From: Neoscytalidium dimidiatum
Lineage: Eukaryota > Ascomycota > Dothideomycetes > Botryosphaeriales > Botryosphaeriaceae
DNA length: 64,000 nucleotides
Assembly (NCBI GenBank): GCA_037367355.1
Contig: CM074695.1
Location: 1,488,001-1,552,000, forward strand
Reading direction: 5' to 3'
Shown here: in pieces, positions 1 to 64,000 of the stretch
How the letters are laid out: every line of letters begins with the position of its first letter
Position numbering within the stretch: the first letter of the stretch is position 1
The notes under the pieces: model-generated
Database searches by the model: none
Told to the model about the DNA's origin: nothing
Seen by the model: only the letters and a program-made list of their open reading frames with translations
Translations under genes and position numbers: made by a program

Positions 1-1426
1 ACCAGACTATGAGGCCTAGAAGCCTGGGCTCTGTGGGGCTGAGCCAATTGACAGTGTATCAGGAACGTCGACCATTACCACGACGTGTTCGCTCTTGCTC
101 GGGCCATTGGTCTTCTGTAATTTCAATCTGTATATTGGATCCGCAGAATAATGTTTGGAATTATGTCATTTCCTGTATGGAAAAGAGGAATTTCAATTCA
201 TCAGCTATATCAGCCACTGCCCGTCGTTTCAAGTACGACTCATCTGCCTGATCGCGTAGGAAACCAGGCAAAGGAACCACAACAGCTGAGGCACCCACTC
301 CTATCCATCCCAGCCACACCGGTGTACCCATAAGCAGGGCCCCGCCTCTGTTTTTTTTTTTTTTTTTTGGTGCGTACATTTCGACCGTCGAGCTTTGGGT
401 ACTTGTTGCGCGTATCTTGGGCTACACTCATTCGAACGTGTCAGTGCGATGCATTCCAAGTACAGATGCTGGTCTGATTGGAGATAAGTGCGTAGGATCA
501 GACATAAGATGAAAGATGGTATGGTTGTTTCTCCAGAGGCGCGAGGCCGTCGGTTGAACTATGCATAAAAGTTGGAACATCATAGGAAAGCACGCTGACA
601 TAAAAAGATTGTTGACATACCCAATGCAAATGAAAAGTCAAGCTCTGCATCCTGTGGATTAGTAGCCTGAGGTGCATTAAGAGCCTGGTCTCATAGATGC
701 TGGAGTCATGCAGCATTTGCCGGGAGCTAGGAAACAAGAGCACCCGTTCATGTCGCATCTGGGGATGAATGCATCCTGGATGCGAAAGAGGACAGGGAGA
801 CGACGTGCTAGTAGGGGCGTGCCCAGACGGACAGCGATGTTTCGTGGTGGGAGTGATTGAAAAGAAAACTTCCGGCAACAAGCGAATTTCCATCACTTCC
901 GGCGAATACCCGGCCCCATCGCGCCCACGTGATTCAAACATAACATAACTAATCACTACCGAGAACAGGTTAGGATTCTGGTGAGATTCACGAGAGAGTC
1001 TCATCGCTACGCGTCATTCAGATGTCATACTGCAAGCCATGGGTTGGGTGATGAAAACGGTCTCGGCGCAAAGGGCTCCGTTTCCTGATGAGCAACGCCG
1101 ACTCTACCCCTCTCGCCCCGCGCTGATCCCCAAAATTCCGAACGGCTAGATCACAAGATGATTTCAGGAACCAAATACCACCTCGAATTTGGCCGCCAAT
1201 CAAGAGGCTTCCAGGAAATTATCCTGCACCATTCCGCTCTGAAGTGCGGGCAGAAGGCAGTTAGCAATGCTACAGTACAGGCGGACGGCAAAATGAGCAA
1301 CGACTACTGTCTGAGCAAGGGGGGAAAGAGTGGTTTATGAGCTAGAATAAAATGATTATCAGCAGCTAAATTCTCGCCAGTCTGAACAGATTCTGAAAGT
1401 GAAAAAAAAAAAAAAAAGAAATTTTC
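1..1426. other. Gene-free stretch upstream of the alpha-galactosidase
   Basis: I see no supported gene here. The open frames are short and overlap on both strands without a recognisable domain. An 18-T run lies at 351-368. An A-rich tract at about 1401-1416 ends roughly 11 nt before the alpha-galactosidase ATG, so that mRNA probably has an A-rich leader. Confidence 0.6.
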
Positions 1427-2854
1427 ATGGCTTCCAGAGTCTTACTTTTCCTTGCCTCAATTGCTTCCACGGCCGCTTTGGTCTTACCAGATGGCGTCGG
1501 CAGACTTCCGGCACTAGGCTGGAACTCCTGGAACGAATTCGCCTGCAACATTAGCGAAGACAAGTTCCTGACCGCGGCGAACAAATTCGTTGAGCTTGGC
1601 TTTAAGGTACATACCATCGCTCACATACCTCCATTATACACAGCTTTGACGAATATTTAATAGGATGCGGGCTACGAATATGTAAATATTGACGACTGCT
1701 GGTCCGTCAAGGCCGGCCGCGATAACACGACCGGCCGTATCATCCCCGACTACACCAGATTTCCCGACGGCATCAACGGCACCGCGGCCAAGATCCACGA
1801 CCTCGGCCTGAAGATCGGAATCTACAGCAGCGCCGGAGAGACCACCTGCGCCGGGTATCCCGCGAGTCTGGGACACGAAGAAATCGACGCCGCCACCTGG
1901 GCAGAATGGGGGATTGATTGTACGCGGCTACGCCCACAAAGCACTTCGAGAACATAAAGAAAAACTCACCATCCCCTCCTGTCAGACCTCAAATACGACA
2001 ACTGCGGCGTCCCCAGCAACTGGACGGACCCCTGCGCCTTCTGCGTGCCCGACTCGACCAACGACAACGTCTACGTCAACGGCACCTGCACCAACACGAC
2101 CGGCCTCTGCGCGCCGGACTACGACTGGGACGATTCCCTCACCGCGGTCCGCTACCGGCGCATGCGCGACGCGCTGCTCCGCCAGAACCGCACCATCCTC
2201 TACAGCCTGTGCGACTGGGGCCAAGCCGCCGTGCAGACCTGGGGCAACGACACCGGCAATTCCTGGCGCACGACGGGCGACATCACGGCCTCGTGGCCGC
2301 GCATCCTCGAGATCCTCAACGAGCACAGCTTCCTGCTGTCCTCGACCGGCTTCTGGGGCCACGCCGACGCCGACATGCTCGAGATCGGCAACGGGGATCT
2401 GTCGCCCGCCGAGGCGCGCAGCCACTTCGCGCTGTGGGCGGCCATGAAGTCGCCGCTGCTGATCGGGACGGCGCTGGACGGGCTGGGCCAGGAGAGCGTC
2501 GACGTCATGCTGAACGCGTATCTGCTCAAGTTCCACCAGGACCCCGTGTACGGCACGCCCGCGACGCCATACCGGTGGGGCACGAATCCGGACTGGACGT
2601 TCGATGCGGCGCGGCCGGCGGAATACTGGGCGGGGCGGAGCGTCGACGGCACGCTCGTGTTGATGCTGAACACGGATAATGGGACGGCGGAGAAGACGGC
2701 GAGCTGGCGGGAGGTGCCTGGGTTGGAGGGGGAGGGGAAGTATCGCGTTACGAATGTGTGGACTGATGAGGATTTGGGGTGCGTTGGTGAGGGCGTGATG
2801 ATGGAGGTTGAGGCTCATGATACTGCGGCATTGTGGGTCCGGGGAAGCTGCTGA
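1427..2854 (+). CDS. Secreted GH27 alpha-galactosidase (AglB-like)
   Basis: Three exons, 1427-1606, 1664-1919 and 1986-2854, join in phase to 434 residues. The product should hydrolyse terminal alpha-1,6-galactose from galacto-oligosaccharides and galactomannan outside the cell. A hydrophobic signal peptide covers roughly residues 1-18. The GH27 signature GWNSWN follows at about 30. The nucleophile motif YLKYDNCG is assembled exactly across intron 2, because the Tyr codon is split T/AC. The acid/base motif [13 protein letters not shown] and SPLLIGT come later and resemble fungal AglB enzymes. Many N-x-S/T sites (NIS, NTT, NGT, NWT, NRT) fit a glycosylated secreted enzyme. Length is normal for the group. 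Both introns are short GT-AG (57 and 66 nt). The last exon is much richer in GC than the first. Family and catalysis are secure; the exact substrate preference is inferred. Confidence 0.93.
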
Positions 2855-5613
2855 GTGGTCGGGGCGTAGTCATTCCTGTCTATCTGGAGCAGAACTCGGG
2901 CTACCAGCAAAAGAGGGCTGGTATCGTTAAAAATGCTGTTCTAAACTGCAGACATCGTTGATCCGGTACTGGTCTCAAGCTTGCAGCCAAATCGATCCTG
3001 ATTTCAAGGCGAAATTAAGAGGCCCATAGCCTCGAATGACTCAATATACGAATAGCATCATCATAACATGATAAGTTGGAGAAAATAGAAGGTGGATAGT
3101 TCCGCGTAGCCGATATCATCCGTCTTTCCGTCCGCACAGACATTCGAGCTTGGTTCGTAGCTGGGGATCACTCTGAGATGGGTGAATACCGCATGGTGCT
3201 TTTGGATTGACCCGCAGAAATGCCAAAATGCGTTCAAATTCGGGATGGACTGATCCATGGAACAGGTAGTCTAGATGAATTTAGCGAGTCCAAGGATTTC
3301 GCAAGGTGGCTAGGTTGCTGAAAAAAAAAAGAAGGAGGAGGAGGAGGAGGAGGACTAGAAAATGCATTGAGGAAAGGATTACAGGAGTCGATGCGGGCGC
3401 TGGCTAGCGCGACTACTGAAGCCTGGGTGCCAGGGATGGCTGAGCTTGTCTTGACCAGGTCATTGTCCCAGCCGCTCTGGCTTTCTTAGTCACTCGCTGT
3501 AGATTTCACCCAGGAGTTTTCCGGGATAATAATACGGGCTACCCAACGGACTCGACACCGCTCTGCAAAAATTTTGACCTCGGAAGAAAGTAGGAGGGGA
3601 GGGGAATGAAGCGTTGGCGTCGCAACTGGTCGACCAACCAGCAACGAGAACAGGCGGGTCGAAATTACCGAATACAGCGAAACAAGGAAATTTTGGAGAA
3701 ATTCAAATCTCGCATGGAAAGTTTTCCGAAGGCTGATACGAAAGTCATGTAGCCGAGAGGATGGCTCACCGGTGGCCACAACGACAAGAAGGGCGAGACC
3801 ATCGAGTAAGTTGGCGACGCGTCGGTGCGTGGGCCTTGAGAGTCAGATTGAGGTTCCAGACGTCACAGTGAAAAGCTGGCGGTGGGGAAAGCTGCTGATC
3901 GTGGTCCCTCTATCTCGGCTTCTTTTGCCCTTCCGATGCAGCAGGTTTCCAGGGTCCCGGCATGCAGACCTCAGGCCCTGGAAAGACGGCGGAGGTCGGT
4001 TATGAAGATGGCCTCGTACGACTTCCGAAACGAAGAGTGCGGGACGCCGATCGCCAGACAACGAAGTCCCGTCGGATGTACCCGCATCTGGAGATCCTCA
4101 GGCAGCTAGTTGCCGTGGCCATGGCCGTCGCCGGGACCCGTTTGTAGCTGGCCGTGGTGTTTTGCTTTTTTGCCGCCATGCTTCCAAGACGCAGCCTCCT
4201 CCAATCAACACCAGCCCTTTTGGCCTCGAGAATCTTTTCCCGCGGCTCCGTCGCCTCAAGCGGGATAGGAGAAGAACGACAAAAGGCTCAGACCCGCTCC
4301 ACACCTGCGGCGATGACCAGGCAGGATTGGGACTGACGCAGGGCGAGGTTTTCATCCCTCTCGTAACAAAAGCTGGGTTCGCCGCCGGGGCTGGCTATTT
4401 CGGGCAAAAAGCGCTATCAGAGTTTTCGGCGGCGTCGAATCTGGGGAGTCGCCGGGTGCACGCACTTGCCGGCGCCCACGGCGGATGGACGGATGCCAGG
4501 GCGGGCTCGAGGACGGCCACTCTGCGTCTCCCGCCATGCAAGCATATCTCTCGGTGGCACTGGCTTGACGCTGACACTTGCGCATGCTTTTCGTTGAGAG
4601 CGGGACCCTTTCAACAACGACCAATAACGCTGATGACTGCGTCAGGCCGTGGCAGCGCGAAGGTTGATCGTCGGGGAACGGTCTGAATGGCCAGTTCCCG
4701 AGCGGACGACGCGGTACATGTGTCGGACAAGGGCTGCTCTGGGAGGCCTGGCGAGCGGTTCCCACGCGCGCTGCCGTCACAGGGCGGCGTGCAGTGCTCA
4801 GCTCACCAGCACCAGCACGAGGAGGTCACAGGAGCCATCCAGGCGCACGGAACGGGGATGGATGAGCGCACGATAAGTGGGCATGGGAGGAGAAGGCGCC
4901 GAGCGTATCAGGGCAGCGCTGCGGTAGCAGGTGGTGACCTGCAGCATCTCCGGCGCACGACGGCGAGGCCTGCACCAGCACCAGCACCAGCACCGGCACC
5001 TGCACGGGCACCTGCACGGGCTGGGCTGGGCGTGGGGCCGCCGCCGCTCGCCGCTGCCCCGCCAGTGACGTGTGGAGCCAGGCTCCCCCCCCCCTGGCTG
5101 CGCCCGCGCGAACAGAACACTGTACTGCGAGATCATCCTCGCTGGCGCCAGCGCTCCCGCGATCCCATCAGCCAGCGCGAGCACGCAATGCCTCCAAAGG
5201 GCCACCAGCCACAGCGCTCTCCGCAAACACCTGGCGTGTGCTCCAGATAGGCTTATCTGACGCTGCCAGCCCTGCAGCAGATGCCCCTCAACTCCAGGCA
5301 CGCCGGCGGGGGTAATAAAGACAGGGAACAGCAGCCTTCAGCCGCCGTGCCCTGCCGTGAGCCCTGCCGCCCGGAGAACTAGTAACCTAGCGTATTCCAC
5401 ATATCCACCGCTTGCCTGCGCCGCTTGCGCCCCTTACGACTGCCGTGTACTGATCTCTCGATTCGTTGAAAAATTACTCCCCCCCCCCCGGCTCCCCTTA
5501 TTTGGCTTGACTACTCGCCGCATCCCAGCCACAACCACCATATATACTGCCCTCATCCGCACTGCCTGACCATTCTCGTCTCCCAGCTGCACTATTCTGA
5601 GCTGTCTGCCACC
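2855..5613. other. Gene-free stretch with low-complexity DNA
   Basis: No convincing gene is visible. A GGA-repeat lies near 3333-3356. From about 4,800 to 5,300 the DNA is GC-rich, with CACCAG/CACCTG hexamer-like repeats at 4973-5020, which keeps several frames open without giving recognisable protein. A pure C run of ten lies near 5480. The last part is probably promoter and 5' leader of the sulfotransferase-like gene. Confidence 0.55.
5541..5546 (+). promoter_or_regulatory. TATA-like element
   Basis: A TATATA element lies 68 nt upstream of the ATG at 5614, a plausible distance for a core promoter with a short leader. The pyrimidine-rich stretch that follows (5571-5600) is common around fungal transcription starts. 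No transcript evidence is available. Confidence 0.3.
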
Positions 5614-7482
5614 ATGTCTAAGAAGCCCATTTTCGCTGCAACCCATCCCCGGGCATGCTCCACTGCCTTTGAGCGCGTACGTCGCCGTTCTTGACTCTTC
5701 CTCCCACTTCACTCCCCACTAACACCCTCTCCTCACCCAGGTCTTCATGACGTGCCGAGATACTCTCCAGTGCGTCCACGAGCCTTTCGGAGATGCCTTC
5801 TACTTTGGCCCCGAGAGGCTCAGTGAACGTTATGAGAATGACGAGGCCGCCAGAGCCGAGAGCGGCTTCGCCGATAGCACATACAGGACCATTTTTGAGA
5901 GAATAGACCGCGAGAACACTGAGGTTGGATCCCTCCCCCCAACTGGCAAGCCGCCGTGCCCCCGGCATTGCCCTGCATTTCCTTTGTCTGCGTCATTCAT
6001 TCTGTTTGCGGAAGTCACGGGAGGAAGAAAAAAAGAAATATACTACTTTCTACCACTCGCTCTATTTGCACCGTTTGGCAACCCGTGCTCGAATGTGCCT
6101 TAACGGTACTCGGACATCTCACCGCCTGCAACAGCCACGAGCATTTCAGCAGCTCAACCTGCTCGCAAGAAAAAGCCACGATGACGCATTTCCTTGACCT
6201 TTTCCTTCCCAAGCCTGGCTGAGTACCGAGCGAGCTCGCAGCCTGTCATCGTGAGTTCTCGACACGTACTTACCGGGTGAGCAGGGAAAGCGAATCTTTA
6301 TCAAGGACATTACGCATTATCTGGTGCCTCCGGAGCACAAGCCGGCCTCGATTGCGTCATCCCTCGTGGAATACAAACGTGGCGTGGGCACCGACCTCGC
6401 CAAGTCCAACCCACACGCCCGCGTTGACAGCGCCCACGGCACCACCGCTGTCACCAACGGCATCACCAACGGAGCGCCGAATGGGGTGAGCCATGAGGCC
6501 AAGATCGAGGTGCGTGAGGCCACCAAGCCTCCGTACCCGTATCCCACCATCGTCGAGGCCGGCAACCCGACCGTTGTGCCCACCGAGCTGCTGAGCAAAT
6601 TCCACTGGACCTTCCTGATCCGCCACCCGCGCAACAGCATACCCTCCTACTACCGCTGCACCGTCCCTCCGCTCGATGAGGTCACCGGCTTCTACAACTT
6701 CATGCCTTCCGAGGCCGGCTACGACGAGCTGCGCCGCACCTTCGACTACCTGAAGAACATCGGTCTCGTCGGCCCCAAGATCGCCGGCCAGGACAACGTC
6801 GACGCGAACGGTGTCAACGGCACCGTGAAGCCTCCATACGGTGCCGAGCCCGTTGAGATCTGCGTCATCGATGCAGATGACCTGCTGGACAACCCAGCTG
6901 GCATCATCTCGCGCTACTGCGAGAGCGTCGGCATCGAGTACAGCCCGGAGATGCTCAACTGGGATAACGATGAGGATCACCAAATCGCGAAGGAGAAATT
7001 TGAGAAGTGGAAGGGTTTCCATGAGGACGCTATCGAGTCCAGGGATCTGAAGCCCCGCGCTCAGGTGAGTTGAGATGCTGTTCCTTCCAATCAGGCCTCA
7101 ATTGCCTTCGAAAAGCCATTCTCTATTGTTTCCCGCACACCTGTCTTCCGTCTATCAGTTCGATCATCACAAGCATTTGCTTTGCGTGGGTTCGAGGATG
7201 TGAATGAGAGAGTCTCGTCGGTAACAAGAGATTGGACCCTTTTTGCGGCTCTGGTTTGCGCTGGGAGGAACAGCTACGTTCATCATTATCCCCACTCTTT
7301 CCTCCTGGACAGACATATTGACATCGCTGATAAAAAAGAAAAAGAAGCCGAAATCCGACGAAGAGCTCTATGCCGAGTGGGTTACAAAGTTCGGAGAGAA
7401 GGGTGCCAAAGTCATCAAGGATACCGTCGAGCAGAACGTTGCCGATTACGAATACCTCAAGCAATTCGCCATGAAGGTGTAG
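5614..7482 (+). CDS. P-loop sulfotransferase-like protein
   Basis: Four exons, 5614-5676, 5741-5923, 6285-7064 and 7339-7482, join in phase to 389 residues. The N-terminus carries ATHPRACSTAFERVF, the PAPS-binding P-loop style of the fungal sulfotransferase-like family. A second family segment, FLIRHPRNSIPSYYRC, lies in the middle and resembles the 3'-phosphate-binding region. True sulfotransferase activity has rarely been shown for these fungal proteins, so the substrate is unknown. A Kozak-like GCCACCATG supports the start. Residues about 115-155 form a family-atypical, low-complexity insert rich in TNG. The introns at 5924-6284 (361 nt, weak GTTGGA donor) and 7065-7338 (274 nt) are long for this genome. 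The last acceptor lies in an AAAAAGAAAAAG run, with three in-phase choices that differ by one to three Lys codons. Confidence 0.75.
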
Positions 7483-8177
7483 ATGCGATATTTCCGTCTT
7501 CACCCTTCGGATACCCTGCGCGGAGGGGAGTGTCGGATCCAGCATCGGTTCATGATTAACGAATCATTTCTTTTTATTATTCATGACGAATAACCTTGAC
7601 TCCTCTACTTCTTTTGATCAGGAATTGAACACTCCAGATTGCTATATCAATGGAAAGGACAAAGACAAATTGCATGCTGGCGGAAGTCTCTCAGTGGAGG
7701 ATCTTCTCTCTTGGCCATACACATTTATGATCTGCTTACTATCACCCCCGTCCACTTTTCCACACAGTGACACTCGTTTAAGTATGCTCACAATACTGAA
7801 GTATATCTTTTCATTTAGCCCGCGTTTTCCTGCTCGGTTCCCGATATTCAAGTTTCAATGATCAATGAAAATAGCACCGTGGGAGTATTTTGCCCAGCTG
7901 ACAGTAAAGGGCACTATCCCTATCGCCCAAGATCAGAGTATAGAAGGCGAGCTTGCGAATTCAGTAATTTTTTTCTGAGCTCGAGTCTAAGGCGAAAATG
8001 CTCGTCTACAAAAAAGGTAGAATCTCGCATTGGCCATATTCTTCTCTTTTTCTGGTATGCTTTCCCTCTGATACTTGAATAACTTTGCTGTTAGTAGTAG
8101 TTGTCTATCTTCAATTGCCGAATGAGATATTCTACATCCATATCAGGTTTTCTTGCAAGTTGGATCTTCACTAAAAT
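7483..8177. other. Gene-free, AT-richer stretch
   Basis: This is the 3' flank of the sulfotransferase-like gene and the 5' flank of the tRNA gene. I see no coding region with a recognisable domain and no repeat that stands out. Confidence 0.6.
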
Positions 8178-8341
8178 GGCCGGTTGGCGCAATGGTAGCG
8201 CGTACCCCTCCTAATCATATATTGTATGATTATCGACAGAGATCAGCCGGAAGGGTAAGGTTGCGGGTTCGGTAGGCTCCCATAACTCTCACTGTGCCGC
8301 TCACATCGTACTGACATAATTACAGACTCCCGTACCGGCCG
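8178..8341 (+). tRNA. tRNA-Arg(CCU) with two interruptions
   Basis: Removing 8214-8251 and 8272-8325 leaves a 72-nt cloverleaf. The acceptor stem GGCCGGT (8178-8184) pairs perfectly with ACCGGCC (8334-8340). The D-stem is GCGC/GCGC with loop AATGGTA. The anticodon stem TACCC (8203-8207) pairs with GGGTA (8253-8257) around loop CTCCTAA, giving anticodon CCU. The T-stem GCGGG (8263-8267) pairs with CCCGT (8329-8333). The joined T-loop is TTCGACT and the discriminator is G. The body matches the arginine CCU isoacceptor pattern, including TTGGCG at the A box, and it decodes AGG. The first intron (38 nt) sits at the canonical 37/38 site. The second insert sits after position 57 and breaks the B box. 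Both the stems and the T-run downstream look undamaged, which argues against an old pseudogene. Confidence 0.85.
8272..8325 (+). other. 54-nt spliceosomal-type insert in the tRNA T-loop
   Basis: The insert starts GTAGGC after a G and ends TTACAG. It contains TACTGAC at 8309-8315, 10 nt before the end, so it has donor, branch and acceptor like the short protein-gene introns in this window. Its precise removal restores the seven-base T-loop. It lies between T-loop positions 57 and 58, where the eukaryotic tRNA splicing endonuclease is not known to cut. It interrupts the internal B-box promoter, of which only GGTTCG remains contiguous. Confidence 0.7.
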
Positions 8342-8344
8342 ACA

Positions 8345-8356
8345 TTTTTTTTTTTT
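8345..8356 (+). terminator. Pol III terminator (T12)
   Basis: A run of twelve T begins four nt after the end of the mature tRNA. This is the expected RNA polymerase III stop and supports the boundaries drawn for the interrupted tRNA gene. Confidence 0.8.
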
Positions 8357-10751
8357 AAATGTCAAGTCTCACCTTGACAATATTCCTTGGAAGTGCGATG
8401 TTATTTTCTCCACACAAGCTATTAACAGCTGAATGATTAGTCTCATCGGGTGTAATTTCAACGCATGAGAATCAATCACAACCGGTGTCTTTCCAACCCG
8501 CACGCAGCAGACAGTAATCTCTACAAACCGCATTTGAACAAGCCAAAGCTAATTCTCAGCTCAATATTCACTCTAAATACCAATCGGACTCCGTCACCAA
8601 ATACTTTCTTTCCGCCATTAAAATCTCCCCGAATGTTCTGACCAGTCCTCCCAATTCGCCATTCTCTTGCTCACCGACTTTACCATCCCTGGCCTCTCAT
8701 GCACCTGCGCTAACCGAAATATTTCCATAATCAAAATTTATCTCATATGGCTCATCTCATACATATCCGAGCCTCGAATTTGCCCGCAGAGTCGCGCTTG
8801 CCGGCCAAAGACGTGGTTATTGTTGGAGCTACAGTTACTTGAACAGGGCTGGTCCACAGGTGAGCATCACGGTTTTACCAGAGAAGTAAGAGCTTAGCGG
8901 TATCATATGTAGCCAGCGCTCATGAGTGACAATGACGGTCCAAGCGCGGGAATGGTGGCGTGGAGAGGTTGAAGTCAGTGTGTGCCCGGGTTAGTGTGGT
9001 GGAGAGAGGTATGTGTTTCGTTGAAATGGCAGTGGCAGACCTAGCAGGCACGGGTACAGTCAGCGGGGCAAATGATGAGAGATTTTGGGAAGGGGTAACT
9101 GCGTCGGTGAAGGGTTGCTCTGTGGGGACCAATACGGACATCCAGTTAGAATCGTGTTATGCTGCATGCCGGCGTGTCGAAAAAATCGCCATGGGCCGGA
9201 TTTGATGCTGCCTGAATAAAAGGTCCTGAGTGTCACGGGTACGTCGCCTGTTTGGGGTAAGAGATTCAGTGATGGTTCACATGCCGATGTTTTTGTGGAG
9301 TACGGGAAAGCTAAAAGTTCCACTGATTCGGTATTCCGCATGGGTCCAAGTATGCAGCATATTAAATGCTACTCTAATCGCATTGGGGCCCAATCCCACA
9401 TCCGTCGTCGCTATCTCAGGCTCTCGTATTACACTACATTCAGACCTCCGACAACAATTTCGTTCAACTGTTATAGTAATCACTACCTTCTAGTATGACT
9501 CTGCATACTTACCCGGTATCTCGTTGATTACTAAATACGGGGTAGACTATAAGCCCCTATCCTTGTAGAATCATGCGTGTCTAACAGACAGGATGCCGCT
9601 GCCCAGCGTCAAGGTTGCCGGATAATGTAACTAAACTTCCGTTAGTCTTGCTGAACGCTCCTCATCACATTTTGTGGCCGCGCCTTATTCCTTGCACACC
9701 ACTTCTTTCTCAACCGCTCACAGAGATCCCCACCAGTAGATTCCTGCCGGCCCTTCCCTGCAATAAGCCTTTCCAAATCATCCAGGCAGCGTACAGTCTT
9801 CATTGCTTTTTAGCCATGTTACTCTTCCAACTTCCAATCAACACATCCTGGCGCGTCATACCAATCCCGAAATGGCTACTCGACGCTTGCATATTTCTGC
9901 TTGAACCCCTCCGGAACAGAAACCTTTGAGAGAATCGGTAATGATGTAAACTAGTTTCTTAATGTACACTTCCGTGCCTCAATACGTCAAGTGCTAATGG
10001 ACCACTCAATAGGGTGCGCAAGGACATGTATACATCCACCTGCTAGATGTGGCAAAGGCTGAACTCTATTTTTAGAATTGTGGGCTCCAGAGGTTGAGTT
10101 CGTTCTTGCCCACCGGACTCATGTCATGGGTACTTTGCCAAACTCTAGAAGTAGCACAAGGAGACTCCGTGTTGGTGATGAACTCCCTTGGAAGATGGGA
10201 AGGGCGAGGTCTCATCGATGATCTAATGTCGTACACGAGATGAGGCGAGGTTGACAATCAAGCATTCAGGAAACTTGCAGTCGCAACAGGGTGCCAAAAA
10301 GCTCAGTGAAGTTATTATTTTTTGACCCTCTTTCATGATCAAAAGTGGACATTCTTTGGTTCACACACAGGGGCGCCATGCAGCCAGACCTTCCATTTCT
10401 CAACAACTGCCACTTAAAGCTAAGTGGCAGTGGAGTGGGAGCTTTGTTTCGATAATCACATCGATATCGTTTGGTGAGAAAGCCGACGGGTAGCTGGATA
10501 TGCTGACGAAAGAGGGTATCTCACGATGCACAAAAGAAACAAGGAGCTACACAAGACAAAGACCGCCCAGCAATGCAACCCTCGAAACCCGTGTGTCCAG
10601 AGTGTAGATATATGTACAATTCCGATTTGATGTTGCTACAATGAAAAGAAAGTACTCGAGGTAAAGTCACAATGATACAAAGTATGTGCTGCTGTGTGGT
10701 AGCAGAGGAAATATCAAACAAACCTGCTATTCGACTTGGAGCAGCCTATCC
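8357..10751. other. Gene-free, AT-richer stretch
   Basis: No intact gene is supported. At 8771-8860 one frame reads as a short flavoprotein-like segment with KDVVIVGA, then a stop codon, then TGLVHR running into an AG/GTGAGC donor-like site. This could be a fragment of a decayed oxidoreductase. The rest holds only short frames with no family features. The last part is the 3' flank of the BTB gene on the minus strand. Confidence 0.5.
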
Positions 10752-13181
10752 CTATGCCAAAAAACCTCTTCGCTCATTTCTTGCTCTCTCTCCAGTGTAT
10801 GCGTCAAGTTTGACGGCATGCATAACAACTTCGACTCGCTGTTCCCCGTCATAGCGCATGGGTTGAACTCGTAATCTCCAGTGGCCCTTCGCCATAACCC
10901 ACTCGCTAGTAAAATCGTCGTGAAATGCGGTTTCCTCGTCTGTTCTCAACTGAGCTAAACGCGAAAGAAGGCTTGATTGCGGATGTGCAGGTTGACCTGT
11001 TTCCCGTCTTTCGACACGGATTTGCATTCCATCCAGTGCGATGGAGGCATCGGCACCGATAGCGATTTTGACTCTATCGCCGCTGACACCTGAATTCGCT
11101 GGGCTGGCCGGTTGAGCTGCTACACCTCCGCCTGTCTGCATCATCATGAGACCGAGAGGTTGTGTCGCTGGTAGGCCCATTTTACTGGCGATGACTTGGA
11201 ACAGGCTGGATATGCGGGCTTTTGTGTCACCGTAAAATGTGGCACGCATTGAGTGGACATCAATCCGCGCTGATTCGCCAGAGATCTCGAGTATAAGTTC
11301 ATAGGCAGATTCGTCGGCATAAGGTCGTGCGTATGTCACCCAGCCAGCTCGGGCATTGCCGCCTACGCTAGGCGGCGGCCCTGCAGCAGGGGTTGCTGCA
11401 GCGCTGGAATTGGAATCGGCACCAGAGTCTAAATCGGGAGCGAACGATACACCAGATTGGCGGATATCTTCCAGGCGCATCAAGATCTCTGATTTCTCCC
11501 GAGCGAGGTTGTAGGTGATCTTGCAAGGAAGGAGGCGTTGCTCAAGGCCCTTGAAATGGAAGTAACGTGCATCCCGGATAAGATCAGCTCGATGGGCTTC
11601 GTCGCGAACATGGACGGGATACCCTTGTAGCAAGCGTAAAAGATCCTCGAATATGGGACCAGACCGGCTCGGTACGGACGGCGGGAGGATCGATGGTGGT
11701 CGTAGCAAAGTTTGGCGGTCCAGGCCCGGGAAGACCTCTTGCGGCGTCGTAAAGAAGTGAGCAAAGCCCAACGAAAAGAAATTTGGCGAGTCTCCAGGGC
11801 CAGAAAAGAGATCCCGCGGTATCTGAAAATCACGACCGCCAATCTGAATGAAAATCTCGGACTTGAAAAGCTGCTGCGTCAGACGCGGTAAACTGTAGAA
11901 CTGCGCATCCGCGAATAAGCGGACAAAATGCTCCCCATCTCTAGGCCTCACGTAGTAGCCCTGAAGGTGGAGAGAGATGTCCCTGAAGGTAGCCGGGTCG
12001 CGGTCGATGTAAAGTGTTTTCACATCGCCTGCTCTGCCGCTCGGGTTGTTATAAAGCTGCTCCGCAAAGAAATGCGAGAAATACGAGGGCGCTCTGGCGG
12101 CCTTAGCAACTGTTCACTACAAGAGAAGGTTTCTGGTTTTTGACTTACCGTCTGAAGAAATCGACGCCCCTGAAAGCCTGAACAGCTCGTTTCCTATTTG
12201 TATAGGAAAAACCTTGCCAGCCGGTAGAATTGCTGAATATTTGTTACCAATCTCCGCAATCTTGCGCGGTCGTGTAGCTATAGGATGTGCCGCACTGGAA
12301 GCATTTGCGGGACCTGCAGAAGCAGATTGCCCCGCGGGCTGAGCGACAGAGGTCACGGGGGTACCTCTTGCAGCGTTGCCCGACGCATTCGGGGAAGCGG
12401 GCGGTGGATTGGCAAATGATGCGCCCTGAGTGACAGTCGGGCTTTCTTCTGCCACGGAAGAAGAGCGCGAGGTTGCGGTTCGCTTCGCAGCAGGCTCCTG
12501 GACGGATTCGTTTCCATAAGGCAATGCGTTGGAAGAGCCAATGGAGGCCGACTCGGAGCGCTCCTTTCTCTTCATAGCCGATTGGGCCGAGGCGGAAATA
12601 GAGCCGCGTGCCGGCGGCGGGAGAAAGGCGAAAGGGAAGGCAGAGGCAGAACTGCTTGCAAGCTGTGCATCCAGAAAAGGCAAGCCGGCTGAGGGCGTGA
12701 GCTGGGGGCTGTTGGCACTGAGGCTGGGGTCCGAGGCGGGAATGGCGTGCGGAAAGCTAAAGTCCTGGCCAGGAGGCTGGTATTGGCCCTGGGTCAACTC
12801 GCCCTGGGGCTCGTAGAATTCGGCGACGTCGGTGAAGTCGATGGCGTTCTCCCAGTCCCAGAACTCCGAAGTGGTGGCGGATCGTGGAGCCTGTTCTTGA
12901 GACGACGACGAGGTTGGAGCAGCTTGGCCGGCGCGTGCTGGCTGCGCAGACGCGGGAACGCGCTGCTGGGCGTGCGAGTTGCTGCGCGGGGTTGCAAAAC
13001 CTGACGAGCTGGCCGGGGTCGCTACCTGGCCTGACGACGGGACACTCGGCCGGCGTTCGGCTTGCCGTGAGGCATTGCTTCGTACTGTGGTCGGGGAGAC
13101 TTGGTCAGCACGGCGAGCAAGATGAGCGAAGTCTCGCGTGGAGATGGGGTCGTGGGTACCGCTTCGGGATTGGCCTGACAT
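10752..13181 (-). CDS. Double BTB/POZ domain protein
   Basis: Two exons on the minus strand, 13181-12149 and 12091-10752, join through a 57-nt intron that splits the Ala codon of SSDAPSYFSHFF. The product is 790 residues. The first 300 or so residues are Ser/Ala/Pro-rich and probably disordered. A T1/KCTD-type BTB fold starts near 323 with FPIQIGNELFRLSG and continues through TLYIDRDPATFRDI and FADAQFYSLPRL. A second BTB-like unit starts near 421 with IFIQIGGRDFQIPRDLF. This layout matches the fungal family that includes yeast YLR108C and YDR132C, whose role is not well defined. BTB folds mediate homo- or hetero-oligomerisation and often cullin-3 binding. The C-terminal about 250 residues are conserved-looking but unknown to me. 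The start is the first Met of the frame; shorter starts cannot be excluded. Confidence 0.85.
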
Positions 13182-14590
13182 GCCGCGCGCTCCTCCGCCC
13201 CCAATTTTCTTGATGTTGTTGCCGGCCGCAACCTTCTGTTTCCTTGCACTGCTAAGGTGCCGCGCGCCAGACGGTGGGCTGGCGCTTTGAGGGAGTGGTT
13301 AGGCGCTCAGGCCGAGCACAAGGCGATGTCTCTCAATCAAAGGCGCTGCTGCAGATGCTGACTGTCTCCTCTTTCGACACCTTCCAGCGTCGGCACCATG
13401 CGCCGGTTCAACTAGACTGATGTTCCTGAGTATTAGGGCGTATGTACAATAATGCAATGATTATCTGGAGATGATCCTCTCGTCTGCTGTCAGACTCCTA
13501 CAGCCGCGCATCCTTCTCTCCTCTGCCTGCCTATATATCTATCCCTCGACGCACCGCGCACCGGTACCTCACGGCGCAAAGTGGCGATTGCGTCTAAAGT
13601 CCGCCCCTTGCGCGCCTGTGCAAGCTGCTCCTCGCCAGGTATCCAGAGCCGCCTAGTATGAAGTAGGCCGTGCCGGAGGCTTCTCGAAAGAGAGTCACAG
13701 CTGACCATGCTCTCAATCTGTCAGCATCTCGGCCGGCGGAGGTTGCGGCAACGGGCGACGCGGTAGGGCCGCAGGGCTGCGCTAAAACCTCGCAGTCTGG
13801 CTGTGCAGCTGCGCGCATGCCCTGCTCCAGCGGATGCCGGCGCCATGTCGCGAACGAATGCAAGTAAGCCGCATCCCTATTATTAATTTCAAGCTCATTT
13901 ACTATGTCATGTCGCCCACTGGCTCTCGTCTGTCCTCAACGACCTGTTTTTGTCTCTTTCGCGCGTTCTGAACTTTGAAATCAGTAGGGCTGGCTATGAC
14001 GAAGCGCTGCTTGATGACTATACTCCTCTAGCCGCATGGACATCCCGCTCGGCGCGCTCGGCGTCGGCGGTCGCTATTCGCTGTTTTTTCGCATCCCGTT
14101 CGCGAGATGCCGTCGCCGTCCGAAAACACCGCCGCTTCGGCCTTCCTCGCTTCGGACGGCAACGGCTTCCAATCTCACTGGCTGAACTTTATCGCGACAC
14201 CACTTCCGATTCTTTAAGGAGTCTCGTGCCGCCTTCTCAGGGACATTCCGTACGGCCCGCCCGTGGCGCTGTGCAGCTGCGAACTTTGCCACCGCCCAGC
14301 TCTGCGACGACGTCTTTCGCATGCAGCCCGGACGCCTTCACGACCATGATCGACAGGACGGGCACGGACGGAATCCAATTATATCCCCTTCAACTCCTAC
14401 GGACGTACGCGGATTTACGAACATGCTCAATGCCATCGAACGGTATTACTGATATACTACTCCTGCTTAAACATCCCAGGCTTCTAGGTGCTAGAGCGCC
14501 CAATTCCTTGACTCGGTTTAGTTGGTGCGCCGCCTGGTTCTCGTTCTCGTTCTCGTCCTCGAAGTCGAGTCCTCCTTTATCCACGTTTCC
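13182..14590. other. Gene-free stretch between BTB and GST genes
   Basis: This is the promoter side of the BTB gene and the 3' side of the GST gene. A plus-strand frame at 13950-14759 runs antisense into the GST gene and shows no domain. A TATATAT motif lies at about 13533, roughly 350 nt upstream of the BTB start. Confidence 0.5.
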
Positions 14591-15507
14591 TCAGGCATTG
14601 AAAATATTTGGGTCGTACTCCTTGCCGGTGACCTCCTTGATTTTTTCGTTCGCTTTCTTGAATGCCTCTCTCTCATGCAGGCGATCCAGATACGCGGCGA
14701 GCTTTGGATACTTATCCTTGGTCATGCCTGCCCTCGAAGTTGCCGCCTCCAACGGATAGGTCATCAAGATGTCGGCAGCAGTGATCTCCTTGCCGCACAG
14801 GTAATCGCCGCCCGAAGTTGCTAGCTGCTCCTCCAAGAATCCAAGATGAGTCTTGAAATTAGGCTCCAGGAAAGCACCTTCGACTCGTCCAGCAATGGTC
14901 TTGGTAATCGGCTTGATGAAGAACGGCACGGGCGCCGTCTTGATCACTATGCACAGTCAACAGAGCGATTACAAAGAACAGGATAGGAGTCGTACTGTGC
15001 AGGAGCAGCGAGATGACCATCAGTGGCATGATGCTACCTTCGGCATAATGCATCAGGAAACGATAGCGGATCCAGGCTTCGGTCTCGCCTCCGATCTGGC
15101 CTTCCTTGCCCTCGATATAGCGCGATGGGATCAACCATTTCCCAAAGTACTCGGTGAGGTACTCCGTAATGGCGCCTGACTCGGCAAGCATGATTGGCTT
15201 ATCTGCACCAGGAGCTTGGATGCCCACAACCGGAGATTTGCCCAACGGATGCACTTCTTTGAGTTCCGGAGGGGCAAGCTTGTCTTTCGTGCGCTTGAAA
15301 ACCTTGAGCTCGTAGTCGATTTTCAGTTCTTCGATAAGCCAGAGAATGCGGTGAGACCGGGATTTGTCGAGCCTAATTGGTTGTTATTCTGAAGATCGTC
15401 CTTGCCCATATACCACACAGCCTAGGACATCATCGCAAGACATCGCAGATCCACTGCTGCACTGACCAGTAAAGGGTGACCTTTGCGTTTGGTTGTTCTG
15501 TCGCCAT
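14591..15507 (-). CDS. Glutathione S-transferase
   Basis: Three minus-strand exons, 15507-15467, 15372-14996 and 14946-14591, join in phase to 257 residues. The N-terminal thioredoxin-like half begins VTLYW and continues LDKSRSHRILWLIEEL, where the Ser typical of the glutathione-activating site follows the helix start. LAESGAITEYL is the gamma-glutamyl-binding segment. The helical C-terminal half contains FLEEQL, DYLCGKEITAADILMTYPL and PKLAAYLDRLHER, all standard GST features. It should conjugate glutathione to electrophiles in the cytosol, and related fungal enzymes also act as peroxidases. The Trp codon is split by intron 1 (94 nt). Intron 2 is only 49 nt. The start at MATEQPNAKVTLYW gives the usual short N-terminal lead. 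It shares a 440-nt divergent promoter with the complex I subunit gene. Confidence 0.9.
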
Positions 15508-15947
15508 CTTGATGTTTGGGAAAGCAGAAGAGCCGAGGATTTCAGAGGTGGAGAGCACGCGGTTAGATAAAGGCGATGGATTGGATCTCGATGGAAATTT
15601 AAGATAAAAAGCTACGGATGTTCGATAGCCGGCGCTAGCATCAGAGTACCTAGGCACCCAAGCCCTATAGCAAATGGGGATAGTCTTCTAGAGCATCACA
15701 TGTGACCATTTCCTGTTGAGTTCACGATATGCTGATTGGGGAATGACAACCGAGCGAAGATGGGGGTGACAGTGGAAGCGGATGGGCGGAGATGCTGAGA
15801 TAGATGGACTCCCGAGTGTCCCTAGATCGAAGCGCGGATCGGGAAAACACGTGATCAGGGAACACTCGGCGCCAATTGCCGGTTCGCCATTACAGCGGGA
15901 GACAACCGCATCACTCCAAGCTTGCTAGCTGCACAACGTCCCCCAAC
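15508..15947. promoter_or_regulatory. Divergent intergenic promoter region
   Basis: These 440 nt separate the starts of the GST gene (minus) and the complex I subunit gene (plus), so both promoters must lie here or in the leaders. I see no clear TATA box. A joint control of the two genes is possible but cannot be shown from sequence. Confidence 0.5.
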
Positions 15948-16523
15948 ATGGCAGGCGACCACCACAGTACGTGCTTATTCTGACGTCGCATACCTCCCTT
16001 GGACCTGTATGAAAGGATCGAGCTGACACAGCGCGTCTCTTTAGTTTTACACGAGGACCCGGCGTTGGTCAAGTACGCCAGTACGACTCCCTTCTGTGAC
16101 CCCGCCGCCTGACGGCGCGCATACATCCGCTGCCCTAGGAATTGACGCGTCCGCAGACCTTGCTCCCAACCGCTACAAGTACTTCCGCTGGACACCGAAG
16201 ACCGCGTGGGTCTCCTTCTGGGTTGCTATTGCTGTGCCGAGCGTTGTCGGAATTATTGCCTATAGAACCGATGTGAGTGAGAATTTTCCATGGCTGTTGG
16301 CTTAAGAGCCGCGAGTTTCTCATTAGGGAGGGACAATGTGCGCTTCGATGGAGAAGGCATGCGGAAATGGTGGCACATCTATGGAACTTGGTGCTAAAGT
16401 TCCGGCACATTCGGGAACCACACGGTCGCAGGAGTCCAGCATGGATCTTAGACTGACACCATGATGTAGGGCAAATACGAGTTTCGCGGCAAGCGTAGGG
16501 GAGATGCCATCAAAGAGTTCTAA
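15948..16523 (+). CDS. Complex I accessory subunit, B15/NDUFB4-like
   Basis: Four small exons, 15948-15966, 16045-16080, 16139-16272 and 16470-16523, join in phase to 80 residues, beginning MAGDHHILHEDPALVKYA and ending GKRRGDAIKEF. The exons are too short to show as an open frame. The central part holds NRYKYFRWTPKTAW followed by one membrane span, VSFWVAIAVPSVVGIIAY. This pattern (Tyr-Lys-Tyr-Phe-Arg-Trp, then a single helix, then a short basic tail) matches the small membrane-arm subunit of mitochondrial NADH:ubiquinone oxidoreductase annotated in fungi as a 6.6-kDa or B15-like subunit. It should sit in the inner membrane and help assemble the arm. Introns are 78, 58 and 197 nt. The assignment rests on remembered family pattern; a sequence search would settle it. 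Confidence 0.75.
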
Positions 16524-17447
16524 GCAAGATACCAACATCGGTACAAATGGACCATAAGCCACCCTATTGCAACAACATATTGAACGATCCGTGTGTGAAT
16601 AGTAAGAGTCTCAGGGCTATTCCAGCGGTCAAAACAAGATGTTCCGTTTCTGGAAGGCTAAACAGTCTATGCTATGAAGAGAAGGCAATAGTTCCGGAGA
16701 CGATGGAATATAATTGCTTTTGAACAAAGGATCACAAGAAAAGCCTAGCGATGGACATGCCCGCCAATGCCGCTTACACCTGAACTGTGATGACCGGAAG
16801 TTATTCGTGAGCTATCTTAAGAGACCCCCACGCGTAAGGCTGCTGTGACGTGCAGCTGCACAATATGTAAGACTGGGCATGAGGTCATGCGGTTGGGGTG
16901 AAATGTCATGTATTCATTGATGACGGAACGCGTCCGCTAGGGATGTGCCGGAACAGACCTCGACAATTTGCAGCAATAGGACCTCGGGAAACGAATGACA
17001 AAGAGCCGCGGGCGGGTTTAGTGAAAGTAATCTCCGACGAATCGGGCTTTTCAGACGGGCGCACATGCTGAGAGAACGGCTTATTCAGGTACGGCAGGTC
17101 TTTGTCCTAGGTGGAAGTCAAGGTATTCCGAAAGCAGCCAGATATTTCGTGCGGGGTAGTCCAATGACACGCGCAGGGCGGCGTTGTCGAGGAAAGTAAA
17201 ATATCCCAGCAGAAAAAGCGGCGGAAAATGCAGGCGTCGGCGGGCTCTAATTGGCAACTGGGTCCGCCCTGGATCCGCGCTAAGTAAGCCGAAGCCCCCA
17301 CTCGGAGAGGAAAGGCTGGCCATCTCCGCGCGGGCGGACGCTTTTCATCCTAACTGCCTGACAAATCTACAAGACCACCACTATGGCCCGGCCGACGCGA
17401 GCGTTTCCTCGTTCCATGGCGCATTTTGTTCTGCAAAACTGCGCGAC
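16524..17447. other. Gene-free stretch upstream of the OSGIN-like gene
   Basis: No supported gene is seen. The plus-strand frame that enters the OSGIN-like exon 1 from 17184 is compatible in phase, but it is basic, low in complexity and unlike the family, so I treat it as 5' leader. Confidence 0.55.
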
Positions 17448-19198
17448 ATGGCGAGCACAGCGCTCCGGGACGTTGACACTGTGATTGTGGGTAAGTGCCG
17501 GCCCGCACCCGCACCCGCTCATCAGGTTGACTACTGTTGAGCTTCTGAGGCTTCTAGTTCGCTCTTGCCGGCTGACGCAATGGACTAACTTTCTTACGAA
17601 TTGCAGGCAACGGCCCTTCGGCGTTGATCCTATCTTATATCCTCCACGGCCATATTCCCTACTACGCACGTCCACACCATGACCCGCTTCTTCACGCGAA
17701 ACTTGAGTCCCGTCGCAACCTCCTCGACCTGACGCCAGCTCTCTACGCACACTTCCAATCCTCGCTGCGCTACTCGACCCAGGCCCTCCCTATCAACACC
17801 CTACTCGATACCCTGATTCGTCCCAACGCCGATACCGAGATTGATCCAGAATCTTGTGTCGATTGGCGGTACGAGCCAGACAAAGCGGTTTCACACGTCG
17901 CCCTTGGCAATGCCGCCGATGCTGGAGGCCAATGGGCCGACAAGCCTGCAACGGCAAGTAGTGATATCGGCACGCTGAGTTATGCTGAGATGCTTTCGCT
18001 GCCCGGATATTCTTTTGCGAGCCATTGGGAAGCTGTGAACGGAGAGCCGTTGCCGCAATTTTTGCGCCCCACCCGGACGCAAGTCGCTGCGTACTACAAG
18101 GCATACCCACAAGCTGTTGGCATTGCAGAGTCAATACAGAACCACGCTCATGTTTCTCAAGTGTCGAGAACTGCAGATGGCTTCTATGTTGGCTCTCATG
18201 GGATCCGATGCAAGAACCTCGTCCTAGCTTCGGGTATCTTCTCCGTCAATATTCCCCCGCCGTCGCTCCTGACCCCATTGTGCAATGTACACAACATCAC
18301 GAAACCACTTTTGGTAATCGGCTCAGGCTTCTCCGCTGCGGATGTCATAATCTCAACACCCCCTCACCGTAAAATCATTCACATGTTCAACTGGACACCG
18401 GAGGAGCGGCCATCACCTCTGCGAGGTTGCCATCACCAAGCCTACCCAGAATACGCTGGCATATATCGACAGATGAAACTTGCTGCTCTCTCTTCGTCAA
18501 GATCCAAGCCACCTGCGTCCCCGTTAATGAGGAAGAAAAATAATCCATTCTTTGCCCATCGGGATTGGGCGACTGTTTACGAAGGATTACCAAACGCACG
18601 AATCATAAGTGTCTCCATGATTGACGATTTCGCCAAGATCACTGTTCGTCTGGAATCGGGGGAGACGATTGAGCGCGCCGTGGGCGAATTCGAGTACGTT
18701 GTCGGAAGGCGTGGGTCCCTCGACTATCTTGTTGACTCGCTACGTTCCGAGATCATCGGCCCTAGTGCAGGCCAAGGTGGTAAAGAAGAAGAAGAAGAAG
18801 AAGAAGAAGCGGAGAGCTTATGGCCAGGTGTTATTTCCGGGCGAACTTTACGTGATAGAGCAGAGGAAGACCTCGAAGTGGCACCCTCGGTCTTCATCAT
18901 TGGTAGCTTGACTGGCGACTCGCTCGTTCGACATGCCTTTGGTGCATGCGCTTATGCCGCCGGCAGGATCCTTGACGCAAAGCATGAGTTCGGCGAGGAT
19001 AATGGCTGCGTGGCAGCTGTTGCAAAGACGAAGGTGCCAACTCCGCCTAGAAGCCCAGTTCAGAAAGGCCTTGATGGCCATTCACGAAATGGAAGCAGCC
19101 CAAAGATCAGACCAAATGGCGTCAGCCATCAAGATTTGCATCTTGACCGAAGAAAGCTTCCGAGATCAATGGCATTGCCGGACGCAGAAAGACAGTAG
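17448..19198 (+). CDS. OSGIN-like FAD/NAD(P)-dependent flavoprotein
   Basis: Two exons, 17448-17490 and 17607-19198, join in phase to 544 residues. The 116-nt intron splits the Gly codon of the FAD-binding loop VDTVIVGNGPSALIL and has a clear ACTAAC branch site. A second dinucleotide-binding loop, LLVIGSGFSAADVI, lies near residue 248, as in flavin monooxygenase-like reductases. The end of the catalytic part reads FIIGSLTGDSLVRHAFGACAYAAGRI, a hallmark of the OSGIN1/OSGIN2 (oxidative-stress-induced growth inhibitor) family. Its substrate is unknown. A run of eight Glu near residue 408 (GAA repeats at about 18786-18810) and the last 70 or so residues are low-complexity additions. The ATG at 17448 gives the short N-terminus expected before the FAD loop. 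Confidence 0.85.
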
Positions 19199-20340
19199 AG
19201 GAAAGGGCATGTGTCAATATAAAAACTTGCATTCTCTTGTTTCCTGGCTGGGCGTTCACATCGGATAGATTTTTCGATCGGTTATTCTTGCATTGGCAGA
19301 CATCTGCCTTCCGTAGACAGAGAGACCTGGTAGAAGCGATTCGACAGACGAATATATATTCTCTATCTGTTCGAACTTACTATGGAGAGTAACGATAGCC
19401 TTGAATCTTGTGTTTAGCTAATGACAAAAGCGTTTAGATACGATGAACCTAAAACTTCTCTTTTTCCTTACCGCCGTCACTCATACGTGATTCCTTGCCG
19501 GCGCCATCTACGCCAATCTAAGGCGTGCTAGTCTCGGCATCGATCTGAACCAATCCCCGCCTTGGATGTTGCTAAGAACTCTCAAAGTACCATATCTTTG
19601 CGAAAGCGAGCGTTGGACGGAAAAGTGCATTCCTGAATTGATATCATAGAAAATGTCATAGCGCCTTCACGCAGCAGGTGACGTATGCAAGTGGTGAGCT
19701 CATCTTTTGATTCGGATTACAATCGGCAGCACCAATCGCGGAGGCCTTCGTCGATGTTATCTCATCGATCACTCTCTCCCATCTGCCATGCAAAGTGTTG
19801 GGATTATGCATGTGAGCGCGCAGCGTATGCACCAATCATTTCGCGGAGAAGCCCACGTAATCGAGTTGCGAAGACGAAGGTCAAATCGTACGTTGTGGAC
19901 TTTTTGAAAAAAGAAAAAAAAGGCTTGAATTAAGCCATCTCGGATAGGCTTCCTGATCGACACAGAGACTACGCGGAGCGAAGCCGTATCCGGTGATGAC
20001 GGCGCAGCTGAGCCGAGAGGCCTGACAAGGGACGGGACTGGATTCGCTTGCTGCACGGCATCAGATAGCGTCCCGACGGACTTCCGGCTGTGACGACACC
20101 ACGGTAGCAACACATTTCGACCGGATTCTCCAGGAAGAAAGTTCCACGATGCTGGCGGCCAACTGGAACATGCGTGTTGCGGCACGGATCCTCGGCAGGC
20201 ACAGGAGGCTTTTCTGCCGCGCCGGCCTGTGCTTCTTCTCGCGACGATGACGGCAGACTATGCTCCATCCAGCCAGACATTAATTACGAACAGGAACAAC
20301 GACACGCCTAACGAGACAAGAAGCAATACTTTAACGAATC
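19199..20340. other. Gene-free stretch
   Basis: The 3' flank of the OSGIN-like gene and the 5' flank of the sterol isomerase gene. Only short overlapping frames are present and none shows a domain. An A-rich stretch lies at 19905-19920. Confidence 0.6.
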
Positions 20341-21522
20341 ATGGCATCTGCGCTTAACGACCTTATTACGTCCAAGCTCCCAGCCATCTTTGGCTGCAAC
20401 GGCTTCCTACCGCTCGCTGCAGACTGCTATTCTGCATCCCCTTCTCCCGCAGCGCCGCCCTCCGATCCAGTCGCGTCCGCAGCCTCCATTATGGCAGAGT
20501 CTGCGGCGAACGCGGCAGCAGTAGCCTTCGAGCAGACCGTGGAGATCCCCGTCGAGCTCAACGCGACGAAGATCCCCCACCCGCCGCACCCCTACTACCC
20601 CCTCGAGGTCGAGATTGTGGGATACCTGGCCAATGACTTCACGTTGCCGGAGCTGCTGGCGTTCTTCGCGGCTGGTTGCGCAGGAATCCTCTTGGTGACG
20701 TATCTGGTTGCGAAGAAGATCCGACCCACGCTGGGCAGATCGGAAGTCTTGCAGATTATGTGGTTCGTCCTGTGTAAGTCGTCCGGTGTGTGACGCGCTT
20801 TTGAAGCCTAGCTAACGTCGCAAAACAGGTGGTTGTATTCACTTTTTCTTCGAAGGCAAGACTCCCCCCATGACGCGAACCGTGCGATCCGAGCAGCATC
20901 TGACAGTGGATCCGTGCAGGCTTCTACGTCTATAATTTCAGGAAACTGGGCGGCTCAAAGCACTTGTTTGGACAGTTGTGGAAGGAGTACGCGCTCTCGG
21001 ACTCGCGCTACCTGACGCAGGATCCTTTCGTGCTATGCATGGAGTCCATTACTGCCGTAAGAGGACGCCCAGTCCAACCCCGGGAAAGTGAAGCTGACTC
21101 AAGCTTGATTCACAGGTGTGCTGGGGCCCGCTTTCCTTCATCGTCGCACACATGATTACCACCGAGCATCCTCTCCGATATCCTCTGCAGGCGATCGTCT
21201 CGCTTGGCCAACTCTATGGTGACGTGCTGTACTATGCGACAGCCCTGTTCGACCACTTGGTGATGAATTTGAACTACTCACGGCCAGAGACGTACTATTT
21301 CTGGGGGTACTTTGTGCTCATGAATGCGTTCTGGATCGTTATTCCGCTCGGTGAGTGCCCTGAACCACTATAGGATCGGCATTAGACACGTGGGCTGACA
21401 CTTTACTAGTCTTAATCGCGAATAGCATTGCCGCGTCCGGCAGAGCTTTCAAGGCGCTGGCGAAGGTGGAGAGGTGTCTCAATGCCTCGCCCGCTAGCCC
21501 GAAGAGGAAGAAGAATTTGTAG
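20341..21522 (+). CDS. EBP-family sterol delta8-delta7 isomerase-like
   Basis: Five exons, 20341-20773, 20829-20855, 20920-21056, 21116-21350 and 21410-21522, join to 314 residues. The second exon is only 27 nt. The product is an ER membrane protein of the EXPERA/emopamil-binding family, which moves the sterol double bond from C8 to C7. All main active-site features are visible: His and Glu in GCIHFFFEG, the acidic residue in CMESITAVCWGP, and Asn in YFWGYFVLMNAFW. Several hydrophobic spans flank them, and the tail ends KRKKNL, an ER-type lysine-rich end. Intron 2 (20856-20919) starts with GC rather than GT. The first 50 residues from 20341 are Ala/Ser/Pro-rich and poorly typical; Met at 20491 is an equally likely start. 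Many moulds also have an Erg2-type isomerase, so this may be a second enzyme. Confidence 0.88.
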
Positions 21523-22869
21523 ATGTGCATTTCTGGGCGTTGGGAATATCGAGGAATACAGCATTTCGGGGAGGTAGATAGTAAATGCAATTAGCGGATG
21601 TGAGAATAGCCATTAGGAGTAATAAGAGTGCAGCATCCGCGTTATCTGTGGCACGATGACGCAACGCTACTCTGTGTCCAAGATGCAACGATGACAGTTC
21701 GACAGCAATTGGCCCGCCCCTGAGGATAACCTTCGTCGACAACGTGGACCAAGCAAACCAAGGTTCCTAGCGCCAAACTCAGATGGACGAATGGCGGATA
21801 CGGCAATAGATCTCAGGACTCATGGGAGTGTATGGTGTGCAGGCCTTCAAGATTCCCGGTTACTTGCAGCTATTGGCGGGGAGTGTCTCGGGAGCTTGAG
21901 AGCAAGCTGCGAGCCCGTGCATGGGGGTTTGTGCAGATCTGTCGATAGCTGCTGTTGATCTGCCGCCGAGAGCGAGTCGCCCAAAATAGAGCCACTGAAC
22001 ACTGGCCGCGAGCGCACCGGCGGGCTGCGGAATGCAGACAGACGCACGCGACTGCGCGACGCGTGGTCGCTGGCGCGTGGAGGGCTTGGCTCGGCGGAAG
22101 AAGCAAAGAAGGCTCTAGAGGCAGGCTGCGAGCGGTGAGGCGTTGGGCTGTTGGCTAGCTGGCTGGGCGCGGTCGAGGCAGGCGGATCGTCACAAGCATG
22201 GGCTGGCTCGAACTATCGGGCGCAAACAACAGACGGTCAGGTAAACAACTGGGGGGCCCAGCGTCAACAACACTCTCCAGCCACAAGCAAGCCAGCCCGG
22301 AATCGCGCCCGCACGCCCGCACGCCCGCACCTGCGCAGCGCCCGAGTTTCAGTGCCTCTCCAGTCGGGGTCGACGAGATCATCGATTCGCGCAGAGCTGA
22401 ATCGAACCTTGCAAGCGTGCCAGTCCCACAATTCCGCCCGCCTCCAGCGCCAGCACCTTGCAACTTGCAACTTGCTTGCAGGAAGCCCGCGCAACCAACA
22501 GCTCGCGCTCCCAAAGCTAGACGGACACGGCCGCCGTGAAGCAGTCACGCTCCCGCTTCCTGCCCGGACTTCCATGGAAATTCTGCCGTTCGCTGCCCGC
22601 CCGAGTCTCTAGACACCGATCCGACGCGGTATCCAGGCTCATGAAGCCTGCTGCAAGGTAGGTAGCCCACCGCCAGCTCCAGCCTCTCGCGCCTGTCAGC
22701 AGTTGCACACCCTCTTCTCGCGCCGCGACAGAAGCAACCCCGCCGCCCGCCCCCAAAAACCCCACCCCACGAAATCATCCCGTCAAATAAAACTCTATCT
22801 TGCTTTGGTCTGCCGAAAGAACAAAAAAAAGGTTAACACCCAGCGCCGCTGCGCGCTGCGCAGATATCA
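21523..22869. other. Gene-free stretch, GC-rich near the end
   Basis: No supported gene. From about 22,000 to 22,750 both strands stay open because of high GC content. A short repeat GCACGCCC occurs three times around 22310-22330. This is probably promoter and long leader of the large downstream gene. Confidence 0.55.
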
Positions 22870-25800
22870 ATGACCGCGCCAGCGACTCCGAAGAGCAAAC
22901 CCGCAACGCCCACCGACAAGCAGAAGCCAGCCAAGTCGCCGCTCGTCCTGGGTAAAGGTCCGGGCCCGATCGACAATGCCAAAATAAAAGCCAAGATCGA
23001 GAAGTGGCAGGCCGCGGGCGGCGGCGCCATCACCGTCGTCGAACCAGCCACGCCGGGATCCGAGAAGGATGGCGGCGCGGCCAAGGATGCGGATAAGGGC
23101 GACGACAGCAAGGACGCAGCTGAACCGGATGCCGCGGCGGCGCCGGCGAAGGGCGACGGGGAAGCGACGGAAGAGAAGGATGCTCCCGCCGCCGCCGCCA
23201 ACGACAACGCCGCGAAGAAGCCCACGCCGGTCAAATCGCCTTCGCCCACCAAGAAGCAGCCGCAGCAGGCCAGACCGAAGGCCAACGACCTGGACCAAGA
23301 AATGCAGGCCGCCGTGACCCCAAAGAAGCGCGTCGTCAGCGACGGTCACTGGCGCAAGAGCCGCTCGCCGCCGAAGGATGCCAGTAAACCGACCGGTTGG
23401 GTCCGTCCCGCGGTCAAGAAGGTCCAGGTGCCGAAGCCGGAAGAGGAAGAGCCTCCCAAGCCGAAGAGCCCGCCGAAGGTGATACCGCTGTTGCCGAAGC
23501 CCGTCTACGCGCCCGATGGCACCAGGGTCGCGGCCGTGCGGAGGCGGCGCAAGTCAACGGTTTCGAGGAGCAGCGACGAGGACGAGCTGTCAGACCCAGA
23601 ACCAGAAGTCATCCGGCGTCCGCGTAGGGAGGAGCAGCGCAGAGAAGAGCCGCGCAGGGTTGATAGGTTCATGCCTAAAGAGACGCCGTACGAACCACCG
23701 TCGAGCGGCAATCGCGTAAGAGACGCCATCAGAAGGCACGAAGCGCTTGCCCGAGGTGAGGTCCTGGATGATACGCCCCCGAAGAGGAGATCAGTCCGGA
23801 AGACGAAGAGCAACTACGGCGACGAAGAAAGGAAGCGCGACGTGAGCGTAGGCGAATCCCCGGCCCGAGGCTCCCGGTCAGAGGATGAGCTTCGTAGGAG
23901 GAGAAAGATGAGGAGGCGTCCTACGGAATCCAGAGAAGACGTCGCGAGCTTGCCGCCGGAGGATGATCGACCAGCAGAGAGGAGACGAAGCCGCCGCAAG
24001 TCACACAGGACGCTCTCGCCTGAGCCTGCCGATAAGCCAACTGCTACGCAGTCTGCACCTGTTACACCTCAACCCGCCACGCCAACCGCGGTGGATAACC
24101 CGGAGACGCCAACCGAAAAGGTATTTGGCAGTCGTGTGGAGGCCTGGCTCTCTAGCACACCCGATCCGTTCGTTGAGGGCAAGGATGGGAAAGATGGCAA
24201 GGACGGCAAGGACAGCAAGGACGGCAAGGACAGCAAGGACGGCAAAGACAGCAAGGACAGCAAGGACAGCAAGGACAAGGAAAGAAGGAGAAGCTCGAGG
24301 CGCTCATCGTCAAGCACAGAAGGTTCGACGATGCTCTCGGAGGAGAGACGTGTTGAGAAGGACTCTGCAGTATCGCAAGAATCCCCGTCTCCTCGTCATG
24401 GAAGTGGCAGGAGACGGAGACGCCGCCGAAGCTACGATAGCCAAGACGACTCAGTTCTGTCCGACGACAGGCACAGAAGAAGGTCATCGCTCACACCTTC
24501 GCACGAAGACGAAAATCTGATCACAGTAGAGTACGACGAATCATCAGCAGTCTCTACGTCTACTCCAGCATCCCTCAAGCGCAGGCCTGCGCGACGTGGT
24601 TCGGAATCGCCGAAGAAGACGCGTCCATCTCCAGTGCCGGCGACAATTCCAGAGGACGAAGTTGTCTCGTCTGCTGCAACGTCATCCGTTGATGCATCAA
24701 AAATCGATGCAGCCGACATGACGCTTCGGCCCCGCAACTCCGTCCGGCGCGAGTTCCCCACGACAGGCAGAAAGCTCTCCACAATTGCCTCCGTGGAGAC
24801 TTTTGAGTCGAAGCATAAGGCTTCTAGGACTGTTTCCCAGGGGTCTGACAACACTGTTCACCCAGATGATGCTATCAAGGAAGACCCGCCTGCAGACGAC
24901 TCCAAGCCTGCGGACACTTTGTCCATCATGACTGGAATGACTGGCATGACCGCTCGGAGCAGAAACAGCACAAGGCGGAGGCTCGCATCGCACGCAGATC
25001 TCATTTCTGTCCTCTCTATGCCAGAGCGTGCCAACTCGAAGAGCAAGAGCATTGTATCTGCCCGCAGCATCCGCACAAACAAGAGCAGGTTGGCCACCGC
25101 CACTATGGACGACTTGATGAGGGAATTGCAGTCCGACGAGTCCAAGTATATGCGCGAACTGCGGACTCTCGTGGATGGTGTCATTCCGGTCCTCCTCACT
25201 TGCGTGTTATCCAAGTCAGAGTCCGCCGTGACAGCTGGACTCTTCAGCAAGACAGGGGCCGCCGGAGAAAGTACGAAAATCACGAAGCCGATAGTTGAAA
25301 TGGGCGTCGCTCTAGAGAGACTCAAATCTCTGCATAAACGCATTCCGAAGGCTGATCCGGAGGCTCTGCTGTCGTGGTCGCAGAGTGCGCAGAGAGTTTA
25401 CAATGATTACGTCAAGTCTTGGAGATTGGGCTTTCAAGATGTCGTTGTTAACCTTGCGCCTGCAAGTGACGAAGACAAGCCTGACCAGAAAGATGATCAA
25501 GCAGATGCTGAGTCAACGATCGACGCGGGCATGCCCCGCAACGAAGAAGGCTACGTTGTCGACGGCGACGGTGAAAGAGTCGACGTAGCTTTCCTTCTCA
25601 AACGCCCGCTTGTACGCCTCAAATACCTTGCGAAAACTCTCAAAGGAATCAACATCCTCAAGCCATCCGATCGAGCGAATGAAATGGCTGCCAAGTACCA
25701 AGAGTTGGTCGCACTCGCCCGGAAGCGGTCAAACGAAGAGCGTGCTCGTCTGGAGGACGAAGCTGCTGCCAACATAGACCCTACGAGGGCTAGAGATCCG

Positions 25801-28800
25801 CGAAGCTTGGCCCCGCTAGCTGGTGTCAGCGTCGATGCAACCCGATGCGTTCGTGCTAGAGACTATTTCGACATGACGCTTTTGCATTCAAGCGGACAGG
25901 AAGTCGATTGCAGAGTTGAGTTGTTGATTCGGGATGACGCACCTGGACGAGGAAACAGCGGGGATCTCTTGCTATGCGAAGTCGACAATACGGGCCGCTG
26001 GCTATTTTTCCCACCTATTCAGCTTAGCCGTGTTTCAGCTCGCAACGGAGATCTGAAAGGAGAGATTGTCGTTATGATTCGTGGGCTCACTTCAGGTGGA
26101 AAGGAATGGCGGGAGCTGATCACTTTGCGCACCAACGATGAAGAGGTGGGTTTCGAATGGGTGCAAATGCTGGGGCTCACTCCAGTCCCCGACAAAATTT
26201 CGCGGGGGCTAAGCTTCCGCGAGAAGCCAGCACCAAGGCCTACGAGCAGTCATGGTTCTTCGTCTCTGCTATCCGCGGGAACCGCATCCACACCGCCAAC
26301 AAAGAGCCGAACCCCCAGCCCTCGTGAGATCGAGGTACCAATAGGCGAGCGAGCAGGTGAATCCTCGAAAAAATGGGGCCGCGAGACTCCGGAGAAGTCC
26401 AGACCAATGTCGCCAGAAACACCTCCAAGTTCTGTATTGAGCAGCGAACTCGGCACTCTTGGCACCGGACAGAGCTCTGACGTAGGCTCGTCCGAGTTTA
26501 CGGAGCACGAGGAGCTCACGCCCCGCAGGACGCGTCCACCACCCCTGCAGACTTCATCAACAACTTGGACTGATGCGATGGCTATGGCTGAAAGTCCGAC
26601 GACTCCGACGCTAAAGCGGTCGAAAGCCAAGAGGTATTCGCGGGGTGATCCCCGTGCGCCAAGGGGTTCCAGGGATTCGAGCTTGGATCAAGAACAAATC
26701 ACCCCAGAGCGGCAGACGTCACGGCCGGCATTGCAGTCTGAGCCTTCATATGCAACCATCTCGTCGTCCCAGACCCATAGTTCGTATACGTCTTCTTCGA
26801 CGGAAAGGGGCGGCAAGGGAGGTTATAGCGTGTGGTATCCCCCTTCCGAGCCGGAAGATCTCAGCGATTATTCGGATGAAGAGGATACGCCGCTACCTCG
26901 CCGTAGACTTACCAAACGCCCTCCCGCTCAGCGCCGCACCTCTTCTGTACCCTCGTTGGACCTTCCGACTATTCCGAGACTGCGCAAATCGAGTCACCCA
27001 GAGACACCGATAAAGAAAGAAGTCCGAGAGGAGCAATTGCGTGCGGAGTCGCTTCCTATTCATACACCGTCTTCGGGACCCGCGAAACTACAGAAGAAAC
27101 CTCCGGTCATGGATGAGGAGAAACAATTCCCAGAACAGGAAGATGTGCCTCCACCACCTCCACCGCACCGCACTCCAAGCCCTGTTGGTCCTACACCTCC
27201 ACTGAAGACGTCGGCGGTGCCCAATTTTAGCCCACCAGCACCAGGTTTCCGCCAACACAGGCGAACATCTTCACCGCTAAAGCACGAGTATCAGCCTTCT
27301 ACATGCACGGAGTCTTCTGGCGATGACAGCGAGCTTTCTTTCTCCGACGACGTTGGCTCTGCTTATTCTGAGTCGTCCGAGGATGACCTCGAGGCTGATG
27401 ATGTTGCACCTCTTGGTCCACTTCCTCCGATAGACCCCAAGCGGCAATTCTCCAGGCCTTCGCCGCCAGAATCTCTTTATAATCCCGGAACTGCTACTTT
27501 GAGCCCCTCTCAGTCTGCATCCCAAGCACCGTACAGGGCAGTTCCGCCTATGCCTGCCAAACCGACGAAGACAGTTGCGAACATCTTCGCCTGGTCAGAT
27601 ACAGGCATGTGGGATCCTCTCCACCCTGATGAGTGCAGTATTGTCATTACGCCTGGCCTGATTGAAGCGTTCGAAATTGGCCCTGAGCACTCCAAGGATT
27701 TCATCACCGAAGAAGAGCGCAATAAGAGACCTCTTATTGCTTTCGAACTTACTCCTCTTGTGCCTCTTCGCCGTGGAACTGCTCTTGACATATCCATCCG
27801 CTCCCCGCCTACTGCCAATTCCAAGATCCGTACAAGTGCCAATATCATGTTCCGTTCGCGTTCTTCTGAGGAATGTGAGGCGCTGTACAATCTCATTAAC
27901 AAGGCCCGCATCAACAACCCGACGTACATCGCTCTCCAGAACGCTCGTGGGCCGTATGGAGAAGACACTTGGGCCGCAGCCATGGATCGACGCAATGCCG
28001 AACGCACTGAGGGCAGCACGGCTGGAGGAAGCAGTTGGTGGGGTAGCTTGGGCCGTAGGAACAGTTATCGTGCCAAGTCCACCCGCGCTATCAGCACGTC
28101 TGCTGGAACGACAAGCAGCGTCAACACGATCGGCAGCGCTTTCTCGGCCCTCAAGCGCTTCAGCGGCAGCAACAAGTTATTCAGCGCAGCAAAGGGCAGC
28201 ATGTACTCTTCCACCATGGATAGCCACAGCCGCAGCACCGATTCGCTGAACGGCGAAGTCGAAACAAGCCCCGGCACGTCACCGCACCTGCCCAACACGG
28301 ACGATCCGACACTCGATCCGCAGGGGATGCCGCTTGGCATCATGAACACGAAGATCAGGCTGTACGCGCGCGAATCTCAGCAGAAATGGCGCGACATGGG
28401 CGCGGCGAGATTGTCTATTATGCGGCCCTCGCGGCCGTCGTCTCCAGGCGCCAACCCGTACGTCAGACAGGGCCAGGGCAGCCCAGGCCAGCGCAACCCG
28501 GAGGCGGAGAAGCGCATCGTCGTGCTGGGCAAAACGAGGGGTGAGGTGCTACTGGACGTAACGCTGGGCGAGAGCTGCTTTGAGAGGGTGGCCAGAACGG
28601 GTATTGCGGTCAGCGTTTGGGAGGATACGGTTGGCACGAATGCAGAGGTTGGTGGCATTCCGGCTGTTGGTGGTGTGGCGGGGACGAAGGCGAGGGTGTA
28701 TATGATTCAGGTGAGTCACCCCTCTTACGAGTTTTCAGTGTTTCAAAAGGTCGCTTTGATGGTTGACCAGCTGTCTGCAGATGAAATCTGAGCGTGAGTG

Positions 28801-28840
28801 CGCGTACTGCTTCTCCTTGCTAGGGAAGTTACGCTACTAG
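22870..28840 (+). CDS. Large DH-domain-like scaffold protein
   Basis: Exon 1 is 22870-28710 and exon 2 is 28781-28840; a 70-nt intron joins them in phase to 1966 residues. The unspliced frame would end a few codons later with an unrelated tail, while the spliced tail ERECAYCFSLLGKLRY looks conserved. Residues 1-740 are charged, Ser/Pro-rich and likely disordered, with a Gly/Ser-Lys-Asp repeat at about 437-470. From about 745, MDDLMRELQSDESKYMRELR resembles the first helix of a DBL-homology (RhoGEF) domain; a PH-like segment with LLLCEVDNTGRWLFFPPIQL follows near 1035. A long Ser/Pro-rich linker precedes another PH-like segment (1570-1690). I infer a role in Rho signalling or cell-cortex scaffolding, but do not recognise a named orthologue. 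Confidence 0.8.
24178..24282 (+). repeat. In-frame Gly/Ser-Lys-Asp coding repeat
   Basis: About eleven copies of a 9-nt unit encode Gly-Lys-Asp or Ser-Lys-Asp inside the disordered N-terminal part of the large DH-like protein. Units differ mainly at the first codon (GGC/GGG against AGC), consistent with slippage or unequal exchange. Copy number is likely variable between strains. Confidence 0.85.
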
Positions 28841-31800
28841 CCCTGCTAGCGACACGACGATGTAAATGACGACCGATACGGCACCGCCACCTCTATTCTG
28901 ACTTTTCGACCCCGCCTAGGCCTTTGACCCTGGACGACGGACTTAATGCATCTAGGAGCGCCGCATGAAGTTGCTATTGCTTGAATCCATGCGCGTCTGC
29001 GCCTCTCTGCCTTGGCTAGTCCAATTCACACGTGCATGTTCAGTCCCTATCGGGTTCCTGCGACGTTTACGGCCCTTCACCCTTTTTTGCGAAACGCCGG
29101 CGCGACAATGTGGACACGACTCAAGTTCTGCATCTCTATAGACCTTTCTTTATTCGGCATTCTGGGGTCCCTATTTTCGTATCTTGTAGCGTAATACCTT
29201 TGCGGGGTGCCTTAAGGCCCTTTCCCTCCTTCTTGCCGGCATAACAACGGTTTTGCATGCTCTCTTCTTTCCTGTGCATGGCAGTAGGGATGAGCATGAC
29301 TTTACTTTTCCCTGTCATTTCACCTTTGTCGCATTTGTTTTTGTGCTCATCGACTTGGCTCTTTTGCACATAGATTTCCTGCATGGTTTATGCTTTATTC
29401 ATGCTGAGTTTTTAGCGAGCACGGGGTTCAGGATTCTGTTTTCTTCTCTGATGCTTTGATTGTCAGCATGGCAAGCGACACAGAAACGGGATACAGCGTG
29501 GCTGGAAGCACATTGAAGCGAGTGAAGATGAATGCACGTTGTGGCAAAGGCGTTGCAACAGCTCGGGTAATGTCGTTTGCTTTTGAGGGTTTTGTCTGAT
29601 TTTGCGATATCCATCTCTGTTCTTCTTTGCATCTGTTTGCTGTAGTACATGAACATTTCTTTATCAGAGTCGCTGGTCTTCTCCTGTTAAGTTTCTTACG
29701 CAGATCTGTTCGGAGTACAGCGTTCTGCGACAAGCCGACGGACCGAGTTGAGTTCACGTTAATACAATTCGATGGTGGTGAGGCACGAGATGGTGTTGAT
29801 AATGGCGGAAGGGATTGACGATGAGTGGACAGCAGTTTCTCTTCCGTATGTAAAAATGGGTTGCTTGTCGTGGTGTGGAGCCAGGCTTTTGTGGGATGTT
29901 TTCCCCCGGTCGTGAAGTTGAGCACGTTAGCCACAGGGGTTCCTTCTGACTCGAGAGCTATCAAGTCCAATGTCCTGAATATCGATAATAACGGAGGATG
30001 TAACACCGGCGGCGGTGGGTGGGATGGGTCGAATTAATGATAATCCTATTGGTATATACCCCGCAACGTCGGCGACGTGATTGGCCCGAGCGACGAAATT
30101 AGTAGTGAGACTTTTTTGCCTCTTCTGAAGCGGCCCCCCGTTTGATGAAGGTAATTCCACACCGACGTTCGACGGAAGTGAAAATTTTGCGGTGCTCATT
30201 TCGTCGCGACGTTCGACGGTCGTGCCGTCGCTATGGGGATTTGCTGCCTGAGTGGTTGCGATGCGCGCTTGGGGCTGGAATTGTTTGATTTGCGGTCATT
30301 TGCGCGGGGATTGGTGATCGGCGGGTTTGTGGCAGATCATATGGGCTTGTTTCTTTTTCGTTCCTCTTTTCTTGCTCGCTTCTAGGTAAGGGAACCGTGA
30401 TCGTCGAGGTGCAGGCCAATTGTGAGGCTGGGAGGCGCGGTGTGGATCGCGGGTAATTTCTGAACGGCGTTGGAAGATGTTGGTGGAAATGCGGACGGTT
30501 GAGGGGAACAGGCAGATTGCGACGCTGAGTGGCTTCAGTCTCCGGGAACATCCGTTTGCGCTTGAGGGACGGGCTTATGTAACAATTTCATCAACACAAC
30601 ACAGTGGTAGGCCTGGAGTGCAGATTTGGTTCATCTCCGGTTGGGTGATTTGTGGCTCGGGCGGGGTTTGCTGCGTCGCAAGGCCTGGCCGATGTCAGGC
30701 CGTCTGATTTCGGCCTTGTTTGCATCTAACTTTTTGCATGGAACAACGGATAGCCAAAGCACGAGTACATTTGATACACGTGAGAATGGGACGCAGAAGA
30801 GCGTTGACGTCGCCACGCAGATGAAAAAAGGCTGCAAAGCATGTGTTTCTAATTATTCTACCTAGGTTGTCAGAGGCGGCTGGAATGCGTTGACAAGCTT
30901 TCCCTCCCGCCGAATTCTTGCTCCGGGCGTGAGTATAACAAAAGTGGCAAGAAAGGTAACTGGAGAAACAAGCTTGAGACTACTGTAAGTAATCCGGACA
31001 ATTGTCGTCGACTTGGTCTTGGCTGAGCCAATAGTATGTGCAAATTAATGCCCGGAAACTTCAATGCTCAGCATTGGCTTTCCCCGAGCATGGACGTATG
31101 CAAGTGAGCAACACATGAATCGATATGGTGGGTGAGACCGCGTGACTATGGTGATGAAGAAGCTCGAAATATGTAGGGGTCTTGTCGTACGCGCGGAAGT
31201 AGTACCCATCGTTCTTCGTTCATTAGCGGGTCAACGCTGACTGCATGAGTGTCGTGCGAGGTTGGGTATTTGATTTTCGGGGAGCGGGACGGAAACACAG
31301 CTGGTCACAATACAGGTAGGCAGCTGTGAAAGATACGTGGGTAGCGAATCGATGCAGGGCTTTGAACTTCGTAAAGTCCTAGTCAGATTTGTGCAACGGG
31401 CAATACGAGATGCTATTGGCCATAACTCCAAGAAACATTGGGTACGGTCAGGTATGCCAGTATAGGCAAAGCACCGCTCCTGTACCTTTGTTGGAGTTTT
31501 CAAAACAGGGACATGACTGAATCGAGCGGGGGCCCTTAGGCTAGCATCCACAGAGCTGTCCGAGTAAACTCTCGAGCATGGATGATAGCGAAGAGCAAAC
31601 AGGGGGCAGTCTCGCGATAAGACCTTGGTTCTGTATCGGATAGAAGAGTGATTGATCATCCAGGTGATGGAATGGCCTCTAGAGCAATGCCTAGATGTGC
31701 AATGACTACAGTGGTATCATAGTAAAGGTCTCACGGAAGATTCGGCTAGCCTTATGGCGGAGACGTTATCGCAGGCCGGCCGACTATTGCTTGATGCGGT

Positions 31801-34319
31801 AAGAATGTTCCCGAAGTGGACTCCTCGCTTCGTTGGAACCCCGGCCGCATGCAGGTACCCTAGAACAAGTCACAGAAGAAATGCTCCCTTGCGGAAAACA
31901 TGCTGTACATCGTGCGTGAACCCTGGGTGATGTCGGCGACATCGACCAGTGGCCTTGCATGCCAGATGCTGCGAGCCGGCTCACGTGGAGCAGCAGGAGA
32001 GCCAACAACGTCGCAGCGTGCAACGATACGCAAGCGCCATCGTGGACCTCGCGACAGAGCGCGTGTGCCGATCTGGCTGGCTACTGCTCGCCCTTACTTG
32101 CATGCCCGACTGCGCTGTGAACCCTCGCTCTTGCCTCGCCGCGAGAAGACCAAGACGCGTTGCACGACAAACTTCGACAGGCGCACCGGTGACCAGCGGC
32201 GCAATCGGATCATTGGGCTATCGGGTCATTGGGCCACTGGGCTGCGACACAGCAATGGTAGGAGGGTCAATCGGACGGGTCGTAGACTATCAGGGAGTCG
32301 AAAAGCAAGCTGCAACAAGTGGTCGTCAGGGTGATACCGCCGAACGCGATGCTCTGCGTCGTCCAGACATCGAAGCGGCGGATGGAATCTACAGGCGGCG
32401 AGGCGCGTTAGGGGCTGTGCGACACGCCATTTTCGCTCGGCATTGCATTGTATACGGATCGGCTAGCGAGGTGGATGCCGGGTACTATTGAAAAAGTCAA
32501 AAAGTCGCGAGAGGTCGCCAGGCTGTGTATAAACGGCTAGCAGGCGACAATGCTTTTTCCCTCGCATACTCCATGCTCCGTGCGCCATTGGCCGGCAGCA
32601 TCAATTTCTTGCAAGGCGCGCTGTTTCAGGATATCCAACATGGGCCAGGGGCGGCGCGCGGCGGCGGACCGTGGACTGCGACTCGGCGGCCTTGCTGGAG
32701 CCCACCAGGCTTCCCCCTCAAACGCGGTGACGTCGCCATGACCGATGCTTGCTCCGACGGGCCTGCAGCCAGGGCATGCCAGCGCATCGCCGAAGCAAGA
32801 AACGGTGCACAGCTTGCCTGCTGGGCGCTTGCTTGTCGTCCTCGGCCGTCCAGCAGCCGAGAGGGCCGCGCTGCGGCGCCACGCGCGCGGGGGGTGCCGG
32901 ACGACGACAGCTGAGAGCTGGTGCTGGCTGCTCGGTTTGGCCGGGGCTGCACCGCATCTGGGGGACGTCTTCCTTCACGGCGCAAAAATGTTTTCCTCAT
33001 ATGGGGGGTGTCGGTCGCTTCGGGCGCTCGCTACGCGCTGATCAAACTGGGCTCTGGGAGGTGGATCTCGCTCGGCGGCCGGGAAGCCCGCACGCTCGCT
33101 GCTCATGCAGCCTGCAGCTTGCAGGCGCTCGCAGCGGCCGGCGGGAGTGCTGCTGCTCCGCCCTCTCATTCGCCTGCTGCAGCGCTGCACGCCGGCCTGC
33201 CGGGCCCAGCAATGCCTGCGCCTGCTCCGATGAAACACGCTTGCCTGGGACGATGTAAAACGACACTCATGTCAGCCTGTCCGCTGCAACAGCCGGTGCC
33301 AGTTCTCCAGTGCCAGTGCCAGTGCCAGTGCCAGTGCCGGAGCCAGCGCTGTGCCCGCGCCTGAGCCAGCGAGCAAACTCCAGCCCTCACCGCGCCCGAG
33401 GGCTCTCCGCCAGCCGCCGGCGCCCCTGCGCCCTCGTGGCGGGTATCGCAGCAGCTGAGACGGAGCGCGAGGTCAGCGCCGGCGCGTGGTGGCAGTGGGG
33501 CGGGGGGAAATGAGCAGCCACAGCCAGCTTCGTCCCTAGGGAACAGGACGGCTCCCACGATGCAGATCTGGGCCCGCTCTGCCTCACCTGTCAACCATGG
33601 CCCCGAGCTCATCCAAGCCCGCCACACCCAAGCTCTGCCTGTCCGGCCTACCCGTCGGACTTCCCTCCCTATCCTTTCATGCAACCCTATTTGCCTGCGC
33701 CCAACAAGGCCCCGAGCCCTTTCACCACCTCCCCGCCCTGTGAGGTCAGAAGCCAAAATAGCCTGCTGGGCTCACTGCCACCCAGCTGAGCACCACCGGC
33801 CCATTGGCTCTGCTTAGCGGCTCCACCTCCCGCACTCTTCAAGCACGCACAAGACGCTGGCCTGTCATTTCATTCCAACCACTCCCGGCCTGGTCCAAGC
33901 GTGGCCTGGCACGCTTTCTCCCGCCGCACCGCCGCCGCCAAAGCTGTGCGCTACCTGCTGCTCTCCCGCCATTTTTATTTATACAAGGCTCAGGTGCCCC
34001 CGGTCACTGCTGGCCCTTTCTCCCGGTTTGCCTGAGCTACTAAACCGCGGCCGGCCCAATCGCCCCTAATACCCAGCCCAGCTGCCTTTCCGGCTACCCG
34101 CGTGTTGGTAAATCGCTGGGCTGATCCCCTCTGGGCTGAGACGCATTGCCAGCATTGACCCTGTCGGCCCCTCAAAGCTCGTTCCATCCAGATTGACTTC
34201 GCTTTCAATATCAATGGCGCAAGCGCCGGCCCGATCAATCGTCAGCTTCGGTTTTCCTTAGAAAGACCTACCCGGCCCTCTGTTCGCTCCCCTCCCAGGC
34301 GAGGCTGTTGCGTGCAAAG
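28841..34319. other. 5.5-kb gene-free stretch
   Basis: I found no frame with a recognisable domain or a believable exon chain. The first 2 kb are T-rich on the plus strand, as 3' flanks often are. The motif GACGTTCGACGG occurs twice, near 30171 and 30207. From about 31,800 to 33,700 the DNA becomes GC-rich and several frames stay open on both strands, including around the CCAGTG repeat at 33307-33336. The last kilobase is C-rich and probably promoter and leader of the next gene. Confidence 0.5.
33307..33336 (+). repeat. CCAGTG hexamer repeat (5 copies)
   Basis: Five perfect tandem copies of CCAGTG are followed by degenerate CCGGAG and CCAG units. The repeat lies in GC-rich noncoding DNA about 1 kb upstream of the glycogen-binding-like gene. 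Confidence 0.9.
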
Positions 34320-36567
34320 ATGGGGGACGCGAGCTCCACTACGCTCTTCACCTTCAGGATGTAAGATCACTCCTGCTCCTTGAGGCTAGTCCTATGGCTC
34401 ACCATCGCCAGTGACGTCCCATCTGGTGTCCGGTCAGTTGAACTGCTCGGATCATGGGACAACTTTACCCACTCCTACCGCTTGGAGCGGGACCAGAAGA
34501 GGAGCTCCCGTCACTGGGTGGGCATCTTCACCTTCAAGGACATCATCTGTGATGGTGAGAGCCACCTCGGTCCTGAAAAGAGGGAGGGCGGTTTGAAAAT
34601 GGGAGGCACTTATTGGTATCATGTAAGTGCACCTACTAAATTTCACCGTGGGTAGTCGTTGCATATTGACCTGGCTGCAGTACATGTTGGACGGTGTATA
34701 CGAATACCATGACGAGACAAAGCCATTCACAACGACCTGCCCTCTGCATCTCGGCGAATGCGTCAATATCCTCGAGGTTCCGTATGAAGAAAGATCAGAT
34801 GACTTCGACCTCTCATTCCCACCGGCACCGGTCCTGACCCCTGCGTTCACTATGGATCCCAGAGCTCGCTTCAGCACACCTCGCCCCAACAAATTCGAGG
34901 CTCTTTCCAGAAAACCGGTACTTCCTCCCCCGTCGCCGTTCTTCCCGTCTCCGGCCACTCCATCCTGCGAGGATTCCTGTCGCTCCTCGGTTGCTCCCAG
35001 CTCTAACCAAAGCTACTGGGCTTCTGCGTCCACCGATAACGACTCTCATCCGAGAACCAGCTATAGTCGCCATGGCCTTCTGGATCGACCTTTGAGCACC
35101 CATGGCAGCGCCCGGCCCATGACTGCAGGCAGTCCCATCATTGAACACGGTGCTGCTCAGAAACTGCGACACCGCAATCTTCGAAACAAGCGGCCTGCAT
35201 CTGTCGGGCAGTCAAATCCATCAAGTGGACAACCAAAGAAGTCGGGGTGCTCGCGTAGCGATTCCGGCATTGCGGGTCATGGCCTAAGCGGACGCAGGGA
35301 CAACAGTGGGTCGCAGAACGACGTGGCTCTGCAGGTGGGACCGATTGAACAGCAACATGAACAACAGAGCGAGCAAAGGCATGAAGAGGCCAAAGCAGGG
35401 GACATTGAAGAGGACGTGCTTTCGGACTCTGGTGCCACTTTGGCATGTTGGCAACATAGGGATTGCCTTTTTCGGAAGCGCAGCGGCGTTGCCAAGACGG
35501 AGGCTGAAAGGCTATTCAAAGAAGCTGCATATCACAAGGTGGATGCCTGGGTCGAGCACACGACGATCGCATTGCTTGATGGGGAATTTCCTTGGGATGC
35601 CGACGATTGCTCCACCCTCGAGTCAAGCCCGACGAGGTCTGAGTTCTCAGACTTTCTGGAAGACAGCATACCCCTGGAGAGGGGCAGCGATTGGGGAACA
35701 TCAAAGTTTCCTGACTATGACGAGAGAGTGCTCGGTGACGAAAGTTCGGATTTCATCACGGTGGGCAACCTGGCTCGCGTCGAAGAAGAGCCGATCGCGG
35801 ATACCGATTTCGAACTGGAAGAGGATTCAGACGCTACTGGAGGGCCTCTGTATCGTTGTATCTCCGAGACTGAAAAATTCGTCGAGACATTCAAGCTACC
35901 TCCATTGCTTACTCTCGACCCTAGCATCCAAGAAATCGCGCAGACCCTAGCGCCGCAGAGCCACTCAGCAAAAGAGTCAAGATCAACCATCGAGGGGCCA
36001 GTGGAAGACTTGTCAAGCACAGACCGATTCATGGACAGCTTTGTGCTCCCTCCATTAGACACTCGGGTGGGTGCGAAGGACAGCTCATTCTCTACCGATC
36101 ATCCACAGCCACTCCACTCTGTGATTACCAGCACGACGGTTGACCTTCCACAACTGGTTGACTCGGCTATGCTGTCGCCCACCTGCAGTAGCCCGGCTAC
36201 AGCATCATCATCAACATGGGCAGAATCCTTTCACTTTTGGTCTGAACAGGATATGGATGACGATGGTATGGACGAATCGTACCTTGAATACTCGTCTTCG
36301 GGCACTAGTCCTGGATTGTTGCCAACGGTGACACATTCTCGGACAAATTCATGGTTCAGCAACAGCGGCTTCCAAGGCTACAGCTTACCAGAGGATCAAT
36401 ATTCCTCGCAGGCAACACTTACCAAAGTTACGACACAAACTACCATCGTCCGGTCTGAATCACCGCTGCAGAACAAGCGGCACAGCACTCTACGGGTGAA
36501 TTCAGAGCTGGAGAGTATGGACGAGCTGATGAACGACTTCGGATACCTCAGTGAGGCAGTCGTTTGA
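34320..36567 (+). CDS. Protein with AMPK-type glycogen-binding-like N-terminus
   Basis: Three exons, 34320-34360, 34412-34622 and 34681-36567, join in phase to 712 residues. The first intron (51 nt) links FTFRI to DVPSGVRSVELLGSWDNF, which is the strand pattern of the CBM48/AMPK-beta glycogen-binding fold (residues about 8-105). The fold continues through YRLERD, HWVGIFTF, KMGGTYWYHYMLDG and EYHDETKPF, with the aromatic residues expected in such modules. A proline-rich region follows, then a long acidic, Ser-rich tail with no recognised domain; it ends with a Met-rich helix, ESMDELMNDFGYLSEAVV. This arrangement is common in uncharacterised fungal proteins. Carbohydrate or phospho-protein binding is inferred only from the fold. 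Reading through either intron would break the domain, which supports the model. Confidence 0.8.
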
Positions 36568-37879
36568 TGCGGCTGGCTTACATTGATCGATTTGCCTTCT
36601 TCTGTACTACTTTCGACAGCAGTAGTTCGGTTTAATCCACATCTGGGCGGAAGCTATTTTCGCGGCTATCTGTTCCGGACTCGTCAACTTCTTTTTTCCT
36701 CCTTGTGTTCTCTTTGCACATATACTGAAGGCGCGTTGCTCTCTCAGTTTTCTTTTGTTTTCACTGCATACAAAGGCGAACCCAGCATGGCGTTGGATGG
36801 CTGGTTTCACTGTAGTCTGATTTGTACCAGGGGTGGCTTTGCATTCGGGCATAAAAATATGCGAAGTCAAGGCGGCGGCGGAGTCCAATAGAGGAACAAC
36901 TTGCATGGGTCAGGATAAACCTGGGAATCAACGGGAGAAAGGCACGACATATATATGTACGGAACAGCAAACAACTGGGCAGGGGCAGGGGCAGGGTTGG
37001 GCAGATTGCGACAGCTGGGCTGAGCTACTAGGCTAGAGGCGAGGAGAACGACGGATTAGATATCAAATTACACAAAGTGTTGATATCAGCCTGGCGAAGG
37101 TCACACGCGCCGCAGTCGGTGACGTAGAGCAGCGCAACCGCTTGGCGGAGGTTGCCAAGAATAGCGGAGAGAGGCAGCGGGTGAGGTTGCGGGCGACGCG
37201 CATTTCTGCTTGCGTACGCCTCGACCTGACTTCCTGAGCGTCGACTCCCGTTCCACCCAGACTATGGTGTCTTGCAGTCCGTCGCGTGCTCGACCAAGCA
37301 ATGGCCAAGCCTCACTGCACGTTCCTGTACACGCGTCCATCCATGTTGCGTCAACGAGAGCGCCAGAGCGACGCCGCAGAGGGGGGCTGTGCTAGGCGGT
37401 GGGTGTGGGGAGGTCTTTTGGCCTCAGCTGCCACTCCTCTATGAAAAGGCCCAGTGAGCGCCCGCGTTTCGTGTCGGGTGTGCGCCCGCAGTCCTTGTCA
37501 CGCTTCCTGGCCGTGGCCGTCGAAAAGAAATTCCCCGAGCGCCGCGGTTCTCGCACAGTTGAATCGGGAGTTGTTGCCTTGCAGCCACACCAGGCTCCAG
37601 CACGCGCGCTACCGCATCCTCCGCAATCTCCGGCGCGGCAGCCCTGCGACCCAGACCCTGCGACTCACTGCATAAACACACTCCCACCGCCGAGGAGACC
37701 GACACGAGCCCGCCTGGTTGCTACGCCGCTTGCACGACTCAGTCGCTTCTCCGAGAAACGTCTACCCGCCACAGCTTCGCGCCGCACCGCCGCAGCCAGC
37801 TGCCCTATTCAAGCTGTCTCAACAGCCTTCCGCTGCCACCGCTCCCCCAATCGCACACCGCCGGGAGAGCAGAATCACC
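36568..37879. other. Gene-free stretch upstream of the VHS-GAT gene
   Basis: No supported gene. A GGGGCA repeat (three to four copies) lies near 36979-36998. The part from 37,400 to 37,880 is C-rich and probably promoter and leader. Confidence 0.6.
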
Positions 37880-39479
37880 ATGGTGCTGAAGAAGGTCCAG
37901 GGCCTGCTTAGCAGGCGCCCTGGCACCAGTCAGTCTCCCGCTGTTCGACTACTGAGAATATTTACTAACGGGTGGGGAGTAGGCTCGTCCGAGGATGCCA
38001 CTCAGACGTATGATCATAATTCGCCTGAGGGAGCCGCCGCGAGGGGTGTCGTATGTTCCCACCTACTTTTCCATACCATGCCGGAGTACTGATTCAGAAA
38101 CAGAGGCTCTTCTGCGAGTCTGGCGGTCCCAACAACGCTGTAAGTCTGAACCTCGAGGCCATGACTCCCGGGAATTTTCCTACACTGCTACGGATTCCCT
38201 TTTCACCAGAAGCACCGCTAACCACATTCTTGTCACTCAGACCGAAGAGATCCAATACCTCCCCGAGATCGTGACCGCCGCCGAGTCGTCGCCCGTGGCC
38301 GCCGAAGCCTGCGCATACCAGATCCGCCGGTTCCTATCAAAGGATAACTACTCCAAGCCACACGTACAGTACAACTCGATCATGCTGATCCGCATCCTCA
38401 CCGACAATCCGGGCGCGACTTTCACGCGCAACATCGATTCCAAGTTCGTCAGCACAGTTAAGGAGCTGCTGCGCAATGGGCGGGATCCTAGCGTGCAACA
38501 GATCCTACGCGAGACGCTTTTCGCGCTGGAGAGGGACAAGGCCTACGACACCAACCTGAACGCCCTCTTCCACATGTGGCGCAAGGAGCACGTCAACGGC
38601 AGCAATGCCAGTTTCGGGCCCCGCTCGCTAAACGCTCCGCCGTGGAGCCCCGGTCAGGGAGGAACGTCCGCCCAAGGCTTCGGCGGCGGGTCGTCCCGCC
38701 ACTCCTCGCGCGGTCTGCCTTCGCCCTCAGAGCTGGCGGCCCGCGTTGAGGAGGCCCGGACCAGCGCGAAGCTGCTGCTCCAGCTAATCCAGAGCACGCC
38801 GCCGGATGAGCTGGGGGGCAACGAGCTGGTCAAGGAGTTCGGCGAACGATGCCAGCAGGCGCAGCGCAGCATCCAGAACTACATCAACGCGGCGACGGAG
38901 GACTCGAGCCAGGCGGATGACGAGACGATGCTGACGCTGATCGAGACCAACGAGCAGTTGTCGCTCGCCCTCACTAAGCACCAGCGCGCGTACCTGGCCG
39001 CTCGCAGGAACGGCAGCTCCAACAACGTGCCCCAACTCGACAACGCCAACGTACCCGCTTCCACCCCGACTCCGCCGCCCCGTGATAACACCGCCGCCGC
39101 CGCCACCACGAACGTGGGCCTGGCGGACGAATCGACCACGACGACGACGTACGCCCCGCCTCCGCATCCGCCGCCCCACTTGCAGCAGAGCTTCGCGACG
39201 AGGGGCGACTCGCCCGAGCAGGACGACCCATTCTCCGACTCGCACGCCCACCACCCGCTCGAGCCGGCCCACTACGGCTCCTCGGCCACGAACGACCACC
39301 TAATCAGGCCCGGCGCCGGCGGCGAGGCCGGTGGCTTCCAGAGCACGCCGAGCTATCTGCACAGGCAGGAGAGCGCGGACGTGAACAGGACGATGCACGG
39401 GGCCGCGGGCGGTGACCTCGAGGAGAGTCGGGGAGGGCTGGGGAGGGCACGACGGGGTACGGTGAGGTGCCGGATGTGA
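37880..39479 (+). CDS. VHS-GAT domain protein, Lsb5-like
   Basis: Four exons, 37880-37928, 37983-38050, 38098-38139 and 38241-39479, join in phase to 465 residues; the introns are 54, 47 and 101 nt and the first has a perfect TACTAAC branch site. The VHS/ENTH-like helical domain spans about 20-165 (RLFCESGGPNNA, then HVQYNSIMLIRILTDNPG, then LRETLFALERDK). A GAT three-helix domain spans about 216-310 (ELAARVEEARTSAKLLLQLI to LALTKHQRAYLAARR). This matches fungal Lsb5, which binds Las17/WASP, Arf and ubiquitin and works in actin-linked endocytosis. The low-complexity C-terminus is rich in Pro, Asp and His. The last codons read GRARRGTVRCRM, while the +2 frame over the same DNA reads a tail that looks like the family end, so one base may be missing or extra near 39416-39457 (see findings). 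Confidence 0.88.
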
Positions 39480-40029
39480 GTCCGGTAGAGGAGAGGCGGG
39501 TTGTTTACAGATATTAAAAAGTGGAGTGGGTGAGCGAGGGCTAAGTTGTTGATTCTCGAGTGAAAAGGGGACACGGGGAGGAATTGGTGGTTACTGCGTT
39601 CTTTTTCTTCCTTTTTTTTCGACTTTTGGTTCTCTTTCAGAGGCACACGAGATACCACAATTGGTTTTTTTTTTTCATTAGGCGGGGTTGATGAGGGGTT
39701 GATTGGGTTGGATAGAATGTGATGATGATTTTCCTTGTTAACGTATTAAGTCTTGCATGAAGTGCTGCATCTGGGTCACGAATGAAGTGGTCCAAGGGCT
39801 GAGCGAGTTGTTACACTCTTCACGCAATGCAGAAGATGCTTTCGAGTGGTTACAAGTTACAGTCATGGTCGTGCGCTACAGGGTGCACTTCTCTATTTGA
39901 AGTGAAAGTTAGAGGGTGCTATGGCAGTTTACTGGCATTAACTGCCATTACTGGCCTCTCGGCTTCTGCTTCATGCTTGTCGGATAATCTGCTTTTACCC
40001 TGGACTCTCTCGTCTCTTAATACGTTGAA
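39480..40029. other. Short convergent intergenic region
   Basis: These 550 nt lie between the 3' ends of two convergent genes. They are T-rich, with runs at 39611-39620 and 39666-39677. I see no gene. The first 38 nt would be coding if the tail frameshift of the upstream gene is corrected. Confidence 0.6.
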
Positions 40030-40884
40030 TTAATCTTCAGGCTTCACGCAGATGCAATCCTCGCCGGTCTCCTCCTCAACCGCACCTATCTCTTCCAAGT
40101 CAAACTCGTCGCCCCCAGCGTCGTCCTCTGCAAGACCGACCACTTCAAAGTCTTCCCTGTCTCCCACACGCTCGTCACCAGACTGACGACCTAAGCTGAA
40201 GAAATGTCCGTCTTTGAAGTGCCGCTGCCTCACCTCCCCCTTCCTCTTCACCCGGATCTCCTTCAAGCTGAACGCGAACACGAAGTCATCCGCATCCTCG
40301 AAGCTCACCGCCGTGCTGCTTCTCCCTCTGGCTTCGAACTGCGGGCCCGTAGCCAACGGAGCATTGAACATGGTCCCGTCGACGCCCAGCCGCGCATCGA
40401 AGCTGCGCTCCTGCATGAATTCGGTGAACCCCCTCGCGCCCGTGGCCACCTTGATGCCGGTGATCATGTAGACCTTGCGGCGGAAGCGGTTGCCCGCGAG
40501 GTAGTCGCGGACGGCGTCGCCGCGCACCTCGGCCTCGACGAAGGCCTGCGTGGGCGCGAACGTGTGCGTGCGCATGTTGCGGACGTCCCAGCGCTGGACC
40601 ACGCCGCGCGCCCAGCCGACGCCGGCGTCGCCGCCGGCGCCGACGAGGACCTGCAGGAAGGACGCCCAGACGCCGACGCGCCCGCATCTGGCCTGCGAGG
40701 TGTCGAGCGTCCAGTCGCGCGCGTCGTGCGTGTCGACGTGGGCGGCCGGGACGCGGGGCGTGTTCAGCGGCTCGTCTGGGAGGGCTGGCGAGACGACGAC
40801 GTTGCCGAGCGCGATGCGTCCGTCGGGCGGGCAGTCGCGGGAGGGTGCGAATATCCAGCGGGCGGGCGGCTTCATTGATGTCAT
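40030..40884 (-). CDS. Unknown conserved-looking fungal protein, beta-rich
   Basis: A single 284-residue frame with no signal peptide and no membrane span. I do not recognise a named domain. The N-terminus ARWIFAPSRDCPPDGRIALG and the segments RKVYMITGIKVATGA and DDFVFAFSLKEIRVKRKG recall a widespread uncharacterised fungal family. Alternating hydrophobic residues suggest a beta-rich fold from about 85 to 225. The last 55 residues are strongly acidic and probably form a flexible tail. The next gene upstream on the same strand is a subtilisin-like protease, 512 nt away. That pairing is seen for fungal gasdermin-like cell-death proteins of similar length, in which a short C-terminal part is cut off by the protease. 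I see no sequence proof that this protein belongs there; the role is therefore open. Confidence 0.75.
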   Translation of the reverse strand: MTSMKPPARWIFAPSRDCPPDGRIALGNVVVSPALPDEPLNTPRVPAAHVDTHDARDWTLDTSQARCGRVGVWASFLQVLVGAGGDAGVGWARGVVQRWDVRNMRTHTFAPTQAFVEAEVRGDAVRDYLAGNRFRRKVYMITGIKVATGARGFTEFMQERSFDARLGVDGTMFNAPLATGPQFEARGRSSTAVSFEDADDFVFAFSLKEIRVKRKGEVRQRHFKDGHFFSLGRQSGDERVGDREDFEVVGLAEDDAGGDEFDLEEIGAVEEETGEDCICVKPED

Positions 40885-41395
40885 TGTGTGGAGGCTGGTG
40901 GGTGGGGTGTTTGGTTAATTCTTGAGCGTCCCGGGGTGTAGCACGAGGCTGGCCTGCTTTGTTATCCTATCTTGGCTCCATGCGGGAGACGGGACCCCAC
41001 GTCAGCAAGGGTGCATGCGAAATCTGATCAAGATAGATCTATCAACTCCTGGAGCGAGGCAAAAGAGGTAACGGCTTTGCAGCTGCGAAGCAGTCATTCA
41101 CTCCTAGAATCTCATTGTGGAGAAGCAACGACACCTCAGCTCTATAAGGATTTATGGTTCTAATAGACCATACAGTCAAATCATAGCTAAATCAACAATC
41201 AATGATCAGGGAAACTTATTAGCCATCATCTCTGATGAAAAGCGAGGCTCCGTACTAACATTTGCTTGAAACTCAACGAAGCGACAGTGGTGCATAAGAA
41301 ATTAGCAATAGGGATATACAAATTTATCAAGTCCGGATATCTATCTTCAGACCAAGGAGGACAAAAACGACGGAAAAACGGACGCCTCCGCCAAC
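40885..41395. other. Intergenic gap between unknown protein and protease
   Basis: About 510 nt, AT-richer than the flanking genes. It must hold the promoter of the 284-residue gene and the 3' end of the protease gene. No repeat or small gene is visible. Confidence 0.6.
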
Positions 41396-42476
41396 CTAAG
41401 ATTGAGAACATTGGCGTTTCTGGTAGGCTGTGATAGCGTCGCTCAAGTTTCGCGAAACATCCGGCCCATACTCCTCGGCCAGTATGTTCACAACTCCCAC
41501 CGCCGCATTTTGCCTCGGAGAAAATGAGCTAGACCACTCACCGCCGTCCTCGAAAAGGCTGTTTACGCGGAGCAGCAATGTAATGTCTATGTGGTTGAAG
41601 TCAGAAAATATCTCCTTCTTCTTGCAAACGACTTCCTGAAGGATCCGCTGCATACAGCGTCGCTCCTTTACACGCTGCTCAATCTCCGGATCGAAACAAC
41701 AAGGGGGTTGACGAGCGAATTCGATTATCAAAGCGGCAGTTGCCGCAGCGATAGGTGTAGCGGACGAAGTTCCCGTCATTCTGGCAAAGCCTGTTTGATC
41801 TGATTTTGGCAGTTTTGGCCACGCTGCAAGAACATGCTCGCCGAGTGCCGTGAAACGTGACCTATCTCCTGTTTCGCGGGGATTGAAATGCAGCGCATTT
41901 CCGGTGGAGCTAGCAGCATCAACGGCGATGACCTCATCTGCTCGGGCTGGAAAAGCCATATCTCGACCTTCGTTTGACGCTGCGGCGAACATGAGCACCT
42001 TCTCCTGCTTGGCGTGTTCTAGCGCTTTCCTGAGCTCTTCACTGCTATTGTCTCTCCATCCGAAAGACATACTGACGACGTCCACTTTGTTCTTATCCAC
42101 TGCGTGATTTAGAGCTTCGGCAACAACTTCGTGATCCAGTTCATCACCCATGCCTCGCGAGATGCGATAGACGTAGAGATTCGCGTATGGACACACTTTG
42201 AGGAGTATCCCGGCACAGTGTGTTCCATGGCCATCTTCATCTTCTCTGGGGGATAGGCGGTTCTTCAACCTGGCTCCGAATTTGATGCGGGCCCTCGCAT
42301 ACTTGATGTCGGGCGGTTCAACCTCCGGTGGATGGCGAGCGATGCCGGTATCAAGTATCGCAATCTTCACAGCTCTTTTGCTTATACCATCGATACCATC
42401 TTGGTACTTGTCAAGAAGTTTGTGGGTATGTTGCTCAAGCTCCATGAAAAATCTGTCACTTGGTCGAAAGCCATTT
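41396..42476 (-). CDS. Subtilisin-like (S8) serine protease domain
   Basis: From Met at 42445 the frame gives 349 residues; upstream it stays open to an acceptor-like CAACAG at 42477 with a CTAAC motif about 20 nt before it, so 42476 is the likely exon edge. The catalytic triad is complete: Asp in AILDTGI, His in DGHGTHCAGILL, Ser in MTGTSSATPIA, and the oxyanion Asn in AAASNEGR. There is no signal peptide or propeptide, so the protease is probably cytosolic, as in fungal NLR-like and HET-Q2-type proteases. The C-terminal 90 residues after the domain are helical and not recognised. The neighbour upstream is a TPR protein on the same strand; together they probably formed one TPR-S8 receptor gene, but no splice pair that I can find joins the two frames in phase. 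Confidence 0.85.
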
Positions 42477-42525
42477 CTGTTGCTTCAAGGATGTTAGTCG
42501 AGGTGTTGGGGAGGATCTTTCGCAC

Positions 42526-44067
42526 CTACACGTTGTATAATGGCCGCTCAACATCCGCTGCAGAAGCCGGTCTACTCGGTCGAGTATCCACAATCGTTGT
42601 GCTATGGTTTTCAGGTTCGTCCAGCCTCAAGACACCCATGGACTGCGCGTTTCTAAGATGCGCTACCGACCTCCTGTCCTGGCAAGGACCCGCAGCGTCA
42701 TCTGGTTCTGGAGGCCATGCTCCGGGGACTTGAAGATGTGTGGCCCTTTCAGGTCCTTTCTGGCTTCCAGCATCAGCTTCCAGAGATATCAGGTTGCTGC
42801 GAAGTCGAGACTGTGGCTGTGGAGTGGCGATTTCATTCTCATTCGTGGGCGTGTTCACACCAGTCACATCACGTCCTCTCATTCCTTGGATTGCCGGCAT
42901 TCTCGTTCTTAGAGCACTTCCATCTTCCGGACTGTCACCTATGGCGACTGTTGGGAGTTTATTACGATCGCTTGTCGGGCCTCTGCTTCTTCCACATGCC
43001 TCATGATTTGAACTTTCTTGTTGACGCAGTCTCCGCCGCTCCCGTCTTTCATTCCGCTCGTCCCGTCCTTGGTGCTGAATGCCTTCCTGGTAGTTTCCGT
43101 TCTCGGCGATACCGTTCACTTCAGTTCTCCCGTGTCCATTCACTTGCTGGTCCATGCTGAGTCTTCCTACTGAATTCCGGCGGTCTAATCGGTTTTTCAT
43201 TCTGGCTCGGCAAGCCCGAAGACGTTTGTTTGTGTCTCCCAGTGCTTCGTCCAGGCGCTGCGATTCCCGGGCACCCGAATCTATAGACTCCAATATGGCT
43301 TTGTTCTTTTCGTAAAGCTGACAAGCCTCTTCGAATTTCTGGGATTTCTCCTGTCCTGCAGCCATGTTATGCCGAGTAGTGATGAGCGCCGGATGATCGG
43401 TGCCAAGGGCCAGACTGGTTCGATCGAGCGTCGTCTTGCCAAGATCGACTGCTGTAGAATAATCACCCTTTCTCAAGAGTTCGAAGGCTAGATCATTGCG
43501 CGTCTCCGTGATCCGTTCCCAGTTCGGCGGATCGTGAGCTTCAAGATTGCGCAATACCGCGTAGAGCTGCCTGACAGCTTTGGTAAAATTGCCAACTTCG
43601 GAGTAATCGCGAGCCAGACGCATCCGGTTATTTGAGGTCGATTCATCTTCGAGAGCACCCTCCGACGCTTTCATGTCTAGCCGTCGCTGGAGGCTCTCTT
43701 CCTCGTACAATATAGCTTGCTGGATGTCTCCTGCTTCACGAAAACCGCCAGCAACATCGTCGCGAGCGCTCAGTGTTGCCGGATCCGTGACTCCACGTAT
43801 GCCTTCGACTCCTCTTGCCAAACGCATGAGCATATGGCCTGGTTCTGAGTGTGATCGCACACCTCGGCTGCTCATGCTGCGTACGCGCAAGGTGTTGAGG
43901 TGTTGCCCGGATAGCCCGGTTGCCATGCTGAATGTTCCGTTCTTCTGCACAGGATAATTAGATCTGCGGCATCCGATCAACAATATACCAAATATCGCGC
44001 CGACCGGTAAACAAGGCTGAGCGGACGTGGCAGTGCCCGAGGCAGAAGCCCGACGAATGCCTGACAA
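42526..44067 (-). CDS. Tetratricopeptide-repeat (kinesin-light-chain-type) protein
   Basis: A 513-residue frame. Residues about 80-265 contain three to four TPR units of the kinesin light chain/NLR type: AREDVAGGFREAGDIQQAILYEEESL-like spacing, then LARDYSEVGNFTKAVRQLY, then NDLAFELLRKGDYSTAVDLG, then DHPALITTRHNMAAG with KFEEACQLYEKNKAIL. TPRs of this type sit at the sensor end of fungal STAND receptors. No NB-ARC or NACHT ATPase is present. The remaining 240 residues are charged and low in complexity. The frame stops just before the protease exon. Starts at 44067 or at Met 43925 are both possible; the stretch between them includes a hydrophobic patch, PVGAIFGILLIGC. The gene shares a short divergent promoter with the membrane coiled-coil gene. 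Confidence 0.7.
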   Translation of the reverse strand: MSGIRRASASGTATSAQPCLPVGAIFGILLIGCRRSNYPVQKNGTFSMATGLSGQHLNTLRVRSMSSRGVRSHSEPGHMLMRLARGVEGIRGVTDPATLSARDDVAGGFREAGDIQQAILYEEESLQRRLDMKASEGALEDESTSNNRMRLARDYSEVGNFTKAVRQLYAVLRNLEAHDPPNWERITETRNDLAFELLRKGDYSTAVDLGKTTLDRTSLALGTDHPALITTRHNMAAGQEKSQKFEEACQLYEKNKAILESIDSGARESQRLDEALGDTNKRLRACRARMKNRLDRRNSVGRLSMDQQVNGHGRTEVNGIAENGNYQEGIQHQGRDERNERRERRRLRQQESSNHEACGRSRGPTSDRNKLPTVAIGDSPEDGSALRTRMPAIQGMRGRDVTGVNTPTNENEIATPQPQSRLRSNLISLEADAGSQKGPERATHLQVPGAWPPEPDDAAGPCQDRRSVAHLRNAQSMGVLRLDEPENHSTTIVDTRPSRPASAADVERPLYNV

Positions 44068-44238
44068 ACTGACCCATGTCCAGGTTGGTGTAAATCAAGT
44101 TAGCGCTTATGCATCAAGGACGAACGAAAACCACAACACGTACGTCAACATGCAAGCGATATGCACTCGACTCTTATGAAGCATCATGCAGATACTCTGA
44201 AGAGGGGAAAGAGGCTGGAACCTGGGTAGCCGAGCCTC

Positions 44239-45774
44239 ATGGATCAGGTCGGGGACGTCGTTCGGCTTCAACTCCGGCAGTCCAACGGCAGGCAAAGGGA
44301 TGTTGTTTTTAGGGCTTTTCTGTCCCTGAGAGTGAATATCTCCAGTGTCAGTCTTATGCCGACGATTCCTTCTGCTCCATGCGAACCAGGGCCTGTGCGT
44401 CCCAGAGTCCTCGTGACATCTTCAGCCTTGCCGGACACACTCACGATCGAGACTTACAATGCAACACCCACAGCGACCACTAATACCTGCATACTTCCAG
44501 TCGCAGCACGAGTGGTGACGACAGTGGCTGGAATCGAGGTCGAAGAGAAAGAACCCAGACTATCAAACCAACAAGAAGCTGGTATCATCATTGGCTCGCT
44601 GCTTCTCCTCATCTCACTCGGCGTGTTCTTCCACTTTTGCTGCTTCAGGCGCCGTGACAAACATATTATCTCGACTTCATCAAGTAGTGACCCCGAGTCA
44701 CCATTGCCCCCGGAGCCATCAGAACCACCGGAACCAACGGAGTCACCTCCTGTCTATTCCGGTCATACTGCAGTAGAGCAACCTATACAAGAGCAGTTAC
44801 GAGGGGATCAGGAAACAAGAGAGCAGGCCAACAGAGAAAGAGATGAAAGAGAACGAGCTGAAAGAGAACGAGCTGAAAGGGAGCAGATTGAAACGGAACG
44901 AATTGAAAGAGAGCGGGTCGAGAGGGAGAGAGTCGAGAGAGAGAGAGTCGAGAGAGAGAGAGTCGAGAGAGAGAGAGTCGAGAGAGAACGAGTCGAAAGA
45001 GAACGAGTCGAGAGAGAGCGAGTCGAGAGAGAGAGAGTCGAGAGAGAACGAGTTGAGAGAGAGAGAGTCGAGAGAGAACAGCTTCAAAGAGAGCAAAGGG
45101 AAAGAGAGGAAGTCGAGAGGGAACGTTTCAGGAGAGCACAAGCTGCCACAGGCTGGCAATCTATTCATCAAAGTGCGAGGTTGCAGGCAACCGGCGCTCA
45201 TGCTACAAGTCAGCTTCAAGACGCTACCCATGGTGAACCGCGTTTAAACCCGAGGGATGAAGGCGCACAACAGCAGCAGAACCCTGCAAATTTAGTTGGA
45301 GGACACGTCATGAATCCAGACCCGTTTACTCCAAACAACGATTGGTATACGAACAACCGCGCCACATGGAATCAACGGAGGCCCGATTCTGCTGAAATGA
45401 CTGCAACGAATCTTGAAGCTGGTGCATCTCTACGCGAAATACAGACAATCACTTCAGTGCAACAGGCTTTAGAGAATGCATATGGCAATCCTGAGCAGAT
45501 TCGTACTGTGCACAACCACCTCAGAGATCTGCGTGATTGGTTTTCTGAGAGGGCCATCTGGATAGAACAAAATCAAGCGCGAGATTGGCAGCAGCGGTCA
45601 ACTCAGTTACGACAAGTAGTCATCGACACAGAAATACTACGAAACGAGGCCAGGCAAGAGCGAGCGGCGACCGTCAGGGCGGATGCTCAAGTCAGGATCC
45701 TTCAGGAAGCTATCAGAGCTTTGGTTGGCACGCAACAGAGCAGACCGGAACCAAGAGGGAGATTCCAGTTATAA
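44239..45774 (+). CDS. Single-span membrane protein with ERERV coiled coil
   Basis: One 511-residue frame; Met at 44356 is an alternative start and would remove an atypical basic leader. The N-terminal part is Thr/Ser/Pro-rich and carries no clear signal peptide. A single hydrophobic span, AGIIIGSLLLLISLGVFFHF, lies at about 114-133, followed by basic CCFRRRDK, so the long C-terminal part should face the cytosol. A proline-rich stretch follows, then a highly charged coiled coil of eleven exact ERERV units (residues about 223-277), then a Gln-rich linker. The last 130 residues are helical and end in another coiled coil. I do not recognise the family; the layout resembles fungal cell-surface sensors with a large inner domain. 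The 15-bp repeat is described separately. Confidence 0.7.
   Translation: MDQVGDVVRLQLRQSNGRQRDVVFRAFLSLRVNISSVSLMPTIPSAPCEPGPVRPRVLVTSSALPDTLTIETYNATPTATTNTCILPVAARVVTTVAGIEVEEKEPRLSNQQEAGIIIGSLLLLISLGVFFHFCCFRRRDKHIISTSSSSDPESPLPPEPSEPPEPTESPPVYSGHTAVEQPIQEQLRGDQETREQANRERDERERAERERAEREQIETERIERERVERERVERERVERERVERERVERERVERERVERERVERERVERERVERERVEREQLQREQREREEVERERFRRAQAATGWQSIHQSARLQATGAHATSQLQDATHGEPRLNPRDEGAQQQQNPANLVGGHVMNPDPFTPNNDWYTNNRATWNQRRPDSAEMTATNLEAGASLREIQTITSVQQALENAYGNPEQIRTVHNHLRDLRDWFSERAIWIEQNQARDWQQRSTQLRQVVIDTEILRNEARQERAATVRADAQVRILQEAIRALVGTQQSRPEPRGRFQL
44905..45069 (+). repeat. 15-bp tandem repeat, 11 copies, coding ERERV
   Basis: Eleven units of 15 nt (165 bp) run without a gap. 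Each ends in GTC (once GTT), with the other four codons almost only G and A. The sense strand is therefore nearly all purine, which makes copy-number change and non-B DNA likely. All copies stay in frame and change is mostly silent (GAG/GAA, AGA/CGA), which suggests selection on the peptide. Confidence 0.92.
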
Positions 45775-48700
45775 TGAATGGGGGATGAAACAGGGTTATC
45801 TACAGCCAGAAGGCCGTTGTAATGCCGTAGAAGTTGCACCGGTCCCTATGAAAGAGATATCGCAACTTAGTTAGGCAAATCAAGGGTAAATATAAGGTGT
45901 CTCACCGGAATTTGCTAAGTAGTCAGGGAGACTTCTGCGACGAAATACTGAAGTCTCGATCAACACATGGAGTTCATCCAGAGAGATGCGCAGTATATTC
46001 TTACACAAGGCTCCCGCCATGACTGAACATACGTGACGATGATCTTCGTAATCTTAGTTTAATTTGGTTTCGTATGCCGAGTGGTTGAGAATTCGAATGG
46101 GGTCTATCAAGTTAATCGTGCAAGCTAATGTCTCCAGCAGTGAAATTAGTCTCGCGCCCTGTAACATTGTGAGGGACATAAGATGGATGAACGTTAGATT
46201 GCTCGTGTTACCGCCGCTTTTTTTTTTTTTTTATTATTATCCAGCAAAAATGGTGAATGAGAGACCATCGCGCAAAATGAATCTAAGCGACGTCTGGAGC
46301 TGTGACAGCTAAAACTCCTGTTGCTGCAATCGACCCGCCTAGGCATAAACTATAGGCATTAGTGTTGGCATTGAAATACCCAACCACGATGCTTACTCCG
46401 TGGATAAGAACCAGATGGAGGAGCTATTTCTCGAGAATAGCTGTGTGGTTCGAGTGGAATCGAGGACTTAGGTGGGAGCGCAGGGCTGCTATACTGCGGC
46501 GGGTATTGGCTGAACTCGACGATCTGGAGAGCCTGGACCATGTGAGAGCGGACGGCTACTCAGTGGCCAAAAGCTTGGTGAGGATCTCCCAAACGACTCG
46601 ACTTGATTGGGTGAGCAGTTGATCATCTGGCGCTTGACGGAGCGGAAAAGCTGATAGTATATTTGGATTATCAGTGGGAGTATGGTGTGGTGGGCGCAGA
46701 GGTAGCACGTGTTGGTGACTTGGCGCTTAGGGAATGAGGCCCTCGGAGAGCGGAATTTCGTAGAAAAATAGGGTAATAAAAGGAGATTTTAGAAGGCACG
46801 TGGACGTGCGAAAAGAACATATGAAGAATGTTCGTCATCTACTGAAAATTTAACCACGAACGCGTGGCTGGACATATTCTGAGATGGTCCAGCGCTTACT
46901 TTGGTGTTCTGTGACGAGTGGTCAAGCCAATGGATGCGGCCCGATTAGAGAGTGGTTCAAGTTACCGTTCTCGATTCTAAATGCATGATACCCCCCTGAA
47001 CATAGCAAAGAGCGATATAGGATGCGTGTATCTTGGCTGACCGGGCATGTCTTCAGACCTGTGCGAAAGACGTGAAAAATGAGACAAGGCGGACCGGACA
47101 GGACAGGTTATAGAGTCCAGCCGAAAGAAATACAACAAAGGGGCTAATTTAAATCGAGGCTTGAAGCCGCCTAAAGGCACATGACCTCGAATCGACGATT
47201 CAATAAGAAGAATCACCCAGAAACGCCGCTCTGACGGCCTGCATATCTGTGCAGGAGGCAGGAGAAACACGAATCAGAGATGAGGATAGGCAGCGTCTCT
47301 CGAAGAAAAGCCTCTGACTAGCAGCTTTCTGCAGGTTGGAATGCCCGTGTGCAACAAGCGGCGAAAAAGTAAAGGGAGATGCGACGGAACGAATCCGTCT
47401 AGGCCCAATCAACCAGAATCAAAACCTGCATGAAGCTGGATGCTCGGGAGCGTGAGCAAAAAAGCCTCTCTCTCGTGTGCGGGCGGCGGTAAACTTTCTT
47501 TTTCGGCTGTACTTCCGAATAAACCCTGGGTGTCGCTAGACTCCCGACCTGTAGAAGCTTGAGAGACATGCTGCTTCGAAAGAGATTCAGGAGGAGGGGC
47601 AGTAAAGGAATGAGGAAATGCGTCATCCGGGCCGGGAACATACGGGCAACGGCCAATAGTTCGGACGGCTGTACGCTGCTGTCTCGAGCTTGTCCTCCAC
47701 TTACTTTTCCTAGTCGCGAGCCCACCATGACGGGAAGTGGGCGGGGAATCCGGAACTTTGTGCAAGATACCCAGCAAATGTGACCCGCTTCGCTCCGTAC
47801 GCGCTAGTTGTCTCTGATGTGTGGGTTCTCGGTCTCCTCACCTCGAGATCCAAGTGGCATGATACGGAAAATTCCATTCGCGAGATATGCTGTGACTGGA
47901 AGCGAGAGGAAAGAACCAAAAATAGCCGCGAGCAGCTATATGCACAACATATATTCAAACAGACCGACTGGACGTACCTCCTGATCTGTCAACGTGTAAG
48001 CCGGATTCCTGGAATTCTTCACACGTGTTTTTGATCAGACGCGGACGCACAGGTCGACGGCTGCGGTCGCGCCTCACGATGCAGGTCGCTTTTCGAGACC
48101 GTGCACGGCATTAGCATGTGTCTTATTGTGAGTGGACGGGAGGTCTGAGGTCTGCAAACGCTCGCGGAGACGGGAGACGGGAGGGGATTGGAGAGGATCT
48201 TCCGCCTCCTTATAGTTGGGTACCCAAGAATAGTCTTTTTGACGTCAGTGGGGGCCGATTTGAGGCTCAGACACATCCCACAAACGAACCCGGGAAGGAA
48301 ATCAAGCGTCAGAGACGGAGTCGCATTGAAGAGTGGTGAGGACTGTCTTGTGCTCCGTACGACTGCGGAGATACGGGTCTCGGTAGGTAGTTACGAGGCT
48401 TGGCTGCCAGCCTTACGGCGGAAAACGACAGGGTAAAGAAAGGAAATCCCAGAGGGGTGTCGGGCGAGGAAGAGGATTCGACGAGGTCGTTGGCGCGCGG
48501 CTCTTCCCATGTGGCTCATCGACCACACACCTGCGCAGGGAGCCTGGCCGTTGATTGGTTCGCCATGTCGCCATGCAGCGCGCCTTCTCCAGCATTCAAT
48601 AGTGTTGCGAGGTGCTTCCAGCATGGTCGATCGACGGAAATGGACGTGTTGCTCGAGGCAACCATCCCCGCAAACGACCTCGTGCCCCGGTGCATGGGAA

Positions 48701-51700
48701 ATTGCTGGCGCCGCCTCCCCCAGCTTGGAGGCGTGGCGTGACGCAGAGCACAGAGTCATCGCCATAAGCTTAAGAGCACGCCTCTGGGATCAAGTGTACC
48801 GAACAATGTATTAAGGTTCGGGAGGAAAAGTCGATCGGTGGCGGCAGTTACAGATGTCCACGGCCGTGTTGTGAAGTCGGGCCTACGAGGCCGAGACGCG
48901 GAGCGGAGCGAGACACAGGATGCAGCCGGCGACCCTTGCAGTAAACCACAGAAAAAAGGGCTGCACCGATGGCCGCCAATTATGGAACATTGCTTGGGCA
49001 TTGGCATCTGGTGCTGGGTGGGGAGGTGGGCAGGTGCAGCATGCACTCGCGTGGCGCGGCTCAACTCTCTGCTGCGACAGAAGCTTCGCTGCAGCGACCG
49101 ACAACGAGACCCTGCTGCACCTGGCAGTGCGAGGGGACGTGTTTCCAGAGGGAAACGAGGAGCACGGCTCGGATGAGCAGCGGCGCCGATGCAGGAGATA
49201 TATTTTACTTTTAAGCCGCGGGCATCGGAAACGGCATGCCAACAGGCCTGAATCGCGCCGAAAAAAAACAGCTAGGGGGAGGAAACACTGGGCTGGTGCC
49301 GATTTCGCTGCCCAGCGGCGCGATATGTTGTGTGGAGGGCGGTGGAGAACTGATAATGACTCGGCCGGACGCCAATTGCGACTCCGGACCCTGAGTGGCA
49401 CAGCCTCACTTTGGAGTGGGGGAGGGATGCATTTGTGCAGCGAGGCCAGCAACACGCTGGCGCTGAAAATGACGTACCCAAGCAGCCTTGTTATGGCAAC
49501 AATGTTCATCTGGCAAGCCACGAGTCAGTATGCTCGCTGCGATCAACAGTCGCCTTACTGCTTGGAGCAGGCAGCTGTTGGTGCGGTCTGTATTGGATTG
49601 GACCACGTGCAAGCCTCCCGCCGCGGATTTAACGGCTGGTCGATGTCGACGTGCAGATGGCGTATATTGCTTCTCTGTGAGGCGGCACGGCGGTCGACTA
49701 CGGGTGCCGCGCATCAATCAGCGTTGCGAACCGATGGGTGCAGGTCGAACTCTGTGCAAGATTGAGTTGTACTTTATAAAGCCCATCAGGCCACCGCTCG
49801 AGTACGGCGGTGTCCCGGACGACAACAATAACTGCGTCCTCATCAATCTTCAACCTTCTGCAGGCGTTCGCAGCGGAGCAGGCACACTGCGGCGCGATTG
49901 TTGCCTAGCGCCGAATCTGGAGAGGGGCATCTGGCAGGCCCGTCGAATCGGGAGCGCACGACGGTCATGCGGAAGTGTTGGATACGGCGGCCACGGAGAA
50001 GGGTCCTAGATCCGCGACATGGATAGTTCCCGCCATGTGAAAGATAAGCGGTGACCGGGACGCGATCTGGCCTGTCTTCCGATGAGGCCTGACTCGGAAC
50101 AGCGCAAGCGCATCAAGCGTTTCCCGTCGAGGCAGGCATCGCGACTCGAAGTGGGCTGCTTTCGTCGAAGCGCAGCCCACTTGCTGCAACGCCGCAAACG
50201 CATTGCGCACGTTAACAACGCCCGGCATGGCGTCGGGACCCCCAAGGGAATACCGTAGGGAATACAGAGACGCAATAGCAGTGACAGCACCAACCGGCCT
50301 TCCGACGAGTCTTGTTCAGCACGCCCGCCGCGATGACGGGCTGACCGGGAGACCTGCGTCGCGGCGATTTGCCATGCATTCCCGAAGGTTGGCTGCCCGC
50401 TTCTCCACGACTTTTGTGGAGTGCGCCGCTCGCTGCAGGGACCTCTTCAGTGCAGTGCGACGATCAATGGATGGATCTGAAAAATGGAAAAAGACAAAGG
50501 GAAAGGCCACAATGGCATTCGCGCTCTTGCCAAGGAATAGCGAATTGCAGGAGCCAATCCTATGCCCATCTGGACGGATAGACAGGGAGGGGCTCGGCGG
50601 GGGAGCTGTAGACTTTATTGCGTGTAATTGAAAGAGGCATGGGACCTACATATGCTGTCCTGCTATTTCGTCTGCCGCTCAGGCTAAAGATCGTCTCGCG
50701 GCGGGCGCCAAACGTAGATTGCTGCGTGGGTTCTTCCTCGGCCGCACTCAGCACGATCTGCTGTGATTGCGATAATCTCAGATCCGGCGTCATCGTCAGC
50801 AAGAGGTCCTTTCGCGTCGTTTCAGAAACATTCCGAGTCCCGCAGCTGATTGTCCCGACACTCCAGTGCCGTGCCGCCAAGGGCTGCTCTTTTTTTTTTT
50901 TTTTTCTCGTGTATCTGCGAGGCGTCGAGGCTACTGCGGCGCATCAGCACGCATCCCTGCGCTTCGGCACACGGTGTAGTCGACGGACGCGCTCCTCCAC
51001 TCAGGCAGGCCAGGCCGTCACACTCCAGCCGCGCGAACGGTTGACGGGCTGCAGCCAGCTCTTGTATGCTGAGGGCCCTCGTTTTCGCGCGTTCCAGACG
51101 CTGCAACCGCGGCTGACGACCGATCCCGCGATGAGCATTACGTGTCGCGGCGGGCGAGAGGGCAGCCGAATGGTCGATGACGGGGATGGGGAGGCGGAGA
51201 GAGAGTTATCCAGACTGCCTAGGGCAGATCCACGCTGCCGGAGCGCGACGCCGCGGCGCAAGGGAGGCCGGCTTCCTTCAGCAAACCCGGGTCAACGGGC
51301 GGGCTGCTGCCAGTCAGTAGTCAGCTGTGTGTCGTGTGCCCCCAGGGCGGATCGGTGTTGACGAAGAAAAGCTGGCCGGCGCTGGAGATTTCAGGACTTG
51401 GGCGAAGACTCGCCCCCCCCCCCCCCGGCCAGCGCGACCCAGCAACTCGGAGGGGGAGGGCCGGTCGATCGGTTTCACAGCAACTGCGAGTGCCCGTTCA
51501 CGGACGACGCAATTTGCTTCCGCAGCCAGAGAAGAGTCGTGGAACGGCGGCAATCGACCGCCCAGCCAAGGAACACCTTGCGTGTCTGGCTCTGTTTCTG
51601 CTTTCGGCTCCAGCCGGCATGTACGTAACGACGTGTCGAGCTCGCGGGGCAGGATCACTGGGCCAGACGCCAGCGGCCAGGCTCGCCGTTTTTCTGCGGC

Positions 51701-52063
51701 CTTCGCTGCTGAGGGCACTTTGCACTCTGTGCTGCGCTGCGCTCTCAGGCCGCTCTCCGCGTCGACGAAACCGGTGGTCTTGCCACTGCACATGCAATTC
51801 CAGCCCTCGCGCCCCACGCCTAGCGCTCCCCGACGCGGGTGCTGGGCGTCCCGCACAGATGCCTCTTTGGGAATGTTACACATCTGCGCCGCCGTCGTCT
51901 GCTCGGCGCGCGTCCTGATTGGCGTTGCTGCGGCGGGATTTGGAGTCTTCGCAGGCTTCACGGGCGAGCGCGCGGGCGACGGCAGGGCCGTGGCTTGACA
52001 AAGCGGGATCTAGGAGACCGGTCGCTCCCAGCGACAGCCTCACATGCCTCTGACGCTGCTTTT

Positions 52064-52093
52064 GTTGCTCCTGCTGCTGCTGCTGCTGCTGCT
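52064..52093 (+). repeat. CTG trinucleotide repeat
   Basis: A tract of mostly CTG/CTC units, with six or more uninterrupted CTG copies in the middle, in GC-rich noncoding DNA. Confidence 0.85.
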
Positions 52094-52800
52094 CCTGGTC
52101 CCACTGCGCGCTGCCTGTGCCGCGATGCTGCAGCGGGCTTCATCGACGCAGCAGCGTGTGCTCGCCGGCCAGTGACGCAAGGCCTTCGCAGAAAAAAAGG
52201 GACCTCCGGTGGAGGATCACCCGGGCACTTTTCCCGCTCTGGTCGGCCGCTAATTATATCCTCGCCCTCTACGGGCGCGCACGCAGCCCGCCCGCCGCCA
52301 GGCACAATATATCTGGGGGGCGTGGACCAGCCTGTGCGCCTGTTTCGATGACGGCTGCCGGCTGAGGCTCTGGCTGGCGGAGATGAGGCGGAGGAACTCG
52401 CGCCTCTGAGATTGCGCATGAGCATCCACCGCACGAATCGCGCGAATTGCGATGTGTTTGATCGCTCACGGTCGACTGATACTGCGCCCATCGGATTTGC
52501 GGCTCTGTCGCCTGTCGACTCCGCAGAATGCGCAGCCAGTCGCCGCGCTCGCACTGCTCCCACGGGTCGTGCGGTCGCCTGGGCGGGTCTGGCAGTCAGC
52601 GCTATCACGCCGCTCGGCGGATGGAGCGGAGGCGTGCTGGAGCGTGGTCCGTGGCCTTCGACGAGTTTCACCGCACGATCACGCTGCGCTGGCGAGGGTT
52701 GCTTCCAGAAAGCCGCTTGCCAGGCGCGTCGAGCAGGAGCAGGAGCAGGCGCGGAGCCGGGACGGTTCCACACGCTTCCAGCATTCCGCCGTCGCAGGCC

Positions 52801-52864
52801 GGGCGTGGGCGTGGGCGTGGGCGAAGGCGTAGGCGTAGGCGTAGGCGTAGGCGTAGGTGTAGGC
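52801..52864 (+). repeat. GGCGTG/GGCGTA hexamer tract
   Basis: About ten hexamers of the form GGCGTR run for 64 nt. The first are GGCGTG, the later ones GGCGTA, suggesting two rounds of expansion. It lies about 1.6 kb upstream of the Bni4-like gene. Confidence 0.9.
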
Positions 52865-54426
52865 ATGCTATCGCAGCTTGCAGCTCGCACCTCGCGCGCG
52901 CGGAAAGCTTGATCGGCTGCTGGCTCGTCGCCCGCGGCTGCCGCCCTGTCTTGCGAGTGGGCGAGTGAAGATAGGATGTGTTTGACGTGCGGGCTGGCGA
53001 CCCTTTTTTGCCAACTCGTATTGGCGGGTATGCGCCCCACCGCGAGCGGGCAGGCGAGCAGTGCAAGGCTCGAGAGGCCCTTGTCACCGCTGTGCAAAAG
53101 CTTAGCGCGTACGGCGCAGGCGGCGGACGAGGACGGCGAGAGACGGTGAGCAGCTGGGCGCAGGCGTGGAGGCGTTCGCTGGCAGCGTGCAGCTGCTGTA
53201 CCGCGGGCTGCGCAGGAGAGAGTTGCGCGAGCGGAGCGGAGCCAGCCAGCACCGGCAGGGCTCCAGGGCTCGCGGCGGGCAGCGAAAGCGGCGCGACAGG
53301 GGGCGGCCGGCCTCTGGGCCTCAGCGCACGCCAGAGCCAGAGCCAGAGCACCAGCAGGGCCGTGGCACGACCACAGCAAAAGGCGCGCCTCATGCGTTCC
53401 TGACGTCGACGCGAGACAGCGGCCGCGCTGCCGTTCGTCGCAGTCGCCGCGGGCGCACCAGGAGCAGCGCCAGGGCGGGGGGCGTTCTGGCGGCGGCGAC
53501 GCGCTGGCGGGCTGGCGCGCTGCTGGCAGGCGGCGCCGGTGCGGTCGCTGATGTTGGTGCTGGTACTGGTGCTGATTGCTGGGTGCTGGCGGCAGGCCTC
53601 GCGATGGTGCTGCTGCGGACGCGGTGCTGGGTGCTGGTGCTGGGTGCTGCGCTGCCCACGGCCAGTGCTGCTCTGCTCTGGGGGCAGCGCGGCCGTTGCG
53701 TGGGTGTGCGGGCGCGGTGCAGTGGTTGCCCTCCACCGAACGCGAATGGCCAGCCGGGCGCTCGAATTGCGCTAGCCGTCGGCCTCTCACCCCTTCTACC
53801 TGACCACGGCCGCCTCCTCACCCAAACCCACCCGCCGCTGTCCTCCACGCACCGCCCTACGCTCTCCCCCCCGTCTTGGATTGTCGTTGTGTTTTCTCTT
53901 GCTGAGCTGCTCACGGTTCGTGCTGTTTGCCCGCCCGAGTTACCGCCTGTCGCCCCGTCCAATGCAGGCCTGACAAGCCATCGCTGCCTCTTCGGGGGTG
54001 CACGCTTCGCTCTCGTTGACCGAACCCTCCAATCCGCCCGCCCAAGCACGGCCGGCCGCTTTGCTTTCTGTATCTGTTTTAATAGACCTTGCTCGTACCT
54101 TTTCTTGCTGCCATTGGAGTAATCCCCGCCCGACGGTGCTCGTTGCGTTCTAGCGAAAGGGGTACGTAAACTTCTCTTCCACCGCACCGCCGGCCTACAC
54201 TCGCTCGCTCTCCTGCACCGCGCCCACCCTGCCCGCCTCACGCCAGCTCTCCTCTCGACCACGCACCGCCCCTCCTGCCCTCTGACGCGTGCGCTGCTGA
54301 CCCTGAGCCCGCCCCATCTAGTCCGCTGCGCAGTCGATCCTTGGCCTGCCGACCGCCGTCCCCAGGCACCGTGCCAGGAAGACAAGAGTCCGCCCTGCAG
54401 CCTCCACGCTCGGCCTTCACGCTCAG

Positions 54427-56837
54427 ATGGCTGAGGTACTCGCGCCCATAACCCAGCCGAACACCTCTATCACTATGCTACACTCCTCATCGGGCGACGC
54501 GCAGCCACACCACCAGTCGTCGTCGTCCCGGTCCTCTCAGATGCCTCGCACCCAGTACTACAACACCACCGGCGGAGGAATAGGATACCGGGGTTCCTCT
54601 GCGACACCCGTCCAGACCTACGCCTTCCAGCAGACGCCGCAGCTGCGCCAGGAGAATCGCTCCACCTCGGCACCTGTGAACCCTTATTCCCAGCAGCAGG
54701 CCTTCCAGCCTAGTCTTGCACCCACCAAGCAAGGCCACGCCACACATCCTTCCTCGTCTTCAGGCTCGACGGCCTCGTCGTCTTCCTCAAACCAATCTCT
54801 TACCCGTCAGCGCTCTGGATCCAAAGACGATTCGGCCCTGTCGCACCAAAGGACGAAGTCGGCCGACGACCTGCGCAGATCGAACATGGATTCTTCACGG
54901 CAACTGTCCGCTATAAACCTGTCCACCTCGGTGCCAGATCTTTCGCTCACTTCGTTTGATACGCCCGCGAAGTCGTCGCCCGACCGTTACCGTCGCTCCC
55001 GCAATGCGTCTGGACCGGCCAGCCCACCATTGCCTCAAGAGTCTAAGTCGGCCGCTCCGTCGGGTTCTGGAATGGCAGGCGTCGCTCACCTCTACAAGAG
55101 CAACGCCCCCAACCCCCGTCCTGGCCATAATAGGACTTCCAGCATGGATGACAGTGCGCTTCCTCGGTCCAACTCGGAGCAAGCGAAGAGGTACAGGAGG
55201 AGAAGTCTTGGTGGTTTCGAGGGCATTCCAGCCCAGCAAGGAGCGCCATCTTGGGCCCCTCCCCAGCAACACCGCCAGGATGCGAAACTGGGTGCCCATA
55301 AGAACAACAGCGGTGAGAGCATCTCGTCCGCAAGCAATTCGACAAGACCATCTTCTGTAAGTGTTGCGACGCCTCGGTTAATTTTTGAGGCATATCAACC
55401 ATTTCCCGTCTTTGCTAATCCTTCCCAGTCCAAGCGCGATAAAGCGCAAGGGTCCGCTCGGCCGTCATCTCCCAAGGTTGGACAGGAATCCCGTTCGCCA
55501 AATGTGCCTGCCCGTGGATCCTCCGCAGATGCAACTAAGCGTGTGACGAATCCTTCTCCACTTTCGAAAGCCACCTTGGATGCCGAAGCACCAGAGAACT
55601 CTAACAAGGCGCCGGCTGCCGATACTGTTGCTGGCGCAAAGAGTCCTGCTGCTCAACAGCTGGCCGCCTTGAATGAGAAGGAAAAGGGCGTGAAGTCGAG
55701 GTTGAGGAGAGCATTCTCTTTTGGCAGTGCAGCTGAACTTAGGAAGGCATCTGCCGAAAACGCCTCTTCGGCCCGGATGAACCAGCAGAAGAACCAACAA
55801 CAGGACGATATTGACCCGGAGGATGCGGCCATTGCTGCAAAGCAGGAGGCTGCTGGCATCGGAAACAGTATCTACTCTGGCCAGGGAGGTGTCTTCTCAG
55901 GTTCCACGGATAACTTGTCAATCTCGTCTACGGCATCTTCTGCGTCGATAATGCTGCGCAAGATGGGCAAGGGCATGAAGAAGGGTGGCCGCTCGCTTAA
56001 GGGACTGTTCAGGCCGAAATCTGTTATTGGTGTTCCTGCAGCTGATTCAGCCGTTGCACCCACTGTGGGCCAGGTATCCATGGTCACTGTTGAAGCGGAG
56101 AGAGAGAGAGTGAATGTTAATGCAAGTCCGGCGGAACAGGCAGGCGGCGGTACCGGTTTCCCTAAGCTCGAACGCAATTCGCTTGATGCATCTTCGGCAT
56201 CCGAGAGGCCGTCATCAGTCAATGGCACTGGCGCTGGCGTCGATGGCTCCTCACGGAAGAGCATCATGGGCGGCGAGAGGGAGCGTGCCGAGGTCCTGGC
56301 TGCTGTTCGGAAGGGTATTCTAAAGAGTGAGTTTGACCGTCTCAATTTCACGGCAGGACTAACAGAAGTAGGGACTGGTACCGATAGCCCCTCGCCTCAA
56401 ACTCGCCCGGCCGACGGAGCCCCGGGATTCACGCACAACCATGACACGCCTAACTCTAGTGCACCAAGTACCCCCGGCGACGATAACAGGCCGAATATGG
56501 CTCTTTCAGGTGATGACTATTTCGTGGGCGCCTCGCGTCTAGCAGCCGGCAGCTCTAGGAGTCTCCCCAATACACCGCACGGCGGACCCCGCAATATCAG
56601 CTTCAGCCCTCGCATCCAGTTCCACGACGCATGGTCCAGTTCTGAGTACGACAGGCGCGGAGACATTGCAACGTGCAATCGTCTCACTCCTATGCTGGCT
56701 CAGCAGATCAAGGAAGAGCTCAATACTTTCAAGATGGTATGATAAACAGCCCGGCCAGATATTGGTACATCATGTTAACAGAATCGCAGGAAATGGAAGT
56801 TCACGAGCTGTCGAAGCCTCACACACATTTCTTCTAA
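54427..56837 (+). CDS. Bni4/Afr1-like PP1-docking protein
   Basis: Three exons, 54427-55356, 55429-56736 and 56790-56837, join in phase to 761 residues. The first 650 are Ser/Gln/Pro-rich and probably disordered. The C-terminus holds the family signature: RIQF at 705-708 (an RVxF-type docking motif for type-1 phosphatase Glc7), then EYDRRGDIATCNRLTP, then LAQQIKEELNTFKM. The last exon, which the unspliced frame misses, adds EMEVHELSKPHTHFF, the conserved end of yeast Bni4 and Afr1. In yeast, Bni4 brings Glc7 and chitin synthase III to the bud neck; here a role at septa or hyphal tips is inferred. The first intron (72 nt) is a multiple of three and has no stop, so retention would only add 24 residues. 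Phosphorylation-type RxxS sites are frequent. Confidence 0.82.
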
Positions 56838-59816
56838 TGACCGCATCTCCATACCGGAAACTCGGGCGTCTTTGGCGAAAACAATAACAACTTTCTTCTT
56901 TGTTTGGGGGAACTTTTTCAGCTGCATTTACGAGTGGCGATCTCCTTTTTCTTCCTGTTTCTGGGTACGATGAAAGTTTTCTCTCCTTTTTGCGTTTGCT
57001 TTGTGTCACCGGGTCTGTTTTGCAAGCGTGGGTATTCCTCGGTTTCCTATTTCTCTCAGTGCTTCTCTCTCCATAAACAGCTCTCTAGCAAGGTTTTGTG
57101 CGTGTATGTTGGTGCAAGCGAAGGAAGCGCGGTGTTTTGATGGGCTGCTGAAAGAAGGGGATTCTGAGCGAGGAACTTTCTTAGATAGGCATCCCGGGCA
57201 ATGTCTTCTTCCTCTCTCCAACCTCTTTTTCTCCCCACATGCCTCTCCTTTGAAGGGTCTTCCGCCATTTTTGTTAGGGGCTTTTTTTTTTTATTTTTGT
57301 CATAAGTGTTGGTGCGGGTTTGAAAGTCCTCTCCAGTAGCGTGCGGTTGACTCTTCCTTTCTCTTTCTGTGTCTATTTTCCCTTTTACTGCCTTTTTGCT
57401 TTTTTTTTTTTTTCGTCAACGTATCGCGTGCGCGTATGGGAAAGCGGAGGAGGCATTAGAGCAAGGGCAAGGCTGGCCACAGTGTCCTTTCTTTCTCTGG
57501 GGGTATCACATTCTTGTGCTTTTCCAGTCTGCTATTCCTTTTGTCCAAAACCGCTCTAATTCTCTGGCATTTGGAAATAACGGGGGAGGGACTCTGTTTT
57601 GAGAGGGAGAGAGAGCTAGCAGGAATCAAAAGCGGATTGTCAGCACCACCCACCAAACTGTTCCACTTTCAGATTCGTCGTGATGTTGTTCAATTGACTA
57701 GCCGGCGGTGTGATCTAAGGGCATGTGTAGTGTGTGCTCTCTCGCCCGGACAGAGGTGCATCTGCACTTGGCCATTGGCGCCACACTCGTGCTAGAGGGC
57801 ATCGAGAACCTGGTACAATGGCGCCCCTTGAAGCGGCTCAATGAGGACCCAACGACAGAGACGTAGCAGTTTTAGGTAAATCAGCGCAAGCGCCAATCGC
57901 TCGTTTCCCGGGAGCGAATTGGATCAGACCTCGTGGCAGGATAGCCGCAGGTGCCATTTGGATTCATATGCGCAAAGCAGCAAGGAACGTTTTTCTGTCA
58001 CCGCGCCTGTTGGGGCAATTTTTATTCCACAGTCTCACAAGTTTCAGCATCCGCATCTTGCATCACATCCATCTAGAGCAGCAGACGTGCAGAGTGCATA
58101 TATGAGGCTACGTACATACATACATACATACATGCGTACAGGTAAGCACAAGCAAGAAAGGTCCAACCGGTCAGTCGGCCAAGTCAGCCAGCCATCCAGC
58201 CTCAAATTGACCAGGGGGAAAGGCAGAAATCACTATATCCGGTACCCCCATGGCCCCCAAATTGGGGACCCCGGTAATAGCCGATCACCGGAGGAGCGTC
58301 AGACACATGCTTTCTCTCTCTACGACTGCATTTTCGGGTTCTTTGTCCCTGAAAGCAGCGCATGTGTGCGCGCGGACCCGCGGGAGCGGCGTACGTAGCT
58401 GGTTAGCAAGCCAATGAACATCGCGGCCCATCCTAATGCGCATACGAGGCGGATGGGAGAGGAGAATTGGGACATCGTCCCCGTATTGCGACCGGGCAAG
58501 GTCCAATATTGCATGGACGTATGGCCGATGGGTGATGGGCGTTCAGACTTTTTTTTAGTATGGCTCGCCGTTTTTCGTAAGGGGCAGGAGGAGGGAGGGG
58601 AGGGAGAGGGGAAGGCTAAGAGAGGGGGGGGGGGGGGAACGGGGGATTTTCTGAAAGCGCCCTAAAAAGAGTGTGCGTGTGTACGAGGGTGCGTGAGTTG
58701 TACCCCTTCACGCACCCCCCCCAATGTTTGAATGCCACAGCCGGGCCAGCACGCCAGCCAGCTAGCGGGCATCGCGGCTGCCGCCACCGTCCGTTTTCCG
58801 GGCCGCCCGCTAGCAATTTGAGGTGGCTTGGATGGCGAGCGTTGGCTGGCGCGTTTTAGGCGCGATGCATCGATGATGGGTCGTGAAGGGGGAAGAATAG
58901 ATAGGGACGGCATGAGGCATGAAGCGTGCAACTACTCGCAGGGGCTTGGCTCGAACCCGTTCGTACCCGCATAACGTACCGGGCAGCTGATCGATTTGCG
59001 CCTTTTGGTCGTTTTTAATTTTATTGATTGTGGTAGGTTGGCTGTATACTTTCGGTGGCAATGGACAATGGCTTCAATGGTGCCTGCGACCAGCGCTTCA
59101 CCGCTGTCGCCGGTTTACAGCTTCACCTTTGGAACGAGCAAGAAGCTAATGCGAGCGATGGATGCGCAATGCAGGTAGCCCAACGCCCGTTGTAGTTCTG
59201 GCCGTCAGCATCGTCGGTCGCAGCATCACATGCTGGAGTATCTCTCCGGGGTCATGGGGACGACGGCATCCGGCGATAAGGGCTGGCAGGGAGTTGCAGC
59301 TGAAGGGACGGGCAGGTCGACGCTGCGCGAGCCTCGTGGGCCGTTGTGTCGCGTTCCAGCACATCCTTGATGCAGATTGCAGACGCCTGACTTGACTCAC
59401 CGGCCCCGTTTGTTGTTTTCTGGCAACATTCTCTGCGTCTTGTCGTCTGAAGGAGCGATTGGCGACGGCGCTGCACGACGCGACCACCTAACGTGATGTT
59501 AAATTTCAACAAGGAATGCCGGAGACGTCACGGCGCAGCAGGCGCCGCATTGGCGCGCCAGCTATTCGCAATGGCTGGGTCCTGAAGATAGAACACCTCT
59601 TGCGCTGCGATTAGATCGACGTTTCGGCGTGCCGGGCAGGTGACGAGGTGACGCTGCCCGGGGGGAAGGGCGGCGGACGGCCGGGGTTCTCGCTTGCGCA
59701 GGGCTTATGTCAGCCACAATGAATTTCGACAAGCGACTTTAGCACCACCAGCGCTGCCTGTCCGAACCTGATCCTCGACAACCTCCGACTTTCGACATCA
59801 TTCAAAATGGTACGCT
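56838..59816. other. 3-kb gene-free stretch
   Basis: The first kilobase is strongly T-rich on the plus strand and probably 3' UTR and flank of the Bni4-like gene. A CATA tetramer tract lies at about 58112-58134, and a G run of about 15 at 58625-58639. No frame shows a domain. The last 100 nt precede the ribosomal protein gene. Confidence 0.55.
58112..58134 (+). repeat. CATA microsatellite
   Basis: Five perfect CATA units with near copies at both sides, in noncoding DNA. Confidence 0.85.
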
Positions 59817-60531
59817 GCGCTCACACGACTGCATCCTCGGCCTCGCCATGCTGACTGCTCTCTGCACAGGCTCCCGCTGCTACTGGAGGCAAGAAGCAGA
59901 AGAAGAAGTGGTCTAAGGGCAAGGGTACGTTCACCACCGCCGTCCGCCCCCTCCATCACACGCAACGCCTGGAAACCGTACATTCCATCGCGGAAGCACT
60001 TGCAACGTCGCAAACTGCGCGATCGCCCAATTCCTGAACCCCCCGCACATATTCTGCAACGCACACAGGCGCCAAGCACGCATCAAACGTTGGAGAGAGC
60101 GGACTGGAGCGAAAAATGAGGAGAGCCAGCGCTGACATGTTCTTTTCCGCACTGCAGTCAAGGACAAGGCCCAGCACGCCGTTGTCCTCGACAAGACCAC
60201 CAACGACAAGCTCCAGAAGGATGTCCAGTCGTACCGCCTGATCACCGTCGCCACCCTCGTCGATAGGTTGAAGATCAACGGCTCGCTCGCCAGGAAGGCG
60301 CTCGCCGATCTCGAGGAGAAGGGCCAGATCAAGAAGGTCGTTGGTCACAGCAAGCTCCAGGTCTACAGTGAGTGACCCCTCCCAGACCCTATTTGCCACC
60401 CGGCCGGACGTCAGCCACAAGGCCCCACTCCGTCTGGATCAGACGCTAGTAGCACAGGGTCGAGACTTTGTGGAAAGTTACGAGGGCAGTTGCTGACTCT
60501 TCTTGCAGCCCGCGCTGTCGGTTCCGAGTAA
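59817..60531 (+). CDS. rps25: 40S ribosomal protein eS25
   Basis: Four exons, 59817-59819, 59870-59924, 60158-60367 and 60509-60531, join in phase to 96 residues. Exon 1 is only the ATG, a pattern common in fungal ribosomal protein genes. The product starts APAATGGKKQKKKWSKGK, continues KDKAQHAVVLDKTTNDKLQ, and holds the winged-helix core LITVATLVDRLKINGSLARK and ADLEEKGQIKKVV, ending RAVGSE. Every segment matches eS25 of the small subunit head, which contacts tRNA and is needed by several IRES elements. Length is normal for the family. Introns are 50, 233 and 141 nt. The Val and Thr codons are split at introns 2 and 3. I looked for a snoRNA in intron 2 and saw no C and D boxes. Confidence 0.96.
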
Positions 60532-62381
60532 ATGCAGTTTCGGTGTGGATGAAAATGGCGGCGGCGTGACGAACGGGTTTCCTTTTGCGGTTCAGAATCC
60601 AAAGCGGGTCTTTCCATTATGATGGCGTCTTACCTGTTTTCCGGAATTTCATTTCGAACAATTCCAACGAAAACTGGGGACAAAAACAACATTCGGACTA
60701 CTTGTGAAATAGTTCGGGGATGAACGGACGAAAATACCAAAACGTGATGGGAATTCACGCTTGAGTTTGATAAAAGACATCCATCATTTGGCACTCTGTT
60801 TGTTACTCTTAACGTTAGGCTGCAGAGCAAAATGGATCCTCGAAATTCCTCGCCGTCAAACCAAGAGGTTTTGGCAGAATTTGCTCTCGTGATGATCTCT
60901 CATGCCGTGTAAGGGTCTTCCTGGCTCGCTTGATTCCTTCGTGAAACAGCTTAGTTGAAGATTATAGAACGGCTGAGAAATGCGACAGGCCCTTCCACCG
61001 CGACAACGGTCTCATCGATATGAGGACCCTGAAACGTTATGGCTCCTTACTTCCCGAAGACGCCAGGAAAGATAAGCTGTACAGATCAGTCTAGTATTCG
61101 TTCAATGCCCGTTAATATTTGTTATGCGCTATACTCGCGTCTGTAAACTCAAATATGACGCCACGTCCTTTCTGGTGCTATGCACTAACGGTTGTCGCCA
61201 GGGTGAAAAGCAATATCAAGATCTCCCCTCTCGCCTTCATCATGTAAACAGTGCGATCGCCTAGTACTGTGGCTTTCAGAACTATCATGGAATCAAGCGC
61301 ACTACTGAGGTATGGACTCCCCTCATGGTCAAATGCTTCTAATACCCGCCTGAAGGCCTCTGAGAACATTACCATGTAAGTGGCTATGTGCTCGCTTCCC
61401 GTGCTCTGAATTATGGCTATTATGGTGTTCTCACGCCACTATTGGATAAATGGTGTTCGATCCTGCATTAATTTGACAGAAGTGCTCCAACATTCGAGCA
61501 TAGGATGAAGGTAATTCAGCCAACGGCTAAATTGTATATTATTCCTTCTTCCTATCGAGGGTGACTGCATGCTCACCGCATTCTTATTTCCGTCCTCGTT
61601 GATATCTCAGGAACGACCTATCGGACCTGTCATCTTTCATGCGCAGAAACAGTCGCATTGTCTTCAATGATTGAAGCGGTAAAAAGAGAAATTTAAGACC
61701 TTTATCCATATCTTATGCAACAACATAGAAGAGAACGTGTCGAACTGAAAAACTACGGCGCCGCATTGCTCCCAGTGTTGGCTAGAGGCCTTGATATTGT
61801 CCTACAGAACGCTCAGTTGTGGATGGATAGCGCTGCCGGCCAATACTCGAATCAACGCCAAACTTCGAATTTCAACAACCGAATCAACATTGCTGAACCA
61901 TTCTCCCCTACACGATGGCTTTTGGATTTGTCGGTTAGCACTTCTAAAGGATTACCTTTTTGGGATGTGATGTGTGGTGGTGGGTCGACGCATCTTTAAC
62001 GATAAAGCTCAAATAACCGTGGAGTCTAACCGAGTATTGCACTAAGTTTAACAAGTCGCAACACTCAACGAGATGCAGTTTCCATAGACAAACCTTCAGA
62101 TATCGGCTCCTCAGCTTTACGAGGCACGCTTGCAGTGAGATATTCACAAAAACGCCGAAATCCGTTCTATATTTAAGTCTAAATCATTTCCTACAGAAGT
62201 AGTTGGAGTAGATACGGAAGGTCCAAATCAAGCAATGACGAGATAAGATTCGAAGGTTAAACGCTAGGGAATAGACCATTGCTCAACCTGAAGAGCCAGC
62301 GCAGCGCACGAGTTCGACAATATAGTTCACCTGATGTGAACCAGCCTCATCGCTCAAATCATCCATATCCACCCCGTCAAC
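60532..62381. other. 1.85-kb gene-free stretch, AT-richer
   Basis: Two small frames, 61178-61375 (minus) and 61715-61999 (plus), are free of stops but match nothing I know and lack splice support. The rest shows no feature. Confidence 0.5.
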
Positions 62382-63456
62382 CTACTTCGCACCCTTCTCC
62401 TTCCCCTCACTCTTCTTCTCACCCTCCTCCTTCCCCTTCCCCTTCCCCTTCCCCTTCTTCTTCACCCTCCCCTTCGGCCTCAACTCTGCCGCCTTCTCGC
62501 ACAACTCCCTCCGCGGCAATTTCTCCAGCCACCCCTCCTCCCTGAGCACCCGCCCTACCGCCAGATACTCCTTGCCCGTCTCGCCCGCAAACACCTTAGC
62601 CCAGCCATCGATCACGTCCTTGACCTTCTTCCGCGCCTCTCTGCGCTCCTTGGCGTTCCTGTTCTTGATCTCGGCCGGCGAGAGCGCCGCCTCCTCTTCT
62701 GGGTCGTCGATGGGGATGTACATGTCCTCGACGCCGCGCAGGTCCGGGGTCAGGTCCGAGTCGAAGCAGCCCGTCACGAAGGCGCGCGCGGCGTCGCGGC
62801 CCGCGAAGAAGTGGTAGCCGCCGCCGGGGCCGTAGCTGCATCATTTTTATACTAGGTCAGTGGAGTATCGACAAGGAGAAGGGGTGAGGATGGTGCGCAC
62901 AAATGTCTCCCAGGGCTGACGTCGTAAATGGTTCCGTTGAGCGCCAGGTAGATGGGCTTCGACGGGTCGGAGCCGTCGTACGCGGCGAGCTGCTCGTCGG
63001 TGAGGAGTACGGGGCCTCTCTGCTCCAATCGGCGCTCAATCAGCATCTTTCCACAACCAAATTCAAATGTCCCCGAACGCGAAAAGTATGTCTGCCTTTA
63101 TCCTCTCCGGTCCACAGCAGCCCAATAACACCCCATCTCACCCATACTTCCCCTCCCGACCCAAGAACGCGGAGAAGGTATCCAAAAAGGCCACTCACCA
63201 TCCAAGCCTTGATCCCATCCACGCGCGAGAACCACGGCCGCCACCCCCACAGCACCGACTCGCCCGTGATATACCAGCTCAGCGCGAAGTTGAGCAGCAG
63301 TAGCCCGCCCAGCACGCGCAGCACGTCCAGCACCGTCACACGGCCGATGTCGTCGGCTTCCGGCGAGGCCCCGCGGGACTTCTCCCTATTCTTCTCTTTG
63401 CTCTTACTGTTGTCACCGCCCGCTGCCGGTTCAGCGGCGAGGTGGGTGTCTGCCAT
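62382..63456 (-). CDS. MAPR-family (Dap1/PGRMC-like) heme-binding membrane protein
   Basis: Three minus-strand exons, 63456-63199, 63046-62901 and 62835-62382, join in phase to 285 residues. A single membrane span lies near 42-64 (VLDVLRVLGGLLLLNFALSW). The cytochrome-b5-like domain follows: LTDEQLAAYDGSDPSKPIYL, NGTIYDVSPGRHFYGPGGGY across intron 2, and FAGRDAARAFVTGCF. Both Tyr residues of the FYGPxGxY segment, which includes the axial heme ligand of PGRMC1 and Dap1, are present. Such proteins bind heme and support sterol-pathway cytochromes P450, so the product may serve ergosterol synthesis together with the EBP-type isomerase. The C-terminus is a 75-residue charged helix ending in a Lys/Gly-rich repeat tail. 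The acceptor before exon 2 is not certain; 63046 and 63034 are both in phase. Confidence 0.88.
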
Positions 63457-64000
63457 GGTGTTTTTATTCCTCGCCGCCTGCGTGCAATTATGTTTCCAGC
63501 TCTTTTGTGTGTGAGTCTTGTCTCAGTGATGGTCGTCGGGAGGAGGTCGGGACGGCAGTCGCGGTGGGAGACGGCGATGACGACGACGGAGACGTGGGAT
63601 TACGGGCGAAGGCGTGGCGCGTGTGAAGCCCTCGGGTATGTCGAACGAGTGTGCTGGCTGCGCGGAACCCTGAAGTAGCAGTAGAGTGCTGAATAGAACG
63701 GCGCAGGTCGGGCTGAAGGGAGGAGTAAGAAGGAGCTACAAGAGCTACGTAGCCGCAGTTCCGCACGACGCTCTCCCACAGCGACACTTGAGCTCTGGAG
63801 ATAACCAACTCCCACAAGAGCAATGGCGCGAACAAAAAGAGCTCTCCAAGATAATTTAATTAGAAGAAACGGACAGATGTATCCCCAGCGAAAACCAACG
63901 TTTCAAATAGTAGTGGAGGGACCATCTCTCCACACAGTTATCTCCGGCGTCCTAAAGCAGAGCAAGCTTCTAGAAGCGAGGCGGCACACGGCCGGCTCTG
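63457..64000. other. Gene-free right edge
   Basis: This holds the promoter side of the MAPR-family gene. A minus-strand frame at 63488-63835 has no domain and overlaps the likely leader. Whatever gene lies beyond 64,000 leaves no clear trace here. Confidence 0.5.

Follow-up and report, generated by a model that had tools for sequence, protein, structure and literature searches.

The tRNA-Arg(CCU) gene, its anticodon-loop intron and its T-loop insert

The window, a stretch of 64,000 nucleotides on contig C1 of the Neoscytalidium dimidiatum assembly (G000; 43.76 Mb, 40 contigs), contains a tRNA-Arg(CCU) gene in three pieces and, farther along, a gene for a GAT-domain protein (~37880-39514). Their features are as follows.

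8178-8341, + strand: tRNA-Arg(CCU) gene with three exons; removal of its two introns gives a 72-nt cloverleaf
8178..8213, + strand: exon 1, with the acceptor 5' strand, D-arm, anticodon stem 5' strand, CCT and A37, assigned from the cloverleaf fold with the other exons
8184..8195, + strand: A-box region TTGGCGCAATGG, unbroken
8214..8251, + strand: canonical anticodon-loop intron of 38 nt at 37/38, Sen type, reported by ARAGORN as intron (37,38) once the T-loop insert is removed
8252..8271, + strand: exon 2, with A38, the anticodon stem 3' strand, variable region, T-stem 5' strand and T-loop TTCG
8272..8325, + strand: T-loop insert of 54 nt, GT-AG, GTAGGC...TACTGAC...TTACAG, between positions 57 and 58
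8309..8315, + strand: branch-site-like TACTGAC; the branch A would be 8314, 11 nt from the intron end
8326..8341, + strand: exon 3, with T-loop ACT, the T-stem 3' strand, acceptor 3' strand and discriminator G
Split by 8272-8325, + strand: B box of the gene, GGTTCG/ACTCC (slash, insertion point)
8345..8356, + strand: T12, resembling a Pol III terminator
37929..38240, + strand: three mRNA introns of the GAT-domain protein gene, from tblastn gaps, with boundaries set by eye

The preliminary description of this DNA had reported a tRNA-Arg(CCU) gene with a 38-nt anticodon-loop intron, a T-loop split by 54 nt at 8272-8325 and a T12 terminator, and all of these were present with the coordinates and sequences described, including the GTAGGC start, the TTACAG end and the internal TACTGAC of the insert. 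It had also claimed that exact removal of the insert restores a tRNA. Deletion of 8272-8325 indeed produced, in silico, a perfect and complete cloverleaf with a CCU anticodon, which ARAGORN identified as tRNA-Arg(CCT) with a score of 116 and a 38-nt intron at 37. With the insert in place, the Rfam tRNA model scored the gene at 18.4 bits against a threshold of 29 and misaligned its 3' part, and ARAGORN (bacterial settings, no introns) detected no tRNA in the raw window.

The insert had further been likened to introns of protein genes nearby, and the GAT-domain protein gene bears this out. Its product matches proteins of Neofusicoccum, Macrophomina, Diplodia and Lasiodiplodia at 70-83% identity, with 52-82% of the query covered, and the introns were placed by tblastn with the relatives P0001, P0002, P0003 and P0005 and then by eye. 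They read GTCAGT..TTTACTAAC..TAG, GTATGT..TACTGAT..ACAG and GTAAGT..GCTAAC..TCAG; these signals are shared with the tRNA insert. The product of a subtilase open reading frame, used in another protein search, gave no intron information.

A genome DNA search with the whole window locus, intron included, returned only the locus itself (one candidate scored; diverged copies can escape such a search), so that no second copy of this intron, as a repeated introner-type element would have, was seen in that search. The 5' end of the insert (8274-8284, AGGCTCCCATA) agrees in 9 of 11 letters with 8324-8334, which covers the insert end and the start of exon 3 (AGACTCCCGTA); this likeness may be a trace of the insert's origin, or chance.

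Interrupted tRNA genes elsewhere in the genome

The T-loop insert is not a lone oddity. Nuclear tRNA genes with a GT-AG insert of 51-61 nt outside position 37/38 number at least 18, representing 9 anticodon types and nine contigs. The inserts are located in the D-arm, in the anticodon stem or in the T-loop (57/58), often together with a separate 37/38 intron. The number is a lower bound, as 63 of 1020 tRNA candidates were scored and 100 of 148 places matching GGTTCGANYCC were listed. The 18 genes with intact signals are distributed as follows.

Arg(CCU): 3
Initiator Met (iMet): 3
Pro(CGG): 2
Pro(AGG): 1
Phe: 2
Ala(AGC): 4
Leu(CAG): 1
Arg(CCG): 1
Asp: 1

Besides the window gene, the T-loop is interrupted in two tRNA-Pro(CGG) genes on C3 and in one tRNA-Asp(GUC) gene on C6. 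ARAGORN, applied to fetched loci, placed the tRNA-Phe insert in the anticodon stem and those of the initiator Met and Pro(AGG) genes in the D-arm. Ala(AGC), Leu(CAG), Arg(CCG) and two further Arg(CCU) genes, both on C7, were added later; the C7 genes are interrupted at a position other than the T-loop site of the window gene. The inserts of iMet, Phe, Ala, Leu, Pro(AGG), Arg(CCG) and the C7 Arg(CCU) genes were all met through ARAGORN or BLAST, without the use of splice motifs.

Inserts also sit in dead copies. A fourth iMet locus, on C12, is decayed and has a GC donor and no branch motif, and in a sixth Ala(AGC) locus (L127, C9:1013075) the 3' part is intact, with the 5' exon of its relatives unrecognizable in a 901-nt stretch; this locus is either a truncated copy or one with a longer intron.

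Two features of arrangement were observed in passing. The Pro(CGG) genes L036 and L037 lie 15 kb apart on C3 in opposite orientation, with the interrupted Pro(AGG) gene about 1.4 kb from the second. Five of the six Ala(AGC) genes (L081, L092, L127, L132 and L152) share a trailer, TGGTT...CCAG or CTAG...TCCC, before the T run, which partly resembles a second B box.

Splice signals of the inserts

All 18 inserts begin with GT, have G at +5 and end with AG. The donor is GTAAGT in eight, GTAAGC in three, GTATGT and GTGAGT in two each, and GTCAGT, GTACGT and GTAGGC in one each; the end is YAG in 17 of 18, and an exonic G precedes the insert in 17 of 18. A branch motif CTRA[CT] with its A 10-13 nt from the end is found in 14 of 18, a count to be read with the fact that the brute-force deletion search described below itself demanded CTRAY, and the other four have CTAAG, CTAAA or TTAAC. 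Removal of the inserts in silico gives cloverleaf tRNAs, and the Phe, Ala, Asp and Leu junctions match those of intact paralogues. The longest T run inside an insert is 4 nt, a value that was not counted as evidence of T-run depletion.

The strict T-loop pattern GT..CTRAC..YAG at 57/58 occurred at four places in the genome, all of them tRNAs, and at none with the reversed control. Without the branch motif there were 9 matches versus 10 in the control. Thus, splice-site letters alone are not rare, and because the relaxed pattern did no better than its control, it is the tRNA context that identifies the T-loop cases.

A deletion test was also performed, in which every GT..CTRAY..AG segment of 40-115 nt was removed in turn over 126 nuclear loci (123 merged loci, 218 kb, plus three iMet loci). 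A tRNA was newly made or improved at 15 locus-strands, versus 1, 2 and 2 with three control motif sets. On inspection, 13 of the 15 were upheld, and L048 and L118 were spurious; at L087 the top-scoring junction differed from the one supported by its paralogue. Looser filters separated less well (15 versus 7 and 12; 11 versus 3 and 5). The loci were partly selected, L036-L038 coming from the GT-AG pattern and the three iMet loci from an iMet query. Five of the 18 genes were missed by the test: the inserts in Ala C5, C9b and C11 were recognized by aligning these genes with Ala C4, and the junctions of the two C7 Arg(CCU) genes were set by reading the anticodon stem. A less biased sample, blind to genes with a split B box, was provided by the first 100 of the 148 GGTTCGANYCC places (the reversed control had 161). 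Of these places, 51 lay in an ARAGORN tRNA, and 7 of the 51 had a GT-AG insert upstream, namely Arg(CCG), Leu, three Ala and two Arg(CCU) genes. The control motif sets, together with paralogue pairs that were met without splice motifs, rule out chance resemblance.

Paralogous copies and exon changes

Uninterrupted copies were present for Phe (1 of 3) and Asp (4 of 5) among the fetched loci and for Ala (1 of 6) by search. The Phe gene on C9 is uninterrupted at CCAGACTGAAG; at CCAG/ACTG the C2 gene has an insert of 61 nt and the C5 gene one of 54 nt. Among the six Ala(AGC) loci, the C4 gene alone is whole at the D-loop site, and its 44-nt Sen intron is identical to that of the interrupted Ala gene on C11. 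The Asp genes on C5 and C6 are identical from -2 through the terminator, except for one base of the Sen intron and the 51-nt T-loop insert, and show no clear similarity by eye outside the presumed Pol III transcript. Such pairs look like gain or loss through a transcript from which the GT-AG intron was gone and in which the Sen intron was kept; gene conversion or insertion would fit them too. That likeness between Asp genes L038 and L094 is confined to the presumed Pol III transcript is as expected of an RNA-mediated copy.

The exons of interrupted genes differ in ways that respect the fold. Between iMet C3 and the C7 and C4 genes there are six differences, and all of them fall into two-sided compensatory pairs, of which the acceptor stem has two and the T-stem one. 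The window gene and the C7 Arg(CCU) genes have eleven differences, and all 21 pairs are intact in both: the anticodon stem has three two-sided compensatory pairs, the acceptor stem has three one-sided changes, each giving G-U, and loops account for the remaining two differences, one of them subject to the placement of the Sen intron boundary. Structures slid along the iMet and Arg(CCU) alignments paired 29-50% of cells, versus 100% for the true one. Shuffles reached the observed pair count in 75 of 500 cases for iMet and 58 of 500 for Arg(CCU), a weak result from two-row alignments. This pattern of change argues for selection acting on the spliced form of the iMet and Arg(CCU) tRNAs, and taken with the presence/absence pairs the compensatory changes argue for function.

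Initiator tRNA and other types for which no uninterrupted copy was found

The spliced iMet sequence matched four loci, and in all four the 3' piece begins at nt 23. At three of them (C7, C4 and C3) a clean GT-AG intron, 57, 56 and 54 nt long, respectively, occupies one and the same site, and the intron sequences differ by eye. No joined iMet copy was found in the assembly with a 31-nt junction pattern allowing up to 3 mismatches. The initiator tRNA is essential, and the cell must therefore splice the iMet insert to start proteins, as judged from the genome sequence, provided that the 43.8-Mb assembly is complete and has not left out an intact gene. The prokaryotic and viral contig collections contained no interrupted iMet, which is uninformative on fungi, and a scan for uninterrupted iMet gave one match, in viral contig L153, that was not used as evidence.

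The preliminary description had also suggested looking for an uninterrupted tRNA-Arg(CCU) elsewhere. None was found by DNA search, the three known loci being the window gene and the two interrupted genes on C7, and neither of the two Pro(CGG) loci is uninterrupted, both being split at nt 56. In both cases diverged copies can escape the DNA search; the window-exon query, for instance, did not show the C7 Arg(CCU) genes.

Promoter elements

Introns in the D-arm and the anticodon stem spare the B box in the T-arm, whereas those in the T-loop break it. Inside the T-loop introns of Pro(CGG) and Asp lie AGTTCGATCCT and CGTTCGAATCC, each of which agrees in 9 of 11 letters with the B box of the gene concerned. 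The shuffle p is 0.0015-0.007 before any correction, and the two Pro copies, as near duplicates, are not independent. These stretches could serve TFIIIC. The intron of the Schizosaccharomyces pombe U6 gene holds a B box, and the Pro(CGG) and Asp introns resemble it in this respect. The remaining introns reached at most 7 letters against one B-box form, and in the window intron no B-box-like stretch was found (best 6 of 11, shuffle p 0.84). Within the window, three places lie within 1 mismatch of GGTTCGANTCC, each more than 14 kb from the gene, and the C7 Arg(CCU) copies keep their B box. Because the T-loop insert splits the B box and no replacement was found, the window gene may be weakly expressed or on its way out.

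The window gene has ATAT at -38. Among 77 predicted tRNAs, 34 have TATA or ATAT between -60 and -25; the positional peaks are weak, and we rejected the upstream element as support for the gene, it being weak and not specific. In vitro, yeast tRNA genes that have a TATA element can do without TFIIIC for their transcription (PMC3978253). With an intron that has no B box and an upstream ATAT that is of little help, the case for the class is firmer than that for the window gene alone.

Proposed removal of the inserts

The reading that best accounts for these results is that the nuclear tRNA gene of the window has a spliceosomal intron in its T-loop, one of at least 18 outside 37/38, and we assign it a probability of roughly 0.83. 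The mRNA-splicing machinery of N. dimidiatum thus very probably has to cut tRNAs too. The preliminary description had already attributed removal of the insert to the spliceosome, and the 18 genes with three kinds of site, the mRNA-type signals, the paralogue pairs and the failure to find an uninterrupted iMet gene all point the same way. In the proposed pathway, Pol III would transcribe the interrupted gene, U1 and U2 would, in the nucleus, recognize the donor and a branch site of the CTRAY type, and the spliceosome would join the tRNA exons; the Sen endonuclease and a ligase would afterwards remove the 37/38 intron, where present. We infer transcription by Pol III, removal by the spliceosome, the order of the two splicing steps and the origin of the introns from sequence. 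The division of labor, with the spliceosome acting on GT-AG inserts and Sen on 37/38 introns, can be proposed with high confidence for the class and with moderate confidence for the window gene. A wider interpretation appears likely, with somewhat less assurance: the spliceosome would be a required tRNA-maturation enzyme in this lineage, many pre-tRNAs would pass through the spliceosome and then Sen, some introns would have taken over the B box, and half-spliced pre-tRNAs would have been copied back, the last of these suggested by the Asp C5/C6 and Ala C4/C11 pairs.

Other explanations make different demands on the inserts. If these were non-canonical tRNA introns cut by Sen at a bulge-helix-bulge, as in Cyanidioschyzon, nucleomorphs and archaea, such a structure would be expected at their ends, but the standard form (central helix plus both flanking helices) was found in none of the 18. 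A 4/4 central helix was present in one of the 18, Phe C2, and there the intron-side flanking helix scored 0/3; moreover, a bulge-helix-bulge intron has no need of the GT-AG ends, +5G and branch-like motif that occur in 18 of 18. Many of these genes do contain Sen-type 37/38 introns as well, and introns in the D- and T-arms are reported for some eukaryotic tRNAs in a review (PMC4090602), so that the idea has precedent; we nonetheless consider it very improbable here. Less credible still is an assembly or sequencing artefact, which would have to have produced the same signals, differing insert sequences and exact boundaries at eighteen loci on nine contigs and which we regard as negligible.

The interrupted genes might instead be pseudogenes that insertions have inactivated, their task being left to intact copies. 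The intact Phe, Asp and Ala copies and the decay of iMet C12 agree with this, as does the statement in the same review that eukaryotic D- and T-arm insertions are mostly supposed pseudogenes (PMC4090602). It would, however, leave iMet, Arg(CCU) and Pro(CGG) without any uninterrupted copy that could be found (for the latter two with the limits of DNA search given above), and it sits badly with exons that are fully paired and have compensatory changes and with three iMet genes that keep their splice signals intact at one site around differing introns. For iMet we reject the pseudogene explanation; for the window gene it keeps some probability, and as an account of the whole set it has little to recommend it. 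A milder possibility, compatible with the spliceosomal reading, is that the class is spliced and the window gene itself is poorly expressed or dying, the C7 pair supplying the tRNA. The C7 copies, with their B box kept, and the window intron, with the nearest places like GGTTCGANTCC so far away, would suit this. On the other side, the window gene has a perfect cloverleaf, an acceptor stem whose pairing is stronger than that of the C7 copies, intact splice signals, the T12 terminator and the weakly informative ATAT at -38; the in vitro transcription of TATA-bearing yeast genes without TFIIIC (PMC3978253) also speaks against a dying gene. We hold a dying window gene to be a tentative alternative, on balance unlikely.

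Comparison with known systems

Nuclear tRNA introns are taught as being of one kind, located at 37/38 and cut by Sen. Spliceosomal introns occur in the nuclear rRNA genes of euascomycetes; these are likewise mRNA-type introns in a transcript not made by Pol II and differ in that their host is a Pol I-made rRNA. A reference on the 18S rDNA of deuteromycetes is cited in PMC11782384. Among small Pol III RNAs, the U6 snRNA of S. pombe and other fungi likewise has a GT-AG spliceosomal intron, for which reverse splicing has been proposed as the origin (PMC10484740); the preliminary description had raised reverse splicing as a possible source of the T-loop insert as well. Unlike U6, the host here is a tRNA, many genes and several positions are involved, and a second, Sen-type intron is often present in the same transcript. 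U6 offered no parallel case in the present genome and was rejected as one, since its one full-length match, of 102 nt, had no insert (47 of 2356 first-look candidates scored). Fungal U3 snoRNA genes also have short GT-AG introns with branch motifs in a structured RNA, and paralogues with and without the intron (PMC5832005). In that 2017 survey, which covers U3 whereas the host here is a tRNA, frequent interruption is said to be known for just two small structured RNAs, U3 and U6 (PMC5832005).

Introns outside 37/38, sometimes two or more per tRNA, are likewise described from Cyanidioschyzon merolae, nucleomorphs and Crenarchaeota (PMC4090602). In C. merolae and archaea their removal is ascribed to the tRNA splicing endonuclease acting at a bulge-helix-bulge, whereas the inserts here lack that motif and have mRNA splice signals. 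Eukaryotic non-canonical tRNA introns are supposedly rare according to that review, in which the term "spliceosom" does not appear (PMC4090602). The preliminary description knew of no fungal nuclear tRNA of this kind, and spliceosomal introns in nuclear tRNA genes were likewise not reported among the open-licence PMC matches listed.

If the spliceosomal reading is true, there would be no initiator tRNA-Met, and hence no translation, without the spliceosome, mRNA splicing would be coupled to translation initiation, and the spliceosome would work routinely on tightly folded Pol III transcripts. The presence/absence pairs, in genes that are tiny and checked by their structure, would make intron gain and loss readable base by base. 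Such genes can escape standard tRNA finders or be given a wrong name; ARAGORN passed over some interrupted genes and labelled others Arg(gcg), SeC, Ile or Tyr. Because of this, fungal tRNA counts, and decoding tables with them, may be wrong.

Contig C40 of the assembly, 308 kb in length, has tRNAs of mitochondrial type. Those listed on it are present in two copies separated by about 177 kb, which looks as though the assembly had gone more than once around a circular mitochondrial genome of roughly that size.
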